Assembly: GCA_016868055.1 (NCBI GenBank)
Contig: VGHX01000005.1
Span: forward strand, 1-61,124
Source: Betaproteobacteria bacterium
Lineage (GTDB): Bacteria > Pseudomonadota > Gammaproteobacteria > Burkholderiales > Burkholderiaceae_D
Direction: 5' to 3'
DNA length: 61,124 bases
Position numbers and translations under genes: made by a program. This document shows, piece by piece, positions 1 through 61,124 of this stretch (the first letter of the stretch is position 1; the number at the start of each line of letters is the position of its first letter). The notes beneath the pieces are model-generated. The model had not been told where the DNA came from, made no database searches, and worked only from the letters and a program-made list of their open reading frames with translations.

Positions 1-2
1 CC

Positions 3-1223
3 TCCGTCACCTTGAGCCGATTACTTGACCTGTTTGAGGCGATTGCGCGTCGCTCAGCATATCTGGAGTTGTTAACGGAATTTCCGCAAGCACTCGCGCG
101 CGTGGTTCGCATGATTGCTGCGAGTGGCTGGGCAGCGCAGTATTTAAATCAGCATCCGGTGCTGATGGATGAACTACTTGATGCGACCGCGCTTGAAACC
201 GAGCCAGACTGGATCAGTTTTGCCGCAGAGTGCCGTCAACGTCTTCTGGCATTTTCCGGCGATACAGAGCGGCAAATGGATCTGCTTAGAGAGCTGCATC
301 ACGCGCAGCAATTTCGTTTGTTGGCGCAAGATATCGGCGGCCTGTTAACCGTTGAGCGCCTGGCAGATCACCTATCCGCATTGGCAGATGTGCTGGTCGC
401 AGTCACCATAGAAGCCATCTGGCAAACCCTGCCGGCTCGCCAACGCGAATGGCCGGCGTTTGCCGTGATCGCCTACGGCAAGCTAGGCGGCAAGGAGCTT
501 GGCTATGCATCTGATCTGGACCTGATTTTCTTATACGATGATGATGATCAAGACGCTCCCTCGCTCTACGCCAAGCTAGCGCAGCGCTTCATCACCTGGA
601 TGACGAGTCATACCGCAGCAGGTGTGCTGTTTGATATCGATGTCGCACTCAGACCCGATGGCGCGAGTGGGCTGCTGGTATCGTCGTTTAGCGCATTTGA
701 AAAGTACCAAAGGCAATCAGCCTGGGTGTGGGAGCATCAGGCACTCACCCGCGCACGATATTGTGCGGGTGATAGCAGCATTGGTGAGCGCTTCGAAAGC
801 TTGCGCGTCGCATTACTTTGTCAAGCACGTGATGCGGCAGACCTTCGTAAAGAAGTGCTGGCTATGCGTCAGCGTATGCACGATGCGCACCCGAACCGAT
901 CTGCCGATTTCGATCTCAAGCATGATTCGGGCGGCATGATTGACATCGAGTTCATCGTTCAGTATCTAGTGCTGCTACACGCGCGCGACCATACCGAATT
1001 GACCGCTGATATCGGCAACATCGCCTTGCTCAAACTCGCCGGACAAATTGGCCTGATCGATCAGGCGCTCGCAGACCAAGTCGCCGATGCCTACCGCGAG
1101 TTTCGGCGGCTGCAGCACAAAATCCGATTGCGCGGCGAAGACCGGGCGCGGGTATCGCCCGCAGGAATCGTGAGCCTGCGGAACGCGGTAATTACGCTCT
1201 GGCAAACAATCTTTATCCCCTAG
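3..1223 (+). CDS. glnE: Glutamine synthetase adenylyltransferase/deadenylase, C-terminal part (5' end outside window)
   Basis: GlnE attaches AMP to glutamine synthetase, or removes it, under control of the PII protein, and so sets nitrogen assimilation. The reading frame is open through the left edge of the window, so only about 406 C-terminal residues are seen of a protein usually near 900-950. The visible part holds the second nucleotidyltransferase domain: the motif GKLGGKELGYASDLDLIF at about residues 156-173 contains the G-G-x8-D-x-D metal-binding signature, and the residues around it match the C-terminal (adenylylating) copy of the Escherichia coli enzyme better than the N-terminal (removing) copy. 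The helical C-terminal regulatory region follows, and the end around LWQTIF looks natural. It is likely an independent unit, with 147 bp to the next gene. Confidence 0.93.
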   Translation, partial: SVTLSRLLDLFEAIARRSAYLELLTEFPQALARVVRMIAASGWAAQYLNQHPVLMDELLDATALETEPDWISFAAECRQRLLAFSGDTERQMDLLRELHHAQQFRLLAQDIGGLLTVERLADHLSALADVLVAVTIEAIWQTLPARQREWPAFAVIAYGKLGGKELGYASDLDLIFLYDDDDQDAPSLYAKLAQRFITWMTSHTAAGVLFDIDVALRPDGASGLLVSSFSAFEKYQRQSAWVWEHQALTRARYCAGDSSIGERFESLRVALLCQARDAADLRKEVLAMRQRMHDAHPNRSADFDLKHDSGGMIDIEFIVQYLVLLHARDHTELTADIGNIALLKLAGQIGLIDQALADQVADAYREFRRLQHKIRLRGEDRARVSPAGIVSLRNAVITLWQTIFIP

Positions 1224-1370
1224 GCCCGCTGACCGACCCGGACGCACTATTTGTTGTGGGCTTGCGACAGCAAGATTGCCATATAGGCAATCATTCCATA
1301 CAACTCCATGGTCTTTCCGATAACTTTCCGGCCTTGCCAGTGAAACGGCACTGGGTCGGATTTTTCTTAC

Positions 1371-1784
1371 ATGGCCATGAGATCTCACATCATCACACTC
1401 GGCATTTGCCTTGGCTTGCTCAGCGCGTGCGCGGGGCAGCCCACTACCCAAACCACTGAAAAAAACAACCTGACCGCTGGACAAGTCAGCCTGACGCTAA
1501 AAAAGAACAGCACCACGCAGCAGCAAGTGATTGAGGCGTTTGGATCGCCTAACCTGGTGACTCAGAGTGCAGATGGTGAAGAAGTCTGGACCTACCAAAA
1601 ACACGCAACGGTGGCTAACTCAAGCTCAAGCGGTTTCAGCGCCACCATCATTCTGCTCAGCGGCGGCAGTAGCAGCTCCGGCTTCGAACAATCCAGTCGC
1701 ACCATCACACTGATTATCAAATTCAAAGAAATCAATGGCGTAAAAACTGTCGTTGATTTCTCTTCTCGCTCATCATCATTCTAA
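1371..1784 (+). CDS. Small BamE/SmpA-like outer-membrane lipoprotein
   Basis: A 137-residue protein with a hydrophobic N-terminus ending in a lipobox (LLSAC, Cys at about residue 20), so it should be a lipidated envelope protein. The middle (about residues 39-75, with LKKNSTTQQQVIEAFGSP followed by VWTY) resembles the BamE/SmpA/OmlA fold, in which a small domain begins with 'G-x-T-xx-xV-xxxxGxP'. A Ser/Gly-rich stretch (about 80-110) follows. It is too divergent to be called BamE itself. The start could also be the ATG two codons downstream; both keep the signal peptide. It lies 12 bp ahead of a second lipoprotein gene and probably shares its transcript. Confidence 0.7.
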   Translation: MAMRSHIITLGICLGLLSACAGQPTTQTTEKNNLTAGQVSLTLKKNSTTQQQVIEAFGSPNLVTQSADGEEVWTYQKHATVANSSSSGFSATIILLSGGSSSSGFEQSSRTITLIIKFKEINGVKTVVDFSSRSSSF

Positions 1785-1796
1785 GGAGATCTCACG

Positions 1797-2291
1797 ATGG
1801 GAATTCGACAGTCCATGCTGTTGGCCGTACCACTGTTTCTGACTGCTTGTGCCACCGATGGTGGCGCACCGCAAAAAACGTCTTTAGAGATACAAGCCTT
1901 TCAGTCCAAGCAATTCGAAACTGACAAAAAAACTGCATTTAATTCGACTATGTCTGTATTCCAAGACCTGGGCTACGTGGTCAACTCTGCCAGCCTAGAG
2001 ACGGGTTTTATTTCCGCAGAATCACCACTCAAAGGCGCGGACGGTATGAAAGCCTTCCTTGAAAACATCAGTAATATGCGCTCAGAGGGAAAGACAGCCG
2101 TGACGGCCTTCGTAGAAGAGATAGGCACAAAAACAACCCGGGTACGCTTGAATTTTGTTCAGCGCGACAAAATGCTGAGAGAGTACGGGCAGCAAGCTAA
2201 TCGAGAAAATCCGATTCTTGATCCGAAGGTGTATGAGTCGGCCTTCAATAAAATTGGGGATGCGATTTTTATCAGGACTTCGCAGAAGTAA
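1797..2291 (+). CDS. Predicted lipoprotein of unknown function
   Basis: A 164-residue protein preceded by a good ribosome-binding site (AAGGAG, 7-8 bp before the ATG). Its signal sequence ends in the lipobox LTAC (Cys at about residue 18), so it should be exported and lipidated. The remainder is a single alpha/beta domain with no recognised motif; the segment FNSTMSVFQDLGYVVNSASLETGFISAES is reminiscent of small envelope lipoproteins that co-occur with BamE-like proteins. I do not recognise the family. It ends just before a strong hairpin terminator shared with the convergent gapA region. Confidence 0.65.
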   Translation: MGIRQSMLLAVPLFLTACATDGGAPQKTSLEIQAFQSKQFETDKKTAFNSTMSVFQDLGYVVNSASLETGFISAESPLKGADGMKAFLENISNMRSEGKTAVTAFVEEIGTKTTRVRLNFVQRDKMLREYGQQANRENPILDPKVYESAFNKIGDAIFIRTSQK

Positions 2292-2307
2292 CGGGCCACC
2301 AGCCCAG

Positions 2308-2338
2308 AAAAAAGGATCGCAAATGCGATCCTTTTTTT
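2308..2338. terminator. Bidirectional rho-independent terminator
   Basis: A perfect stem (AAGGATCGC paired with GCGATCCTT, loop AAAT) is flanked by an A-run on the left and a T-run on the right, so it can stop transcription from the lipoprotein pair on the plus strand and from gapA on the minus strand. Confidence 0.88.
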
Positions 2339-2340
2339 CA

Positions 2341-2574
2341 CAACGAATGGGGCAGCAGCCTCTATTACTTCGCAGTCATTAATGCGACAGTGGTATCCAG
2401 CATGCGATTACTAAAGCCATAAATTCATTGTGGCTTCGGCCGGCCCTTAGGGCCTTAACTTAGCTTCCCTTCGCGAAGCTAAGTTAGCCTACGCCGCAAC
2501 GAGTGGGGCAGCAGCCTCTATTACTTCGCAGTCATTAATGCGACAGTGGTATCCAGCATGCGATTACTAAAGCC
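2341..2574. repeat. Two 78-bp direct copies of the gapA 3' end (2341-2418 and 2497-2574)
   Basis: The last 16 sense codons of gapA, its stop codon and the following 24 bases are present twice, 156 bp apart. The copies differ at one position in 78 (A at 2347, G at 2503). The copy at 2497-2574 belongs to the intact gene; the other is a promoterless remnant next to the terminator. The 78 bp between them (2419-2496) are unrelated to gapA and contain a strong hairpin. In addition, the 12 bases at 2497-2508 are the exact reverse complement of 2573-2584, which encode part of the Asn-Glu-Trp-Gly segment of gapA. Confidence 0.95.
2457..2485. repeat. Perfect 11-bp-stem hairpin inside the gapA duplication spacer
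   Basis: AACTTAGCTTC and GAAGCTAAGTT pair perfectly around a 7-base loop. A second palindromic stretch rich in GGCC/CCGG (about 2438-2455) lies next to it, giving the spacer the look of a short REP-like palindromic element. No T-run follows on either strand, so it is not a standard terminator. Confidence 0.8.
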
Positions 2575-3531
2575 CCACTCGTTGTCATACCAAGACGAGA
2601 CTTTGACGAGTCGTCCTGAGACTTTGGTGAGGGTGGCATCAAAGTTGGACGATGCCGGATTGTGGTTGTAATCAATCGATACCAGTTGCTCGGTGTTGTA
2701 AGTCAATACGCCATGTAAAGGACCGTCAGCGGCCTCTTTCATGATCGCGTTCACTTCCTCAACTGTGGTGTCGCGTGCAGCGATGAAAGACAGATCAACC
2801 ACCGAGACGTTGATGGTGGGAACACGAATCGCGTAGCCATCGAGCTTGCCGTTTAGCTCCGGCAGCACAAGGCCAACCGCCGCAGCCGCACCGGTTTTGG
2901 TTGGAATCATCGACATGGTTGCTGACCGCGCACGGCGCAGGTCTTCGTGCATGACGTCGGTCAACACCTGATCATTGGTATACGCATGTACCGTGGTCAT
3001 CAGACCGTTTAACAAGCCAATCTTGTCGTTCAGCGGCTTGACGAGCGGCGCCAAGCAATTGGTCGTGCAGGACGCGTTAGAGATGACGGTGTGAGATGAC
3101 TTCAGCACGGACTGATTCACGCCATACACCACCGTAGCATCGACATCCTTGCCACCGGGTGCAGAGATAATCACTTTCTTTGCACCCCCTTTGAGGTGCG
3201 CAGAAGCTTTCTCTTTGGTAGTGAAGTAACCCGTGCACTCCAGCACCACATCAACGCCCAACTCACCCCAAGGAATTTGCGCCGGATCGCGTTGGGCAAA
3301 TACACGAATCTTGTCGCCATTGACGATCATGTTGTCGCCTTCGACCGCGACGCTACCAGGGAACTTGCCATGTGCAGTGTCGTAGCGCGTGAGGTGTGCA
3401 TTGGACTCCGGATTGCCAAGATCGTTGATTGCTACGATCTGTATGTCATTTTGTTTGCCGCCTTCGTAATGAGCACGTAATACATTGCGGCCGATGCGGC
3501 CGTAACCATTAATCGCAACCTTGATGGTCAT
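2521..3531 (-). CDS. gapA: Glyceraldehyde-3-phosphate dehydrogenase, type I
   Basis: This cytosolic enzyme oxidises glyceraldehyde 3-phosphate to 1,3-bisphosphoglycerate with NAD in glycolysis, and works in reverse in gluconeogenesis. The protein has 336 residues, normal for the family. The Rossmann motif NGYGRIGR is at residues 8-15, the catalytic Cys is in SNASCTTN (Cys155), the catalytic His is in TVHAYTNDQ, and the C-terminus has [13 protein letters not shown]. The start is ATG with a GGAG-type site just upstream. The transketolase gene ends 44 bp upstream on the same strand, and the two are probably one central-carbon operon. Its 3' end has been partly duplicated downstream (see the repeat at 2341-2574), which separates the gene from its terminator by about 180 bp. 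Confidence 0.97.
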
Positions 3532-3575
3532 GAAGTTCTCCTGAGTACGATAGTTGTTAACCGTATCTGATCAGA

Positions 3576-5570
3576 TCAGTGCAGCACCGATCTGACCGCA
3601 GCTACCACTCGATCGGTGGTGAAGCCAAAATGCTTGAATAGTGCGCCCGCAGGCGCGGACTCGCCAAAGGTATCGATGCCAATCACTTTGCCTTCGAGAC
3701 CAACATACTTGAACCAGAAATCAGTGACGCCCGCCTCGATCGCAACGCGGGGCATGCCTTTAGGCAGCACGCTTGCTTGGTACTCGGCGTCTTGACGAGC
3801 GAACACATCGGCGCACGGCATCGACACCACGCGCACCGGCACGCCATCCGCAGCTAGTTGCTCGGCCGACTTCAGTGCCAGCTCGATCTCCGAGCCCGTG
3901 GCACTAATCAGGGCTTTCGCATCCGGCGCATCACGCAGCACGTAAGCACCGCGCGAGATCGCAGCAATCTGCCCGGCATCGCGCTCAACAAATGGCAAAT
4001 TCTGGCGCGAGAAAATCAAGGTGCTCGGACCATCGTGCCGTTTAACCGCTTCAGACCAAGCCACTGCTGATTCGACCGTATCGCAAGGCCGCCAATTATC
4101 CAGCTGCGGTATCAAACGCAAGCTGGACACGTGCTCAATCGACTGATGGGTTGGGCCATCTTCACCCAGCCCGATCGAATCGTGCGTAAACACGAACAAG
4201 CTGCGTTGCTTCATTAATGCCGCCATGCGCAAGGCGTTGCGGCTGTAGTCGGAAAAGGTGAGGAAGGTGGCACCAAACGGGATAAAGCCACCATGCAGCG
4301 CAATGCCATTCATGATCGCGCTCATGCCGAATTCACGCACACCGTAGTTGATATGGTTGCCAGCTTGTCCGGCGCGCACCGCGACGCATTCTTTCCAGTT
4401 GGTGAGGTTGGAGCCGGTCAGATCGGCTGACCCGCCGAGGAATTCCGGCAACGTGGACGACAAGGCCTGAATCGCGTTCTGGCTTGCTTTGCGGGTCGCT
4501 ATGGTTTCTTTCTTGTCGACGCAGGCCGCAATCATGGCGGTGACTGCTTGATCAAAGTTAGCAGGTAGCTCGCCTTTCATGCGACGCTCGAATTCTGCCG
4601 CATCGGCAGGGAACTGTTCACGATAGGCGGTGAATGTCTTGCTCCATGCCGACTGCAGATCCTTGCCTTTGGCTTTCGCATCCCAAGCGGCGTACACATC
4701 TGCCGGGATCTCGAACGGAGGCGAGGTCCAGCCAATTGCAGCGCGGGTAGCAGCGATCTCGGCATCACCCAGAGCAGCGCCATGGACTTTGTCGGACCCT
4801 TGCATATTCGGGGCGCCCTTGCCGATGACGGTTTTGCAGCAGATCAGGGTTGGCTTGCTTGAAGCCTTCGCTTTACTGATCGCGGCGTCAACCGCTGCCA
4901 CATCATGCCCGTCAACACCAGGAATCACGTTCCAACCGTAAGCCTCGAAGCGCTTCGGCGTGTCGTCCTTGAACCAGCCCTCGACTTCACCGTCGATGGA
5001 GATGCCATTGTCGTCATACAGCACGATCAATTTTGACAGCCCCAGCGTACCGGCCAGCGAGCAGACTTCGTGGCTGATGCCCTCCATCAGGCAACCGTCA
5101 CCCAGAAACACGTAGGTGTAGTGGTCAACAATGTTAAAGCCGGGCTTGTTAAAGCGCGCGCCCAGCAGCCACTCTGCCAGCGCCATGCCCACCGCGTTTG
5201 CGATGCCTTGGCCCAGTGGCCCAGTCGTTGTTTCGATACCAGCAGTAATGCCAACTTCGGGATGGCCCGGCGTCTTTGAATGAAGCTGGCGGAAGTTTTT
5301 CAGCTCTTCCATCGGCAGGTCGTAACCCGCCAAATGCAGCAGGGCGTAGTGCAGCATCGAGCCATGCCCATTTGACACGACGAAGCGATCACGGTCAGCC
5401 CAGCTCGGATCTGCGGGGTTGTGTCGCAAGTGATTCGACCACAGCGCGACTGCGATCTCGGCCATGCCCATGGGCATGCCTGGGTGACCTGAATTCGCTT
5501 TTTGTACTGCGTCCATTGCCAATGCGCGAATCGCATTAGCCATATTTCGAGTGTCTTGGGAGGTAGTCAT
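3576..5570 (-). CDS. tkt: Transketolase
   Basis: A thiamine-diphosphate enzyme moving two-carbon ketol units between sugar phosphates in the pentose phosphate pathway or Calvin cycle. With the ATG at 5570 ([15 protein letters not shown]) the protein has 664 residues, close to the usual 660-670. A longer frame to 5663 exists, but its Arg/Pro-rich 31-residue extension is not family-like and would run into the divergent rsmE promoter region. The ThDP motif GDGCLMEG..., the His-rich N-terminal pocket ([10 protein letters not shown]) and the central pyrimidine domain ([17 protein letters not shown]) are all present. It is the upstream partner of gapA on the minus strand and diverges from rsmE. Confidence 0.96.
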
Positions 5571-5713
5571 GTTGGCAAGCCGGGCTGGATTAGACGGCCG
5601 CCGGCGGCGAGAGCGCAGACCGGTGGAAAAGCGCGCGATTTTACCAGACCGCCTCGCGCCCACTTACAATCGACGGTCAATGCAATGCAGACTGAGCCGC
5701 ACCGACCACCACC

Positions 5714-6439
5714 ATGCCACGCTTCTACCTCGATCAACCGCTAGAGCTGGGTATGCAGTGCGAGCTACCCGATGAGGTGTCGCATCATATCGCGGTGCTA
5801 CGACTAAAGCCGGGCGATACGGTGACGCTGTTTAATGGCCATGGCGGTGAATTTACAGCCAGCTTGGCGCAGATCGAAAAACGCCGCTCGGTGGCACACA
5901 TTAAGACCTTCAACGCGCGCGAATCTGAACCAGGTCACGCACTCACACTGGCGCAAGCGCTGCCCGAAGGCAGCAAAATGGATTGGGTGATCGAGAAAGC
6001 CGTCGAACTCGGCGTGACCGCAATTCAACCACTGATGGCAGCGCGCTCGGTGGTTCGCTTGAACGATGAGCGCGCTGTTAAAAAATTGGCGCATTGGCGC
6101 TCGATTGTCGTGGCGGCCGCAGCGCAGTGTGGCCGCAATCGACTGCCATCAGTTGCTATGCCGCAGGCGTTTTCAAGTTGGATAGATCAGCATGATCTGC
6201 ACCCTCGAATTTTGCTCTCGCCACGTGGCCAGCAATCGCTCACGGATTGGGCTCGACATAGGCCTCCGCAGGCTGTCACTCTCATTATCGGCCCCGAGGG
6301 TGGATTGAGCGAGGCCGAGGAACAAACCGCGATCTCGCACGGCGCGATTTGTCTTTCTATGGGTAGCCGGGTGCTGAGAACCGAAACGGCAGGTATCACG
6401 GCCGTAGCAGCGCTGCATGCGCTGTGGGGAGAGTTTTAA
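5714..6439 (+). CDS. rsmE: 16S rRNA (uracil-1498-N3)-methyltransferase
   Basis: RsmE methylates N3 of U1498 in the decoding region of 16S rRNA using S-adenosylmethionine. The 241-residue protein has an N-terminal PUA-like RNA-binding part (about residues 1-70; HHIAVLRLKPGD) and a C-terminal SPOUT methyltransferase knot, with LIIGPEGGLSEAE at about 190-202 and MGSRVLRTETAG at about 215-226 as the cofactor-binding loops. Length and motifs are typical. It diverges from transketolase, with about 140 bp between the two starts. Confidence 0.95.
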   Translation: MPRFYLDQPLELGMQCELPDEVSHHIAVLRLKPGDTVTLFNGHGGEFTASLAQIEKRRSVAHIKTFNARESEPGHALTLAQALPEGSKMDWVIEKAVELGVTAIQPLMAARSVVRLNDERAVKKLAHWRSIVVAAAAQCGRNRLPSVAMPQAFSSWIDQHDLHPRILLSPRGQQSLTDWARHRPPQAVTLIIGPEGGLSEAEEQTAISHGAICLSMGSRVLRTETAGITAVAALHALWGEF

Positions 6440-6542
6440 GCCCGCCCCGCCTCAACGGCTAAGACCGAAAGGACGCGGCAGAACGCCTGATTTGACTACG
6501 ATTGACCCGCAGACACCCGCAAGAAACCCGCATGAAAGCCTC

Positions 6543-6548
6543 TATAAT
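6543..6548 (+). promoter_or_regulatory. Candidate -10 box for ribF
   Basis: A perfect TATAAT lies 39 bp before the preferred ribF start. No convincing -35 hexamer sits at 16-18 bp upstream, so the assignment rests on the -10 box and its place in an intergenic gap. Confidence 0.4.
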
Positions 6549-6586
6549 CGAGGGTTTCCACTGTGGCGGCGCTCGATAGCCATGTC

Positions 6587-7540
6587 ATGAGAGTTTTTCG
6601 CGGACTCCCCAACGCTGAATCGCGTCGCGCTTGCGCGCTGACCATCGGAAATTTCGATGGCGTGCATCGCGGCCATCGCGCGCTGCTCGAGCAACTCTCG
6701 GCGGCGGCGGCACGGCTACACGTCGAAACTGCTGTGATGACATTTGAGCCGCACCCACGCGAGTATTTTGCTCAGCTCTCCGGTGATGAATCGCGTGCGC
6801 CGCGCCGTATTGCGAATTTACGTGACAAGCTGCAAGCGCTGGCAGACTGCGGTGTTGATCGTGTGATTGTCGAGCATTTCAATGCATCGTTTGCTTCTCA
6901 GCCCGCTGAGAACTTCATTAAAGATGTTCTGGTCGACGGCCTGCATGTGAAATGGTTGATCGTCGGTGATGATTTCCGTTTTGGCGCGAAACGTTCGGGT
7001 GATCTTGCCATGCTGCAGTCGGCTAGAAAAGAATTCGGGTTCGAGGTGGTTGCCCTGCCAACGGTCACGCATCAAGCAACACGAATCTCGTCGTCTGCGG
7101 TGCGTGAGGCGCTGCTTGCGGGTGACTTCGAGCGCAGCCGCGAGTTACTCGGTCACCCCTATGCGATTTCAGGTCATGTGCAGCACGGCAGAAAGCTGGG
7201 TCGTACGATTGGCTTTCCCACCCTGAACCTGAAAATCGCGCACCGCCGCCCGGCCTTGTCAGGCATCTTCGTCGTGCAAGTACATGGGCTCGCTGAGCAT
7301 CCTTTGCCTGCCGTGGCGAGCCTGGGTGTTCGGCCCACCGTAGAGGATAACGGCCGCGTGCTGCTGGAGGTTCACCTGTTTGATTATTCAGCTGACTGCT
7401 ACGGCAAGCTGATTCGCGTCGAGTTCTTGAAGAAATTGCGTGACGAAGAAAAATACGATGATCTCCAGACCCTGACCCAAGCCATCGATAACGATGCAAA
7501 AAATGCGAGAGCTTTTTTTGCAGAACACATAACTGCCTGA
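6587..7540 (+). CDS. ribF: Bifunctional riboflavin kinase / FMN adenylyltransferase
   Basis: RibF phosphorylates riboflavin to FMN and then adenylylates FMN to FAD. I prefer the ATG at 6587 (MRVFRGLPNAE), which matches the usual N-terminus and gives 317 residues; a GTG eight codons upstream is the alternative. The FAD synthetase half has TIGNFDGVHRGH near the N-terminus and the ISSSAVR loop in the middle; the kinase half has GRTIGFPTLNL and continues to the C-terminus. It stands directly ahead of ileS (34 bp), the conserved ribF-ileS-lspA order of proteobacteria. Confidence 0.96.
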   Translation: MRVFRGLPNAESRRACALTIGNFDGVHRGHRALLEQLSAAAARLHVETAVMTFEPHPREYFAQLSGDESRAPRRIANLRDKLQALADCGVDRVIVEHFNASFASQPAENFIKDVLVDGLHVKWLIVGDDFRFGAKRSGDLAMLQSARKEFGFEVVALPTVTHQATRISSSAVREALLAGDFERSRELLGHPYAISGHVQHGRKLGRTIGFPTLNLKIAHRRPALSGIFVVQVHGLAEHPLPAVASLGVRPTVEDNGRVLLEVHLFDYSADCYGKLIRVEFLKKLRDEEKYDDLQTLTQAIDNDAKNARAFFAEHITA

Positions 7541-7574
7541 GCAACGCTCAACCAACACCTAACCCTCGCCTTCC

Positions 7575-10436
7575 ATGTCCGATAACAGCAAGAAGTCAGA
7601 GAGCAAGTACCCGGTTAATATGACCGAGACAGCGTTTCCCATGCGTGGTGATCTCGCCAAGCGCGAGCCGCAGTGGGTCGCTACCTGGCAAAAGAAAGGC
7701 ATGTACCAGCGCATTCGTACGGCTTCCGCTGGCCGCCCGAAGTTCATCTTGCATGACGGGCCGCCGTACGCCAACGGTGATATTCATATCGGACACGCGG
7801 TCAACAAAATCTTGAAAGACATGATCGTAAAGACCCGCCAACTCGACGGGTTTGATGCACAGTATGTGCCGGGTTGGGATTGCCACGGCATGCCGATCGA
7901 GATTCAAATCGAAAAGCAATTTGGTAAACATCTACCTACCGCGGACGTACTCGCTAAGTCACGCGCGTATGCAGCCGAGCAAATCGAGCGTCAGAAGAAA
8001 GACTTCATCCGCTTGGGCGTATTGGGCGATTGGGATAACCCGTACCTGACGATGAATCCGCGCAATGAAGCCGATGAAATTCGCGCGCTCGGCAAAATTC
8101 TTGAAAAGGGCTATGTCTACCGCGGCCTTAAGCCCGTCAACTGGTGTTTTGATTGCGGATCGGCGCTGGCAGAAGCAGAAGTCGAGTATCAGGACAAACG
8201 TGATCCTGCGATTGATGTCGGTTTCCCATTCGCCGAACCTGAAAAAATCGCGCAAGCCTTCGGCTTGGCATCACTGCCAACGCAAACCGGCTTTCTCGTT
8301 ATCTGGACCACCACACCCTGGACCATCCCGTCGAACCAGGCACTCAATATGCACCCGGAGTTCGATTATGCATTGGTGCAAACCGAGCGTAACGGCGAGC
8401 CATTGCTGCTCATACTTGCGCAAGCGTTGGTAGAGAGCTGCCTGCAGCGTTATGGCTTGCAAGGCAAAGTGATCGCGACAACCAAAGGCGAGCACTTATC
8501 GCTGGTGAAGTTTCATCACCCGCTGGCTAGCGTCGATAAAGGCTATGACCGCTTATCGCCCGTTTATCTTGGCGAGTATGTCACCGCAGATTCGGGTACC
8601 GGCATTGTGCACTCTGCACCTGCGTACGGTCTGGAAGACTATGCATCGTGCAAGTCCCACGGTATGCGTGATGATGAAATCCTGAGCCCGGTGATGGGTG
8701 ATGGGCACTTTGCCTCGACACTGCCGCTATTCGGCGGCATGACGATCTGGGAAGCATCGAAGCCGATTTGCGCTGCACTTGAACAAGCAGGCGCGCTGTT
8801 CAAGCTGGTAATGTTTGATCACAGCTACATGCACTGCTGGCGTCACAAGACACCGATTGTTTACCGTGCGACGTCGCAGTGGTTTGCATCCATGGAGCGC
8901 CAACCTAAAGCAGGCGGCACTAATTTGCGCGAGACGGCACTCGCCGCCGTTGAAGCAACCCGGTTTTATCCCGCATGGGGCAAGGCACGTCTGCACGGCA
9001 TGATTGCCAACCGACCTGATTGGACGCTCTCACGTCAGCGTCAGTGGGGCGTACCGATGCCCTTCTTTGTGCATAAAGAAACGGGCGAGCTACACCCGGA
9101 TACGCCCGCGCTTCTGGAGAAGGTAGCGCGCCTGGTTGAACAACAGGGTATCGAGGCTTGGCATCACATCGACCTTGCAGAATTTCTTGGCGCAGATGCT
9201 GCGCACTATGAAAAAAATCGCGACACGCTAGATGTCTGGTTTGATTCCGGCGCGACGCACTACACCGTGCTGCGCGGCTCACACCAAAGTGAATTGCAAT
9301 TCCCCGCAGACTTGTACCTGGAGGGTTCAGATCAGCATCGCGGCTGGTTTCATTCCTCGCTTCTGACCGGCGCCATGCTGGATGGTCAAGCGCCTTACAA
9401 AGCGCTGCTAACCCACGGCTTTGTGGTGGATGGCGAGGGTAAGAAAATGTCCAAGTCCAAGGGTAATGTCGTCGCGCCGCAAAAAGTATCCGACACCTTG
9501 GGTGCCGAGGTTCTGCGACTGTGGGTGGCCGCGACCGATTACTCGGGCGAGTTATCGATCTCGGATGAAATTTTGAAGCGCGTAGTCGAGAGCTATCGCC
9601 GAATTCGAAATACGCTGCGCTTCTTGCTGGCGAATACGTCCGACTTCAACAGCGCGACGGATGCTGTCGCAATGGATCAGTTGCTGGAGATTGACCGCTA
9701 CGCCATCGCACGCATGGCGCAATTACAGGATGAGATTCGCGCACACTTCAATGAGTATGAGTTTCATCCGGTTGTCGCCAAGCTTCAGATGTACTGCTCG
9801 GAAGACCTCGGTGGCTTTTATCTGGATATTCTGAAAGATCGTTTGTATACCAGCGGCGTGAGTTCTGCCGCGCGGCGCTCGGCTCAAACGGCGATTTGGT
9901 ACATCACGCAGGCACTATTGCGACTAATGGCACCGATTTTGTCATTTACCGCAGAAGAAGCTTGGCCGGTGTTTAATAATGAATCAGAGTATCAAGCCAG
10001 CGGCGAGACGATTTTCACGCAGCAGTTTTATACACTACCTGCGATCAATGACAGCAACGCCTTGCTTGAGCGCTACGAGGTACTACGTGACATCCGTGCA
10101 GGTGTATTAAAGCAGCTGGAAGAAGTGCGCACCTCTGGTGCGATTGGCTCTTCGCTGCAAGCCGAGGTGGCGATTCATGCCTCGGGCGATAAGTTAGGGC
10201 TACTGCAAAGTTTTGGCGATGATTTGAAATTTGTCTTGATCACCTCTGCAGCGACCGTGGTGTCGGTCGCTGATGCCGCAGAAGAAAAATTGATTGTCAC
10301 AGCCTCAGCCCACAAAAAATGTGAGCGCTGCTGGCATTACCGCGCAGATGTTGGGGTCGATCATCAACACACCGGACTGTGCGGTCGCTGCGTGGCGAAT
10401 CTGTTTGGCGCAGGCGAATCACGCCGCATCGCTTAA
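7575..10436 (+). CDS. ileS: Isoleucyl-tRNA synthetase
   Basis: A class I aminoacyl-tRNA synthetase of 953 residues that charges tRNA-Ile and edits misactivated valine. The HIGH signature is at residues 71-74 ([10 protein letters not shown]), KMSKS at about 624-628 ([10 protein letters not shown]), and the C-terminal zinc knuckle at about 916-937 has two CxxC pairs (CERC...CGRC), the bacterial type found in E. coli. The editing domain lies between, with the TWTTTPWT-like segment ([13 protein letters not shown]). It sits between ribF and lspA with short spacers, so co-transcription is likely. Confidence 0.98.
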
Positions 10437-10451
10437 TCCAGGATTCACCCT

Positions 10452-10931
10452 ATGGCGAGAAAATCAATGGGTCTGCTACTGTGGCTTGGTATCGCCGCCA
10501 TCGTGGTACTTCTCGATCAGGTGTCCAAGATCACCATGTCTCGTCTACTTGTGTACGGGCAGTCGGAAATGATCACGCCCTATTTCAACTTGGTCATGGT
10601 GTACAACCAAGGAGCAGCTTTCAGCTTTCTGGCCAACTCCGGCGGCTGGCAGCGCTGGTTCTTCAGTGGTCTCGCCTTGGTTGTTTCGCTCGGCATTATC
10701 TGGATGTTGCACAAAAATTCAGGCCAGCGCTTGTTCTGCTGGGCGCTGACACTGATTCTCGGCGGCGCGGTGGGCAACCTGATCGATCGGTTGCTGTACG
10801 GCCATGTCATCGACTTTCTGGATTTCCATATTGGCACACTACACTGGCCGGCATTCAACGTGGCCGATAGCGCGATCACGGTGGGTGCGGCATTATTCGT
10901 GCTGGATGAATTGCGACGAGTAAACCGCTGA
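10452..10931 (+). CDS. lspA: Lipoprotein signal peptidase (signal peptidase II)
   Basis: An inner-membrane aspartyl protease that removes the signal peptide from prolipoproteins after diacylglyceryl modification. It has 159 residues and four predicted membrane helices. The two catalytic Asp motifs are [15 protein letters not shown] and FNVADSAI, with the conserved Asn in VYNQGAAFS. It follows ileS by 15 bp and precedes coaBC by 5 bp. Its likely substrates in this window include the lipoproteins at 1371, 1797 and 12710. Confidence 0.96.
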
Positions 10932-10936
10932 ACCCC

Positions 10937-12130
10937 ATGACGCTGGCTGGTAAACACATCGTACTTGGCCTCACAGGCGGCATTGCCTGCTACAAGGCCG
11001 CCGAGCTCGCGCGCGGGCTAGTGAAAGCCGGCGCACAAGTTCAAGTAGTGATGACCGCGTCTGCGCAACAGTTCATTACTGCTGTCACCTTGCAGGCGCT
11101 GTCGGGGCGGCCTGTGTTTTCCGATCAGTGGGATAGCCGTATCTCGAATCATATGGCGCATATTGATCTGACCCGTGAGGCGGACGCGATCGTGATTGCC
11201 CCCTGCTCGGCAGACTTCATGCGCAAGCTGGTGCATGGCGCCGCAGATGATCTGCTCTCCGCGCTGTGTCTGGCACGGCCGGCCACCCTGCCGCTGCTGA
11301 TTGCACCTGCAATGAATGTCGAGATGTGGGAAAACGCGGCAACCCAGCGCAATGCCGCACAGCTCAAGCACGATGGTGTGCATCTGCTTGGCCCTGTCGC
11401 TGGGGAGCAAGCCTGTGGTGAGACGGGTTTGGGTCGCATGATGGAGCCGGAGCTGCTGCTCGAATCACTGGTGAGCTTTTTCTATCCCAAGCATCTGGTC
11501 GGCAAAAATATACTAATAACCGGAGGCCCGACCTTCGAACCGATCGACCCGGTGCGTGGCATCACTAATCTGTCATCCGGAAAAATGGGCTATGCGATTG
11601 CGCGTGCAGCGGCTATGGCAGGCGCTTCAGTGACCTTGGTCTCAGGGCCGACTGCGCTTACTCCGCCGATGGGCCTGCGTACCGTGTCCGTTACCACGGC
11701 GCAGCAAATGCACGATGCGGTAATGACGAGTGTTCATGATAAAGACGTCTTTATCGCGGTTGCGGCGGTGGCTGACTGGCAAGTGACCGAAGTGAGTGCA
11801 CAGAAAATAAAGAAGCAAGAGGGCGCTGCGCCCTCGCTCTCCTTCAAGCAAAACCCGGATATCTTGGCTGCCGTCGCGGCGCTACCCTCACCGCCTTACT
11901 GCGTCGGCTTCGCGGCTGAATCAGACAATCTGCTCGAATATGGCGCTGCAAAGCGTATCAAGAAAAATATCCCGCTATTGGTAGGTAATATCGGCCACCA
12001 AACTTTTGGCAAAGATCACAATGAATTGGTACTGTTCGATGCGCAGGGTCACCATCCATTGCCGCGCGCAAGCAAAGATCAACTGGCAGATACGCTGATC
12101 ACAGAGATCGCAAAACGACTAACACGCTAA
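10937..12130 (+). CDS. coaBC: Bifunctional phosphopantothenoylcysteine decarboxylase / phosphopantothenate-cysteine ligase
   Basis: Carries out two consecutive steps of coenzyme A synthesis: joining of cysteine to 4'-phosphopantothenate (CoaB, C-terminal) and decarboxylation of the product (CoaC, N-terminal, FMN-bound). In the 397 residues the CoaC half shows [15 protein letters not shown] near the N-terminus, the active-site His region [13 protein letters not shown] and [12 protein letters not shown]; the CoaB half begins at about residue 190 with [14 protein letters not shown] and NLSSGKMG. Five bases separate it from lspA and 11 from dut, as in an operon. Confidence 0.96.
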
Positions 12131-12141
12131 GCCGTTTAACC

Positions 12142-12591
12142 ATGAAAACCATTGACGTCAAAGTACTCGATCAGCGATTGCGTGAGCAAATGCCTGCCTA
12201 CGCCACGCCCGGCAGCGCAGGGCTTGATCTGCGCGCGTGTATTGAAGCGCCGCTGACAATCGAGCCAGGTAGCACGCATCTGATACCAACCGGCCTTGCC
12301 ATCCACATCGCTGATCCTGCTTACGCTGCAATGATCTTGCCGCGTAGTGGCATGGGTCATAAGCACGGTATCGTGCTCGGCAATCTGGTAGGCCTCATCG
12401 ACTCAGACTACCAAGGCGAATTGATGGTCTCGACTTGGAATCGGGGCACTAGTACTTTCGTGCTGAATCCGATGGAGCGTCTGGCGCAATTGGTGATCGT
12501 TCCTGTGCTGCAGGTTGCCTTCAATCTTGTCGAGTCATTTACTGAAACCGAACGCGGCGCCGGTGGCTTCGGGAGCACCGGCAAAGGCTAA
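12142..12591 (+). CDS. dut: dUTP diphosphatase (dUTPase)
   Basis: Hydrolyses dUTP to dUMP and pyrophosphate, keeping uracil out of DNA and feeding thymidylate synthesis. The 149-residue protein has all five trimeric dUTPase motifs in order: [40 protein letters not shown] and the C-terminal [10 protein letters not shown] lid. The coaBC-dut order is widespread in proteobacteria. The spacer that follows holds a hexamer repeat. Confidence 0.97.
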
Positions 12592-12628
12592 TACCCAACT
12601 CGAGCTCAAAGTTTAGAGTAAAGCTGAG

Positions 12629-12676
12629 GGTGACGACGCAGGTGAGGGCGAAGGTGAAGGTGAAGGTGAAGGAGCG
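12629..12676 (+). repeat. Hexamer tandem array, GGTGAA-type, eight units
   Basis: Eight successive 6-bp units lie in the dut to M48-like spacer. Three central units are exact GGTGAA (12653-12670) and the outer ones are degenerate (GGTGAC, GACGCA, GGTGAG, GGCGAA before; GGAGCG after). The purine-rich array ends about 30 bp before the start codon of the next gene, ahead of its real Shine-Dalgarno (GGAGGT). Several units resemble Shine-Dalgarno cores. Confidence 0.8.
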
Positions 12677-12709
12677 GCTCAGTGTAAGGCTGACTCGGAG
12701 GTAGGCACC

Positions 12710-13816
12710 ATGCGGAAACGACTGGAACGGCTGTATGTAATCGTCGCGCTGGTCATGCTGAGCGTGACGGGTTGCTCAATGCTGAACACGACACCAGGCG
12801 CGCCTGAACCCGGTACGCCATCACAACCCGGCAACGAGCCCCATGCCGCAACGACGGGGCCAAATAAGCCGGGGCGTATAGACAGCCGTCCCGAGAGTGA
12901 AGCGGAATTCGATCAGATGATCGCGCGGCAGGATCGTGTGTATCGAGTCATCGCGCCGCTAATCGTCAAGAACGCTGTTCTTTGCAAAACTTCGGCACGC
13001 CCGCTTCTCGGCTTCACCGCAAAGAATCGCCACTCGTTTCCTGCCGAGCTGCGTGATGCTGCTGCAACGCGTCTGGGTAAAGGTGATGAGTTGCGGGTGG
13101 TGCAAGTGCTTGAGGGTAGCGGTGCGCAACGCGCAGGGGTTCAGCGTGGCGATGCGCTGCTGTCGATTGCCGATAAACGTCTTCCCGTTGGGACACAAGC
13201 AGAAACTGAAGCAGCGCGCTTGCTGGCCCCACTGCTGAAACAAACCAATGAAGTCGACGTACAGCTGCTACGCAACGAGACACCGGTCTCGCTCAAGATT
13301 GCGCTGACCACAGCTTGTGCCTTTACCGTAGATATTGGTAATGCGCCTCATGCGAATGCTTACTCGGATGGCCGGCGCATCATGGTGACTGCAGGCTTGC
13401 TCGCTGACCTATCTGATCAGGAACTCGCAGTCATTCTGGCGAGAGAGATCGCCCATAACGTACAGCTACACGCCAATACCATGCAGATGCGCGCGACGAT
13501 GACATCGATTATTGACACGCTACTGCCGCCCAAGCCTGATCTGAGCGGCTTTGCTGGCAGCGCCGGCCTGAGGAAGATGGATGAAAAGCTTGATCAGGAA
13601 GCCGACCGTATTGCGATGTATATGTTGGCACGTGCCGGAGTTAACCCATCACTCGCGATTGATACGCTGGAACGCTTGGCGCGTCGATATCCCGTCACGG
13701 TATTGAATAGCTACACCGCGTTACATCCGTGGACCGAGGACCGTAAACGCCAGATGATGGATACCCTCGCTGAAATCCGAAAAAAGCAGGCCAGCAAAAA
13801 ATCACTGGTGCCTTGA
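12710..13816 (+). CDS. M48-like lipoprotein with PDZ domain; zinc-site His replaced by Arg
   Basis: A 368-residue envelope protein with a lipobox (VTGC, Cys at about residue 22) followed by a Pro/Gly-rich linker. A PDZ-like segment lies at about 120-185 (VVQVLEGSGAQRAGVQRGDALLSI), and then an M48-type peptidase region: ILAREIAHN at about 242-250 stands where the family has HExxH, and DQEADRIAMYML supplies the expected downstream Glu ligand (ExxxD). The first His of HExxH is Arg here (codon AGA at 13441-13443), so metal binding and catalysis are doubtful. Betaproteobacterial relatives are described as putative M48 metalloproteases acting on envelope proteins. The start has a GGAGGT site; a bidirectional terminator follows. 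Confidence 0.8.
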   Translation: MRKRLERLYVIVALVMLSVTGCSMLNTTPGAPEPGTPSQPGNEPHAATTGPNKPGRIDSRPESEAEFDQMIARQDRVYRVIAPLIVKNAVLCKTSARPLLGFTAKNRHSFPAELRDAAATRLGKGDELRVVQVLEGSGAQRAGVQRGDALLSIADKRLPVGTQAETEAARLLAPLLKQTNEVDVQLLRNETPVSLKIALTTACAFTVDIGNAPHANAYSDGRRIMVTAGLLADLSDQELAVILAREIAHNVQLHANTMQMRATMTSIIDTLLPPKPDLSGFAGSAGLRKMDEKLDQEADRIAMYMLARAGVNPSLAIDTLERLARRYPVTVLNSYTALHPWTEDRKRQMMDTLAEIRKKQASKKSLVP

Positions 13817-13822
13817 GAAGTA

Positions 13823-13850
13823 AAAAGCCCGCCGACATTGGCGGGCTTTT
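13823..13850. terminator. Bidirectional terminator between the M48-like gene and clpA
   Basis: AAAAGCCCGCC pairs perfectly with GGCGGGCTTTT around the loop GACATT. It sits between convergent genes and has A/T tracts on both sides of the GC stem. Confidence 0.9.
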
Positions 13851-13879
13851 CACTGCAGCGTCGCAGTACAGTCAGCGAT

Positions 13880-16180
13880 TTACTCCACCTCGGCTGCCTC
13901 CTGCGGCGGCGCCGCGGGTGGCGTGTCGCCCTCGGCAAACTCGAGCTTGATCTGCTCGCTGTCATCCATTTCCACCGATACACGCCCACCAGTGATCAAG
14001 CGACCGAACAGCAGCTCGTCGGCGAGCGCTTTGCGGATCATGTCCTGAATCAAGCGTGACATGGGTCGCGCCCCCATGAGCGGATCGAAGCCCTTCTTGG
14101 CCAAGAACTTACGCAATGTCTCGCTGAAAGTTGCCTCGACCTTCTTCTCGTGTAATTGCTCTTCGAGTTGGATCAGGAACTTGTCGACCACGCGCAAGAT
14201 AATGTCTTCGTCGAGCGCACGGAAGCTGATGATGGCATCCAGACGATTACGGAACTCCGGCGTGAACATGCGCTTGATGTCCGCCATCTCATCACCGGCC
14301 TGCTTGGTCTCGGTGAAGCCCATCGTGCGCTTCTGCAGACTTTCAGCGCCGGCATTCGTCGTCATGATGACAATGACGTTGCGGAAATCCGCTTTGCGAC
14401 CATTGTTGTCGGTGAGCGTGCCGTGGTCCATCACCTGCAGCAAGATGTTGAATACATCCGGGTGTGCTTTCTCGATTTCGTCGAGCAGCAATACCGCGTG
14501 CGGCTTCTTGGTGACCGCCTCGGTCAGCAAGCCGCCCTGGTCGAAACCGATATAGCCGGGTGGCGCACCGATCAGACGGCTCACCGCATGTCGCTCCATG
14601 TACTCTGACATATCGAAGCGAATTAATTCGATGCCGAGAATGAAGGCCAGCTGCTTGGCGACCTCGGTCTTGCCCACACCGGTAGGGCCGGAGAACAGGA
14701 AAGAACCAATCGGCTTATCCATCTTGCCCAAGCCCGCACGCGCCATCTTGATCGCTGCCGCAAGCGCCTCGATCGCCGGATCCTGACCGAACACCACATT
14801 TTTCAGATCACGCTCGATGGTCTGCAGTTTGGTCCGATCATCCTGATTAACCGATTGCGGCGGAATGCGCGCGATTTTCGAGATGATGTCTTCGATCTCG
14901 GATTTGCCAATGGTTTTCTTCTGCTTGGACTTTGGCAGGATACGTTGCGCCGCACCGGCCTCATCAATCACGTCAATCGCCTTGTCAGGCAAGTGGCGAT
15001 CATTAATGAAGCGCGCCGCGAGTTCTGCAGCGCAGGTTAGCGCCGACGCGGAGTATTTCACTCCATGATGCTCTTCGAAGCGTGACTTCAAGCCGCGCAA
15101 GATTTGCACGGTTTGCTCGACGGTCGGCTCGTTCACATCAATTTTCTGGAAGCGGCGCGACAGCGCATGATCTTTTTCGAAAACGCCGCGGAATTCATTG
15201 AAAGTCGTCGCGCCGATGCACTTCAATTGCCCCGACGACAGCGCCGGCTTCAACAAGTTGGAGGCATCCAATGTGCCGCCCGATGCAGAGCCTGCGCCGA
15301 TGATGGTATGAATTTCGTCGATGAACAGAATTCCGTTCGGGTTCGCCTTCATCTGCTTGAGCACTGCTTTCAGGCGCTGCTCAAAGTCACCACGGTACTT
15401 GGTACCGGCCAGTAGCGCGCCCATGTCGAGCGAGTACACGACAGCGTTTTGAAGAATCTCAGGCACATCGCCCTGCACTACTCGCCAGGCCAAGCCCTCT
15501 GCAATCGCGGTCTTGCCGACGCCAGCTTCACCCACCAGCAGCGGATTGTTTTTACGTCGACGGCACAACGTTTGAATGACCCGCTCAACCTCGGCCTCAC
15601 GACCGATCAGCGGATCGATCTTGCCTTCGGCAGCCAGCTTATTCAGATTTTGTGTGAACTGATCCAGCGCGCTTTCTTTTTGTGGCCCTTCAGCCTGCGC
15701 CTCGTCGGCACTTTCAGACGCCTTTTGTGGCTCAGGCTGCTGATCTTTGCGCACCCCGTGGGAGATGTAGTTGACCACATCAAGCCGCGTCACACCCTGC
15801 TGATGCAGGTAGTAGACCGCGTGCGAGTCTTTCTCCCCGAAGATGGCAACCAGCACGTTGGCCCCGGTGACCTCTTTCTTGCCATTCGATGCTGACTGCA
15901 CATGCATGATCGCGCGCTGAATCACGCGCTGAAAACCCAGCGTTGGCTGCGTATCGACCTCACTGGTGCCCGGCACCGTCGGCGTGTTGTCGGTAATGAA
16001 GTTCGACAGCGTCTTGCGGAGATCATCGATGCTGACCGCACAAGCACGCAGTACCTCTGCGGCGGATGGGTTGTCCAGTAAAGCGAGTAGCAGGTGTTCA
16101 ACGGTAATGAACTCATGCCGGGCCTGTCTTGCCTCGACAAAGGCCATATGCAAACTGACTTCGAGTTCCTGGGCGATCAT
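13880..16180 (-). CDS. clpA: ATP-dependent Clp protease ATP-binding subunit ClpA
   Basis: An AAA+ unfoldase that feeds N-degron and SsrA-tagged proteins into ClpP. The ATG at 16180 ([14 protein letters not shown]) has a strong GGAGGAAG site and gives 766 residues, near the E. coli length; a longer in-frame start has no such support. It contains the N-terminal repeat domain (residues 1-145), first AAA module with Walker [16 protein letters not shown], and second with [15 protein letters not shown] and the DEIEKAH Walker B. The IGF-type loop for ClpP docking is expected in the second module. The start codon overlaps the clpS stop (ATGA), so the two are translationally coupled. The C-terminus is acidic and Ala/Pro-rich. 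Confidence 0.97.
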
Positions 16181-16491
16181 GCTTCCTCCATCACGCACTG
16201 CAGCGGGTGCCCCGCCTTTCGGGCGTGGGTTAAAACCAATTCGACTTTGGTGCTGGCGATGTCTTTGGGATAGACACCGCACAAGCCCTTACCGTCACGA
16301 TGAACCTTGAGCATTATCTGCGTCGCCGTCTCGCGGTCCTTATTGAAGTACTCCTGAATGATGGCCACAACGAACTCCATTGGCGTGTAATCATCATTCA
16401 GCAACACTACTTGGTACATCGGCGGCGGCTTGACCGCCGCCTTTTTCTCTTTCGGTACGAGTAGAGTGCCGTTGTCGCTATTAGTTGCCAT
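16177..16491 (-). CDS. clpS: ATP-dependent Clp protease adaptor ClpS
   Basis: Adaptor that binds proteins with destabilising N-terminal residues and hands them to ClpA, shifting its substrate choice. The 104-residue protein has the expected disordered N-terminus (about 1-22) and the folded core [15 protein letters not shown], whose Asn-Asp and Met line the N-degron pocket, followed by the conserved His of KVHRDGKG. Its stop overlaps the clpA start by four bases. It diverges from the cold-shock gene, with a 363-bp gap. Confidence 0.97.
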
Positions 16492-16854
16492 GCTTCTATT
16501 CTATCGCCCACGCCACGCTTGGTAACCCTTGTTACTCAGGCGATCCGCGCTCAATTCCATCTTACTTGCTTTCCGGGGCATGCGCTGACTTGGCAACAAT
16601 AAATCGGAACCAGACAAGTCAGCATTAAGAAAATGGCGCAATTTGCTGTGGTTTCAAGGCTCGCGAGCGATATTCTGGCATTTTTGACAATTTGCTTGAC
16701 TTTTCTATTTTTTGCCAGAACAATGCAAAAGGTCAATATGTGGGTTATAGCACTTATTGACATGAGGAAGAGCAATAATGGAGGGGGTCAGCTTTACGCA
16801 GGGCTCTTGCTTTTAGCGCTCGTGTGATCGTCCCCCGTTTAGAAAGACAGTTTT
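16492..16854. other. 363-bp spacer between clpS and the cold-shock gene: promoter and long leader
   Basis: Holds a good sigma-70-like promoter for the cold-shock gene (see 16684-16711) and, downstream of it, a leader of about 135 nt. Within the leader are a possible 12-codon upstream reading frame (ATG at 16778, stop ending 16816, preceded by GAGGAAG) and complementary GGGGG (16783-16787) and CCCCC (16832-16836) tracts just before the start codon. A 64-codon frame at 16633-16827 spans the promoter itself and is probably chance. Confidence 0.5.
16684..16711 (+). promoter_or_regulatory. Promoter of the cold-shock gene
   Basis: TTGACA at 16684-16689 and TATTTT at 16706-16711, spaced 16 bp, in an AT-rich patch. 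A second TTGACT follows at 16696. Initiation near 16718 would leave a leader of roughly 135 nt, similar in size to the regulatory leader of E. coli cspA. Confidence 0.55.
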
Positions 16855-17061
16855 ATGGCAAAAGGTAAGGTCAAGTGGTTTAACGATGCTAAAGGCTTCG
16901 GTTTTATCACTCCGGATGATGGCGGCGAAGATTTGTTTGCGCATTTCTCTGCAATTACGATGTCCGGTTTTAAGACCCTGAAAGAAGGCCAAGAGGTCTC
17001 GTTTGAGGTGACCCAAGGTCCAAAGGGAAAGCAGGCTTCAAATATCCAACTCGCCAGCTAA
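16855..17061 (+). CDS. Cold-shock domain protein (CspA family)
   Basis: A 68-residue single OB-fold protein that binds single-stranded RNA and DNA and acts as an RNA chaperone. RNP1 (KGFGFIT, residues 13-19) and RNP2 (DLFAHFS, about 26-32) are intact. The start is ATG at 16855 with only a weak upstream purine tract (AGAAAGA). The long leader with internal structure suggests post-transcriptional control as in cspA, but whether this paralogue is cold-induced or constitutive cannot be told from sequence. A hairpin terminator follows. Confidence 0.95.
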
Positions 17062-17090
17062 TTAATTCAAGCTGACCAGTCGCAGGTCCG

Positions 17091-17118
17091 AACCCTCGGT
17101 AAATCCGGGGGTTTTTTA
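17091..17118 (+). terminator. Terminator of the cold-shock gene
   Basis: AACCCTCGG pairs with CCGGGGGTT (one G-T wobble) around TAAAT and is followed by a T-run. Confidence 0.8.
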
Positions 17119-17183
17119 TTTCAGGCACCCATATAGACTCATCGACCGAGCTAGCGTGTAAAGGTTCATTATTTTGTCGCATC

Positions 17184-17220
17184 AAAAAACAAAGGCCGGG
17201 GCAAGCGCACCCGGCCTTTG
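17184..17220 (-). terminator. Terminator of icd
   Basis: CAAAGGCCGGG (17190-17200) and CCCGGCCTTTG (17210-17220) form an 11-bp perfect stem with a 9-base loop. Read on the minus strand, the stem is followed by a T-run (17184-17190), as expected just after the icd stop. Confidence 0.85.
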
Positions 17221-17239
17221 TCTTGTGCATTTCATTGTT

Positions 17240-18493
17240 TTACATATGTTGGATCATGACATCGCCAAAGCCGGAGCAGGAAACCTGGGTCGATCCCTCC
17301 ATAAGCCGAGCGAAATCATAGGTCACTTTCTTGGATGAAATCGATCTCTCCATCGAGCTGATGACCAAGTCGGCCGCCTCGAACCACCCCATATGTCTGA
17401 GCATCATCTCAGCCGACAGAATGACTGAACCCGGGTTAACGTAGTCCTTGCCGGCATATTTGGGGGCCGTGCCATGAGTTGCCTCGAACATTGCCACTGA
17501 ATCAGACAAGTTAGCACCCGGCGCAATGCCGATACCGCCGACTTGCGCGGCCAGTGCGTCAGAGATGTAGTCGCCGTTGAGATTAAGGGTTGCGATCACG
17601 CTGTACTCGGCTGGACGCAGCAGGATCTGCTGCAAGAAAGCATCGGCGATCGCATCCTTGACCACAATCTGATTGCCCGTCTTGGGATTCTTGAAGCTGC
17701 ACCACGGCCCACCATCCAGTAGCTGTGCGCCGAATTCGTTTTGCGCGAGGGCATAGCCCCAGTCACGGAAGCCACCCTCGGTGTACTTCATGATGTTGCC
17801 TTTGTGTACTAACGTCACCGATGGCTTGTCATTGTCAATCGCGTACTGGATCGCTTTGCGCACCAAACGCTCAGTACCCTCGCGCGACACCGGCTTGACG
17901 CCGATGCCGGAAGTCTGCGGGAAACGGATCTTTTTGACGCCCATTTCCTTGATCAGAAAATCAATCACCTTCTTCGCGCCATCCGACCCCTCTTGCCATT
18001 CGATGCCCGCGTAGATGTCTTCCGAGTTCTCGCGGAAAATCACCATATCGGTCTTCTCGGGTTCCTTCAGCGGCGATGGCACGCCCTTGAAGTAACGCAC
18101 CGGGCGCAAGCAGACATACAGGTCCAGCTCCTGACGCAGGGCGACGTTGAGCGAGCGAATACCGCCGCCAACAGGTGTGGTCAGCGGGCCCTTGATCGAC
18201 ACCACGTAGTCTTTGAGAACCTTTAACGTTTCTTCGGGCAGCCAGACATCCGGCCCATAGACTTGGGTCGATTTCTCACCCGCGTAAATCTCCATCCAAC
18301 TGATCTTGCGCTTGCCGCCATACGCCTTGGCCACGGCAGCGTCGATCACCTTGATCATGACTGGACTGATATCCACACCCGTGCCATCGCCTTCGATGTA
18401 GGGAATAATCGGGTTATCAGGCACATTCAACGAAAAGTCCGCGTTGACCGTAATTTTCTGACCCTCGGCGGGTACCTTGATATGTTGAAACAT
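17240..18493 (-). CDS. icd: Isocitrate dehydrogenase (NADP)
   Basis: Oxidative decarboxylation of isocitrate to 2-oxoglutarate in the TCA cycle. The 417-residue protein matches the E. coli-type homodimeric enzyme: isocitrate-binding [13 protein letters not shown] at about 110-121 with Ser114 equivalent to the phosphorylated Ser113 of E. coli, the signature [14 protein letters not shown], and the NADP-binding [23 protein letters not shown] near residue 350. No AceK kinase gene is in the window. It diverges from rluE, and an operator-like palindrome lies in between. Confidence 0.97.
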
Positions 18494-18601
18494 CGTTTTC
18501 CTCCGAAGAGTGGCGAATGACTGGATTGTAGTTGGCAGGCGGCGAACAGCGAATACCGAGATGTGTCGAGACCTAAAAACTGCATCTAAAACTGCATCTA
18601 A

Positions 18602-18624
18602 GTCTTATATAAGACATAAGACTA
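18602..18624. promoter_or_regulatory. Operator-like palindrome in the icd/rluE divergent promoter region
   Basis: GTCTTATATAAGAC (18602-18615) is a perfect 14-bp palindrome, and a third half-site ATAAGAC (18616-18622) follows at once. It lies 109 bp before icd and 65 bp before rluE. A short direct repeat, AAAACTGCATCT twice, precedes it (about 18577-18597). The layout suits a dimeric repressor, possibly of the GntR type, but no regulator is encoded nearby. Confidence 0.5.
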
Positions 18625-18688
18625 CTGTTTCGTATTATGCACTAGAATTTTGCTTGATGCCACACCGCCAGCCTGCATTCTTCGCGCG

Positions 18689-19252
18689 ATGACGCTAATT
18701 CTTTTCAACAAACCCTATGGCATCGTGAGCCAGTTCTCGCCGCATGACGGCCGACCGAGCCTGGCGGATTTTCTTGACATACCCAACATCTACCCCGCCG
18801 GCCGGCTGGACGCGGACAGCGAAGGCCTGATGCTTCTGACTGACGACGGCGATCTGCAGCATGACATTAGCAACCCGGCCTCGAAAAAGTCAAAAACCTA
18901 TCTGGTTCAGACCGAGGGGTTGGCGCACGCAGGCCAGCTCGAGCGGCTAAGGGCGCCCATGAGACTGCAGGATTTCACCACGCTGGGATGTAAAGCCGTT
19001 CGTATCGAGCCGCCGCGCTGGCTTTGGCAGCGCGATCCGCCGATTCGGCAACGGCGCGAATTGCCGACCGACTGGCTGTCGATCACGCTCACCGAAGGTA
19101 AAAATCGGCAAGTGCGCAGAATGACGGCAGCCGTTGGGCTGCCCACGCTACGACTGGTGAGACAGGCGATCGGACCAATCTCGTTAGCGACTCACCCTTT
19201 GATGCCTGGGGAGTGGTGCAGCATCAGCCCTGACGAGTGGCTCAGCGCATAG
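18689..19252 (+). CDS. rluE: 23S rRNA pseudouridine synthase, RluE/RsuA family
   Basis: Isomerises a specific uridine to pseudouridine in 23S rRNA (U2457 for RluE). I place the start at the ATG at 18689 (MTLILFNKPYGIVSQF), which gives 187 residues and the family's normal N-terminus. The catalytic Asp is in PAGRLDADSEGLMLLT (about residues 31-46), and the conserved C-terminal GKNRQVRRMTAAVGLPTLRLVR is present. There is no S4 domain, which fits RluE rather than RsuA or RluB. The icd-rluE divergent pair is common in betaproteobacteria. Confidence 0.92.
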   Translation: MTLILFNKPYGIVSQFSPHDGRPSLADFLDIPNIYPAGRLDADSEGLMLLTDDGDLQHDISNPASKKSKTYLVQTEGLAHAGQLERLRAPMRLQDFTTLGCKAVRIEPPRWLWQRDPPIRQRRELPTDWLSITLTEGKNRQVRRMTAAVGLPTLRLVRQAIGPISLATHPLMPGEWCSISPDEWLSA

Positions 19253-19383
19253 ACCGGCTTGCCAAGACCACCAACGCTCCCGACAGCAGCAGGCAATGCA
19301 AGCCGTTGTGGGCTTGTCCCGCTCCGGGGTTCAATCGAATGCGCAGCGGTTTACAATCCGGCCTTCGCTGGTCACAGGCCCCC

Positions 19384-19821
19384 ATGAAAAAACTGCTGCT
19401 GCATGGTGCGTTACTGCTGCTGAGCGCTCCGCTGCCTCCGATCAACGCAAGCGCTCAGGATTTCCCGCGCATCTCGGTCAATATCGGTGTGCACCTGATT
19501 CAGGCTGCACTCGCTGCTACGCCTGAGACGCGCGCGCGCGGCCTCATGTTTCGGGAAAACCTGGCTCAAAACGAGGGAATGGTGTTCCGGTTTCCTGCCC
19601 CGCGACGGGTGTGCATGTGGATGAAGAATACGCTGATCCCGCTATCGGTGGCCTTCATCGGCGACGACGGGCGCATTGTCAATATCGAGGACATGCAACC
19701 CCAAACCACAGACGAGCACTGCAGCCAACAAGCGGCGCGTTATGCCTTGGAGATGCGACAGGGTTGGTTCAAACAGCGCAATATCAAGGCCGGTGAACTG
19801 GTATCGGGCTTGCCAAAATAA
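19384..19821 (+). CDS. DUF192 family secreted protein
   Basis: A 145-residue protein with a signal peptide (residues 1-24, ending ASA) and one DUF192 domain: TRARGLMFRENLAQNEGMVFRF, then CMWMKNTLIPLSVAFI and ALEMRQGWFKQRNIKAGE. The domain is widespread, with a small beta fold of unknown function. The ATG at 19384 is chosen because it begins the signal peptide; the open frame upstream is not coding-like. The two-gene neighbourhood rluE-DUF192 is common in related genomes. Confidence 0.88.
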   Translation: MKKLLLHGALLLLSAPLPPINASAQDFPRISVNIGVHLIQAALAATPETRARGLMFRENLAQNEGMVFRFPAPRRVCMWMKNTLIPLSVAFIGDDGRIVNIEDMQPQTTDEHCSQQAARYALEMRQGWFKQRNIKAGELVSGLPK

Positions 19822-19822
19822 A

Positions 19823-19851
19823 AACCCGCGGCACCTGATGTGCGGCGGGTT
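19823..19851. terminator. Possible terminator between the DUF192 gene and rpsT
   Basis: AACCCGC pairs with GCGGGTT, with a partly paired interior (GCAC/GTGC). The flanking T-run on the plus strand is short, so the call is weaker than the others. Confidence 0.55.
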
Positions 19852-19936
19852 CTAGCCAAGCAATCAAAGGTCGGGCAGCGGTTTTCTGAATTCTGCAGCG
19901 CAAAAGCGCTGCGCCTGACTCCGGAGGCTTTTACGC

Positions 19937-20200
19937 TTACGCCAGCGCCTTGATCGCAGCGGACAAGCGGCTCTTGTGGCGTGCCGCTTTGTTTTTGTGG
20001 ATGATGTTCTTGTCAGCGATACGATCAATCACCGAGACCTGGGATTGAAACGCCTGGGTTGCGCCAGCCTTGTCGCCGGCCTCGATAGCCTTGCGCACCG
20101 CCTTGATAGCAGTACGTAGCGCCGAGCGCTGGCTGGAGTTGTGAGCGTTTTGCTTAACAGCCTGACGGGCGCGCTTACGCGCCTGTGCGGAGTTTGCCAT
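19937..20200 (-). CDS. rpsT: 30S ribosomal protein S20
   Basis: Small-subunit protein S20, which binds helices of 16S rRNA early in assembly. The start is ATG at 20200 ([18 protein letters not shown]), giving 87 residues as in E. coli; the upstream extension is not S20-like. The protein is Lys/Arg-rich and helical, with the conserved [17 protein letters not shown] near the C-terminus. It diverges from murJ, a very common arrangement in proteobacteria. Confidence 0.97.
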
Positions 20201-20257
20201 GGACGATTCCTGATTGTGGCACAGGCCAAAAGCCGAGCCGAATTTCGAAAAATGCAG

Positions 20258-20287
20258 ATTATAACAAAGCAAGGCCCCGGCAAGCAA
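20258..20287 (-). promoter_or_regulatory. Promoter of rpsT
   Basis: On the minus strand a TTGCTT (20282-20287) is followed after 18 bp by a perfect TATAAT (20258-20263), 58 bp before the start codon. Confidence 0.6.
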
Positions 20288-20379
20288 ACACCAACGTCAC
20301 CCCCGGCTCCGCCGCGCAATTAACGCCGGCGCAGTTTTCAGAATGAAAACGTGGCGCAGGTGCCTCCTTAGTCTGCCGT

Positions 20380-20385
20380 TATAAT
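20380..20385 (+). promoter_or_regulatory. -10 box of murJ, placing initiation at or next to the start codon
   Basis: A perfect TATAAT ends 8 bp before the murJ ATG (20394). Initiation 6-8 bp after the box would begin the transcript at or within a couple of bases of the ATG. No Shine-Dalgarno is present between them. Confidence 0.55.
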
Positions 20386-20393
20386 CAGTCTCC

Positions 20394-21944
20394 ATGAATC
20401 TGCACAGAACGCTCGCCACGGTGTCTGGCATGACGCTGCTGTCACGCATCACTGGCCTGATCCGCGAGTTTCTGATCGCCCGAACGTTCGGTGCCTCGGT
20501 CTACACCGACGCCTTCTTCGTCGCCTTCCGCATCCCGAATTTACTGCGGCGCTTGTTTGCCGAGGGCGCATTTTCACAAGCCTTCGTGCCGATTTTGGCC
20601 GAGTACAAGAACCAGCAGGGCCGGCGAGCTACCCGTGTGCTGGCAGATCAGGTGGCAACCGTGCTGTTCTGGGCCTTACTGCTGACCTCAATCGCCGGCA
20701 TTGTGTTCGCGCCGGCGATTGTGCTGCTGATGGCAAGTGGCTTCGCATCCGACCCGGTGGCGATGTCGCTCTCGACTACCATGACGCGCATCATGTTTCC
20801 CTATATTTTGTTCATGTCACTGGTTGCGCTGGCCGGTGGCATCCTCAACACTTGGCGCGAATTTCGGGTGCCGGCATTCACACCGGTACTGCTGAATCTG
20901 TCATTCATCGCTGCTGCCTTGCTGTTGGCGCCGCTCCTGCCTCAGCCAGTCTATGCGCTTGCGATCGCCGTGTTTATTGGCGGCGTGTTGCAAGTGGGTC
21001 TGCAGATTCCCGCGCTACGCAAAATTGGCATGCTGCCCCATATCAGCGCTAACCCGATGCGTGCTTTACAAGATGAGGGCGTACGCCGCGTGCTCAAGCA
21101 AATGCTGCCGGCGACATTCGCGGTATCGGCGGCCCAGATCAGTCTGATCATCAACACCAATATCGCCTCGCACCTTGAAAACGGGAGCGTCTCGTGGCTA
21201 TCGTATGCCGACCGATTGATGGAGTTACCGACCGGCCTGCTGGGGGTCGCGCTGGGCACTATTTTGTTACCAAGCCTCTCCAAAGCAAACGCGGTGGGCG
21301 ATCTGGCGGAGTACTCAGCGCTCCTTGATTGGGGTCTTCGGCTGTGCTTTCTGTTAGCAATGCCGGCAGCGGTGGCGTTGATGATTCTGTCAGAACCCCT
21401 AACGAGTACGCTTTTTCATTATGGGAAGTTTGATCAAACCTCGGTGACCATGACAGCACGCGCCTTGGTCGCTTACGGTATCGGACTCATGGGACTGATT
21501 TTGGTCAAAATTTTAGCGCCCGGTTTCTACGCCAAACAAGATATACGGACGCCAGTCAAGATCGGCATCGGCGTACTCGTTGCAACGCAGCTGATGAACC
21601 TGATGTTCGTACCTGTCTTGGCGCATGCTGGCTTGGCCCTGTCGATTGGTTTAAGCGCCACTGTGAATGCTGCCCTTCTGTTTTTTATTTTGCGAAAGCG
21701 CGGCATCTACCAGCCGGAGGCTGGTTGGCCGTTATTCATGATCAAATTACTTGGCGCACTGTTGCTGCTGGCTGGCGTAGGTCTGTGGTCTGCCAATAAG
21801 TTTGACTGGATCGCCATGCATGCCACGCCGTGGCTAAGAGTAGGTGCGCTCTGCGGCGTGATTGCGTTATGCGTCAGCATTTACTTTGGCGCGCTGTGGG
21901 CGATGGGGTTTCGGTTGATGGATTTTCGGCGAGAATCGCACTGA
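20394..21944 (+). CDS. murJ: Lipid II flippase MurJ (MviN)
   Basis: Inner-membrane flippase of the MOP superfamily that moves lipid II across the membrane for peptidoglycan synthesis. The 516 residues should form about 14 membrane helices. The N-terminus has the conserved TLLSRITGLIREFLIA, then DAFFVAFRIPNLLRRLFAEGAFSQAFVP, which carries the Arg residues of the central cavity. The start sits just downstream of a -10 box, so the message may be leaderless. A SirB1-like gene follows 22 bp downstream. Confidence 0.97.
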   Translation: MNLHRTLATVSGMTLLSRITGLIREFLIARTFGASVYTDAFFVAFRIPNLLRRLFAEGAFSQAFVPILAEYKNQQGRRATRVLADQVATVLFWALLLTSIAGIVFAPAIVLLMASGFASDPVAMSLSTTMTRIMFPYILFMSLVALAGGILNTWREFRVPAFTPVLLNLSFIAAALLLAPLLPQPVYALAIAVFIGGVLQVGLQIPALRKIGMLPHISANPMRALQDEGVRRVLKQMLPATFAVSAAQISLIINTNIASHLENGSVSWLSYADRLMELPTGLLGVALGTILLPSLSKANAVGDLAEYSALLDWGLRLCFLLAMPAAVALMILSEPLTSTLFHYGKFDQTSVTMTARALVAYGIGLMGLILVKILAPGFYAKQDIRTPVKIGIGVLVATQLMNLMFVPVLAHAGLALSIGLSATVNAALLFFILRKRGIYQPEAGWPLFMIKLLGALLLLAGVGLWSANKFDWIAMHATPWLRVGALCGVIALCVSIYFGALWAMGFRLMDFRRESH

Positions 21945-21966
21945 GTCGCGTCAGATCGGCTAAGCC

Positions 21967-22803
21967 ATGATTAATGCACTCGATTATTTCGCGTCACTCA
22001 TTCAAGAGGAAGAACATATTCCCTTGTTCGAAGCCGCGCTCAGTATCGGTCAGGATGACGATCCTCAGCTTGATCTTAGCGCCTGCATGCTTCAGATCGA
22101 TAAATTTGCGGCGCAGCTGCGGCGGCGATTACCGGCTGATATCGCGCCCATTCCTAAACTTCGCTTGCTCAACAATTTTTTTTATCAAGAGCTCGGTTTT
22201 GCCGGGAATTTAAATGACTACTACAACCCGGAAAACAGCTACCTTCACAAAGTTCTTATCACGCGCCGCGGCATCCCGATTTCGCTTGCCGTAATTTACA
22301 TGGAGCTGGCGCAGCAAATAGGCTTGGCCGTAAAGGGCGTCTCATTCCCCGGGCACTTCCTGATGAAGCTATCTGTGAAAAATGGCGACATTATTCTGGA
22401 CCCTTTTAATGGCAATAGTCTGTCGCGCGAAGAAATCGAAGACCGGCTGGAGCCATTTTTCATCAACGGCCGTGGCCCAAATGATCCACCGGTGGCGAGC
22501 TATCTGGCAGAGGCCTCTGCAACGACTATCTTGACCCGCATGCTTCGAAATCTGAAAGCCTTGTTTGCAGAGCATCCACACTGGCAGCAGTTTTTGAACG
22601 TGCAGCAGCGATTAGTGATGCTACTGCCCGACGAGGTGAGTGAGCGGCGCGATCGCGGCTTGGCCTATGCCAACCTCGACTGCCCGCAAGCCGCCCTCGA
22701 GGATCTTGAAGCCTATCTCGCTCAATGCCCGCAAGCCTCTGACGCTGACCTCCTACGTCAGCAACTACCCGAGCTGCGCGCAGCATCACGCCGTCTTAAT
22801 TAG
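21967..22803 (+). CDS. SirB1/transglutaminase-like protein with TPR tail
   Basis: A 278-residue cytosolic protein of the SirB1 family. The N-terminal two-thirds have a transglutaminase-like fold (LNNFFYQELGFAGNLNDYYNPENSYLHKVLITRRGIPISLAVIY) with the GVSFPGHFLMK segment; the catalytic Cys of true transglutaminases is not seen in it. The C-terminal third has tetratricopeptide-like helices (RDRGLAYANLDCPQAALEDLEAYL). The family is linked by genome context to murJ and rRNA genes in proteobacteria, but its role is unknown. It runs into the convergent uup gene: the coding ends overlap by 8 bp, inside a hairpin. Confidence 0.85.
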   Translation: MINALDYFASLIQEEEHIPLFEAALSIGQDDDPQLDLSACMLQIDKFAAQLRRRLPADIAPIPKLRLLNNFFYQELGFAGNLNDYYNPENSYLHKVLITRRGIPISLAVIYMELAQQIGLAVKGVSFPGHFLMKLSVKNGDIILDPFNGNSLSREEIEDRLEPFFINGRGPNDPPVASYLAEASATTILTRMLRNLKALFAEHPHWQQFLNVQQRLVMLLPDEVSERRDRGLAYANLDCPQAALEDLEAYLAQCPQASDADLLRQQLPELRAASRRLN

Positions 22804-22809
22804 ACGGCG
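22789..22809. terminator. Hairpin holding the stop codons of both convergent genes
   Basis: CGCCGTCT and AGACGGCG form a perfect 8-bp stem around the loop TAATT. The uup stop (TAA on the minus strand, 22796-22798) and the SirB1-like stop (TAG, 22801-22803) both lie at the loop. It has the place and GC-rich stem of a bidirectional terminator but no T-run. Confidence 0.55.
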
Positions 22810-24817
22810 CGCGCGATGCGATCGCCTCCCATCGCTCCAGCGCCTGCAACAACAAGGTATCAATCTCTGCGTAGCGCTGGTTCAGTTGCTGCGCCTCCGA
22901 CGGCGCCTGCCGGTACAACGAAGGATCTGCCAGACGCGCGGTAATCGCGTTCTGCTCATTCTCGAGCTGCTCTATCAGCTGGGGTAACTGCTCCAGCTCT
23001 CTTTGCTCTTTAAATGACAGTTTTTTCGGCTTGGCCAGTGGCGTCGCGCCTTGGGGCACGGTACCAAAGGCGTCAGGGGTGCTAGCCATTGCCGTCATAT
23101 CACCAGCCGCTTGTGATGCATCCGACGGGTGCGAAGCCTGCGATGAAGGCGATGAAGACGATGATGGAGAAGAGCGCGCGGGCTGCCGAGTCGTCGACTT
23201 CTTCGGCTCGACCACTGAGCCGGGTGCTCGTACACGCTCCCAATCGCTATAACCGCCGATATATTCGCGCCAAATACCCTCACCCTCTGCCACAAACACC
23301 TGGGTCACGACATTATCGAGAAACACGCGATCATGGCTGACCAAGAAAACAGTCCCAGCGTAATCCTCAAGCAATTGCTCAAGTAATTCCAGGGTATCGA
23401 TATCCAGGTCGTTGGTCGGCTCATCCAGTACCAACACATTGGCCGGCTTTGCGAACAGCCGCGCCAGCAACAAGCGGTTGCGCTCACCCCCTGATAACGA
23501 TTTCACAGGCGAGCGAGCGCGCTCGGGAGCGAACAGAAAATCTCCCAGGTAGGTCATCACATGCTTGCGATCGCCGTTGATCTCCACCCAGTCACTGCCC
23601 GGTGAAATCGTATCGGCAAGTGACGCTTCTTCATTCAGCTGCTCGCGCATCTGATCAAAATAAGCGATTTGCAAACGACTTCCCTGGCGCAGCGTACCGG
23701 CATCAGGTTGTTGTTCACCCAGAATCAGCCGCAGCAGCGTCGTCTTTCCCGCACCGTTTACGCCAATCAAACCGATCTTGTCACCACGCAGAATCGTGGC
23801 GCTGAAGTCTCTGACAATGACACGGTCAGCGAAGGCCTTGCGCACATCAATCAGCTCGGCGACCAGCTTGCCAGATTGCTCGCCGGCAGACAGTGCCAGC
23901 TTGACCTGGCCTTGCTGCTCGCGCCGACGCGAGCGCTCCAGACGCAACGATTGAAGCCGTCGTACTCGACCCTCGTTGCGGGTACGACGAGCCTCAACGC
24001 CCCCACGTATCCACACTTCTTCTTGCGCTAAAAACTTATCGAACTTGGCGTTCTCGATATCTTCAACCGCCAACTGATCTACCTTGCGACGCTGATAAGC
24101 GCTGAAGTTACCCTCATAGGACTGTAAATGCCCGCGATCAAGCTCAACGATACGGGTGGCGACATGATCGAGAAAACTACGATCATGAGTAATGAACAAC
24201 AGGCTGCCTCGAAACTCACGGAGTAGTTCTTCCAGCCACTGTATGGATGAAAAATCCAGATGGTTGGTCGGCTCATCCAATAACAGTACATCTGGTAATG
24301 CTACTAGGGCACGCGCCAAGGCAACACGCTTTTTCATGCCACCGGATAGTGCTGCAATCGAACGCTGACCGTCGAGCTGCAGACGTTGCAAAGTGGTTTC
24401 AATACGGTTAGTGAGATTCCATCCATCCGTGACATCCAGCTCTGCTTGTAGCGTGCTTAGCTGTTCCAGCAGCGCAGCATCATCACCTGTACCAAGCTGT
24501 GCCGTGAGTTGATGATAACGCTCGAGCGCTTGCTTGGTCTGCGCTACACCACCGGCCACCGCATCGAATATCACCGTCTCTTGATCGAACTGGGGCTCTT
24601 GCTCTACATAGGCGATTCGCAAACCTTGCTGCAGCACCAGTAAGCCGTCATCAAGCTTGGCGAGCCCCGCAATCACTTTGAGTAGCGACGATTTTCCAGT
24701 GCCATTACGGCCGATCAAACCGATACGCTCGCCGGCCTCGAGCGAAAACTCGGCACGATCGAGTAGCGCTACATGACCAAACGCGAGCTGCGCATTGCTT
24801 AATGTAATAACTGCCAT
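22796..24817 (-). CDS. uup: ABC-F family ATPase Uup
   Basis: Soluble ATPase with two ABC cassettes and no membrane domain; Uup-type ABC-F proteins act on ribosomes and are linked to transposon precise-excision phenotypes and branched DNA. The ATG at 24817 (MAVITLSNAQLAFG) gives 673 residues; a start six codons upstream is possible. Walker A motifs are GRNGTGKSS and GVNGAGKTT; signatures are LSGGMKKRVALARAL and LSGGERNRLLLARLF. A Ser-rich, low-complexity linker (about residues 535-575) precedes the C-terminal coiled-coil arm (FKEQRELEQLPQLIEQLENE) typical of Uup and absent from other ABC-F members. Confidence 0.92.
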   Translation of the reverse strand: MAVITLSNAQLAFGHVALLDRAEFSLEAGERIGLIGRNGTGKSSLLKVIAGLAKLDDGLLVLQQGLRIAYVEQEPQFDQETVIFDAVAGGVAQTKQALERYHQLTAQLGTGDDAALLEQLSTLQAELDVTDGWNLTNRIETTLQRLQLDGQRSIAALSGGMKKRVALARALVALPDVLLLDEPTNHLDFSSIQWLEELLREFRGSLLFITHDRSFLDHVATRIVELDRGHLQSYEGNFSAYQRRKVDQLAVEDIENAKFDKFLAQEEVWIRGGVEARRTRNEGRVRRLQSLRLERSRRREQQGQVKLALSAGEQSGKLVAELIDVRKAFADRVIVRDFSATILRGDKIGLIGVNGAGKTTLLRLILGEQQPDAGTLRQGSRLQIAYFDQMREQLNEEASLADTISPGSDWVEINGDRKHVMTYLGDFLFAPERARSPVKSLSGGERNRLLLARLFAKPANVLVLDEPTNDLDIDTLELLEQLLEDYAGTVFLVSHDRVFLDNVVTQVFVAEGEGIWREYIGGYSDWERVRAPGSVVEPKKSTTRQPARSSPSSSSSPSSQASHPSDASQAAGDMTAMASTPDAFGTVPQGATPLAKPKKLSFKEQRELEQLPQLIEQLENEQNAITARLADPSLYRQAPSEAQQLNQRYAEIDTLLLQALERWEAIASRAPSN

Positions 24818-24931
24818 AAAGAGGCGCAGCGCCAAACTTGAGCGCCGGCTAAGTCAATAGATAGTGCATTGTACTGGCAGTGTTCGCCGAGATTAGTCAT
24901 CATCCAACCGCGATCAGACAATCGCCTCAGT

Positions 24932-24937
24932 TATAAT
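24932..24937 (+). promoter_or_regulatory. Candidate -10 box upstream of tRNA-Arg
   Basis: A perfect TATAAT about 105 bp before the tRNA gene, in an otherwise non-coding 220-bp gap. No good -35 box is seen, so the link to the tRNA is tentative. Confidence 0.35.
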
Positions 24938-25040
24938 CCGGCCGGCTTGTCTGAATAACACCGACATCGAGTCGCGCTGCTCACGGCGCTTCATAACAGG
25001 CCCGCCCGGTTGGTTGTGACGTGTTGCGCGCGCTAGTGTC

Positions 25041-25115
25041 CTCGCCGTAGTTCAATGGATAGAACGAGTGCCTCCTAAGCGCTAGATACAGGTTCGATTC
25101 CTGTCGGCGGGACCA
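25041..25115 (+). tRNA. tRNA-Arg, anticodon CCU, with encoded CCA
   Basis: Folds as a complete cloverleaf: acceptor CTCGCCG/CGGCGGG (one T-G pair), D arm GTTC-AATGGATA-GAAC, anticodon stem AGTGC/GCGCT with loop CTCCTAA (anticodon CCT), a 4-base variable loop, T arm ACAGG-TTCGATT-CCTGT, discriminator A and CCA at 25113-25115. It reads the rare Arg codon AGG. It is isolated, about 45 bp before the next protein gene. Confidence 0.96.
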
Positions 25116-25159
25116 TCCATGAATAATCAACGCAACATCACCGCGACCGGAGACAACGC

Positions 25160-27175
25160 ATGAGCGCCGCGCTACATTCGGCTACGATCTTCTCCAGTGC
25201 CTTCCTGCTGTTTCTTGTGCAGCCTATTGTGTCTAAACACATCCTGCCTTGGTTTGGCGGATCAGCGGCAGTATGGGCGACCTGCCTGGTTTTTTTTCAG
25301 AGTGCCCTGCTGCTGGGCTACGCTTACGCAGACCGGCTCACGCGGTGGCTCACACCCCGCAAACAAGTATGGCAGCATGCGGCGCTACTGCTGCTGAGTC
25401 TGTTGATGCTGCCAGTGCTAGCCGACGGTAGCTGGCGCCCGACGGGCAGCGAAGATCCTAGCCTGTACATACTGATGCTACTGAGTGCTACGGTAGGCTT
25501 ACCCTACTTGATGCTATCGACCACGGGGCCACTGATACAAGCGTGGGCGGCTAGCGCAGGCCATGGCGCGCAGGTGTATCGGCTGTTCTCACTGTCTAAT
25601 CTCGCATCCCTGCTCGCGTTGCTGAGTTATCCGTTTTTAATCGAGCCGTGGCTGTCTCTGCAATCCCAGTCATTGATCTGGTCGACCGTATACACCGGGT
25701 TCGTGGTCTTGTGCGCGAGCTCTGGCCTGATCCTCAGCCGACAGCACAAGCCTGCTTCCCAGCCTATGAGCCAGGCAGCTGAAGATCCGCCACCGACCGT
25801 CAAGCAACAGGCTGTATGGCTCTCACTTGCTGCATTGAGTGCGTGGCTACTGCTGGCAGTCACCAATCACATCACACAGAATATCGCTGCCATTCCTTTT
25901 TTATGGATATTGCCGCTCACACTGTATCTGCTAAGTTTCGTGCTCTGTTTCGAGAGCGATCGCTGGTACCGGCGTCGCTGGTGGTTGCCGGTAATGGTGG
26001 TCTTGATCTGTACCGCCGCCTACGGATTACAAGATAACAAACTAGGGCTAAATATTGTCTGGGCGATTCCGCTTTATTGCGGCACCTTGTTGGTTGCCAC
26101 CATGTTCTTGCATGGCGAACTCGCCGCGCTCCGTCCGTCGCCGCGTCACCTGACTCGCTTCTATCTTGCGCTATCGCTTGGCGGCGCGATAGGCGGCGCC
26201 TTGGTTGGCTTATTAGCACCACGTGTATTACCCGCCTACTACGAGCTGGGCATTGGTTTAGTGCTGACAGGTTTGTTAGCCGCCTGGATCATGCGAGACA
26301 GAAAAATCACGCTTGCGATTGGTATGCTACTGGGAGCGTTTTGTGCGCTGATGCTATGGCGACAGGTACAAGCCGACCTCAACTCCGCGCATCTGATGAC
26401 CCGTAATTTTTATGGACGTCTACTGGTACGCGATATCCCTTCCGCTACGCCTACCATCACGGTGCGACGTCTGCTACACGGCGCCATCTTGCACGGCGAA
26501 GAGTATTTGTCTGGCCCGAACCGCAACAAGCCCACCACCTACTATGGCATCAGCTCGGGTATCGGTCGCTTGCTTGCCGTACCGGATACGATTGGTCAGC
26601 GCGTCGTCGGTGTAGTCGGGCTCGGCACCGGCACGCTTGCCGCCTTCGGTGAACACGGCGATCGGTTCCGGTTTTATGACATTGATCCTGCCGTGATTCA
26701 TATTGCGCAAACCGAGTTCGGTTACCTGCGCAATAGCCACGCCGTAATCGAAACCGTGCTCGGCGATGCCAGGCTTAATCTCGAGCGCGAAACACCCAAC
26801 CGGTTTGATGTGCTGGCAATCGATGCGTTCTCAGGTGACTCTATTCCAGTGCATCTGATCACGCGGGAAGCCATGGCGCTTTACCGCAAGCACATGAAAC
26901 CGGACGGCGTGATCGCCTTTCACGTATCTAATCGGTACCTTGCGCTAGCACCTGTTGTCGAGAAACTGGCTGAAGACGCTGGCATGCATGCCATGCTGAT
27001 TTCCGACAATCAGCCCGCCAGCCCTCTCCTCACAACGGATTGGGTACTGGTGGCCAGTACCCGCGAGGCGCTCATGCAACCCTCGCTGCTCAGGGTAGCG
27101 AAAAAACCGCCGATGATCGACGGTCTACGCGCATGGACCGATGACAGCAATAATTTGTTCAAGGTGCTGAAGTAA
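25160..27175 (+). CDS. Membrane protein fused to a spermidine-synthase-like domain
   Basis: A 671-residue two-part protein. About residues 1-390 contain ten or more hydrophobic segments (SAFLLFLVQPIVSKHILPWFGGSAAVWATCLVFFQ is typical of the family). About 410-671 form a Rossmann-type aminopropyltransferase fold: VGVVGLGTGTLAAFGEHGD is the nucleotide-binding loop, YDIDPAVI the acidic strand end, and DAFSGDSIPVHLITREA the conserved region. Members are often annotated as fused MFS/spermidine synthase; most lack proof of polyamine synthesis and the donor substrate is unknown. The last codons begin a series of five degenerate repeats (27143-27307). Confidence 0.85.
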   Translation: MSAALHSATIFSSAFLLFLVQPIVSKHILPWFGGSAAVWATCLVFFQSALLLGYAYADRLTRWLTPRKQVWQHAALLLLSLLMLPVLADGSWRPTGSEDPSLYILMLLSATVGLPYLMLSTTGPLIQAWAASAGHGAQVYRLFSLSNLASLLALLSYPFLIEPWLSLQSQSLIWSTVYTGFVVLCASSGLILSRQHKPASQPMSQAAEDPPPTVKQQAVWLSLAALSAWLLLAVTNHITQNIAAIPFLWILPLTLYLLSFVLCFESDRWYRRRWWLPVMVVLICTAAYGLQDNKLGLNIVWAIPLYCGTLLVATMFLHGELAALRPSPRHLTRFYLALSLGGAIGGALVGLLAPRVLPAYYELGIGLVLTGLLAAWIMRDRKITLAIGMLLGAFCALMLWRQVQADLNSAHLMTRNFYGRLLVRDIPSATPTITVRRLLHGAILHGEEYLSGPNRNKPTTYYGISSGIGRLLAVPDTIGQRVVGVVGLGTGTLAAFGEHGDRFRFYDIDPAVIHIAQTEFGYLRNSHAVIETVLGDARLNLERETPNRFDVLAIDAFSGDSIPVHLITREAMALYRKHMKPDGVIAFHVSNRYLALAPVVEKLAEDAGMHAMLISDNQPASPLLTTDWVLVASTREALMQPSLLRVAKKPPMIDGLRAWTDDSNNLFKVLK

Positions 27176-27307
27176 GGGCAGCAATTGTTTAAGTGCTGGA
27201 GTAAAGACAGGAATAACTTGTTTAAGTGCTGAAGTAATGCAAGCAAGAACTTCTTTTAAGATTCTGAAGTTAGTGAAGCAATAACTTGTTCAAGGTCTTG
27301 AAGACAA
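27143..27307 (+). repeat. Five degenerate tandem copies of the 3' end of the spermidine-synthase fusion gene
   Basis: Unit 1 (27143-27176) is the coding end: the codons for DSNNLFKVLK plus the stop. Four further copies of about 29-36 bp follow at 27177-27205, 27206-27238, 27239-27274 and 27275-27307, each recognisable by a run like AATAACTTGTTTAAG followed by a CTGAAGTAA-like end. Similarity decays unevenly. No hairpin terminator is visible before the convergent cupin gene. Confidence 0.88.
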
Positions 27308-27329
27308 TTGCCTTTACAAAGGTGAATCA

Positions 27330-27821
27330 TCACTTCAGCCTGCGTGGTTTACCGAAGCTGCCCTCTTTGGGAAACAAAAACGTTGTCTTGCTGGGCCCCA
27401 TACCGACGATTTGTACCATCGCACCTTCATCACCCGCAGAGCCATCGTAGTGCACAGCACCTGCTTTGTGGAACATGTAGGTGCCGGTCTTGAGTGGCGT
27501 GGTGGCTTTCGGATCCCAGCTATCGTCAGTGCCCGCGTTCCATGTTCCCTGAACCACAATCACGTGCCTGTCTTCGCCATGAAAATGCGGAGAGCTCATC
27601 ACACCCGGCGGAAAATAGGCGCGGATCACATACATCCCGGGTTTGCTCGGATCACCAAACACGACAGCCATTTTTGCACCCGCGTCTGCCTCTTTCCATT
27701 CGATTTTTTCAGTGGGCATAATCAGAAAATCTGCCTCGCTCGGCGCCGAGAAACTAGGTGCAGTAACCAGCGCCGATGCTAGCAGCAACGGCCGCAGTGA
27801 AACCAAAAAATTTGCGCGCAT
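27330..27821 (-). CDS. Secreted cupin-domain protein
   Basis: A 163-residue protein with a cleavable signal peptide (about residues 1-25, ending SFSA), so it is probably periplasmic. The body is one cupin beta-barrel: HFHGEDRHVIVVQGTW supplies the metal-binding His pair and Glu-type positions of motif 1, and the second motif lies around TYMFHKAGAVHYDGSA. The Cys-free, Lys-rich end suggests nothing further. Substrate unknown. It has its own AT-rich promoter region with a 14-bp palindrome. Confidence 0.82.
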   Translation of the reverse strand: MRANFLVSLRPLLLASALVTAPSFSAPSEADFLIMPTEKIEWKEADAGAKMAVVFGDPSKPGMYVIRAYFPPGVMSSPHFHGEDRHVIVVQGTWNAGTDDSWDPKATTPLKTGTYMFHKAGAVHYDGSAGDEGAMVQIVGMGPSKTTFLFPKEGSFGKPRRLK

Positions 27822-27846
27822 TTGTACCCCCTATTGAAAGTTTTAC

Positions 27847-27860
27847 TAATAAATTTATTA
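27847..27860. promoter_or_regulatory. Perfect 14-bp AT palindrome upstream of the cupin gene
   Basis: TAATAAATTTATTA is its own reverse complement and ends 26 bp before the cupin start codon, within an AT-rich stretch much lower in GC than its surroundings. Candidate operator or promoter element; no regulator gene is adjacent. Confidence 0.4.
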
Positions 27861-27985
27861 CATGATTATGATGGACGATAGCACATGGGGTATTTGGCAA
27901 ATAATGAAAAAACTTTGCCCGGCACAGGCATAATGGCGAAAATCAAAACTCCGCTGCAGCACTTCCATACATAAAAGGAATCCCA

Positions 27986-28840
27986 ATGAAACTGGTTCGC
28001 TACGGTCGCCTTGGCCACGAAAAACCTGGAATGATTGACGCCGAAGGCAAGCTCAGAGACCTGTCATCGATTATTGACGATATCGGCCCGACGCAGCTAT
28101 CGGACAAATCACTCGCCAAGTTAGCGCGCATTAAGCCAGCTAATTTGCCGCTGGTGCGGGGCAAACCGCGCTACGGTGTGCCGGTTTCCGGCATCGGCAA
28201 GATCGTGGCGATCGGCCTCAACTACGCCGACCATGCAAAAGAATCCGGCATGCGCATCCCCACCGAGCCGATTGTGTTCATGAAGGCCATCACCTGTTTG
28301 AACGGCCCGAACGACGAGGTCATGCTACCCAAGGAAGTCACCAAGGCAGACTGGGAAGTTGAGCTTGGTGTCGTGATTGGCGCCAAGGCCCAATATGTCA
28401 GCGAGCGACAGGCGCTGTCGTATATCGCTGGGTATTGCGTGGTGAATGATGTATCCGAGCGTGCGTTCCAGGCCGAGCGTGGCGGCACTTGGGATAAAGG
28501 CAAGGGCTGTGACACTTTCGGGCCGGTGGGGCCTTGGTTAGTGACGCGTGATGAAATCGCCAACCCGCAACGGCTGAATCTTTGGCTAGATGTGAACGGC
28601 GAGCGGCGCCAAACTGGCAACACACGAACCATGATCTTCCCGGTCGCTAAATTAGTCAGCTACGTGAGTCGTTTCATGACGCTAATGCCCGGCGATGTGA
28701 TCGCAACGGGTACCCCACCGGGGGTCGGGATGGGCATGCAGCCGCCGCAGTTTCTCGCACCCGGTGATGAGATGCGACTCGGTATTGACGGCTTGGGCGA
28801 GCAGCATCAGCAAGTGATTGCCTATCGCAAGTCTCGATAA
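27986..28840 (+). CDS. Fumarylacetoacetate hydrolase family protein
   Basis: A 284-residue metal-dependent hydrolase or lyase of the FAH family. The C-terminal catalytic domain has VAIGLNYADHAKESG, the acidic metal site in DWEVELGVVIG, DVSERAFQ, and GDVIATGTPPGVGMG near the end. Start ATG with AAGGAA upstream. Relatives cleave C-C bonds of acylpyruvates such as fumarylpyruvate, or act as 5-carboxymethyl-2-hydroxymuconate or ureidoglycolate enzymes. The convergent neighbour is a zeta-class GST like maleylpyruvate/maleylacetoacetate isomerase, so a role in gentisate or tyrosine breakdown is plausible but not shown. The stop codon is inside the first unit of a 14-bp repeat series. Confidence 0.88.
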   Translation: MKLVRYGRLGHEKPGMIDAEGKLRDLSSIIDDIGPTQLSDKSLAKLARIKPANLPLVRGKPRYGVPVSGIGKIVAIGLNYADHAKESGMRIPTEPIVFMKAITCLNGPNDEVMLPKEVTKADWEVELGVVIGAKAQYVSERQALSYIAGYCVVNDVSERAFQAERGGTWDKGKGCDTFGPVGPWLVTRDEIANPQRLNLWLDVNGERRQTGNTRTMIFPVAKLVSYVSRFMTLMPGDVIATGTPPGVGMGMQPPQFLAPGDEMRLGIDGLGEQHQQVIAYRKSR

Positions 28841-29006
28841 CCAATCATCGATAACCAATCATCGATAACCAATCATCGATAACCAAGCATTGATAACCAA
28901 GCGCTGATATCCAAGCGCTGATATCCAATAAAACCTAAGCTCAACGCGATCGTCGAGCCAAGATGATCAAGCCAAGATGATCAAGCCAAGATAATCGAGG
29001 CTAAAT
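28834..29006 (+). repeat. 14-bp-period tandem array starting in the last codons of the FAH-family gene
   Basis: The first unit TCGATAACCAATCA contains the final codon base, Arg-stop junction and 7 following bases. Units 1-3 are identical (28834-28875), the 4th differs at one base, and later ones diverge. Using the phase that begins AACC at 28839, twelve consecutive 14-bp units run to 29006, each ending in GAT or a variant in most cases; a second well-conserved sub-block (GATCAAGCCAAGAT twice) is at 28965-28992. The array fills the spacer before the convergent maiA gene. Confidence 0.92.
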
Positions 29007-29062
29007 AAAAAGTTGGATGCGCAGAGATTGTCACGCGCGCGAGGCTCGCATGCGCAACGCCC

Positions 29063-29710
29063 TTACTCTGCATCAGCTTGCTGCGCGGGCGAGGCCCTGG
29101 CAAACGCGTCCAACTGCAGGCACGCCTGGTTAATACGCAAGATCGTTGGCAGACCCGATAAATCGCACTGCATGCGTTGGCCGTTGGCTACCTGGGGAAT
29201 CAGTACACAATCGGCATAGCCTGGGGTGTCACCGAAGCAGAATTCACCCACGCGAGGATCGCTCGCCAGCACACGCTCGATACTTGCGAGACCTTGCTCG
29301 ACCCAATGCCGATACCAACGGTTCTTGTTATCCTCAGACACGCCCATCTCGTGCTGCAGGTAACGCAGCACACGCAAATTATCGATCGGATGAATATCGC
29401 AAGCGATTGATAGCGCAAGACTGCGTACCCATGCCCGATCATCAGCATGAGGCGGAAGCAAGGCTGGGGCTGGATGGGCCTCCTCCAGATACTCCATGAT
29501 GGCGAGCGACTGGTTTAGAACCATGCCGTCCGGTAGCTGCAGCGAAGGCACCAGCGCATCTGCATTCAGCTTACGATATTCCGGTAAAAACTGCTCGCCG
29601 CCGTCTTTGAGCAGGTGAACCGGAACGGTCTCATAAGACAAGCCCTTCAAGTTGAGCGCGATTCGGACCCGGTAAGAGGCCGAGCTACGAAAGTAACTAA
29701 ATAGTTTCAT
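29063..29710 (-). CDS. maiA: Maleylacetoacetate/maleylpyruvate isomerase (zeta-class glutathione transferase)
   Basis: A 215-residue glutathione-dependent isomerase converting maleylacetoacetate to fumarylacetoacetate (tyrosine pathway) or maleylpyruvate to fumarylpyruvate (gentisate pathway). The zeta-class signature FRSSASYRVRIALNLKG at about 7-23 contains the active-site Ser pair, the thioredoxin-like part continues with VPSLQLPDG and NQSLAIMEYL, and the C-terminal all-helical part contains GDTPGYADCVLIPQV. The normal end is slightly short. Its neighbour across the repeat array is an FAH-family hydrolase, the next enzyme in either pathway. Confidence 0.9.
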   Translation of the reverse strand: MKLFSYFRSSASYRVRIALNLKGLSYETVPVHLLKDGGEQFLPEYRKLNADALVPSLQLPDGMVLNQSLAIMEYLEEAHPAPALLPPHADDRAWVRSLALSIACDIHPIDNLRVLRYLQHEMGVSEDNKNRWYRHWVEQGLASIERVLASDPRVGEFCFGDTPGYADCVLIPQVANGQRMQCDLSGLPTILRINQACLQLDAFARASPAQQADAE

Positions 29711-29735
29711 GTGTCACTGCAAGGTGGTGATGACA

Positions 29736-30457
<722 letters not shown>

Positions 30458-30461
<4 letters not shown>

Positions 30462-31228
30462 GCGGCCTCACGACCCAAGTAGGCTGCGATCACATCGGGG
30501 TGACGCCGAACCTGCTCGGCGCTTCCTTCTGCGATCACTTTGCCGTAGTCCAGCACAGTGATCTGATCGCACAGACTCATAACCATCTTGACGTCATGCT
30601 CAATCAGCAGAATCGTTGTACCGTTTGCGCGGATCTGCTGCAATAACTCAGTCAGGCTGGCTTTTTCGGTGGCGTTCATGCCAGCCGCGGGCTCGTCCAG
30701 CGCCAGCAGCAGCGGCTCGGTGGCGAGTGCGCGCGCGATCTCGACCCGGCGTTGATCGCCATACGACAGATAGCGCGCTGTTCGCTGCGCTAATCCCGCA
30801 ATACCGACCAGCGCCAATAAGTCCCGCGCCTTCTGCTCAATCGCCTGCTCTTCGTCACGCGCAGCAGTGTGTCGCAATACAGCGCCCAACACACCCTGAC
30901 GCGTTCGCACATGTCGCCCCACCATGACATTTTCCAGCGCGGTCATTTCGCCGAACAAACGTAAATTCTGAAAGGTGCGTGCAATTCCTGCTTGCGCTAC
31001 CAAATGCGGCGACGATGGCGAGTAGTCAGCCCCATTCAAGCGAAAGCTTCCGCTATCAGGCTGATACAAACCTGTAATGACATTGAAACAGGTAGTCTTG
31101 CCTGCGCCGTTGGGGCCGATTAATCCGTGAATATGTCCGTGCTGCACCGACAAGCTGACATCGGCGAGTGCCTGCAAGCCACCGAAGCGCTTGCTTGCGC
31201 CATGCACTGACAACACGGGTGCGCTCAT
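30458..31228 (-). CDS. livG: Branched-chain amino-acid ABC transporter ATPase, LivG type (module 1)
   Basis: The second ATPase of module 1, 256 residues, with Walker A GPNGAGKTT, signature LSYGDQRRVEIARAL, which is the LivG-typical variant of LSGGQ, and Walker B LALDEPAAGMN. The C-terminal tail (DYGKVIAEGSAEQVRRHPDVIAAYLG) is diagnostic of LivG. It overlaps livM upstream and livF downstream by four bases each. Confidence 0.94.
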
Positions 31229-32388
31229 GCCGCGGCCCCCCGATGCGCTTGCTGCTCTGCGCGTGGCGCCGGCCAGAGGCCTGCGGGTCGCGCTAGCATG
31301 ATCAGCACTAATGCTAATCCGTACAGCAGTTGCCGCAACACCTCTGCGTCGATCCAGACCTGCCCGAGCAGCGCCATTTGTACTGGCTCTACGGTGTGAC
31401 GTAGCAGCTCAGGTAAAGCGGCGAGTAGCACTGCACCGAGCACCACGCCGGGGATATGGCCGATACCACCCAGCACCACCATCGCCAGTATCGCAATTGA
31501 ATCCGTGAGACTGAAAGACTCTGGCGAAATGAAACCCTGAAACGCGCCAAACATCGCACCCGCAATGCCACCGAAGCTAGCGCCCATAGCGAACGCCAAC
31601 AACTTCATGTTGCGCACATTTATGCCCATTGCCTTGGCTGCTATTTCATCTTCGCGGATAGCGATCCAGGCGCGGCCCAGACGTGAGTGCTGCAACCGAT
31701 ACGAAAAAATAATGGTACCGACGGCGAGTATTAAAAACAGATAGTAATAAGCGTTGACGGAAGGAATACTTAGACTGCCAAGCTGAACCACCCCAGCCTC
31801 ACCCGCCAATGAAACACCACCGATACGAACCGGATCGATCAGGTTAATTCCCTGAGGGCCGTTGGTGATATTAATCGGGCCATTCAGATTATTCATGAAG
31901 ATGCGAATAATTTCGCCGAACCCGAGCGTCACAATCGCCAGATAATCGCCGCGCAGCTTGAGCGTTGGCGCACCAAGCAAGGCACCGGCCAAGCCAGCCA
32001 CCAGCGCCGCCAGCGGAATAATCAGCCACACCGATAGATGGACGCCCTGCGACGCAATCACCGGCCCAACCCACTCTGTTACCCATGCACCTGCGACAGG
32101 AAAATCAATTTGCAAAGACTCGATAGTCGCTGCCAGTTGCGGTGACGATAACAAGCCGGCGAGATAAGCACCTATGGCAAAGAAAGCGACATAACCAAGA
32201 TCGAGCAAGCCTGCAAAACCAACCACAACGTTCAGGCCGAGCGCGAGCATGATGTACAGCAGCGCGACATCAGCAATCCTGACCCACGCGTTGCCGAACG
32301 GCGCCGCCAATAAAGGAAATAAGAGTACCGCGGCTGCAAGTAGAAAAAGCGGTATGCGCGACGATGAGAGGATGGTCGTGTTGCTCAT
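31225..32388 (-). CDS. livM: Branched-chain amino-acid ABC transporter permease, LivM type (module 1)
   Basis: A 387-residue inner-membrane permease with about ten hydrophobic segments. Typical LivM features are LNVVVGFAGLLDLGYVAFFAIGAYLAGLL near the N-terminus, TLKLRGDYLAIVTLGFGEIIRI, and the coupling region RAWIAIREDEIAAKAMGINVRNMKLLAF that contacts the ATPases. It is longer than usual because of an extra hydrophilic loop after the second membrane region (about 80-130), a common variant. Confidence 0.92.
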   Translation of the reverse strand: MSNTTILSSSRIPLFLLAAAVLLFPLLAAPFGNAWVRIADVALLYIMLALGLNVVVGFAGLLDLGYVAFFAIGAYLAGLLSSPQLAATIESLQIDFPVAGAWVTEWVGPVIASQGVHLSVWLIIPLAALVAGLAGALLGAPTLKLRGDYLAIVTLGFGEIIRIFMNNLNGPINITNGPQGINLIDPVRIGGVSLAGEAGVVQLGSLSIPSVNAYYYLFLILAVGTIIFSYRLQHSRLGRAWIAIREDEIAAKAMGINVRNMKLLAFAMGASFGGIAGAMFGAFQGFISPESFSLTDSIAILAMVVLGGIGHIPGVVLGAVLLAALPELLRHTVEPVQMALLGQVWIDAEVLRQLLYGLALVLIMLARPAGLWPAPRAEQQAHRGAAA

Positions 32389-32398
32389 ACCATTCAGA

Positions 32399-33328
32399 TC
32401 AGGAGCGATCAGCGACGCGCTCGCCCATCAAGCCGGAGGGTCGCAGCGTCAGCACCAGAATCAGCACAATGAAAGCAAAAATATCCTGGTAGTGACTACC
32501 CAAAACGCCGGCAGTGATATCACCGATATACCCTGCGCCCAGGCTCTCAATGAGTCCGAGCAGCAATCCTCCCAGCATCGCGCCGTAAATATTGCCGATA
32601 CCGCCGAGCACTGCCGCTGAAAAGGCTTTCAAGCCAGGTACGAATCCCATCGCGAACTGCGCTGATGCGTAGTTGGCGGCCCACATCACACCCGCGATCG
32701 CCGCCAACCCCGCGCCTATGGCAAAGGTCAGCATGATGACGCGGTTCGCATCTACGCCCATCAGCGCAGCGACGCGAGGATTCTCGGCTACCGCGCGCAT
32801 GGCACGGCCGATGCGTGTTCGCTCTACCAACAGCGCGAGCGCAGCCATCGACAGCAGCGCGAGCAGCAGCAGCATCACTTGTGTCGGCGTAATCAAGCCA
32901 CCCGCGACATGGAAGGGCGTCATCGGCAGCACCTGCGGAAACGGTAGCGGATCACGGCCCCACAGCATCATCGCGATCGTCTGCAGCAAGATCGACACGC
33001 CGATCGCCGTAATCAACGGCGCAAGCCGCGGCGCATTACGCAGGCGTCGATACGCAATGCGTTCGATAATAAGGCTCACGATAATGCAGACAGGTACCGC
33101 ACCAATAATCGCAATCGCCAGCTTGAGCAGCCCCGGCCACTCGGGTACCCAGTGCTGAAGCAACTGCAGAATCGACCAACCGGTCAGCGCGCCTATCATC
33201 AGCACGTCACCGTGTGCAAAATTAATCAGGTTCAGCACACCGTACACCATGGTGTAACCAAGCGCGATCAAGGCATAGACGCTGCCCAGCACCAAACCAT
33301 TAATCAGCTGCTGGACCAGCGTATCCAT
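32399..33328 (-). CDS. livH: Branched-chain amino-acid ABC transporter permease, LivH type (module 1)
   Basis: A 309-residue permease, first gene of module 1. It begins MDTLVQQLINGLVLGSVYALIALGYTMVYGVLNLINFAHGDVLMIGA, the standard LivH N-terminus, and has the coupling segment IGRAMRAVAENPRVAALMGVDANRV. Start ATG; only 5 bp after the ispH stop, so it may be read from the fkpB-ispH promoter. With livM it forms the membrane channel. Confidence 0.93.
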   Translation of the reverse strand: MDTLVQQLINGLVLGSVYALIALGYTMVYGVLNLINFAHGDVLMIGALTGWSILQLLQHWVPEWPGLLKLAIAIIGAVPVCIIVSLIIERIAYRRLRNAPRLAPLITAIGVSILLQTIAMMLWGRDPLPFPQVLPMTPFHVAGGLITPTQVMLLLLALLSMAALALLVERTRIGRAMRAVAENPRVAALMGVDANRVIMLTFAIGAGLAAIAGVMWAANYASAQFAMGFVPGLKAFSAAVLGGIGNIYGAMLGGLLLGLIESLGAGYIGDITAGVLGSHYQDIFAFIVLILVLTLRPSGLMGERVADRS

Positions 33329-33333
33329 GCTGA

Positions 33334-34284
33334 CTACGATTGCTCGCTGCGTGCCGACAGCCCTTTCGGCAATGGGAAGGTGACATTCTCCTGGACGCCG
33401 TCAAGCTCACGCACGGAATTCACGCCCAAGGCGCGCAAACGAGTCACGACTTGTTGTACCAACACCTCCGGCGCGGAGGCGCCCGCCGTGACACCAATGC
33501 GGCTTTTGCCCTCGACCCAGGCCGGATCAATCTGGGTCGCGTCATCAACCATGTGCGACTCGACACCATTTTTCTGCGCCACCTCACGCAGTCGACTGGA
33601 GTTGGAACTGCTCGGACTACCGACCACGATTAACAGATCAACCTGCGGCGCCATGAATTTGACTGCTTGCTGACGGTTGGTGGTGGCGTAGCAGATATCG
33701 CCTTTCTTCGGCTCGGCAACATGCGGAAAACGGCGCTTGAGCGCGTCGATAATATCGGCGGTGTCGTCGACCGATAATGTGGTTTGGGTCACGTAGGCAA
33801 GACGATCGGGGTTACGTACATTCAGCTGCGCAATATCTTCGATGGTCTCAATCAGATACATACCGTCATCCGACTGACCCATCGTACCCTCAACCTCCGG
33901 ATGCCCGTGGTGACCGATCATCACGATTTCCATACCCTCGGCGCGCATCTTGGCGACTTCAACATGGACCTTGGTCACCAGTGGGCAGGTCGCATCGAAC
34001 ACACTCAAGCCACGCTGCTCTGCTTCGCTTTTAACAGCGCGCGAAACACCATGCGCTGAGAACACCAGATGACTACCGGGTGGTACCTCGGCCAAGTCCT
34101 CCACAAAGATTGCGCCCTTGGCACTTAACTCGTCTACCACGTAGCGGTTATGCACAATCTCGTGCCGAACATAAATCGGCGCGCCAAATTGCGCGATCGC
34201 CCGCTCAACGATCTCAATCGCCCGATCTACGCCGGCGCAAAAGCCGCGCGGCTGCGCTAGTAAAATTTGTTTGGCCTGTTCCAC
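33334..34284 (-). CDS. ispH: 4-hydroxy-3-methylbut-2-enyl diphosphate reductase
   Basis: Last enzyme of the MEP isoprenoid pathway, making IPP and DMAPP. The 316-residue protein begins with GTG ([19 protein letters not shown]). The three Cys ligands of the [4Fe-4S] cluster are in GFCAGV (about 17), DATCPLV (about 99) and DICYATTNR (about 200). The fkpB-ispH order, with a short gap, is conserved in many proteobacteria. Confidence 0.96.
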
Positions 34285-34295
34285 CGTCGACTCCT

Positions 34296-34751
34296 CTACA
34301 AAATCCCGATAATGCTGACTTCAAATCGCACCGACCGCCCAGCGAGCGGATGATTAAAGTCGAACGTCGCATCTTGATCATCCAGCGCCATTAAAACACC
34401 AGCGAAGCGCCCGCCACCCGGTGCAGAGAAATCGACCAGATCACCAACGGTATACTCGAACTGATCTGGCGAGTGCTGACGCAGTGTCGCGAGTGATACG
34501 CGCTGAATCAGCTCAGGGCTCCGCTGACCAAATGCGGTGCCTGCTGGCAGCTCGAACACCTGTTGCGCGCCCTCTGGTAACCCAATCAGCTTTGCCTCCA
34601 GCTCCGGCGACAACTGTCCAACGCCCAACTGCAGCGTTGCCGGCGTATCACCGAACGTGCTCACGATATCGCGCCCATCATCAGCGCTAACGCGGTAATG
34701 CAGCGTCAGGAAAGCCCCCTCGGTCACAACGGGATGTGGCGAATTCAACAT
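34296..34751 (-). CDS. fkpB: FKBP-type peptidyl-prolyl isomerase, SlpA/FkpB type
   Basis: A 151-residue cytosolic FKBP-fold isomerase with an inserted-in-flap domain, like SlpA. The FKBP core starts [26 protein letters not shown], followed by the inserted segment [22 protein letters not shown] and the closing strands [21 protein letters not shown]. The gene precedes ispH by 11 bp; it diverges from radC. Confidence 0.9.
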
Positions 34752-34875
34752 CAGGCTGCTTAATTTTTGCGATTTTCCTATTGTAAGCCAGTGTCCGTTG
34801 TACGTTCTGTACGCATTGACTCGGTCTGCACGCTAGCATGCAGGGCTGAACTCGCCACCCGATAAGATCTTTGCC

Positions 34876-35550
34876 ATGCGCATAACCGACATGCCTCATC
34901 AGCTTCGCCCGCGCGAGCGGCTCCTCACCCATGGCGCGAGCGCTCTGACCGATGCCGAGTTACTTGCGGTGCTATTGCGCACAGGCGTTACTGGCGTCAG
35001 CGCGGTCGAGCTCGGACAATCGCTGATCGATCGCTTTGGCTCGCTCCAACAGCTATTCGCCGCATCGGCGCAAGACCTTGATGCCGTGCGCGGACTTGGC
35101 GCCGCCAAGCAAGCCATGCTGTTAGCCATCAACGCGCTGCAGCAGCGCGCGCTGACCGGTCTATTGATGCAGCAGCCGGTGCTGGACTCGGTCGATCATG
35201 TATCAATGTATCTGCGACATCGTTTCAACACACAACTGAACGAGCGCTTTATTGGCTTGTTCACCGATGTGCAGCACCGCCTGCTTGCAGTGGAAGATTT
35301 TGGCAGCGGCGCGCTGCAACGGGTGGCGGTTTACCCAAGAGAGATCGTACGTACCGCGCTCAAGCACGATGCCGCCGGCGTCGTATTCGCGCACAACCAT
35401 CCTAGCGGTCGCGCCGAGCCGAGTGAATTGGACAAGACCCTGACCAAGAAGCTAGCAGAGGCGATGCGCTGCATCGAGGTCAGCTTGCTCGACCATCTGA
35501 TCGTCACGCCAGAACAAATCTGGTCTTTCCGCGCCAACGGGCTGTGCTGA
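34876..35550 (+). CDS. radC: RadC family protein (MPN/JAB domain)
   Basis: A 224-residue protein with an N-terminal helix-hairpin-helix region (residues 1-80; AVRGLGAAKQAMLLAIN) and a JAB1/MPN metal-binding domain with HNHPSGRAEPSELD (about 172-185). The name comes from an old radiation phenotype later reassigned; true function is unknown. It commonly stands next to rpmB-rpmG, as here. Confidence 0.93.
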   Translation: MRITDMPHQLRPRERLLTHGASALTDAELLAVLLRTGVTGVSAVELGQSLIDRFGSLQQLFAASAQDLDAVRGLGAAKQAMLLAINALQQRALTGLLMQQPVLDSVDHVSMYLRHRFNTQLNERFIGLFTDVQHRLLAVEDFGSGALQRVAVYPREIVRTALKHDAAGVVFAHNHPSGRAEPSELDKTLTKKLAEAMRCIEVSLLDHLIVTPEQIWSFRANGLC

Positions 35551-35631
35551 GGCGCCAAAAACAAGGCCACTGCAGGAAAAATTGTTAAATTATTTTAAAG
35601 TACTGAGTTTACAATTTTTTCTCGCAAGTGC

Positions 35632-35660
35632 TTGAATATATGCATTTTTTTCAGTATACT
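35632..35660 (+). promoter_or_regulatory. Promoter of rpmB-rpmG
   Basis: TTGAAT at 35632-35637 and TATACT at 35655-35660, exactly 17 bp apart, in a strongly AT-rich upstream stretch (35575-35630) that could serve as an UP element. Confidence 0.7.
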
Positions 35661-35701
35661 CCGCCCTCTTCCAAATGTCGGAAATTTACAAGGAGTTTGC
35701 T

Positions 35702-35938
35702 GTGGCACGTGAATGCGAAGTAACCGGGAAAAAGCCGATGAGCGGCAACAATGTTTCCCACGCCAACAACAAGACCAAGCGTCGCTTCCTGCCCAACTTG
35801 CAGAACCGCCGCTTTTGGGTCGAGTCGGAAAACCGCTGGGTCCGCCTGCGTGTATCGAATGCCGGCTTGCGCATTATTGACAAACTCGGGATTGAGGCCG
35901 TGCTCGCTGATATGCGCGCACGCGGTGCCAAGGTCTAA
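35702..35938 (+). CDS. rpmB: 50S ribosomal protein L28
   Basis: Large-subunit protein L28, 78 residues. The start is GTG at 35702 ([22 protein letters not shown]) with AAGGAG six bases upstream; this gives the E. coli length. A longer frame from an ATG at 35675 would start inside the untranslated leader and include the Shine-Dalgarno, so it is not used. The L28 signature [17 protein letters not shown] is intact. Confidence 0.97.
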
Positions 35939-35965
35939 TCACTTCAAGGAACAGGAAAAGACATC

Positions 35966-36136
35966 ATGGCAACCAGCAAAGGCCGCGAAAAAATCAAGCT
36001 CGAGTCGACCGCAGGTACCGGTCACTTTTACACCACCACCAAGAACAAGCGCACCATGCCTGAAAAAATGACGATCACGAAGTTCGATCCGAAGGCACGC
36101 AAGCATGTCGAGTACAAGGAAACAAAAATCAAGTAA
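35966..36136 (+). CDS. rpmG: 50S ribosomal protein L33
   Basis: Large-subunit protein L33, 56 residues, beginning [20 protein letters not shown] and ending YKETKIK. It is the Cys-free (zinc-independent) form: no CxxC pair is present. It follows rpmB by 27 bp with an AGGAACAGGA purine tract upstream and is followed by a strong terminator, so the pair is one operon. Confidence 0.96.
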
Positions 36137-36157
36137 TCGTCGCGTAGAAAACTGCCC

Positions 36158-36192
36158 AACAAAAACCCGCTCACGAGAGCGGGTTTTTTGTT
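36158..36192. terminator. Bidirectional terminator between rpmG and the desaturase
   Basis: AACAAAAACCCGCTC and GAGCGGGTTTTTTGTT pair around the loop ACGA, with A- and T-rich flanks; placed between convergent genes. Confidence 0.9.
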
Positions 36193-36265
36193 ATGACGAC
36201 CTGGGCGCTTATCGTTACTGCAGCCTCGTTCGAAGCAAACCCATCCTGGCGCTTGCAACTTGGCG

Positions 36266-37474
36266 TTAAGCGTAAGTACGCAGGCGCAGAGAGAATTCTC
36301 GCAGCGAACGTATGCCCGAAGCCTCGGCACGCGCGCACCAATCACGCAACTGCTGCAGTAACTGATCACTGGTGAAATGCGAGCGCTCCCAAATCGCACT
36401 CAACTCAACACGCATCTCGTGCATGGTCTTGAGCGCAGTGCTGTGTTCAAACAGCTCTGATAACTGCTGCTTTTGGCTAGTTTCGAGGCTGGCGGGCTCG
36501 CGCTGCAGCAGCTTCTTGGACGACTTCAAGAACCCCGCGCCCAAAGTGGAGCTGGCGCGAATCTGATCGACTTCATCACGCCAGGCGCTACGCAAAGAGC
36601 GCGCGTACTTCGCCATGACATCGTAGCGGTTAGCCACCACCGCGTGCAGCGTATCCAGATCGGCGACTAATTTACTGCGATCAAACTTGGGCTCAGGCGC
36701 GACTTTCTTCACCTTCGCCAATCCTAAAAATGCGAGGATGGAAATGTACAGCCAACCGATGTCGAACTCGTACCACTTGGCCGACAACTTGGCCGAGGTG
36801 CCAAAGGTGTGATGGTTGTTATGCAATTCTTCACCACCGATGATGATGCCGATCGGAAGAATATTCGTGGAGGCATCTTTGCAATCGAAGTTTCGGTAGC
36901 CCCAGTAGTGGCCAATACCGTTGATGATGCCCGCAGCAGTCACCGGAATCCAAGCCATCTGGATCGCCCAGACTGTTAAGCCCAGCACGCCAAACAACAT
37001 CACATTCACAATCAGCATGAGCGACACGCCCAATGCAGAGTGCTTGGTGTACACATTGCGCTCGATCCAATCGTCCGGCGTACCGTGACCATACTTTTCA
37101 ATGGTTTCACGGTTTTTTGCTTCGATCCGGTACAACTCGGCGCCCTCGAACACAACGGTCTCGATACCGCGCGTGACGGGGCTGTGCGGGTCTTCGGTGG
37201 ACTCGCACTTGGCGTGGTGCTTACGGTGAATCGCTGCCCACTCCTTGGTCACCATGCCCGTGGTCATCCACAACCAGAACCGGAAAAAGTGACTCGGAAT
37301 CGGGTGTAAATCAAGCGCACGGTGAGCCTGACAGCGATGCAGAAAAATAGTGACGCCGGCGATCGTGATGTGCGTCACTGCAAGCGTGAACAGCAGAATC
37401 TGCCAACCGCTTGCGTGGGTGATGCCGTTGAGCAGGAAATCCAAAACCAGATCCAAGCCGGAATATTGAGTCAT
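36266..37474 (-). CDS. Membrane fatty acid (acyl-CoA/acyl-lipid) desaturase
   Basis: A di-iron membrane desaturase introducing a double bond, probably delta-9, in fatty acyl chains. ATG at 37474 (MTQYSGLDLVL) has a GGAGAAAA site and gives 402 residues. The three His boxes are HRCQAHR (about 45-51), HRKHH (about 82-86) and HNNHH (about 220-224), and four membrane helices are predicted. The C-terminal 150 residues are an unusual hydrophilic helical tail rich in Arg/Glu/Leu (VADLDTLHAVVANRYDVMAKYARS...), also seen in other betaproteobacterial desaturases. It converges with rpmG. Confidence 0.9.
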   Translation of the reverse strand: MTQYSGLDLVLDFLLNGITHASGWQILLFTLAVTHITIAGVTIFLHRCQAHRALDLHPIPSHFFRFWLWMTTGMVTKEWAAIHRKHHAKCESTEDPHSPVTRGIETVVFEGAELYRIEAKNRETIEKYGHGTPDDWIERNVYTKHSALGVSLMLIVNVMLFGVLGLTVWAIQMAWIPVTAAGIINGIGHYWGYRNFDCKDASTNILPIGIIIGGEELHNNHHTFGTSAKLSAKWYEFDIGWLYISILAFLGLAKVKKVAPEPKFDRSKLVADLDTLHAVVANRYDVMAKYARSLRSAWRDEVDQIRASSTLGAGFLKSSKKLLQREPASLETSQKQQLSELFEHSTALKTMHEMRVELSAIWERSHFTSDQLLQQLRDWCARAEASGIRSLREFSLRLRTYA

Positions 37475-37617
37475 TTTTTCTCCATACAATCTGCGAACGG
37501 GTTGTCCTACGACACTCCCGCACATGCCCGCATTTTACGTGGTTTTCCGGGAGAAAGCCCGAAATTTCAGCCATGCAATCCAATAAACCATTTTAAATCA
37601 AAGGATTACGGCCTGAG

Positions 37618-38874
37618 CTAGCTTGCAGTTGGCAACACCGACGACAAGCTCACATTTTGCTCATTAAGCAACTTCAGTAGCGTGAGGTTCATCGCGGACT
37701 GAGTGCTGCCCTTGAGTTTGACAGGATCATCAATCCAAACTGATGCCTCAATCTCCAAACCCTCCGGGCCCATGCCTTGCAACAGCGCACTTGGTGAGGG
37801 CTTCTCCAGCACGCCAGGCAACTTGGCAAGTGCCTGGGGGATTGCGGTTAACAAGCGCGGCACATCCGTGCCGTGAGCCACTTTGAAGCAACTGCTGATG
37901 CGCGTGTGACGGTCACTCAGGCTGAAGTTTTGCACCGGCTGTGACACCAGCATCTCGTTCGGAATAATCGCCTCGGTGCCATCGCCAGCACGTAACACGG
38001 TGTAGCGGGTGTTAATCTGAACGATCTGTCCGCTAAATTTTTCGACGCTGACCAGATCGCCGATCGATAGGCTGCGCTCGAGCAGCACCACAAAACCCGA
38101 CACATAGCTGCTGACCAGCTTTTGCAAACCCAAGCCAAGACCAACGCCTAAAGCGCCGCCGAATACCGAGAGCACGGTCAAATCAATGCCGACCAGTGAC
38201 AAGCTGATCAGTACCGCAACCAGAATCAGTAAACCGCGCCCTAAACGCGCCAGCACTGCGCGCAATGAGCTATGCACGCTATCGAGCTGCATTAGGCGCT
38301 GCTCCAGCAGCGCCGCAGCCCATAACGCCAGTACAAGCGTGAGACCCACCCAAATCAGCGCCTGTATCAGTACCAGTAGCGACTCACGATGTCGACCGAT
38401 GGGGAGTTTGGTCTGCTCAAGATAATCAACAAACTCGGGCCACAGCCCGCTGATATAGAGCGCAACAGCGGCCAGTATCAGCACCGCGATCACCTGCTCG
38501 AAGGTCTGCAAAATTATGCTGACACGACCATCCGGCGCAAAGGCGATGCGCAGCAGGTAAAACACGGTACGTATGAACAGATAAGACAGCGTGAGTGGAA
38601 TCGCCACCCGAAGCAAGCCAACACTTTGCGTACTCGAGAGTACTCTGGCCGCCAGCAGCATCAGCAACGGAATCAGCAGTGGCGTCAGCAGGCGCTGCAC
38701 ACTACCTTTAGAGATACTGGCAAGACCTGAGTGCGCCGTTAGCCGCTGAGAGAGCGCACGCGAAAGCCACCAGCCAAGCGCAACGCAAAGGCCCAACGCT
38801 ATCAATTGCCACTGCAAATTCGGGTCGTGAATATCCGCCAACAGCTGCGACCACAGGTTGTGTGCGGGGCTCAT
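37618..38874 (-). CDS. MscS-family mechanosensitive channel
   Basis: A 418-residue membrane protein with several N-terminal membrane segments (about 1-215) and the MscS core: pore helix region SLVGIDLTVLSVFGGALGVGLGLGLQKLVSSYVSGFVVLLERSLSIGD, then the beta domain VEKFSGQIVQINTRYTVLRAGDGTEAIIPNEMLVSQPV. Members open on membrane tension during hypo-osmotic shock; some are small-molecule channels. It is the last of four genes that overlap by four bases each (purN, rsmB, PLD nuclease, mscS). Confidence 0.92.
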   Translation of the reverse strand: MSPAHNLWSQLLADIHDPNLQWQLIALGLCVALGWWLSRALSQRLTAHSGLASISKGSVQRLLTPLLIPLLMLLAARVLSSTQSVGLLRVAIPLTLSYLFIRTVFYLLRIAFAPDGRVSIILQTFEQVIAVLILAAVALYISGLWPEFVDYLEQTKLPIGRHRESLLVLIQALIWVGLTLVLALWAAALLEQRLMQLDSVHSSLRAVLARLGRGLLILVAVLISLSLVGIDLTVLSVFGGALGVGLGLGLQKLVSSYVSGFVVLLERSLSIGDLVSVEKFSGQIVQINTRYTVLRAGDGTEAIIPNEMLVSQPVQNFSLSDRHTRISSCFKVAHGTDVPRLLTAIPQALAKLPGVLEKPSPSALLQGMGPEGLEIEASVWIDDPVKLKGSTQSAMNLTLLKLLNEQNVSLSSVLPTAS

Positions 38875-39437
38875 CGGATTTCCATTAAAGTAGCCTCAGA
38901 CTGATGCCGCATCCAGTTTGCTTCGAAACGATTCGCCAACGCAGCATTACCGCGAATCAGCAAAAGATTTTCTGCATTCATGCTTTGCGCACCTCGGCTG
39001 TAGTTATAGCTGCCGGTAATCACTACTGAGCGCAAGGTTTGTACATCGATGAGCATAATCTTGTTGTGCGCGCTTCGGTAGCGCGTCTCCAACCATACCG
39101 GAATACCCGCTTGCGCCAAACGATCTAGCTGCGACCCGGTCGACTCCGTGTGCTGTCGCTGATCGGCCAACACCCTGACGTCGACGCCCCGACGATAAGC
39201 GCGGATCAGGCTAGCGGCGATTGTTCGGCTGGTCAATAGGAAGGCCTGCACTAGTACCTGTTGCTGTGCCTGCTCAATCGCCGCGACCAGGGCTCCCTGG
39301 GCGTCATCCCAAGGCGTGAAATACACCTCGATCGATGCTGCAGCGACTAACACCGGCGCTGGCTCGCGCGCCACAGCGGGCTTGGCGCAAGCCAAAACGA
39401 TAGCGATCATCAGCGCGCATCGCACGCTCGATGTCAT
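38871..39437 (-). CDS. Secreted phospholipase D-family endonuclease-like protein (single PLD motif)
   Basis: A 188-residue exported protein: signal peptide at about residues 1-23 ending AVA, then one phospholipase D domain with HNKIMLID (His124, Lys126, Asp131), followed by GSYNYSRGAQSMNAEN. One-motif members of this size act as homodimeric nucleases (Nuc family). The ATG at 39437 overlaps the rsmB stop by four bases and matches the signal peptide; the longer open frame upstream lies inside rsmB and is not coding. Its stop overlaps mscS. Periplasmic nuclease is the likely role. Confidence 0.85.
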   Translation of the reverse strand: MTSSVRCALMIAIVLACAKPAVAREPAPVLVAAASIEVYFTPWDDAQGALVAAIEQAQQQVLVQAFLLTSRTIAASLIRAYRRGVDVRVLADQRQHTESTGSQLDRLAQAGIPVWLETRYRSAHNKIMLIDVQTLRSVVITGSYNYSRGAQSMNAENLLLIRGNAALANRFEANWMRHQSEATLMEIR

Positions 39438-40690
39438 GATGAACGCTCGAGTACCGCCGCAAAGAAACCGTCGGTACCATGTCGATGCGGTAGCAACTGC
39501 AAGTAGTCGCCCGTATCGAGTGCGATTTTTTGTTCGAGCAGAATCTCGTGCGCAGGAATCAATCGGTAATTCGCTTGTTGCGAAAGAAAACGCTCGATGA
39601 TCGCCTGGTTTTCTTCCATCAACAAACTGCATGTGGCGTAGACCAGTCGTCCGCCGACTTTGGGTAATCGCGCTGCACTGTTGAGTATGCTTGACTGCCG
39701 CTCGCACAGCTCGGTGACATCGTCTGGCTGCTGTCGCCATTTGATGTCCGGGTTACGACGCAGGGTACCGAATCCACTGCAGGGTGCATCAACCAGCACG
39801 CGATCAACTTTACCGGCCAGGCGCTTGACCTTGGCATCATTCTCATGCGCGAGCAGCACTGGGTGCACATTATAGAGACCGCTACGGGCGAGACGTGGCT
39901 TAAGCTTGGCCAGGCGCTTATCCGAGATGTCAAACGCATACAGCCTGCCGGTGTTGCGCATCATGGCGCCGATCGCCAGCGTCTTGCCGCCGGCACCGGC
40001 ACAAAAATCGACCACCATCTCACCACGGCGCGCGCCCAGCAAGTGGGCGAGTAGCTGGCTGCCCTCGTCTTGTACTTCGATCGCTCCTTGCTTGAAAACC
40101 GGTAAATTTTGTAGCGCCGGTTTTGCAAGCAAGCGCAGCGCGTGGGGCGCGTAGCGGGCCCGCTCAAACTGTATGCCGGCCTCCATCAGCGCCGACTCAA
40201 CCTGCTCAGCCGAGGACTGAATGGTATTTATGCGCACATCAAGGCTGGCCGGTTGGTTCAGCGCGGCCATCAACTGCTCAGCCTGATCTTGTCCAAATTG
40301 ATCGATCAGGCGATTCCGAATCCAATCAGGAAAATTGCTGCGTAAGGCAAGCGAGAGGGTAGCTCTATCGATACTGAGCACGTGCGTCAGCCAAAGCCGC
40401 TCGTTTTCTTCCACACCACCGAGCGCCTCCAAGCCGCTGCTTTCGGCAAGTGCCAGCAAGGCGATACGGCGCAATTGCGGGCCGTGGCCGGATTCTGAAA
40501 AATGCATCAGCACCAAACGATGACGCAGAAAGCCGTACACCGCTTCAGCAATTGCGCTTCGTTCTCGTGAGCCGAGCTTCGGGTGCTCGCGGAAATAGCG
40601 CGACAGCGTTACATCAGCCGGGCCGGCAAAACGCATTATCTCTCGCAGTGCCTGCTCGGTACCGCCGATGACCCAAGGCGCGAGCCTCAT
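39434..40690 (-). CDS. rsmB: 16S rRNA (cytosine-967-C5)-methyltransferase
   Basis: Methylates C967 of 16S rRNA with S-adenosylmethionine. The 418 residues contain an N-terminal NusB-like RNA-binding domain (about 1-140) and the Rossmann methyltransferase, with the SAM loop VDFCAGAGGKTLAIGAMM, VDAPCSGFGTLRRNPDIKWR and the catalytic YATCSLLMEENQAII. Purines precede the start in the purN overlap (ATGA). rsmB usually follows fmt or purN genes in related genomes, as here. Confidence 0.95.
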   Translation of the reverse strand: MRLAPWVIGGTEQALREIMRFAGPADVTLSRYFREHPKLGSRERSAIAEAVYGFLRHRLVLMHFSESGHGPQLRRIALLALAESSGLEALGGVEENERLWLTHVLSIDRATLSLALRSNFPDWIRNRLIDQFGQDQAEQLMAALNQPASLDVRINTIQSSAEQVESALMEAGIQFERARYAPHALRLLAKPALQNLPVFKQGAIEVQDEGSQLLAHLLGARRGEMVVDFCAGAGGKTLAIGAMMRNTGRLYAFDISDKRLAKLKPRLARSGLYNVHPVLLAHENDAKVKRLAGKVDRVLVDAPCSGFGTLRRNPDIKWRQQPDDVTELCERQSSILNSAARLPKVGGRLVYATCSLLMEENQAIIERFLSQQANYRLIPAHEILLEQKIALDTGDYLQLLPHRHGTDGFFAAVLERSS

Positions 40691-41310
40691 GCCCCAGACT
40701 CGAGCGGCTGATCATGACGCACCCGATCACCCACCAGCCGGATACGACCCTCGATGATGCCTCTGACGGCAGCGGGATAGATGCGATGCTCCTCGATCAG
40801 CACACGGGCCGCCAAGGTGTCTTCTGTGTCGTCGTGAAGCACGGGTACGACTGCCTGCGCAACGATAGGGCCATGGTCTAATTCTTGGGTGACAAAGTGA
40901 ACGGTCGCCCCGTGAAAATGCACACCCGCCTCGATCGCACGCCGGTGTGTGGAGAGACCGGGAAAACTCGGTAACAGCGAAGGGTGGATATTGAGCAAAC
41001 TGCCGCGATAGTGTCCAACAAAACCAGCACTGAGAATACGCATAAAACCCGCGAGCACCACCAGGTCAGGTTGAAAGATATCGATTTGCTCGGCGAGTGC
41101 GCGATCAAAACTCACGCGATCAGGGTATTGTTGATGTTCAACCGTAGCGATCGGGATGCCTGCACGCGCTGCAGTGGCTAATCCAGCGGCGTCAGCACGA
41201 TGACTAATGACTGCCGCGATCCGAGCGGGCCACTGCTCGGCAGCAGCAGCACGGATAATGGCTTCCATGTTGCTGCCGCGACCCGAGATCAGGATCACGA
41301 TATTTTTCAT
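40687..41310 (-). CDS. purN: Phosphoribosylglycinamide formyltransferase (10-formyl-THF)
   Basis: Third step of purine synthesis: formyl transfer from 10-formyltetrahydrofolate to GAR. The 207-residue protein has the phosphate loop ISGRGSNMEAII near the N-terminus, the catalytic Asn/His/Asp region in HPSLLPSFPGLSTHRRAIEAG and HFVTQELDHGPIVAQ. Start ATG at 41310. It heads the chain purN-rsmB-PLD-mscS, each start overlapping the previous stop. Confidence 0.96.
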   Translation of the reverse strand: MKNIVILISGRGSNMEAIIRAAAAEQWPARIAAVISHRADAAGLATAARAGIPIATVEHQQYPDRVSFDRALAEQIDIFQPDLVVLAGFMRILSAGFVGHYRGSLLNIHPSLLPSFPGLSTHRRAIEAGVHFHGATVHFVTQELDHGPIVAQAVVPVLHDDTEDTLAARVLIEEHRIYPAAVRGIIEGRIRLVGDRVRHDQPLESGA

Positions 41311-41401
41311 GCGGCGAATTGTAGCAGTGGAGATTCACGCCACAACGCTCGCGATACATAACGCCTTCATCATGACGCGCGCTGCGGCGTCAGCGAAACG
41401 A

Positions 41402-41854
41402 TCAGTCGAACGAAAAGAAAACCCGAAACGGCACAAGACGCTCTGCCCAAAAATCGGCCGCATCACGGAAGACATCGAGTAAGTTCTCGCGCGCCTCGCG
41501 GTCGAATTTCTGAGTCTGCGGCAACTGATCAAGCACAATCAAGAAGCCGGGTTGCTGACCCGCGCGATGAATCTGCTCAGTCAGGCAGTCTCGCAATGCG
41601 TCAAAATTCTTGGCAGCGGATTTGGGTATGTGGAAAGATTCAGCGACAACCGCGAGCACTTGCTGACGTGTCAGCGCATGCGACAAATTCGCGTATAAAA
41701 AATGGTGCGCAAGCCGAACTGCCTCGGATTGCAGGTCAACCACCCGAAATGCGCGTATCGATTGCACGACGTTGCCCGGTACGGTGCGCAGCAATTCCTC
41801 GCCGGCCTCCGATTCCGATAGCTGTTCGTCGCGCTGTGGCAGCGCGCTGAGCAT
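41402..41854 (-). CDS. Barstar-family protein (ribonuclease-inhibitor fold) without a nearby barnase
   Basis: A 150-residue protein whose C-terminal 95 residues match barstar: FHIPKSAAKNFDALRDCLTEQIH, then GFLIVLDQLPQTQKFDREARENLLDVFRDAADFWAER. It carries an N-terminal extension of about 50 residues rich in acidic and small residues. Barstars bind and block secreted barnase-type RNases. No barnase gene is present in the window, so it is an orphan inhibitor here or has another function. I use ATG 41854; a GTG four codons further up is also possible. It stands 91 bp ahead of purN on the same strand. Confidence 0.75.
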   Translation of the reverse strand: MLSALPQRDEQLSESEAGEELLRTVPGNVVQSIRAFRVVDLQSEAVRLAHHFLYANLSHALTRQQVLAVVAESFHIPKSAAKNFDALRDCLTEQIHRAGQQPGFLIVLDQLPQTQKFDREARENLLDVFRDAADFWAERLVPFRVFFSFD

Positions 41855-42165
41855 GTAAATATTCACGATCCTATCAAGACTACACAAAGCGCGTCGGAAA
41901 GTTCTTTTTATGACAACGCCGACGCGTACTGGACCAACCACCCACAGCCTCTTTCACCCTTGCGGATCAAGCGCATTGTTTTCCGGCAATGCGAAATCAT
42001 ACCTGCGCTTCGTTGCCGGAAAAACCCCTGAATCTAGATGGCATCACGAAAACTACGTAATGTGATAACTAATTTAGCCTTCTGAGTCCAAAATACGCTA
42101 TTTTCTGCGAAAACACGGTGGTTTGTCGAACGCCGCGTGTGGGGGAATCGGTCTCCGGCAAGCGC
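41855..42165. other. 311-bp spacer between the patatin and barstar-like genes
   Basis: Upstream region of the barstar-like gene, read on the minus strand. It contains one long inverted repeat (41978-42024) and an AT-rich block around 42050-42110; no promoter with both boxes is clear. Confidence 0.4.
41978..42024 (-). repeat. Long hairpin in the patatin-barstar spacer
   Basis: TTTTCCGGCAA (41979-41989) pairs perfectly with TTGCCGGAAAA (42013-42023), 11 bp, extended by one further G-C pair; inside the 23-base interval a CGAA/TTCG pair continues the stem after a small bulge. It could end patatin transcription, though no T-run follows. Confidence 0.65.
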
Positions 42166-43377
42166 TCAAGCCTGGCGAATTACCTTGACAGCTTCAGAAC
42201 GGGGCTCGATTGCCCCAAAAAATCGCAGCACCTCATCGCGCCGGTGCAGGGTATCGATCTGTCCAAGTTCGATCAAGCAGCGGGTATCGCTTGATTCAAA
42301 CAGCAGGTAGGAGGCCAGCGCTGCGCCCCGCCTTTCGGTCGCACCGATGGCGGATAACAGCGTACGAATCGGCAGCGGCAAGCTGCCAATATGCTCGCTG
42401 GCGATCGAGTCTAATGGCTTGGACGGCGTGATCGCGAGCATCTCGATCGGGCGAAGCGATGTCTGTTGGCGTTGCGCCGGCGTCAGCAAGGAGAGGGTGT
42501 GGTTGATGCGCGCCATTCGCTCGAGATCCACTGACAACCCATCCAAAAAAATACTCGACATGGCATGTCCGGCGATCTGCGCCAAGCTCGGATAACCAGC
42601 GAACTCGTCAAATTTTCTGCCACTGCTACCGATATTGCCAGCGCCGATCACAAGAACGCGATCAGCGCCGAGATGAACCGCCGGTGATACTGGCGCCAGC
42701 TCGCGTAATGATCCATCACCAAAATATTCGCAGCGATCCCCGCAATACAGCGGTATCGATGGAAAGATCAGCGGTATCGAGGATGACGCCAACAAATGAT
42801 CAACGCCGATCTGCTGCGGCACCGACATGCGCTGAATCCGGCTCCATGGTGGGATCTCGGCAGCAGATTGATAAAACACCACGTGGCGCCCTGCGGTGTA
42901 AGAAGAAGCGGATACGGCGAGTGCGTGCAAATGCCCCTGTGCTAGCGCCGCATCAAGCCGCGGCAGATCAAGCATCTTGTGCAATAGCTCAACCAGCGGA
43001 GAATTATCGAGCAGCGAGTTTGGCGGTGAGGCATGCCACTGCCGCAGCAGCCAGCCGAATGACAGCAACGACAACCAGCGCGCGCCGGACCGGATCACGC
43101 CAATCGAATCGGCACGATACACCTGCTCGACCTGCAAGCTACGCCAGACATTCAGTAAATGGCTGATGCTGTGCTCAACATCATCGGCACGGCAGGCATA
43201 GGCGGTGGCATTGATGGCACCCGCGGAAGTGCCGCACACAATATCGAAGGGATTTTTACCGGCCGGCCAACCGGCCTCGCTCAGCAGAGAGTAAATTGCC
43301 TGCAACACACCGACTTGGTAGGCAGCGCGAGCGCCGCCACCTGTCAGGAACAGTGCCGTTTTTTGCGACGAAGACAT
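42166..43377 (-). CDS. Patatin-like phospholipase
   Basis: A 403-residue Ser-Asp dyad lipase of the patatin family. The oxyanion loop GGGARAAYQVG is at about residues 13-23, the nucleophile Ser51 in GTSAG, and the catalytic Asp in FGDGSLRE at about 218-225. A C-terminal extension of about 120 residues is hydrophilic. No signal peptide is evident. Members hydrolyse phospholipids or lysophospholipids; bacterial ones may act on membranes or stored polyesters. The gene follows the HSD10-like dehydrogenase on the same strand by 72 bp. Confidence 0.88.
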   Translation of the reverse strand: MSSSQKTALFLTGGGARAAYQVGVLQAIYSLLSEAGWPAGKNPFDIVCGTSAGAINATAYACRADDVEHSISHLLNVWRSLQVEQVYRADSIGVIRSGARWLSLLSFGWLLRQWHASPPNSLLDNSPLVELLHKMLDLPRLDAALAQGHLHALAVSASSYTAGRHVVFYQSAAEIPPWSRIQRMSVPQQIGVDHLLASSSIPLIFPSIPLYCGDRCEYFGDGSLRELAPVSPAVHLGADRVLVIGAGNIGSSGRKFDEFAGYPSLAQIAGHAMSSIFLDGLSVDLERMARINHTLSLLTPAQRQQTSLRPIEMLAITPSKPLDSIASEHIGSLPLPIRTLLSAIGATERRGAALASYLLFESSDTRCLIELGQIDTLHRRDEVLRFFGAIEPRSEAVKVIRQA

Positions 43378-43449
43378 CGCCTCAGGTTAGCAGCAGGAAA
43401 GCGGTTTGCGAAGCGCTGCCCGCTACTATGAACGCTTTGCGACAGCGCG

Positions 43450-44208
43450 TTATTTAGGCTGCATACGAATAGCGCCGTCGAGCCGTATCGATTCGCCGTT
43501 CAGCATGCAGTTTTCAAAAATGGTCTTGGCGAGTTGCGCGTACTCTTCCGGCTTTCCCAAGCGCGGTGGGAACGGCACCATTTTTCCGAGCGCATCTTGC
43601 ACCTCTTGCGGCATGCCAAGCAGCATCGGCGTTTCGAAAATGCCCGGCGCGATCGTCATGACCCGAATACCGTTGCGCGACAAGTCACGCGCCATTGGCA
43701 AGGTCAAGCCCACCACACCTGCTTTGGAGGAGCCATAGGCCACCTGACCGATCTGGCCATCATAAGCCGCGACCGAGGCGGTGTGGATGATCACGCCACG
43801 CTCGCCATTGGCGTTCGGCGTATTGTTCGACATCGCGGCGGCGGCTAACCGCGACATGTTGAACGTACCCACCAAGTTGATATTCACCACGCGCTGGAAT
43901 ACCTCGAGCGGATGGGGCCCGTCTTTGCCCACTGTTTTCACCGCCGGCGCCACTCCGGCGCAGTTGATCAAGCCGACTACTGTACCCATCGCCTGTGCTG
44001 CGGCAACTACCGCGTTGCCGTCAGCTTCGGAGGTGACATCGCATTTCACGAATTTGCCACCCAGCTCAGCTGCCAGCTTTTCACCTGCATCGACTTGTAC
44101 ATCAGCCAGTAACACCTTGCCGCCATTGGCGACAATCATGTGCGCTGATGCAGCGCCAAGGCCAGATGCGCCACCGGTGATGATGAAAACATTGTTGTTG
44201 ATATCCAT
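43450..44208 (-). CDS. Short-chain dehydrogenase, HSD10-like (3-hydroxyacyl-CoA dehydrogenase type 2)
   Basis: A 252-residue NAD-dependent SDR. The start is ATG at 44208 (MDINNNVFIITGGASGLG); the longer frame is not SDR-like. It contains the glycine-rich TGGASGLG, NCAG, catalytic Ser in HTASVAAYDGQIGQ and YGSSK (Tyr-Lys pair). The C-terminus ESIRLDGAIRMQPK is diagnostic for the HSD17B10-like group, which oxidises 3-hydroxy-2-methylbutyryl-CoA and short 3-hydroxyacyl-CoAs in isoleucine and fatty acid breakdown. This would fit a genome with two branched-chain amino-acid importers. Confidence 0.88.
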   Translation of the reverse strand: MDINNNVFIITGGASGLGAASAHMIVANGGKVLLADVQVDAGEKLAAELGGKFVKCDVTSEADGNAVVAAAQAMGTVVGLINCAGVAPAVKTVGKDGPHPLEVFQRVVNINLVGTFNMSRLAAAAMSNNTPNANGERGVIIHTASVAAYDGQIGQVAYGSSKAGVVGLTLPMARDLSRNGIRVMTIAPGIFETPMLLGMPQEVQDALGKMVPFPPRLGKPEEYAQLAKTIFENCMLNGESIRLDGAIRMQPK

Positions 44209-44290
44209 AGCTACTCCTGTTTTTGTTAAAGCAAATTCAGTCAGCACTACCCGCGTCCGTGTCGCGCCAAATGATAACGCCACTAATGAG

Positions 44291-44312
44291 AAAGGCAGCC
44301 GAAGCTGCCTTT
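44291..44312 (-). terminator. Possible terminator of hppA
   Basis: AAAGGCAGC and GCTGCCTTT form a 9-bp stem; on the minus strand the loop is a stable UUCG tetraloop. Only a short T-run (CTTTC) follows, so efficiency is uncertain. Confidence 0.6.
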
Positions 44313-44332
44313 CCCGGTGCGGACTAACGTAA

Positions 44333-46396
44333 TCAGCCGATCAATCCCTTTGCCGCTAGCAAGGGGACGATCAACAGCGCGACCAAGTTGATGATCTTGA
44401 TCAGCGGGTTGACTGCAGGGCCGGCAGTATCCTTGTACGGATCACCCACTGTGTCACCGGTGACTGCTGCCTTGTGCGCCTCGCTACCTTTACCGCCGTG
44501 GAAGCCATCTTCGATGTACTTCTTGGCGTTATCCCATGCACCACCACCGGTACACATCGAGATCGCCACGAACAGGCCGGTCACAATCGTGCCCATCAGC
44601 AAACCACCCAGCGCCTTCGGTCCGAGTACCACGCCGACGACGATCGGCACCACTACAGGCAATAGCGACGGCACCATCATTTCTTTGATCGCAGCTACGG
44701 TCAGCATGTCAACCGCCTTGCCGTACTCGGGCTTGCCGGTGCCTTCCATGATGCCCGGGATATCGCGGAACTGGCGACGCACCTCTTCCACCACCGAGCT
44801 CGCTGCACGACCGACAGCTTCCATCGCCATGGCACCGAACAGGTAGGGAATCAAGCCACCAATGAACAAGCCGATGATGATCATTGGATCAGACAGGTCG
44901 AAGTTCACGTTGATGCCACGATCATGCAGCGCATGCGTGTAATCAGCAAACAAGACCAGCGCGGCCAAACCGGCAGAACCGATCGCATAGCCTTTGGTCA
45001 CCGCCTTGGTGGTATTGCCGACGGCGTCCAATGGATCGGTAATGTCACGCACACTGGCCGGCAGATCCGACATCTCGGCAATGCCACCTGCGTTATCGGT
45101 GATTGGGCCATACGCATCCAGCGCCACGATAATGCCGGCCATCGACAGCATGGCTGTCGCAGCGACCGCAATGCCATACAAGCCCGCTAGCCCGTAAGAC
45201 ACCACGATACCGGCGCAGACAAATAGCACCGGCCATGCGGTGGACTTCATCGAGATACCAATACCAGCGATGATGTTGGTTGCGTGGCCCGTCGTCGATG
45301 CCTGCGCGATATGCTTCACCGGATGAAAATCCGTACCGGTGTAGTACTCGGTAATCCAGACCATCGCCGCAGTGAGCACCAAGCCGACAATACACGAACC
45401 GAACAAGGCCATCGCCGAAGCGGTGCGTTCTTCCACCAGCGCCATCGGCTCGGGGAACAGCGCAGTGGTCACGAAGTAGAACGCGATCAGTGATAACACG
45501 CCCGATACGATCAGACCACGGTACAACGCCGGCATAACATTCTTCATGCCCGGGCTGGCTTTCACGAACATCACCCCAATGATCGAAGCAATGATCGACA
45601 CACCACCCAAAATCAACGGATAAATCACCGCCTCTGTTTTGGCCGATACCGCCATCAGCGCGCCCAGCGCCATGGTAGCGATCAGCGTCACGGCGTAGGT
45701 CTCGAACAAGTCAGCGGCCATACCAGCGCAATCGCCCACGTTGTCACCCACGTTATCGGCAATCACCGCAGGGTTACGCGGATCGTCTTCCGGAATACCT
45801 GCCTCAACTTTGCCCACCAAGTCAGCGCCAACGTCCGCGCCTTTGGTGAAGATGCCGCCACCCAGTCGCGCGAAAATCGAGATCAAGGATGAGCCAAAAG
45901 CAAACCCAAGCAAGGGCTTCAAGGTCGCCGGGTCAGCGTGCTCAAGACCGCCTATCAGCCAGAAGAAAATCGACACACCCAGCAAGCCCAAGCCGACGAC
46001 CAGCATGCCGGTAATCGCACCGCCACGGAAGGCCACGTCGAGCGCCGGGCCGATACCTTGTGTCGCTGCTTGCGCGGTACGCACGTTAGCGCGCACCGAG
46101 ACATTCATGCCGATGAAGCCGCACGCTCCCGAGAGCACCGCACCCAACACGAAACCGGCGGCGGTTGGACCGTCAAGGAAGATGCCGATCAATACCGCGA
46201 GCACCACACCGACCATCGCAATGGTGCGGTACTGTCGCGCGAGGTAAGCCGCCGCGCCCGCCTCAATCGCCGCAGCAATCTCTTGCATGCGTGCGTTGCC
46301 GGGATCCTGGCTCAGAATCCAGCTACGGGAAATCAAACCGTAAATGACGGCGATAAAGCCGCACACCACGGCAAGCCACAAGCCTGTTGATGCCAT
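44333..46396 (-). CDS. hppA: Membrane-bound proton-pumping pyrophosphatase (K+-independent type)
   Basis: Hydrolyses pyrophosphate and pumps protons across the inner membrane. The 687 residues form about 16 membrane helices. The catalytic loop [45 protein letters not shown] (about 190-235) contains the PPi and Mg ligands. In [18 protein letters not shown] a Lys stands at the site that is Ala in K+-dependent enzymes, so this is a K+-independent H+-PPase by the family rule. A GGAG site precedes the ATG. It probably recovers energy from PPi of biosynthesis. Confidence 0.96.
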
Positions 46397-46572
46397 ACGT
46401 CTCCTCCAGAATTACATGTCAATCATTAAAACTACTGTGACGGCTCAGTCGGCCGGCTTTAGCACTACAACTCCAAGATTTTTGTTCACACACAAACGCC
46501 TGCTGCTGCTCAAGCATTCGCGCCTGCCCCGACCCGCTTTGCGCTGGAATCTCAAGATCACGCACGAACAAA

Positions 46573-46596
46573 TAAAAAGCGGACCCCTGGTCCGCT
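46573..46596 (-). terminator. Terminator of adk
   Basis: AGCGGACC and GGTCCGCT (46578-46585, 46589-46596) pair perfectly; read on the minus strand, the stem is followed by a T-run (46574-46578). Confidence 0.82.
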
Positions 46597-46609
46597 ACGA
46601 TTTAATGCC

Positions 46610-47299
<690 letters not shown>

Positions 47300-47399
47300 T
47301 TAAATAAAACTGCCCGGCATTATTGTCAGAGATTGAGGTTGCCCGAAACTTACCACAGAATGCAGCACACGCTTTTGCTGAAAGAATGCGTGAACTTGC

Positions 47400-48152
47400 T
47401 CAAACGGCAAAAAATTGTCGCACGCGCGCGAGATCCTCAGCAGTATCAACACCCGCCGCCGGCGCTTGATCAGTGCAATGAACAGCAATTCGGTGACCGT
47501 GCCAGAGCACACGCAATTGCTCGAGCGCCTCTATTGTTTCCAAGGGTGACGCTGATAGCTTCGGGTAACTCAATAAAAAATCACGTCGGTAGGCGTAGAT
47601 GCCGATATGTCTAAGCGGGATGTAATCGATCGGCATCGTTTGCCGGTCGTGCGCAAAGCCGTCGCGGTGCCATGGCAGCGGCGCGCGCGAAAACAGCAAG
47701 GCGTCTCCATGCGCATCCAGCACAACCTTGACCACGTTCGGATTAAACACATCGTCGATAGAGTGAATGGGATGCGCAGCAGTTGCCATCGGTGTCGTTG
47801 CACTGATACGCGCGGCGCATGCATTAATAAGATCAGGATCAATCAACGGCTCGTCACCCTGCACATTCACCACAACTGCATCATCAGGTAACGGCAAGGC
47901 CGACGCAATCTCGGCGATTCGATCCGTGCCAGACGGATGATCAGTACGCGTCATGCGAACATCTACATTGGCCTGCTGGCACGCTGCTACGACGCGCGCA
48001 TCATCGGTCGCGACAATCACCTGCACGGCGCTTGATAATGCCGCGCGCTCGGCAACCCGCACGACCATCGGCTTACCGGCTATGTCGGCCAGCGGCTTAT
48101 CAGGAAGACGCGTCGATGCCATGCGCGCCGGGATGATGACGACAAAAGACAT
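47400..48152 (-). CDS. kdsB: 3-deoxy-manno-octulosonate cytidylyltransferase
   Basis: Activates Kdo as CMP-Kdo for lipopolysaccharide core synthesis. The 250 residues have [24 protein letters not shown] at the N-terminus, [13 protein letters not shown] for the nucleotide and metal site, and [13 protein letters not shown] near residue 180. It follows the Trm112 gene by 13 bp and shares the envelope operon with lpxK. Confidence 0.96.
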
Positions 48153-48165
48153 CCGGACAGTTTCT

Positions 48166-48351
48166 TTATTTTTCTTGTGCGGTAGGCGCGTTCAGATCGC
48201 GCGCTTCGTCAGCCCACATGATGGGAATACCATCACGAATCGGGTACGCAAGACGATCACCGTTGCAGAGCAACTCTTGCGCCTCTTTGTCGTACTTCAA
48301 CGGGCCCTTGCAGAGCGGACAGACCAAAATATCAAGCAGTCGAGGGTCCAC
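48166..48351 (-). CDS. Trm112-family small zinc-binding protein
   Basis: A 61-residue protein of the YcaR/Trm112 group. CPLCKGPL (Cys 11 and 14) provides a CxxC; a third Cys is in [19 protein letters not shown], and a fourth is not seen, so metal binding may be weak or absent. The start is GTG at 48351, within the 3' end of lpxK (20-bp overlap). The lpxK-Trm112-kdsB order is standard in betaproteobacteria; function is unknown, possibly a methyltransferase cofactor. Confidence 0.9.
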
Positions 48352-49432
48352 GCAATTTCTCCACGATGTTGTCGAGCAGCGGCTGATCGATCGCCACCAC
48401 TACCGGCACGACCCACAGACGCGCATCGCTTGCGAGTTCGTGTGTGCCGCCGCATTTTACTGCATCCTTTTCTGTGATCAGGATCATGTCGGCGCGAACA
48501 TGCCGAAACGGATTGCTACGGTAATCATAGTGATCGGGCAATGCGATGGTGTCAGCGAGCACAACGCCGTAGCTGTTCAACATGTCAAAGAAACGCTGAG
48601 GGTGACCAATGCCGGCAGCTGCAATAATGCGCCGGTTATGCGGTAGTGATGACAGTGCCTGCCGTTGCGAGCGCTGCACAAATTGTTCGGCGAATTCAGC
48701 GTGCAGCCGCATCTGATAAACAGACCTGAAAGGCTCGGCAGAAACTGCAGGTACTTCAGGTGCTGCAGATACTTCAGATCCTGTAGGTACTGCAAGCGCT
48801 GCTGGCTGTTCCGAGGGAGCCGACCGGTTCACCACAAAAAAATCTGCGCGACGTGAGGCTGGCTCACGCAAGGGCCCTGCCGGCAACAACCAGCCGTTGC
48901 CATGACCGCGCGCATCAGACAGCTGAATCTCGATCGTGCGGGCGAGTGCATAGTGCTGCAAACCATCGTCTGAAATCACGACATCAACCTCGGGATGCTC
49001 ATGTAGCATCTGCGCGGCGGAAGCCACTCTGCTGCGGCCGACCCAGACCGGCGCATCTGTTCGCTGCTTGATCAGTAAAGGTTCGTCGCCTACTACCGAG
49101 GCATCGCTACTAGCAAGTACCTGAGCTACTTGATCGAGATCGGCGCGATAGCCACGCGCAATCACGCCAGGACGCCAACCGCGCTGGCGTAATTGCTCAA
49201 CCAGCCAGATCACCATCGGCGTCTTGCCGGTGCCGCCCACAAAAATATTTCCGACCACGATCACCGGCACAGGTAAATGGGTAATTCTTAACCAGCCAAG
49301 TCCGTACAGTAATCGGCGCATCAACAGCAAAGCGCCATACAGCCACGCGAGAGGCAATAGCAGGCACGCGCGCCAACTGCGGCGCTGCCAGATCTGCATA
49401 ACTGAAGACTCCAGACTGGCGCGCAAACTCAT
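48332..49432 (-). CDS. lpxK: Tetraacyldisaccharide 4'-kinase
   Basis: Phosphorylates the 4' position of the lipid A disaccharide precursor at the inner membrane. The 366 residues include an N-terminal membrane helix, the P-loop [16 protein letters not shown] at about 56-71, and the Ser/Asp-containing [11 protein letters not shown]. The family is typically 325-345 long; the excess comes mainly from a Val/Ala/Pro/Glu-rich insertion at about residues 212-233 built from 18-bp repeats. It overlaps exbD by four bases upstream and Trm112 by 20 downstream. Confidence 0.94.
48745..48798 (-). repeat. In-frame 18-bp tandem repeat inside lpxK
   Basis: Three 18-bp units at 48745-48762, 48763-48780 and 48781-48798, each beginning CTGCAG or CTGTAG, plus a fourth degenerate unit to about 48815. 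The period is a multiple of three and keeps the frame, giving a Val-Ser/Pro-Ala/Thr-Glu-type six-residue repeat in the protein. Confidence 0.85.
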
Positions 49433-49848
49433 CGCGGCGGATTCCTGGTAGCGAAGCTAAGCCGCTGCAGTCCCGCCAAACGCGCAGCTTCCATCACATT
49501 GACAACCGACTGGTGGGTCGCCATTGCATCGGCGTGTATCTCGACCACGCTGTCGGTATCGGTACCGGCGATCTGTCTGAGCGCCGCAGCCAGCGCCTTG
49601 GGGTCGGCCAGCCCCAGACGACGACTATCCACGCTTACGCCGCCGCTTGCGTCTATCGCCACCGATACGGTTTTGGGTTGGTTCTGTTCCGGATGCGTGC
49701 TTGCCGTAGGCAGGCTCAGCTTTAATGCGCTGAATTTGCTGAAGGTCGTGCTCACCATCAGAAAAATCAGAATCACCAGCAGCACATCGATGAACGCAAT
49801 CAGGTTCACCTCAGGGGCATCGCGACGCGCTGACTTACGAAACTTCAT
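49429..49848 (-). CDS. exbD: ExbD/TolR-family biopolymer transport protein
   Basis: A 139-residue protein with one N-terminal membrane helix containing the conserved Asp (VNLIAFIDVLLVILIFLMVS, about 14-33) that takes part in proton flow, then a periplasmic domain. With ExbB it energises an outer-membrane process. Overlaps exbB and lpxK by four bases each, the conserved ExbB-ExbD-LpxK layout. No tonB gene is adjacent. Confidence 0.92.
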   Translation of the reverse strand: MKFRKSARRDAPEVNLIAFIDVLLVILIFLMVSTTFSKFSALKLSLPTASTHPEQNQPKTVSVAIDASGGVSVDSRRLGLADPKALAAALRQIAGTDTDSVVEIHADAMATHQSVVNVMEAARLAGLQRLSFATRNPPR

Positions 49849-50504
49849 GCGTCGTGTGGTTCGGTCAGGGCATTGACCAGTTGCATCGCTTGTTGCTCCA
49901 TTTGCAGCAGCAAACGATCGATCAGGGCCTGAAAATGCCGATGAAACAAGAGCGCTGGCATCGCCACTGCCAATCCGAATGCGGTGTTGTACAGCGCCAC
50001 CGAGATGCCGTGCGCCACCTTCAGCGGATCAGCGCCTGCGACATCCTGCGCGCCGAATAATTCGATCATGCCAACCACGGTGCCGAACAAACCCATTAAC
50101 GGCGCCAGCGTGGCGACCGTGCCCAAGGCGGTGAGATAACGCTCCAGTTGAAGACTCGCTGCGCGACCAGCGTCCTCAACCGCTTGCAGCATGTGCTCGC
50201 GCGGCGCATCCGACGTCCGGAGCGCGGCCGCCAGCACCGCGCCCAGCGGCGAGTGCCGCTCGAGTTGGTCAATATGCGCAGCGCTGACCGGGCCGGCGCG
50301 TGCCGCTGATATCACCTCATTCAACAAACCCGTTGGCAGCACGCGTGCGCTACGCAGGTAAAGTATTCTCTCGACGATAACGGTGACCGCGACCACCGAC
50401 GCGGCGAGTAAAAACCAAATCGGCCAGCCAGCGGCCTGTATGAGCGAGAACAAGTGACCAACTCCGAGTTCAAGAAAGGCAGCGTGCGACTGTATCTGCT
50501 TCAC
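49845..50504 (-). CDS. exbB: ExbB/TolQ/MotA-family proton channel protein
   Basis: A 219-residue inner-membrane protein with three membrane helices: one near residues 20-45, and a pair at about 130-150 and 170-195 (TLAPLMGLFGTVVGMIELF and ISVALYNTAFGLAVAMPALLFH). It forms the channel complex with ExbD. First gene of the six-gene lpxK-kdsB-adk series; about 318 bp of spacer divides it from the divergent xseA. Confidence 0.92.
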   Translation of the reverse strand: MKQIQSHAAFLELGVGHLFSLIQAAGWPIWFLLAASVVAVTVIVERILYLRSARVLPTGLLNEVISAARAGPVSAAHIDQLERHSPLGAVLAAALRTSDAPREHMLQAVEDAGRAASLQLERYLTALGTVATLAPLMGLFGTVVGMIELFGAQDVAGADPLKVAHGISVALYNTAFGLAVAMPALLFHRHFQALIDRLLLQMEQQAMQLVNALTEPHDA

Positions 50505-50822
50505 TTTCAGTGGGCAAGGCGAGCGACGAGGATGTTGGTAGTTTGATATGCATCACCCAGCCGGTGTCGTTAGCGCGTGCAGTTTTCCACGGATCTTGTG
50601 GACAACTTTGTGGGAAACCTGCCTGCACATGCCCGAAGTGCTTGATTTCCAACACTTTTCCGGACTGCCTTCGGAACCGGCGATTGCTACTTTATCTCAA
50701 TAAATCAATGACTTAGCATTGTGCTAGCGCAGCCCGCACAGACGGACGGGCCCGAGCAACCGGAAAGGAAAAATTGTGGAAAGCCTAGGCGCATTAGGGA
50801 CTTTACTGGAGGAAACCGCTTG
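50505..50822. other. 318-bp divergent spacer between exbB and xseA
   Basis: No gene seen. It holds an imperfect inverted pair GTTTTCCAC / GTGGGAAAC (50582-50590 and about 50610-50620) with one DnaA-box-like nonamer TGTGGACAA (50597-50605) between them, and an AT-rich run at about 50690-50712. A frame opening at 50721 extends xseA but is not needed. Confidence 0.4.
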
Positions 50823-52157
50823 ATGTCTGACAATTCCGGTGGGGAAATACTCACTGTCACGCAATTGAACCAGGCCGTCGCGCGGCTACTGGAGCGCAGT
50901 TTTGCGCTGGCTTGGGTCAGCGGCGAGCTCTCCAATGTCACGCGCGCTGCCTCGGGGCATTGGTACTTCACGCTGAAAGACGCTAACGCCCAAGTGCGCG
51001 CAGTGATGTTTCGCGGACGGGCGCAGTATGTGGATTTCAATCCACGCGAGGGCGACAAGGTTGAGGTGCGAGCGACCGTCGGGCTGTACGCCGCGCGCGG
51101 CGACTTTCAACTGAATGTCGAAGTCATGCGCAAAGCGGGCGTCGGCAATCTGTACGAAGCCTTCCTTAAGCTAAAAGCAAAGCTCGAATCCGAGGGCTTG
51201 TTTGACCCCTTCCGCAAGCGCTCACTTCCAGAATTTCCCAGAGTTATCGGGGTTGTCACCAGTCCGCAAGCAGCAGCCCTGCGCGACCTGATCAGCGCAT
51301 TCCGGCGCCGCGCGCCACATATTCAGCTGATTGTTTACCCGACACTGGTGCAGGGTACAGGCTCTGCTGAGCAGATTGCGCACGCCATTAACACCGCCTC
51401 GTCGCGCGCCGAGTGTGATCTGCTGATCGTCGCGCGTGGCGGCGGCAGCCTGGAGGATCTGTGGTCATTTAATGATGAGCGAGTCGCGCGCGCGATCGCG
51501 GCTTGCAAGATACCGGTCATATCGGGTGTTGGGCATGAGACGGACGTCACTATCGCCGACTTTGTCGCCGATCTGCGCGCACCGACCCCCACAGCGGCCG
51601 CCGAGCTGGCCGCCACCGCGCATCAGGACTGGCTGGAGCACCTTGCCGAATTGGGGTACGGCCTTCAGACTGCGCTGCGCCGGCACCTTGACGACCGCAC
51701 CCAGTCACTGGACTGGCTGTCACGACGATTACAAAGTCCAACCGCGGCAGTGAGGCAGCACGAGCTTAGGCTAGCGGCGCTGCAAACGCGACTGCGCCAT
51801 GCCGGCAAAGCACCGTTGGCACAGCTCAGATTCACGCTCACCGAGCGCAGCCGACAGCTTTGGCATGGCCTGCCCAACACCGTCCTGCTGCGCGCACAGC
51901 TAGCGGCGCGGTCCCGGCAAATCAGCACCGGCTTTGCCAAGATACGCGCCACCGCCGCGCACCGTCGCGAAAGTTTGCGGGCGCAACTCGAGCTGCTGGC
52001 ACCACAACGCACGCTAGAGCGCGGCTACGCCATCGTCCAAGATGCCGAAGGCCGCATCCTGCGCGACACCGCCGACCTGGCCCAACATGAATCGATTGAG
52101 CTGCGGCTGGCCAAGGGCCAGGCACAGATCAAGATTGCCAAGTTCAGCCAACAATAA
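50823..52157 (+). CDS. xseA: Exodeoxyribonuclease VII large subunit
   Basis: Large subunit of exonuclease VII, which degrades single-stranded DNA to acid-insoluble oligomers. I use ATG at 50823 ([27 protein letters not shown]), preceded by GGAGG; this gives 444 residues, the family norm. It has the N-terminal OB fold with [21 protein letters not shown], the catalytic core [23 protein letters not shown] and [47 protein letters not shown], and the long C-terminal coiled coil. No xseB is in the window. Confidence 0.95.
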
Positions 52158-52267
52158 TGCTGCTTCCGCTATACTTCGCGCGGCCTGACAAAGGCGCAAC
52201 GTAATGCGGCGCCTGGGTCAACAATTTCCCTCACAATAAGACACGCACTCAACCCTCAGGAGGAGTC

Positions 52268-52861
52268 ATGGCACCTATTCTTCAATCGCTCGGCCGCACC
52301 GTGATCGCCGGGGTCGTTATTTTGTTTTTGCTGGTGCTGATTGCCAGCAATGTCTCAGGCGCCGGCCCTGTCATGGGCCATGCATGGGGCGCATTCTTCA
52401 TGCGCTGGCTGCACGTGGTGTCCGGTGTGATGTGGATCGGTCTGCTGTGGTACTTCAATTTCGTGCAGATTCCCTCAATGCCAAAAATCCCTGACGAGCA
52501 AAAGCCCGCCATCGGCAAAGTGATCGCACCCACTGCGCTGTTCTGGTTCCGTTACGCCGCGCTTGCGACCGTGGTCACCGGCGTGCTGCTGGCATGGATG
52601 AATGGCTACCTCGCAGCCGCACTCGGTCTGCAGATACCTTTCCACGCGATCGGTATCGGCATGTGGCTGGCGCTGCTAATGGCGTTCAATGTCTGGTTCA
52701 TCATCTGGCCCAACCAGAAAAAAGCGCTCGGCATTGTTACTGTTGAAGCCGATGAAAAAGCCAAGGCAGCGCGCATGGCGATGCTGACCTCACGCTTTAA
52801 CACCATGCTGTCGATTCCCATGCTGTACATGATGGTGGCGCAACAAAACGCCGGCCTGTAA
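52268..52861 (+). CDS. PuuD-like (urate hydroxylase N-terminal domain) membrane protein
   Basis: A 197-residue inner-membrane protein with five predicted membrane helices. Motifs FMRWLHVVSGVMWIGLLWYFNFVQIP and FNVWFIIWPNQKKALG match the membrane domain of PuuD-type urate oxidases (DUF989), including conserved His/Trp. The C-terminal cytochrome c domain of true PuuD is absent, so a redox or transport role distinct from urate oxidation is possible. It begins with ATG after an AGGAGG ribosome-binding site and ends with a strong terminator. Confidence 0.78.
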   Translation: MAPILQSLGRTVIAGVVILFLLVLIASNVSGAGPVMGHAWGAFFMRWLHVVSGVMWIGLLWYFNFVQIPSMPKIPDEQKPAIGKVIAPTALFWFRYAALATVVTGVLLAWMNGYLAAALGLQIPFHAIGIGMWLALLMAFNVWFIIWPNQKKALGIVTVEADEKAKAARMAMLTSRFNTMLSIPMLYMMVAQQNAGL

Positions 52862-52894
52862 ACAGCAGTACGTTAAATCGTAGCTCGCCCAATG

Positions 52895-52926
52895 AAAAAT
52901 CCCGCGTAGTTGCGCGGGATTTTTTT
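52895..52926. terminator. Bidirectional terminator between the PuuD-like and MBL-fold genes
   Basis: AAAAATCCCGCG pairs with CGCGGGATTTTT around TAGTTG and is followed by a T-run; the A-run on the left serves the minus strand. Confidence 0.92.
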
Positions 52927-52970
52927 CGCCAAATTGTCGAAAACAAGAAGCGAGAGTAAGACAAAAGCGT

Positions 52971-53846
52971 TTACAGCGCGTCGACTGGAATGCGTAAATA
53001 ACTGATGCCATTCGCATCTTTCGGCGGCATCTCACCAGCGCGAGTGTTGACCTGCACTGACGGCAATATCAGCACCGGCATGTCGAGCGTGGCATCGCGC
53101 TTGGTGCGCATCTCAACGAACTGATCTTCGCTGATGCCATCATGAACATGAATATTTGACTGGCGCTGCTCGGCGACCGTGGACTCGAATTGGATCGGAC
53201 GATCAGAGGGCGGGTAGTCGTGGCACATGAAGAGCCGGGTTTGCGGCGGCAAGCTGAGTAACTTTTTTACCGAGCGGTATAGCGTTCGTGCATCACCACC
53301 GGGAAAATCGCAACGCGCAGTGCCCACGTCGGGCATGAACATCGTGTCACCCACAAATACCGCATCACCGATCTGATAAGCCACGCAAGCGGGGGTATGA
53401 CCAGGCACGTACAGCACCTCGCCTTGCAAAGACCCGATTGCAAAAGTTTCGCCGTCCTTGAGCAACTGATCGAATTGCGACCCATCGGTCGCGAACTCGG
53501 GTTCGAGATTGAAAATGCCTTTGAACACGCGCTGTACGGTGGTGATGTGGTCGCCTATTGCAATCTTGCCGCCCAATTGTTGGCGCAAGTAAGGCGCGGC
53601 ACTGATGTGATCCGCGTGCGCATGGGTCTCCAGTATCCATGCCACCTGCAAGCGCTTTTCATTCACGAAGGCGATCACATTGTCCGCAGAGTCGGTGCGG
53701 GTTCGGCCTGACTTGGGGTCATAATCCAACACCGAATCGATGATCGCGCAGGGCGACCCGTCCTGCCCGTACACCACGTAGGTCACGGTCCAGGTGGCGG
53801 AATCGAAAATGCCGTGCACCTGGGGCTGATGGGTCGCGACGCTCAC
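52971..53846 (-). CDS. MBL-fold hydrolase, ETHE1/Blh-like (probable persulfide dioxygenase)
   Basis: A 291-residue metallo-beta-lactamase-fold enzyme. THAHADHIS (about 74-82) is the mono-iron site of ETHE1-like enzymes, followed by VPGHTPACVAYQIGDAVFVGDTMFMPDVG, with the further His and Asp ligands, and CHDY. Family members (ETHE1, Blh of the BigR regulon) oxidise glutathione persulfide to sulfite in sulfide detoxification. No rhodanese or BigR gene is adjacent. It has a near-consensus promoter overlapped by a palindrome (53877-53907). Confidence 0.85.
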   Translation of the reverse strand: MSVATHQPQVHGIFDSATWTVTYVVYGQDGSPCAIIDSVLDYDPKSGRTRTDSADNVIAFVNEKRLQVAWILETHAHADHISAAPYLRQQLGGKIAIGDHITTVQRVFKGIFNLEPEFATDGSQFDQLLKDGETFAIGSLQGEVLYVPGHTPACVAYQIGDAVFVGDTMFMPDVGTARCDFPGGDARTLYRSVKKLLSLPPQTRLFMCHDYPPSDRPIQFESTVAEQRQSNIHVHDGISEDQFVEMRTKRDATLDMPVLILPSVQVNTRAGEMPPKDANGISYLRIPVDAL

Positions 53847-53876
53847 AGCTCTCTCCAGATCAATTAACCTAAGAAC

Positions 53877-53907
53877 ATTATATTGACAGATAAATTATTC
53901 GTCAATA
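53877..53907 (-). promoter_or_regulatory. Promoter of the MBL-fold gene with an overlapping operator-like palindrome
   Basis: On the minus strand TTGACG (53900-53905), then 17 bp, then a perfect TATAAT (53877-53882), 31 bp before the start codon. The inverted pair TATTGAC (53881-53887) / GTCAATA (53901-53907) covers the -35 box and the spacer edge, as expected for a repressor site. Confidence 0.75.
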
Positions 53908-54043
53908 GAATGGTTGCCATTGCTAGACCTTAAACCTCTAACCCCTTAGCCTCGAAACACAGATCGCCGCGCACCATACCTGCGCCGGCAGGATACGGCC
54001 CGAATCAATTCACTCCGCCCAAGCAAAGACAACGGCCGACTGC

Positions 54044-55761
54044 ATGAAAGCTCACTCCTGGATGCCTGAATGGGTCAGACGGTATCGCCGCGACTGGATG
54101 GGTGGTGATCTTGCCGCCGGTTTGATCGTTAGCGTGATGCTGATCCCGCAAAGCCTCGCCTACGCGCTACTGGCTGGTCTACCGCCGCAAGCAGGCTTGT
54201 ACGCCAGCGTGCTGCCGCTGTTGGCATATGCGCTGTTTGGCAGCAGCATGGCGCTGGCGGTCGGCCCGGTCGCCATAGTTTCGCTGATGACGGCCAGCGC
54301 TCTAGCACCACTGGCGGCTCCTGGTAGCGCTGAGTACATCACGCTGGCGATGATGCTTGCGCTGATGTCGGGCGTAATACTCGCTGCAGCCGGGCTGTTA
54401 CGGCTTGGTTTTCTCGCTTACTTCCTGAGTCATTCGGTGATCAGCGGCTTCATCTCGGGTACCGCGATCTTGATCACGCTCGGACAACTCAAGTACCTGC
54501 TCGGTATTCCGCTACCAGGTGGTAGCGCGCTGAGTATGCTGGCTGCGCTGCCGTCTGCGTTGCAGAGTGTGAATCCGGTCGCAGCAACCATGGGTATCGG
54601 CGCAATCGTATTGCTGGTGGTCGCGCGCACCGGCGTTCCGCAGATGCTGAACACACTCGGTATCAGCCAACGTCGCAGCGCTATGGTGAGCCGTCTGACG
54701 CCGATGCTGGTGGTGATCGTGGCAACCAGCTACAGCGCGATGAATCAGATTGATCAGACTGCGCACGTGTCGATTGTCGGCGCGGTGCCATCGGGTCTGC
54801 CTGCGCTCACGCTGCCGTATGTGCAAATCAGCATGCTGCATGCGCTCGCCCTGCCGGCGCTACTGATATCGCTGGTCGGCTTTGTCGAGAGTGTCTCGGT
54901 CGCGCAATCGCTGGCCTTGAAGCGCGGCGAGCGAATCTCGCCGAATAAAGAGCTGATCGGTATCGGTGCCGCCAATGTTGCGAGCGCCATCTCTGGTGGT
55001 TTCCCGGTGACGGGTGGTTTCGCGCGCTCGGTGGTGAATCACGATGCTGGTGCGCACTCACCCGGCGCGGGGATTGTGTCTGCAATCATCATGAGCATCG
55101 TTGTGGTTGCACTGACGGGTTGGTTTTATTACTTGCCCCACGCCGTGCTGGCAGCCACCATCATTGTCGCGGTGCTGACGCTGGTGGACTTCAAGAGCGT
55201 GATCGACACCTGGCGTACGACAAAGCCGATGCAGTCGCGATGCTGCTCACTTTCGCCGGTGTGCTCTCGCTTGGCGTGGAAGAAGGCATATTGCTGGGCG
55301 TTGCCCTATCGCTGGCGGTGCTAGTCTGGCGCAGCAGTCACCCGCATATGGCCGTGGTGGGTCGGGTACCCAATACTGAGCACTTCCGAAACATTGATCG
55401 TCACGCGGTGGAGACCCGTCCCGGTCTGATTGCGCTACGCGTTGATGAGAGCCTGTACTTCGCCAACGCCCAAATCGTCGAAACAAATATCGAGCGACTA
55501 GTTCAAGAACAGCCGCAGACACGCTGCGTGCTGCTGATTATGTCTGCTGTGAATCAGCTGGACACCACAGCATTGCAGATGCTGACCGAGCTCGACACCA
55601 GTCTGTCAGCGCGGGGTATAAGCTTACAGTTCGCCGAGGTGAAAGGCCCGGTGCTCGACAAGTTGCAATCTAGCGCACTTGGCAGGCGCATGCGTAAGCG
55701 CATCTTCTTGAGTACGCATCAGGCATTCAACGCGTTCACCGGCAACGACGACGTACGTTGA
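54044..55761 (+). pseudogene. SulP-family anion transporter, broken by a one-base deletion
   Basis: A SulP transporter (sulfate, bicarbonate or other anions) of about 572 residues if repaired. The 5' frame (54044 to about 55215) encodes the membrane domain: GGDLAAGLIVSVMLIPQSLAYALLAGLPPQAGLYASVLPLLAYALFGSS and NVASAISGGFPVTGGFARSVVN. After TGGCG at 55211-55215 the correct protein continues in the other frame with YDKADAVAMLLTFAGVLSLGVEEGILLGVALSLAVL and a C-terminal STAS domain to 55761. One base is missing after TGGCG; the unshifted frame stops at 55324 after 35 nonsense residues. Either a true lesion or a sequencing error. Confidence 0.88.
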
Positions 55762-55804
55762 ACCCGCGTTACGGTGCCTGATCGCTTTCTATGTGGCGCG
55801 GGTT
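55761..55804. terminator. Hairpin between sulP and livM (module 2)
   Basis: AACCCGCG (55761-55768) and CGCGGGTT (55797-55804) form a perfect 8-bp stem with a 28-base loop; both convergent stop codons lie at its ends. The long loop makes termination less certain. Confidence 0.45.
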
Positions 55805-56760
55805 TATCGAAGCCGCGCGACCAGTTCACCAATAATGCCGCGCCGGAAGGCAAGCACGCAGATCACAAAGATCAGGCCTGTGATCATCGTGACTGATTCG
55901 CCCAAGGTGTTGAACCATTCCACCGCAGTCACCTGCGCCAGCCAGGCGCCGACATCGCCCAGTTTGTTTTCCAGCGCGATGATGATGATGGCACCCAGCA
56001 CGGGGCCAAACAGCGTACCCATGCCACCCACCAGCGTCATCAGCACGACCAAGCCCGACATCGACCAATGCACATCGGTCAGCGTGCCAAAACCAAGTAC
56101 GACTGCCTTGACTGAACCCGCCAAACCAGCAAGAGCCGCTGACAGCACAAATGCCAGCGATTTGTAGCGCGCCACCTCATACCCGAGGGATGTTGCGCGC
56201 GGCTCGTTTTCTCGCACTGCCTTAAGCACCTGACCGAAAGGCGAATGAATAACGCGCACAATCAGCGCGAATGACAGCACCATAATGGCAAGCACGACGT
56301 AGTACATGGTCAAGTCATTACGCAGGTCTATCACGCCGAGCAAATAGCCACGCGGAATACTTTGCAAACCGTCTTCGCCACCGGTGAACGGCGCCTGCAA
56401 AAACACAAAGAACAGCATCTGTGCCAGCGCCAGCGTGATCATGGTGAAATAAATTCCTTGCCGACGAATGGCAAGACCGCCGATCACCCATCCAACCAGC
56501 GCCGCGAATAGGGTCCCGGTGAGAATACCCAGTTCAAAGGGCAACCCCCACATCTTCAGCGCATGGCCGGTGATGTAGGCAGCACCGCCAAAAAATGCCG
56601 CATGACCAAACGAGAGCAGGCCGGTAAATCCGATCAGCAAATTGAATGCGCAAGCAAACAATGCGAAACACAGTATCTTCATTAACAGCACCGGATACAG
56701 CGCAAATGGTGCGATCAGCAGGCCGAGCAATACCGCCGTGTAGCCTAGCTTTCTCGACAT
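55804..56760 (-). CDS. livM: Branched-chain amino-acid ABC transporter permease, LivM type (module 2)
   Basis: A 318-residue inner-membrane permease with the usual LivM pattern: FNLLIGFTGLLSFGHAAFFGGAAYITGHAL, IYFTMITLALAQMLFFVFLQ, and the coupling loop VIHSPFGQVLKAVRENEPRATSLGYEVARYKSLAF. This module differs in sequence from module 1 and has the order livG-livF-livH-livM on the minus strand, so it is not a recent duplicate. No substrate-binding protein is seen. Confidence 0.9.
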   Translation of the reverse strand: MSRKLGYTAVLLGLLIAPFALYPVLLMKILCFALFACAFNLLIGFTGLLSFGHAAFFGGAAYITGHALKMWGLPFELGILTGTLFAALVGWVIGGLAIRRQGIYFTMITLALAQMLFFVFLQAPFTGGEDGLQSIPRGYLLGVIDLRNDLTMYYVVLAIMVLSFALIVRVIHSPFGQVLKAVRENEPRATSLGYEVARYKSLAFVLSAALAGLAGSVKAVVLGFGTLTDVHWSMSGLVVLMTLVGGMGTLFGPVLGAIIIIALENKLGDVGAWLAQVTAVEWFNTLGESVTMITGLIFVICVLAFRRGIIGELVARLR

Positions 56761-56769
56761 GAATAACTC

Positions 56770-57654
56770 CTATTTCTCGCGACCGAACAAACCCGCCGGT
56801 CGTACCAGCAACACAATGGCCATGATGATGAATACCACCGTCGATGACAGCTCGGGATAAAAAACTTTCGTCAGACCCTCAATCACCCCAAGCGCCAAGC
56901 CGGTGACAATCGATCCCAGTATCGAACCCATACCGCCGATCACCACCACGGCAAAAATCGTGACAATTAAATTCGAACCCATCAAAGGCGAAACCTGCAG
57001 CACCGGCGCAGCAAGCACGCCGGCAAATGCAGCAAGCGCCACGCCGAATCCGTAGGTGAGCGTCACCATCAGCGGCACGTTGATACCGAATGCCTCGACC
57101 ATCCGAGGGTTCTCGGTACCTGCTCGCAAGTAAGCGCCGAGCCGCGTCTTTTCAATCACGAACCAGGTCACCAGACACACGACTAGCGAAGCCACCACCA
57201 CCCACGCGCGATAAATCGGCAGCATCATGAAACCGAGATCAGTCGCCCCGGCCAATTGCGGCGGTACCGCGAACGGCTGACCGGATACACCATAAAAAGA
57301 GCGGAAAACACCCTCAATGATCAGCGTGATACCAAAGGTCAGCAACAAGCCATACAAATGATCCAGTTGGTACAGCCAGCGCAGCATGGAGCGCTCGATC
57401 ACCATGCCAAACAGCGCGATCATCAGCGGCGCAAGCAGCAGCATCACCCAGTAACTGATACCGAAATACTGCAAGCCCATCCACGCCAGAAACGCGCCCA
57501 TCATGTACAGCGCGCCATGTGCAAAATTGATCACGTTTAGCAGGCCGAAGATCACCGCCAGCCCAAGCGACAGCATGGCGTAGAACGAACCATTCACCAG
57601 ACCCAGCAGTAACTGACCTAAAAACGCGGCGAGCGGAATACCGAAGATCTCCAT
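56770..57654 (-). CDS. livH: Branched-chain amino-acid ABC transporter permease, LivH type (module 2)
   Basis: A 294-residue permease with LGQLLLGLVNGSFYAMLSLGLAVIFGLLNVINFAHGALYMMGAFLAW and the coupling segment KTRLGAYLRAGTENPRMVEAFGINVPLMVTL. It follows livF with only 3 bp and precedes livM by 9 bp. The GTENPRMVEAFG variant and the overall length are typical of the betaproteobacterial second LIV group, whose substrates may be amides, aromatic acids or urea rather than leucine. Confidence 0.9.
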   Translation of the reverse strand: MEIFGIPLAAFLGQLLLGLVNGSFYAMLSLGLAVIFGLLNVINFAHGALYMMGAFLAWMGLQYFGISYWVMLLLAPLMIALFGMVIERSMLRWLYQLDHLYGLLLTFGITLIIEGVFRSFYGVSGQPFAVPPQLAGATDLGFMMLPIYRAWVVVASLVVCLVTWFVIEKTRLGAYLRAGTENPRMVEAFGINVPLMVTLTYGFGVALAAFAGVLAAPVLQVSPLMGSNLIVTIFAVVVIGGMGSILGSIVTGLALGVIEGLTKVFYPELSSTVVFIIMAIVLLVRPAGLFGREK

Positions 57655-57657
57655 CAG

Positions 57658-58359
57658 TTAGACCCCCAGCAGTTCGTTGAGCTCGTCCGTCTTCGTGCTG
57701 AGCTCGTTGGCGTTGAACTGCGCCACGACATGCCCGTGCTCTATGACGTAAAAACGATCAGCTAACGGCGCCGCAAAACGGAAGTTCTGCTCCACCATGA
57801 CGATGGTGTATCCCTTGGCTTTAAGGGTCGAGATCATGCGCGACAGCGCCTGCACAATGACGGGCGCTAACCCCTCGGATATTTCATCAAGCAGCAATAA
57901 CTTGGCACCGGTGCGAAGAATACGCGCGACCGCCAGCATCTGCTGCTCACCGCCCGACAGTCGCGTGCCCTGACTTAAGCGGCGCTCTTCCAGATTGGGA
58001 AACATCTGGTAAATCTCGTCTACCGACATGCCACCTGCCGTCAGCGTGGGGGGCAACATCAAATTTTCTTCAGCTGAAAGCGAAGAAAAAATCGCACGCT
58101 CTTCGGGGCAGTAGCCGATACCGAAGTGCGCGATGCGATGGGTCGGCAGCGCGATTGTCTCGATGCCGTTAATCTTGATCGATCCACTGCGCCGTCCGGT
58201 CAGCCCCATGATCGCGCGCAGCGTCGTGGTTCTGCCGGCACCATTACGGCCCAGTAGCGTCACTACCTCACCCTGCGCTACCGACAGATTCATGTCGTGC
58301 AGAATATGCGACTCGCCGTACCATGCCTGCAAGCCCTTGATCTCGAGCGCCAGTGTCAT
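57658..58359 (-). CDS. livF: Branched-chain amino-acid ABC transporter ATPase, LivF type (module 2); Walker A Lys replaced by Arg
   Basis: A 233-residue ATPase. Its Walker A reads GRNGAGRTT (about residues 37-45), with Arg (codon AGA) at the position of the usually invariant Lys. The signature LSGGEQQMLAVARIL and Walker B LLLLDEISEGL are intact. It overlaps livG by four bases. A Lys-to-Arg change in Walker A normally weakens ATP hydrolysis; in this LIV subgroup I recall the variant occurring in other betaproteobacteria, so it may be a subfamily trait and not damage. The partner LivG has an intact Walker A. Confidence 0.9.
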   Translation of the reverse strand: MTLALEIKGLQAWYGESHILHDMNLSVAQGEVVTLLGRNGAGRTTTLRAIMGLTGRRSGSIKINGIETIALPTHRIAHFGIGYCPEERAIFSSLSAEENLMLPPTLTAGGMSVDEIYQMFPNLEERRLSQGTRLSGGEQQMLAVARILRTGAKLLLLDEISEGLAPVIVQALSRMISTLKAKGYTIVMVEQNFRFAAPLADRFYVIEHGHVVAQFNANELSTKTDELNELLGV

Positions 58360-59126
58360 CCGTGCGCTCCTTCCAGCGGCGCGGTGCCGCCCATGTAGGC
58401 CTCAAGCACTTGCGGGTTACGCGATACCGTGTCGTAGTCGCCCTCCGCCAGAATCGCGCCACGCTGCAGCACCGAGATACGGTCGCTGATACCCGCCACC
58501 ACGCTCATGTTGTGCTCGACCATCAAGATCGTGCGGCCCTTGGATACCTTCTTGATGAGCTCGGTGACGCGCTTGACGTCCTCATGCCCCATGCCCTGGG
58601 TGGGTTCATCAAGCAGCATCAACTCCGGATCCATCGCCAAGGTGGTCGCAATCTCCAGCGCGCGCTTGCGGCCGTAGGGTAAGTCGACGGTTTGTTGGTC
58701 AGCGAATTCTCGTAAGCCCACTTGGTCAAGCAGCCCCAGCGCCTGATCATTCAACTGCGCCAATGTGCGCTCGCTTTTCCAAAAATGAAACGAATTGCCG
58801 AGCTTGCGCTGCAAGCCGACCCGCACATTCTCCAGCACGGACAGGTGCGGAAACACCGCCGAAATCTGAAATGAGCGGATGATGCCCATGCGCGCAATCT
58901 GTGCCGGGCGCAGCTGGGTAATGTCAGTGCCATTGAACAGAATCTGCCCGGCGCTCGGGTCGATAAACTTGGTCAGCAGATTAAAGCAGGTGGTCTTGCC
59001 GGCGCCGTTGGGGCCGATCAGCGCGTGGATATGGCCGCGCTGCACGCGCAGGTCGACCTGGCTTACCGCGACAAAGCCCTTGAACTCGCGGGTCAGGCCG
59101 CGGGTTTCGAGAATAATGTCTGACAT
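58356..59126 (-). CDS. livG: Branched-chain amino-acid ABC transporter ATPase, LivG type (module 2)
   Basis: A 256-residue ATPase, first gene of module 2. Walker A GPNGAGKTT, signature region LPYGRKRALEIATTLAM and Walker B LMLLDEPTQGMG are intact; the C-terminus GAILAEGDYDTVSRNPQVLEAYMG is LivG-like. Its stop overlaps livF (ATGA). The DUF2721 gene diverges 234 bp upstream. Confidence 0.92.
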   Translation of the reverse strand: MSDIILETRGLTREFKGFVAVSQVDLRVQRGHIHALIGPNGAGKTTCFNLLTKFIDPSAGQILFNGTDITQLRPAQIARMGIIRSFQISAVFPHLSVLENVRVGLQRKLGNSFHFWKSERTLAQLNDQALGLLDQVGLREFADQQTVDLPYGRKRALEIATTLAMDPELMLLDEPTQGMGHEDVKRVTELIKKVSKGRTILMVEHNMSVVAGISDRISVLQRGAILAEGDYDTVSRNPQVLEAYMGGTAPLEGAHG

Positions 59127-59360
59127 GTTGAATTGGGGACGGGTTGGGCTCTGGCAACAGCCGCAAACTTATTCGATTTTCAAGAAAAAACAAACTGGAT
59201 TCTCGTCGGCCGTCCGGATTTGCGCCGCAACATGCTGGTTTTAGGCGCCGGCAGTCAGGCCGCACCCGGCAGGGCCGCGGCGCCAAAGTCAGATAAGTCG
59301 TGCGAATAACGGCTGCATTGTGTATTCTGACGCTGAAAGATCCAAAACATAGCCACCCTC

Positions 59361-59819
59361 ATGCAATCCCTGTTCGGCGACATCAGCAACATCATCAGCC
59401 TTTCCATTACCCCGGCGTTCCTGATGCTGGGCGTTTTGCTGCAGATGCGTGTGCTTAATAACCGTCTCGAGCGTATCGGCGACCGTCAAGAGGCGATTGA
59501 GCAGCGGCTCTCTGGTGGTGGCGTCAGCGCGCTGCTGCAGCATGAATTGGTGGTGCTGTACCAACGCGCCGAAGTGATTCACCGCGCGGTCAGCTTCTCC
59601 TCGATCAGTATGGCGACAGTGTGCGCGGTCGTGGTCGCACTGTTTGCTGATGATGTATTCAACCTACGCCTTGATTCGCTGATCGCTTTCCTTTTCGTCG
59701 CGACCATGCTGATGCTGGTCTGCAGCTTCAGCTTGTTGTTGCATGAGATTTTCATCGCTAGCCACTCCATGCCAAGCACGGCGTTGCTACCTACCCGACA
59801 GCGCGACCTGCACCATTAA
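59361..59819 (+). CDS. DUF2721 family membrane protein
   Basis: A 152-residue protein. The N-terminal ISNIISLSITPAFLMLGVLLQMRVLNNRLERIGDRQ is the DUF2721 hallmark and forms the first membrane helix with an amphipathic follow-on; two more membrane segments lie at about 75-95 (SSISMATVCAVVVALFADDV) and 105-130. Function unknown. Its stop codon shares the four bases TTAA with the stop of the convergent methyltransferase gene. Confidence 0.8.
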   Translation: MQSLFGDISNIISLSITPAFLMLGVLLQMRVLNNRLERIGDRQEAIEQRLSGGGVSALLQHELVVLYQRAEVIHRAVSFSSISMATVCAVVVALFADDVFNLRLDSLIAFLFVATMLMLVCSFSLLLHEIFIASHSMPSTALLPTRQRDLHH

Positions 59820-60664
59820 TGTGCCTTGCTACCGGTTTGCTCGGGCACCCAAAAGCGCTGCTGCAAGTCCTCCAGCCCGGTTTCCGTGATCACCTGCTTC
59901 AGTCGCTGTGCCGCGCGACGACCCGGCAATTGCTTTTGGGTTGCAATGATCAACTCGTTTTTCATCGAGTGCTCCCAACCCACTAGTTCGGTGACGTTAA
60001 GTTGGTAGCCATGCGCCTCGAGCTGCAAACAGCGCAGCACATTGGTTAGGTGGCTACCGAATTCACGCGTGTGAATAGGATGACGCCAGATTTCGCTCAG
60101 CGCATCGCGCGCCAGCGCGCGGCCTTTTACCCTTCTTAGCTGAGCCGCCACCTCCGCCTGACAACACGGCACCAGTACGATAAAGCGCGCACGCTTGTGC
60201 AGCGCAAAGCTGATCGCGTCGTCAGTCGCAGTGTCACAGGCATGCAGCGCCGTAACCAGCTCTACCTGCTCAGGTAAGTCGTTGGATGCAATCGCATCCG
60301 CCACAGAGAGCTGGTGAAAGCGCATGCGCTGAAACCTGAGCTGTTCAGCAAGTTGACGCGCACGATCGACTAATTCCTCACGCAGCTCAATGCCATGGAT
60401 CATCGCGCCGTTATCGCGTTGCTTGAAAAACAGATCGTACAAAATGAAGCCAAGATAAGACTTTCCAGCGCCATGATCCACCAGCGAAAAAGGGCGCTGC
60501 AGTTCACTCAGCTGCAGTAGCAGCGGCTCAATGAACTGATACAAGTGATAGACCTGCTTCAGTTTACGACGGCTGTCCTGATTCATTTTGCCGTCTCGGG
60601 TCAGGATATGCAGCGCCTTCAGCAGTTCAACAGATTGGTCAGCGCGGATCTCAGGTTCACCCAT
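59816..60664 (-). CDS. Class I SAM-dependent methyltransferase
   Basis: A 282-residue protein with a Rossmann-fold methyltransferase domain. SLVDHGAGKSYLGFILYDLFF (about 61-81) is the SAM-binding region; HGIELREELVDRARQLAEQL gives the acidic ribose-binding end; VTALHACDTATDDAI and IVLVPCCQAEVA (about 167-178) are the features of the Methyltransf_32 group, which includes RNA/protein methyltransferase-like proteins of unknown substrate. It lies 97 bp downstream of the phaC remnant on the same strand. Confidence 0.78.
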   Translation of the reverse strand: MGEPEIRADQSVELLKALHILTRDGKMNQDSRRKLKQVYHLYQFIEPLLLQLSELQRPFSLVDHGAGKSYLGFILYDLFFKQRDNGAMIHGIELREELVDRARQLAEQLRFQRMRFHQLSVADAIASNDLPEQVELVTALHACDTATDDAISFALHKRARFIVLVPCCQAEVAAQLRRVKGRALARDALSEIWRHPIHTREFGSHLTNVLRCLQLEAHGYQLNVTELVGWEHSMKNELIIATQKQLPGRRAAQRLKQVITETGLEDLQQRFWVPEQTGSKAH

Positions 60665-60761
60665 GGTGCACCATAGTCAAGCAAATAACGCGCGATAGTA
60701 ACCCAGTCCCACCGCAAACGACGATGCCGTTTAGCTGCTTCGCACGACACGATCGCAACCG

Positions 60762-61124
60762 CTACCGCATCAAGACATACTCGCCCGGCGCAAACGGTAG
60801 CTCCCTATCATCGCAGCGCACCGGTACTGCAGCGCGCTGCGCTTGCCCTTGTTCAAGCCAATCCGCCCATGTGGGCCACCATGAACCCGGTTGTGGCGGC
60901 GTTATACGCAACCAGCGATCGGGGTCGATGTAATTATCACTTCGTGGCAGCAAGTTCACCCGAAAAAATCAGCCCGGGTGACCGGGCTCGCTGCAGATAC
61001 CTGCGTTATGACCGCCCGAGGTCAGCAGGAAGGTCATGTCAGCATCGACCGCCAGATTAAATTTGTACACCGAGCGCCAAGGCGCGACATGGTCGGTCCC
61101 CGTCGCCACCACAAAGCTCGGCAC
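60762..61124 (-). pseudogene. phaC: Poly(3-hydroxyalkanoate) synthase, C-terminal end, with an internal TGA stop
   Basis: The minus-strand frame entering from the right edge reads through the C-terminal part of a class I PHA synthase: VVATGTDHVAPWRSVYK (with the catalytic Asp), FLLTSGGHNAGICSEPGHPG (with the catalytic His), then a TGA stop at 60969-60971, then in the same frame FFRVNLLPRSDNYIDPDRW, PGSWWPTWADWLEQG and APGEYVLMR, ending at TAG. TGA replaces what was probably CGA (Arg), a single C-to-T change. The final 70 residues follow the catalytic His and are normally conserved, so the truncated product may be poorly active. The rest of the gene is outside the window. Confidence 0.85.

What the first reader, a model, noticed from the sequence alone, without database searches (positions are those of the whole stretch)
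28834..29006. A gene stop codon that seeds a twelve-unit 14-bp array
Seen in the sequence: the final bases and stop of the FAH-family gene form unit one of a tandem array whose 14-bp phase holds for twelve units (phase AACC from 28839). Units 1-3 are identical, unit 4 differs once, and divergence rises away from the gene, with a second local re-expansion (GATCAAGCCAAGAT twice) at 28965-28992. The period is not a multiple of three, so it is non-coding. The gradient suggests repeated duplication at the gene end with older copies pushed outward.
Basis: partly seen in the sequence, partly recalled or inferred. Interest (0 to 1): 0.75.

Follow-up and report, generated by a model that had tools for sequence, protein, structure and literature searches.

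The report
Young tandem-repeat array after gene end
A short DNA repeat has multiplied just after a bacterial gene's stop signal since this species split from its closest relative in the set; it is one of many such repeats in this genome and looks like ordinary copying slippage in a place where extra DNA does little harm.

Summary
The repeat is real but overstated. A 14-bp array starts at the last codon of a FAH-family gene and runs 28834-28929 (about 6.7 units). A second, in-phase 14-bp array of about 3 units lies at 28956-28996. The 42 bp called units 7-9 have no 14-bp periodicity, so there are not twelve units. Unit 4 differs from unit 1 at two sites, not one.

The closest relative in the set (G008, protein 98% identical) has no array: the two convergent genes lie 16 bp apart there and 222 bp apart here. 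The insert is lineage-specific.

It is not alone. The sampled parts of G000 and G008 hold 59 intergenic arrays in 1.38 Mb, against 5 in 0.58 Mb of other genus members and 9 in 0.76 Mb of named loci. They sit near stop codons (21 of 59 within 10 bp, null 9.9) and between convergent genes (19 of 59, null 7.5).

Best reading: slippage producing short-lived minisatellites, kept mostly where selection tolerates extra DNA.

The parts
27986..28840 (+). FAH-family gene (PF01557) whose last codon and stop form part of the first unit of the array
   Evidence: ORF; Pfam 2.9e-72
28834..28929 (.). main 14-bp tandem array, about 6.7 units, unit AACCAATCATCGAT
   Evidence: TRF; unit comparison; absent from 4 nearest relatives
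28930..28955 (.). non-periodic gap between the two sub-arrays; a hairpin here (28938-28959, - strand) is terminator-like for the GST gene but has a weak U tract
   Evidence: lag-14 3 of 12; scan (4 sites found in 26900-29800, 3.1 in shuffles); fold -16.2 kcal/mol, z -2.77
28956..28996 (.). second 14-bp array, about 3 units, in phase with the first
   Evidence: TRF
28997..29062 (.). rest of the lineage-specific intergenic segment, outside the TRF arrays, origin unknown
   Evidence: alignment
29063..29710 (-). GST-family gene convergent with FAH
   Evidence: ORF; Pfam GST_N and GST_C
27141..27294 (.). another stop-straddling array in the same window: about 33-bp unit resembling the last codons and stop of the ORF 25160-27175, again between convergent genes
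   Evidence: TRF; sequence; interval between matched flanks 177 bp here, 44 bp in G008

Best explanation
The array is a young intergenic minisatellite. After this lineage split from G008, a short duplication straddling the end of the FAH gene arose in a spacer of about 16-19 bp between two convergent genes. Slipped-strand copying or unequal exchange multiplied it, and a second burst of copying made the in-phase sub-array. Because the copies land after the intact stop codon and between two gene ends, where no promoter is expected, selection tolerates them. The same process runs across the genome in this two-species clade at about five times the rate seen in other genus members sampled. The position bias (convergent > same-strand > divergent, close to stops) is mainly the footprint of that tolerance. 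Shown: presence, lineage-specific gain, excess in the sampled genome, position bias. Inferred: slippage as the copying step, neutrality, and tolerance as the cause of the bias.
For: The four nearest relatives lack the array while both flanking genes stay in place. G000 plus G008 hold 59 intergenic arrays in 1,379,382 bases; other genus members 5 in 576,067 (P 2.4e-5); 80 named loci 9 in 762,868 (P 3.2e-5). Within 10 bp of a stop: 21 of 59, null 9.9; convergent: 19 of 59, null 7.5; 0 of 2000 simulations reach either. Divergent: 4 of 59, null 10.8. Start overlap: 4, null 8.8. Density per kb: convergent 0.87, same strand 0.32, divergent 0.13; all 44 arrays lying at least 90% inside called genes have periods divisible by 3, against 30 of 59 intergenic, as selection would give. 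This array's unit occurs nowhere else in its genome, and the stop-proximal arrays displayed have different units. Of 12 G000 array rows with both flanks held in G008, 9 have a longer interval in G000 by 12-239 bp, 2 are equal, 1 is shorter. Stop proximity also holds in the 80 named loci (4 of 9, null 1.0, P 0.013). A different 14-bp repeat (2.1 copies) overlaps the stop of the same gene in G002 (L016).
Against: Tolerance does not explain why this clade has several times more arrays; no cause was found, since mutS, mutL, recJ and xseA are present without internal stops in G000. The 80 named loci show no convergent bias (1 of 9, null 1.0), though 9 is few. Overlap with the stop itself is not significant in G000 alone (9 of 38, null 5.9, P 0.12). 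Within same-strand regions the lean to stops is weak (19 nearer stop, 10 nearer start, 2 ties, P 0.14). The excess shrinks to twofold at TRF score 40, and at score 100 G008 (7.4 per Mb) is near other genus members (5.2). Bias from transcription at gene ends would look the same.
Confidence: 0.74

Rival explanations
1. Gene ends are mutational hot spots: stalled or colliding RNA polymerases at convergent 3' ends make R-loops or supercoil stress, and repair there produces the tandem duplications.
For: Density rises with the number of gene 3' ends in a region: 0.13, 0.32 and 0.87 per kb for none, one and two. Two neighbouring convergent pairs in this window each have a longer, array-bearing spacer than in G008.
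Against: The same ordering is expected from loss of promoter constraint. No preference for the gene-side half of arrays. No expression data.
Confidence: 0.15
2. The array has a function as a 3' transcript end: a terminator or RNA-stabilising structure for the two convergent genes.
For: The array stretches fold better than shuffles (z -3.4 to -5.3 for the three longer pieces, both strands) and a terminator-like hairpin lies between the sub-arrays.
Against: Shuffles destroy the periodicity, which may alone favour folding. Against arrays built from shuffled units, 54 units average z -0.04 and this one -1.2 (DNA parameters if the module offered them). Ten relatives manage with 16-28 bp there. The hairpin's U tract is weak and such hits are expected by chance.
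Confidence: 0.07
3. The array is an assembly artefact of a draft, probably metagenome-derived, genome.
For: The assembly does break at arrays: 6 of 46 contig ends lie within 150 bp of one, 0.52 expected, so copy number may be misjudged.
Against: Units have diverged step by step and the flanking genes are syntenic with relatives. The separate assembly of the sister species shows the same kind of arrays elsewhere.
Confidence: 0.04

Closest known systems
VNTR/minisatellite between rnc and fpg1 in the Mycobacterium tuberculosis complex (PMC2734929; search listing and found passages seen)
   Same: A spacer of 1 to 54 bp in the relatives shown has grown to 279-358 bp of direct repeats in one lineage.
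   Different: There the repeats end at a start codon and begin 40 bp after the stop, and length was linked to expression; here the genes converge and the array begins at the stop.
Tandem repeats of archaeal Borg elements (PMC9879509; search listing and found passages seen)
   Same: Pervasive, young, independently arising repeats; [quoted passage not shown]
   Different: Borg repeats are described as perfect and A-enriched, 43-65% lie in ORFs, and they belong to extrachromosomal elements.
Intergenic TAACTGA repeats of marine Beggiatoaceae (PMC4679880; search listing and found passages seen)
   Same: Many intergenic direct-repeat sets in one genome; [quoted passage not shown] in some Bacteroidetes with such repeats, relatives have shorter spacers without them.
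   Different: One shared 7-bp sequence, mostly just before start codons.
Burkholderia pseudomallei tandem repeats (PMC1853098; search listing and found passages seen)
   Same: Repeats mostly intergenic; genus of the Burkholderiales (recalled).
   Different: Motifs mostly of 6-9 bp, 36.3% of arrays partly copied elsewhere in the genome; the main text holds no mention of 'stop codon'.

Membership tests
Intergenic minisatellite (tandem array of roughly 10-100 bp units; definition recalled) | Head-to-tail copies beyond chance | tested here: met
   TRF; 0 of 5000 shuffles
Intergenic minisatellite (tandem array of roughly 10-100 bp units; definition recalled) | Gain or loss between close relatives | tested here: met
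   Absent from G008, G015, G020, G004
VNTR (variable number tandem repeat) | Copy number varies among strains of one species | not testable with these tools
   One genome per species held; no reads
Dispersed repeat family (REP/BIME, MIRU, TAACTGA type) | Same unit at many places in the genome | tested here: not met
   22-base pattern with up to 3 mismatches hits only this array (4 places); 401-bp query hits only itself
Phase-variable contingency repeat | Lies in a coding frame or promoter so that copy number switches expression | tested here: not met
   Lies after the stop, between convergent genes; promoter activity itself not tested
Rho-independent terminator | G+C-rich stem followed by a U tract | tested here: inconclusive
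   One candidate on the - strand at 28938-28959, weak tract; 4 sites found in 26900-29800 against 3.1 in shuffles

The most novel reading that the evidence does not exclude
The clade of G000 and G008 carries a heritable change in DNA copying or transcription termination that turns gene 3' ends into factories of tandem repeats, so that spacers between convergent genes are renewed between sister species.
Probability: 0.15. Interest if true: 0.6.

Novelty: new member of a known kind. Interest (0 to 1): 0.33.

Why it matters
One array is ordinary. The set is more useful: two sister species with many arrays, each largely with its own unit and datable against a relative, form a natural experiment on where a bacterium tolerates new DNA and on how tandem repeats begin. 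If the excess has a genetic cause in this clade, it would point to a factor that holds such expansions down in other bacteria.

Tried and rejected
Twelve-unit array: rejected, since units 7-9 are not periodic. Growth only from the gene end: not general. Mobile or dispersed element: no second copy in the own genome or in the loci held. Known RNA family at the array: none; the only Rfam match in the five sources given is a tRNA at window 25041-25112. Mismatch-repair loss: mutS and mutL present, as are recJ and xseA; other repair genes were not tested. Palindromic units as the cause: no excess (54 units, mean z -0.04). Nine of 10 paper searches ran. By their titles, none of the papers listed treats stop-seeded arrays across a bacterial genome, but lists were cut and the library holds only openly licensed papers. 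Superseded results: my gene model failed on G008 (coding 3.7%), replaced; a cached table could be reused between sets, replaced. In one search I printed the bases after each match without regard to strand, so for the eight reverse-strand genus loci it shows the wrong end; one search repeats it with the strand taken into account. Some arrays counted as intergenic probably lie in genes that my home-made gene caller missed (for example window 20066-20110 and L053+ 21096-21199, whose intervals are the same length in G008).

Full report
What is there. The FAH-family gene (27986-28840, PF01557) ends in CGA TAA. From 28834 the sequence repeats every 14 bp to 28929. After that the period is lost: lag-14 matches are 9 of 28 in units 7-9. 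It returns in the same phase at 28956-28996 as GATCAAGCCAAGAT copies. Over the whole stretch lag-14 matches are 120 of 159, above each of 5000 shuffles (maximum 66). So the repeat is real, but it is two arrays of about 6.7 and 3 units with 26 bp between them, not one of twelve. Whether the second is a re-expanded part of the first is open: 9 of 14 sites agree with unit 5 in register (P 0.006), but the best of all rotations and strands is not unusual (P 0.077).

How old it is. Of 37 genomes searched, the window's own included, 34 have a match to the FAH protein. The nearest, G008, is 98% identical in protein. There and in G015, G020 and G004 the FAH stop and the end of the convergent GST-family gene are 16, 19, 19 and 18 bp apart, with no array; in the window they are 222 bp apart. 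Of the 18 genus loci examined, the window's included, ten others have a reverse-strand gene 16-28 bp after the FAH stop; the remaining seven have longer spacers or no next gene called. TRF at score 40 finds arrays within 300 bp after the stop in two of the other 17: a 14-bp one of 2.1 copies with a different unit overlapping the stop in L016 (G002), and a 17-bp one of 1.9 copies 37 bp past the stop in L019 (G007). The FAH and GST genes are adjacent in the four nearest relatives, so the extra 200-odd bases arose in this lineage or were lost in the others; gain here is the simpler reading. Of the 222 bp, 130 lie in the two TRF arrays; the other 92 (28930-28955 and 28997-29062) are unexplained.

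Direction of growth. All four relatives end the gene in CGATAA. But the outer units share derived changes with one another, so they too were copied. Tested over the 13 arrays within 30 bp of a stop that are long enough to split (at least 3.3 units, period up to 70), this one included, the gene-side half is purer in 5, the far half in 7, with 1 tie. Growth from the gene outward is not a rule.

It is one of many. In the same window a 33-bp array at 27141-27294 repeats the last codons and stop of the previous gene, again between convergent genes, and again the interval between matched flanks is shorter in G008 (44 bp against 177). I sampled 842,069 of 2,709,013 bases of this genome (the window, which is contig 5, plus up to the first 40 kb of contigs 1-4 and 6-21) and 537,313 bases of G008. 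With a simple gene caller and TRF score 50 they hold 38 and 21 intergenic arrays, 45.1 and 39.1 per Mb. Other genus members sampled (G015, G004, G020, G013, G002, G001, G005, G019) hold 5 in 576,067 bases. Two of these 5, and two of the 38 in G000, belong to a dispersed repeat family. Eighty named loci around relatives of the gene, one of them from this genus, hold 9 in 762,868. The excess is significant against both (P 2.4e-5 and 3.2e-5) and holds at score 60 (35.6 and 29.8 against 5.2 and 9.2 per Mb). At score 100 G000 stays high (21.4 against 5.2 and 2.6) while G008 is near the rest (7.4). At score 40 the contrast is about twofold. G035, from another family, has 3 in 120,000 bases (25 per Mb), so the background is not uniform. 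The 80 loci come from one gene neighbourhood and are not a random sample, and many stretches were taken from the starts of contigs.

Where they sit. Placing the same arrays at random in intergenic DNA 2000 times, 21 of 59 lie within 10 bp of a stop (null 9.9) and 19 of 59 between convergent genes (null 7.5); no simulation reaches either. Divergent regions hold 4 (null 10.8), and 4 overlap a start codon (null 8.8). Stop codon overlap is 15 (null 7.9, reached by 16 of 2000), but in G000 alone it is 9 against 5.9 (P 0.12). The 80 named loci show stop proximity too (4 of 9 against 1.0, P 0.013) but no convergent bias (1 of 9 against 1.0), so stop proximity looks general while the convergent bias is shown only for this clade. 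Density per kb is 0.87, 0.32 and 0.13 in convergent, same-strand and divergent regions; in same-strand regions 19 arrays lie nearer a stop, 10 nearer a start, 2 tie (P 0.14). All 44 arrays lying at least 90% inside called genes have periods divisible by three. This is what selection on where new DNA is tolerated would give. A mutational bias tied to transcription ends would give the same order, and I cannot separate the two.

Turnover. For 12 of 38 G000 array rows both flanks are held in my G008 sample. In 9 of the 12 (8 distinct intergenic regions) the interval between matched flanks is longer in G000 by 12-239 bp; in 2 it is equal, probably missed coding repeats; in 1 it is shorter. The other 26 could not be compared. 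One spacer has different arrays in the two species (15 bp at L045+ 28151-28241, 8 bp at L060 4297-4334), which suggests independent origins.

Assembly. Six of 46 contig ends examined lie within 150 bp of an array, 0.52 expected (P 1.8e-5). Arrays therefore seem to break this assembly, and the arrays seen may be the short ones. This one is bridged and its units differ, so an artefact is unlikely, but copy number needs long reads.

Cause and function. mutS, mutL, recJ and xseA are present without internal stops in G000, so the excess has no cause found here. The array folds better than shuffles as RNA, but that may follow from periodicity: against arrays of shuffled units it is unremarkable. A terminator-like hairpin on the - strand at 28938-28959 is of a kind expected by chance. 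I see no ground for a function.

Compared with what is known. Growth of a tiny spacer into a repeat array in one lineage is known for rnc-fpg1 in the tuberculosis complex (PMC2734929), and young, independently arising repeats, some starting inside an ORF end, are known in Borg elements (PMC9879509). The Beggiatoaceae TAACTGA sets (PMC4679880) share one sequence and sit mostly before starts. I saw search listings and found passages of these, not whole papers. This is a new member of a known kind; the clade-wide excess is the part worth a follow-up.

One search corrected the strand handling and added the L019 array; the count of array bases was corrected to 130 of 222.

Noticed in passing
window 27141-27294: A 33-bp array whose unit resembles the last codons and stop of the gene before it; the outermost unit is more gene-like at one site group than the middle ones.
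   Followed up: yes
L048:1-300, L087:9000-9310, L222:12456-12748, L223:11741-12023: A dispersed repeat family of about 105-bp units, often near stop codons, found in the samples of G000 (7), G008 (5), G020 (2) and G004 (2) but not in those of G015, G013, four other genus members or 80 named loci; no Rfam match in these four loci.
   Followed up: partly
contig ends C4, C9, C10, C14 and C17 (starts) and C9 (end) of G000: Contigs end near tandem arrays more often than expected (6 of 46 ends, 0.52 expected), so the true arrays may be longer than assembled.
   Followed up: yes
sampled intergenic arrays of G000: Periods pile up at 14 and 15 bp (14 of 38 arrays); G008 has 4 of 21. TRF's score floor disfavours short units with few copies, so the peak is not proven.
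   Followed up: no
L016:2353-2382 (G002): A different 14-bp repeat (2.1 copies, score 46) overlaps the stop of the same FAH gene in a more distant genus member.
   Followed up: partly
window 25160-27175: A 671-residue ORF with no Pfam match at 0.001; by eye a membrane half followed by a spermidine-synthase-like half (recalled, not tested).
   Followed up: no
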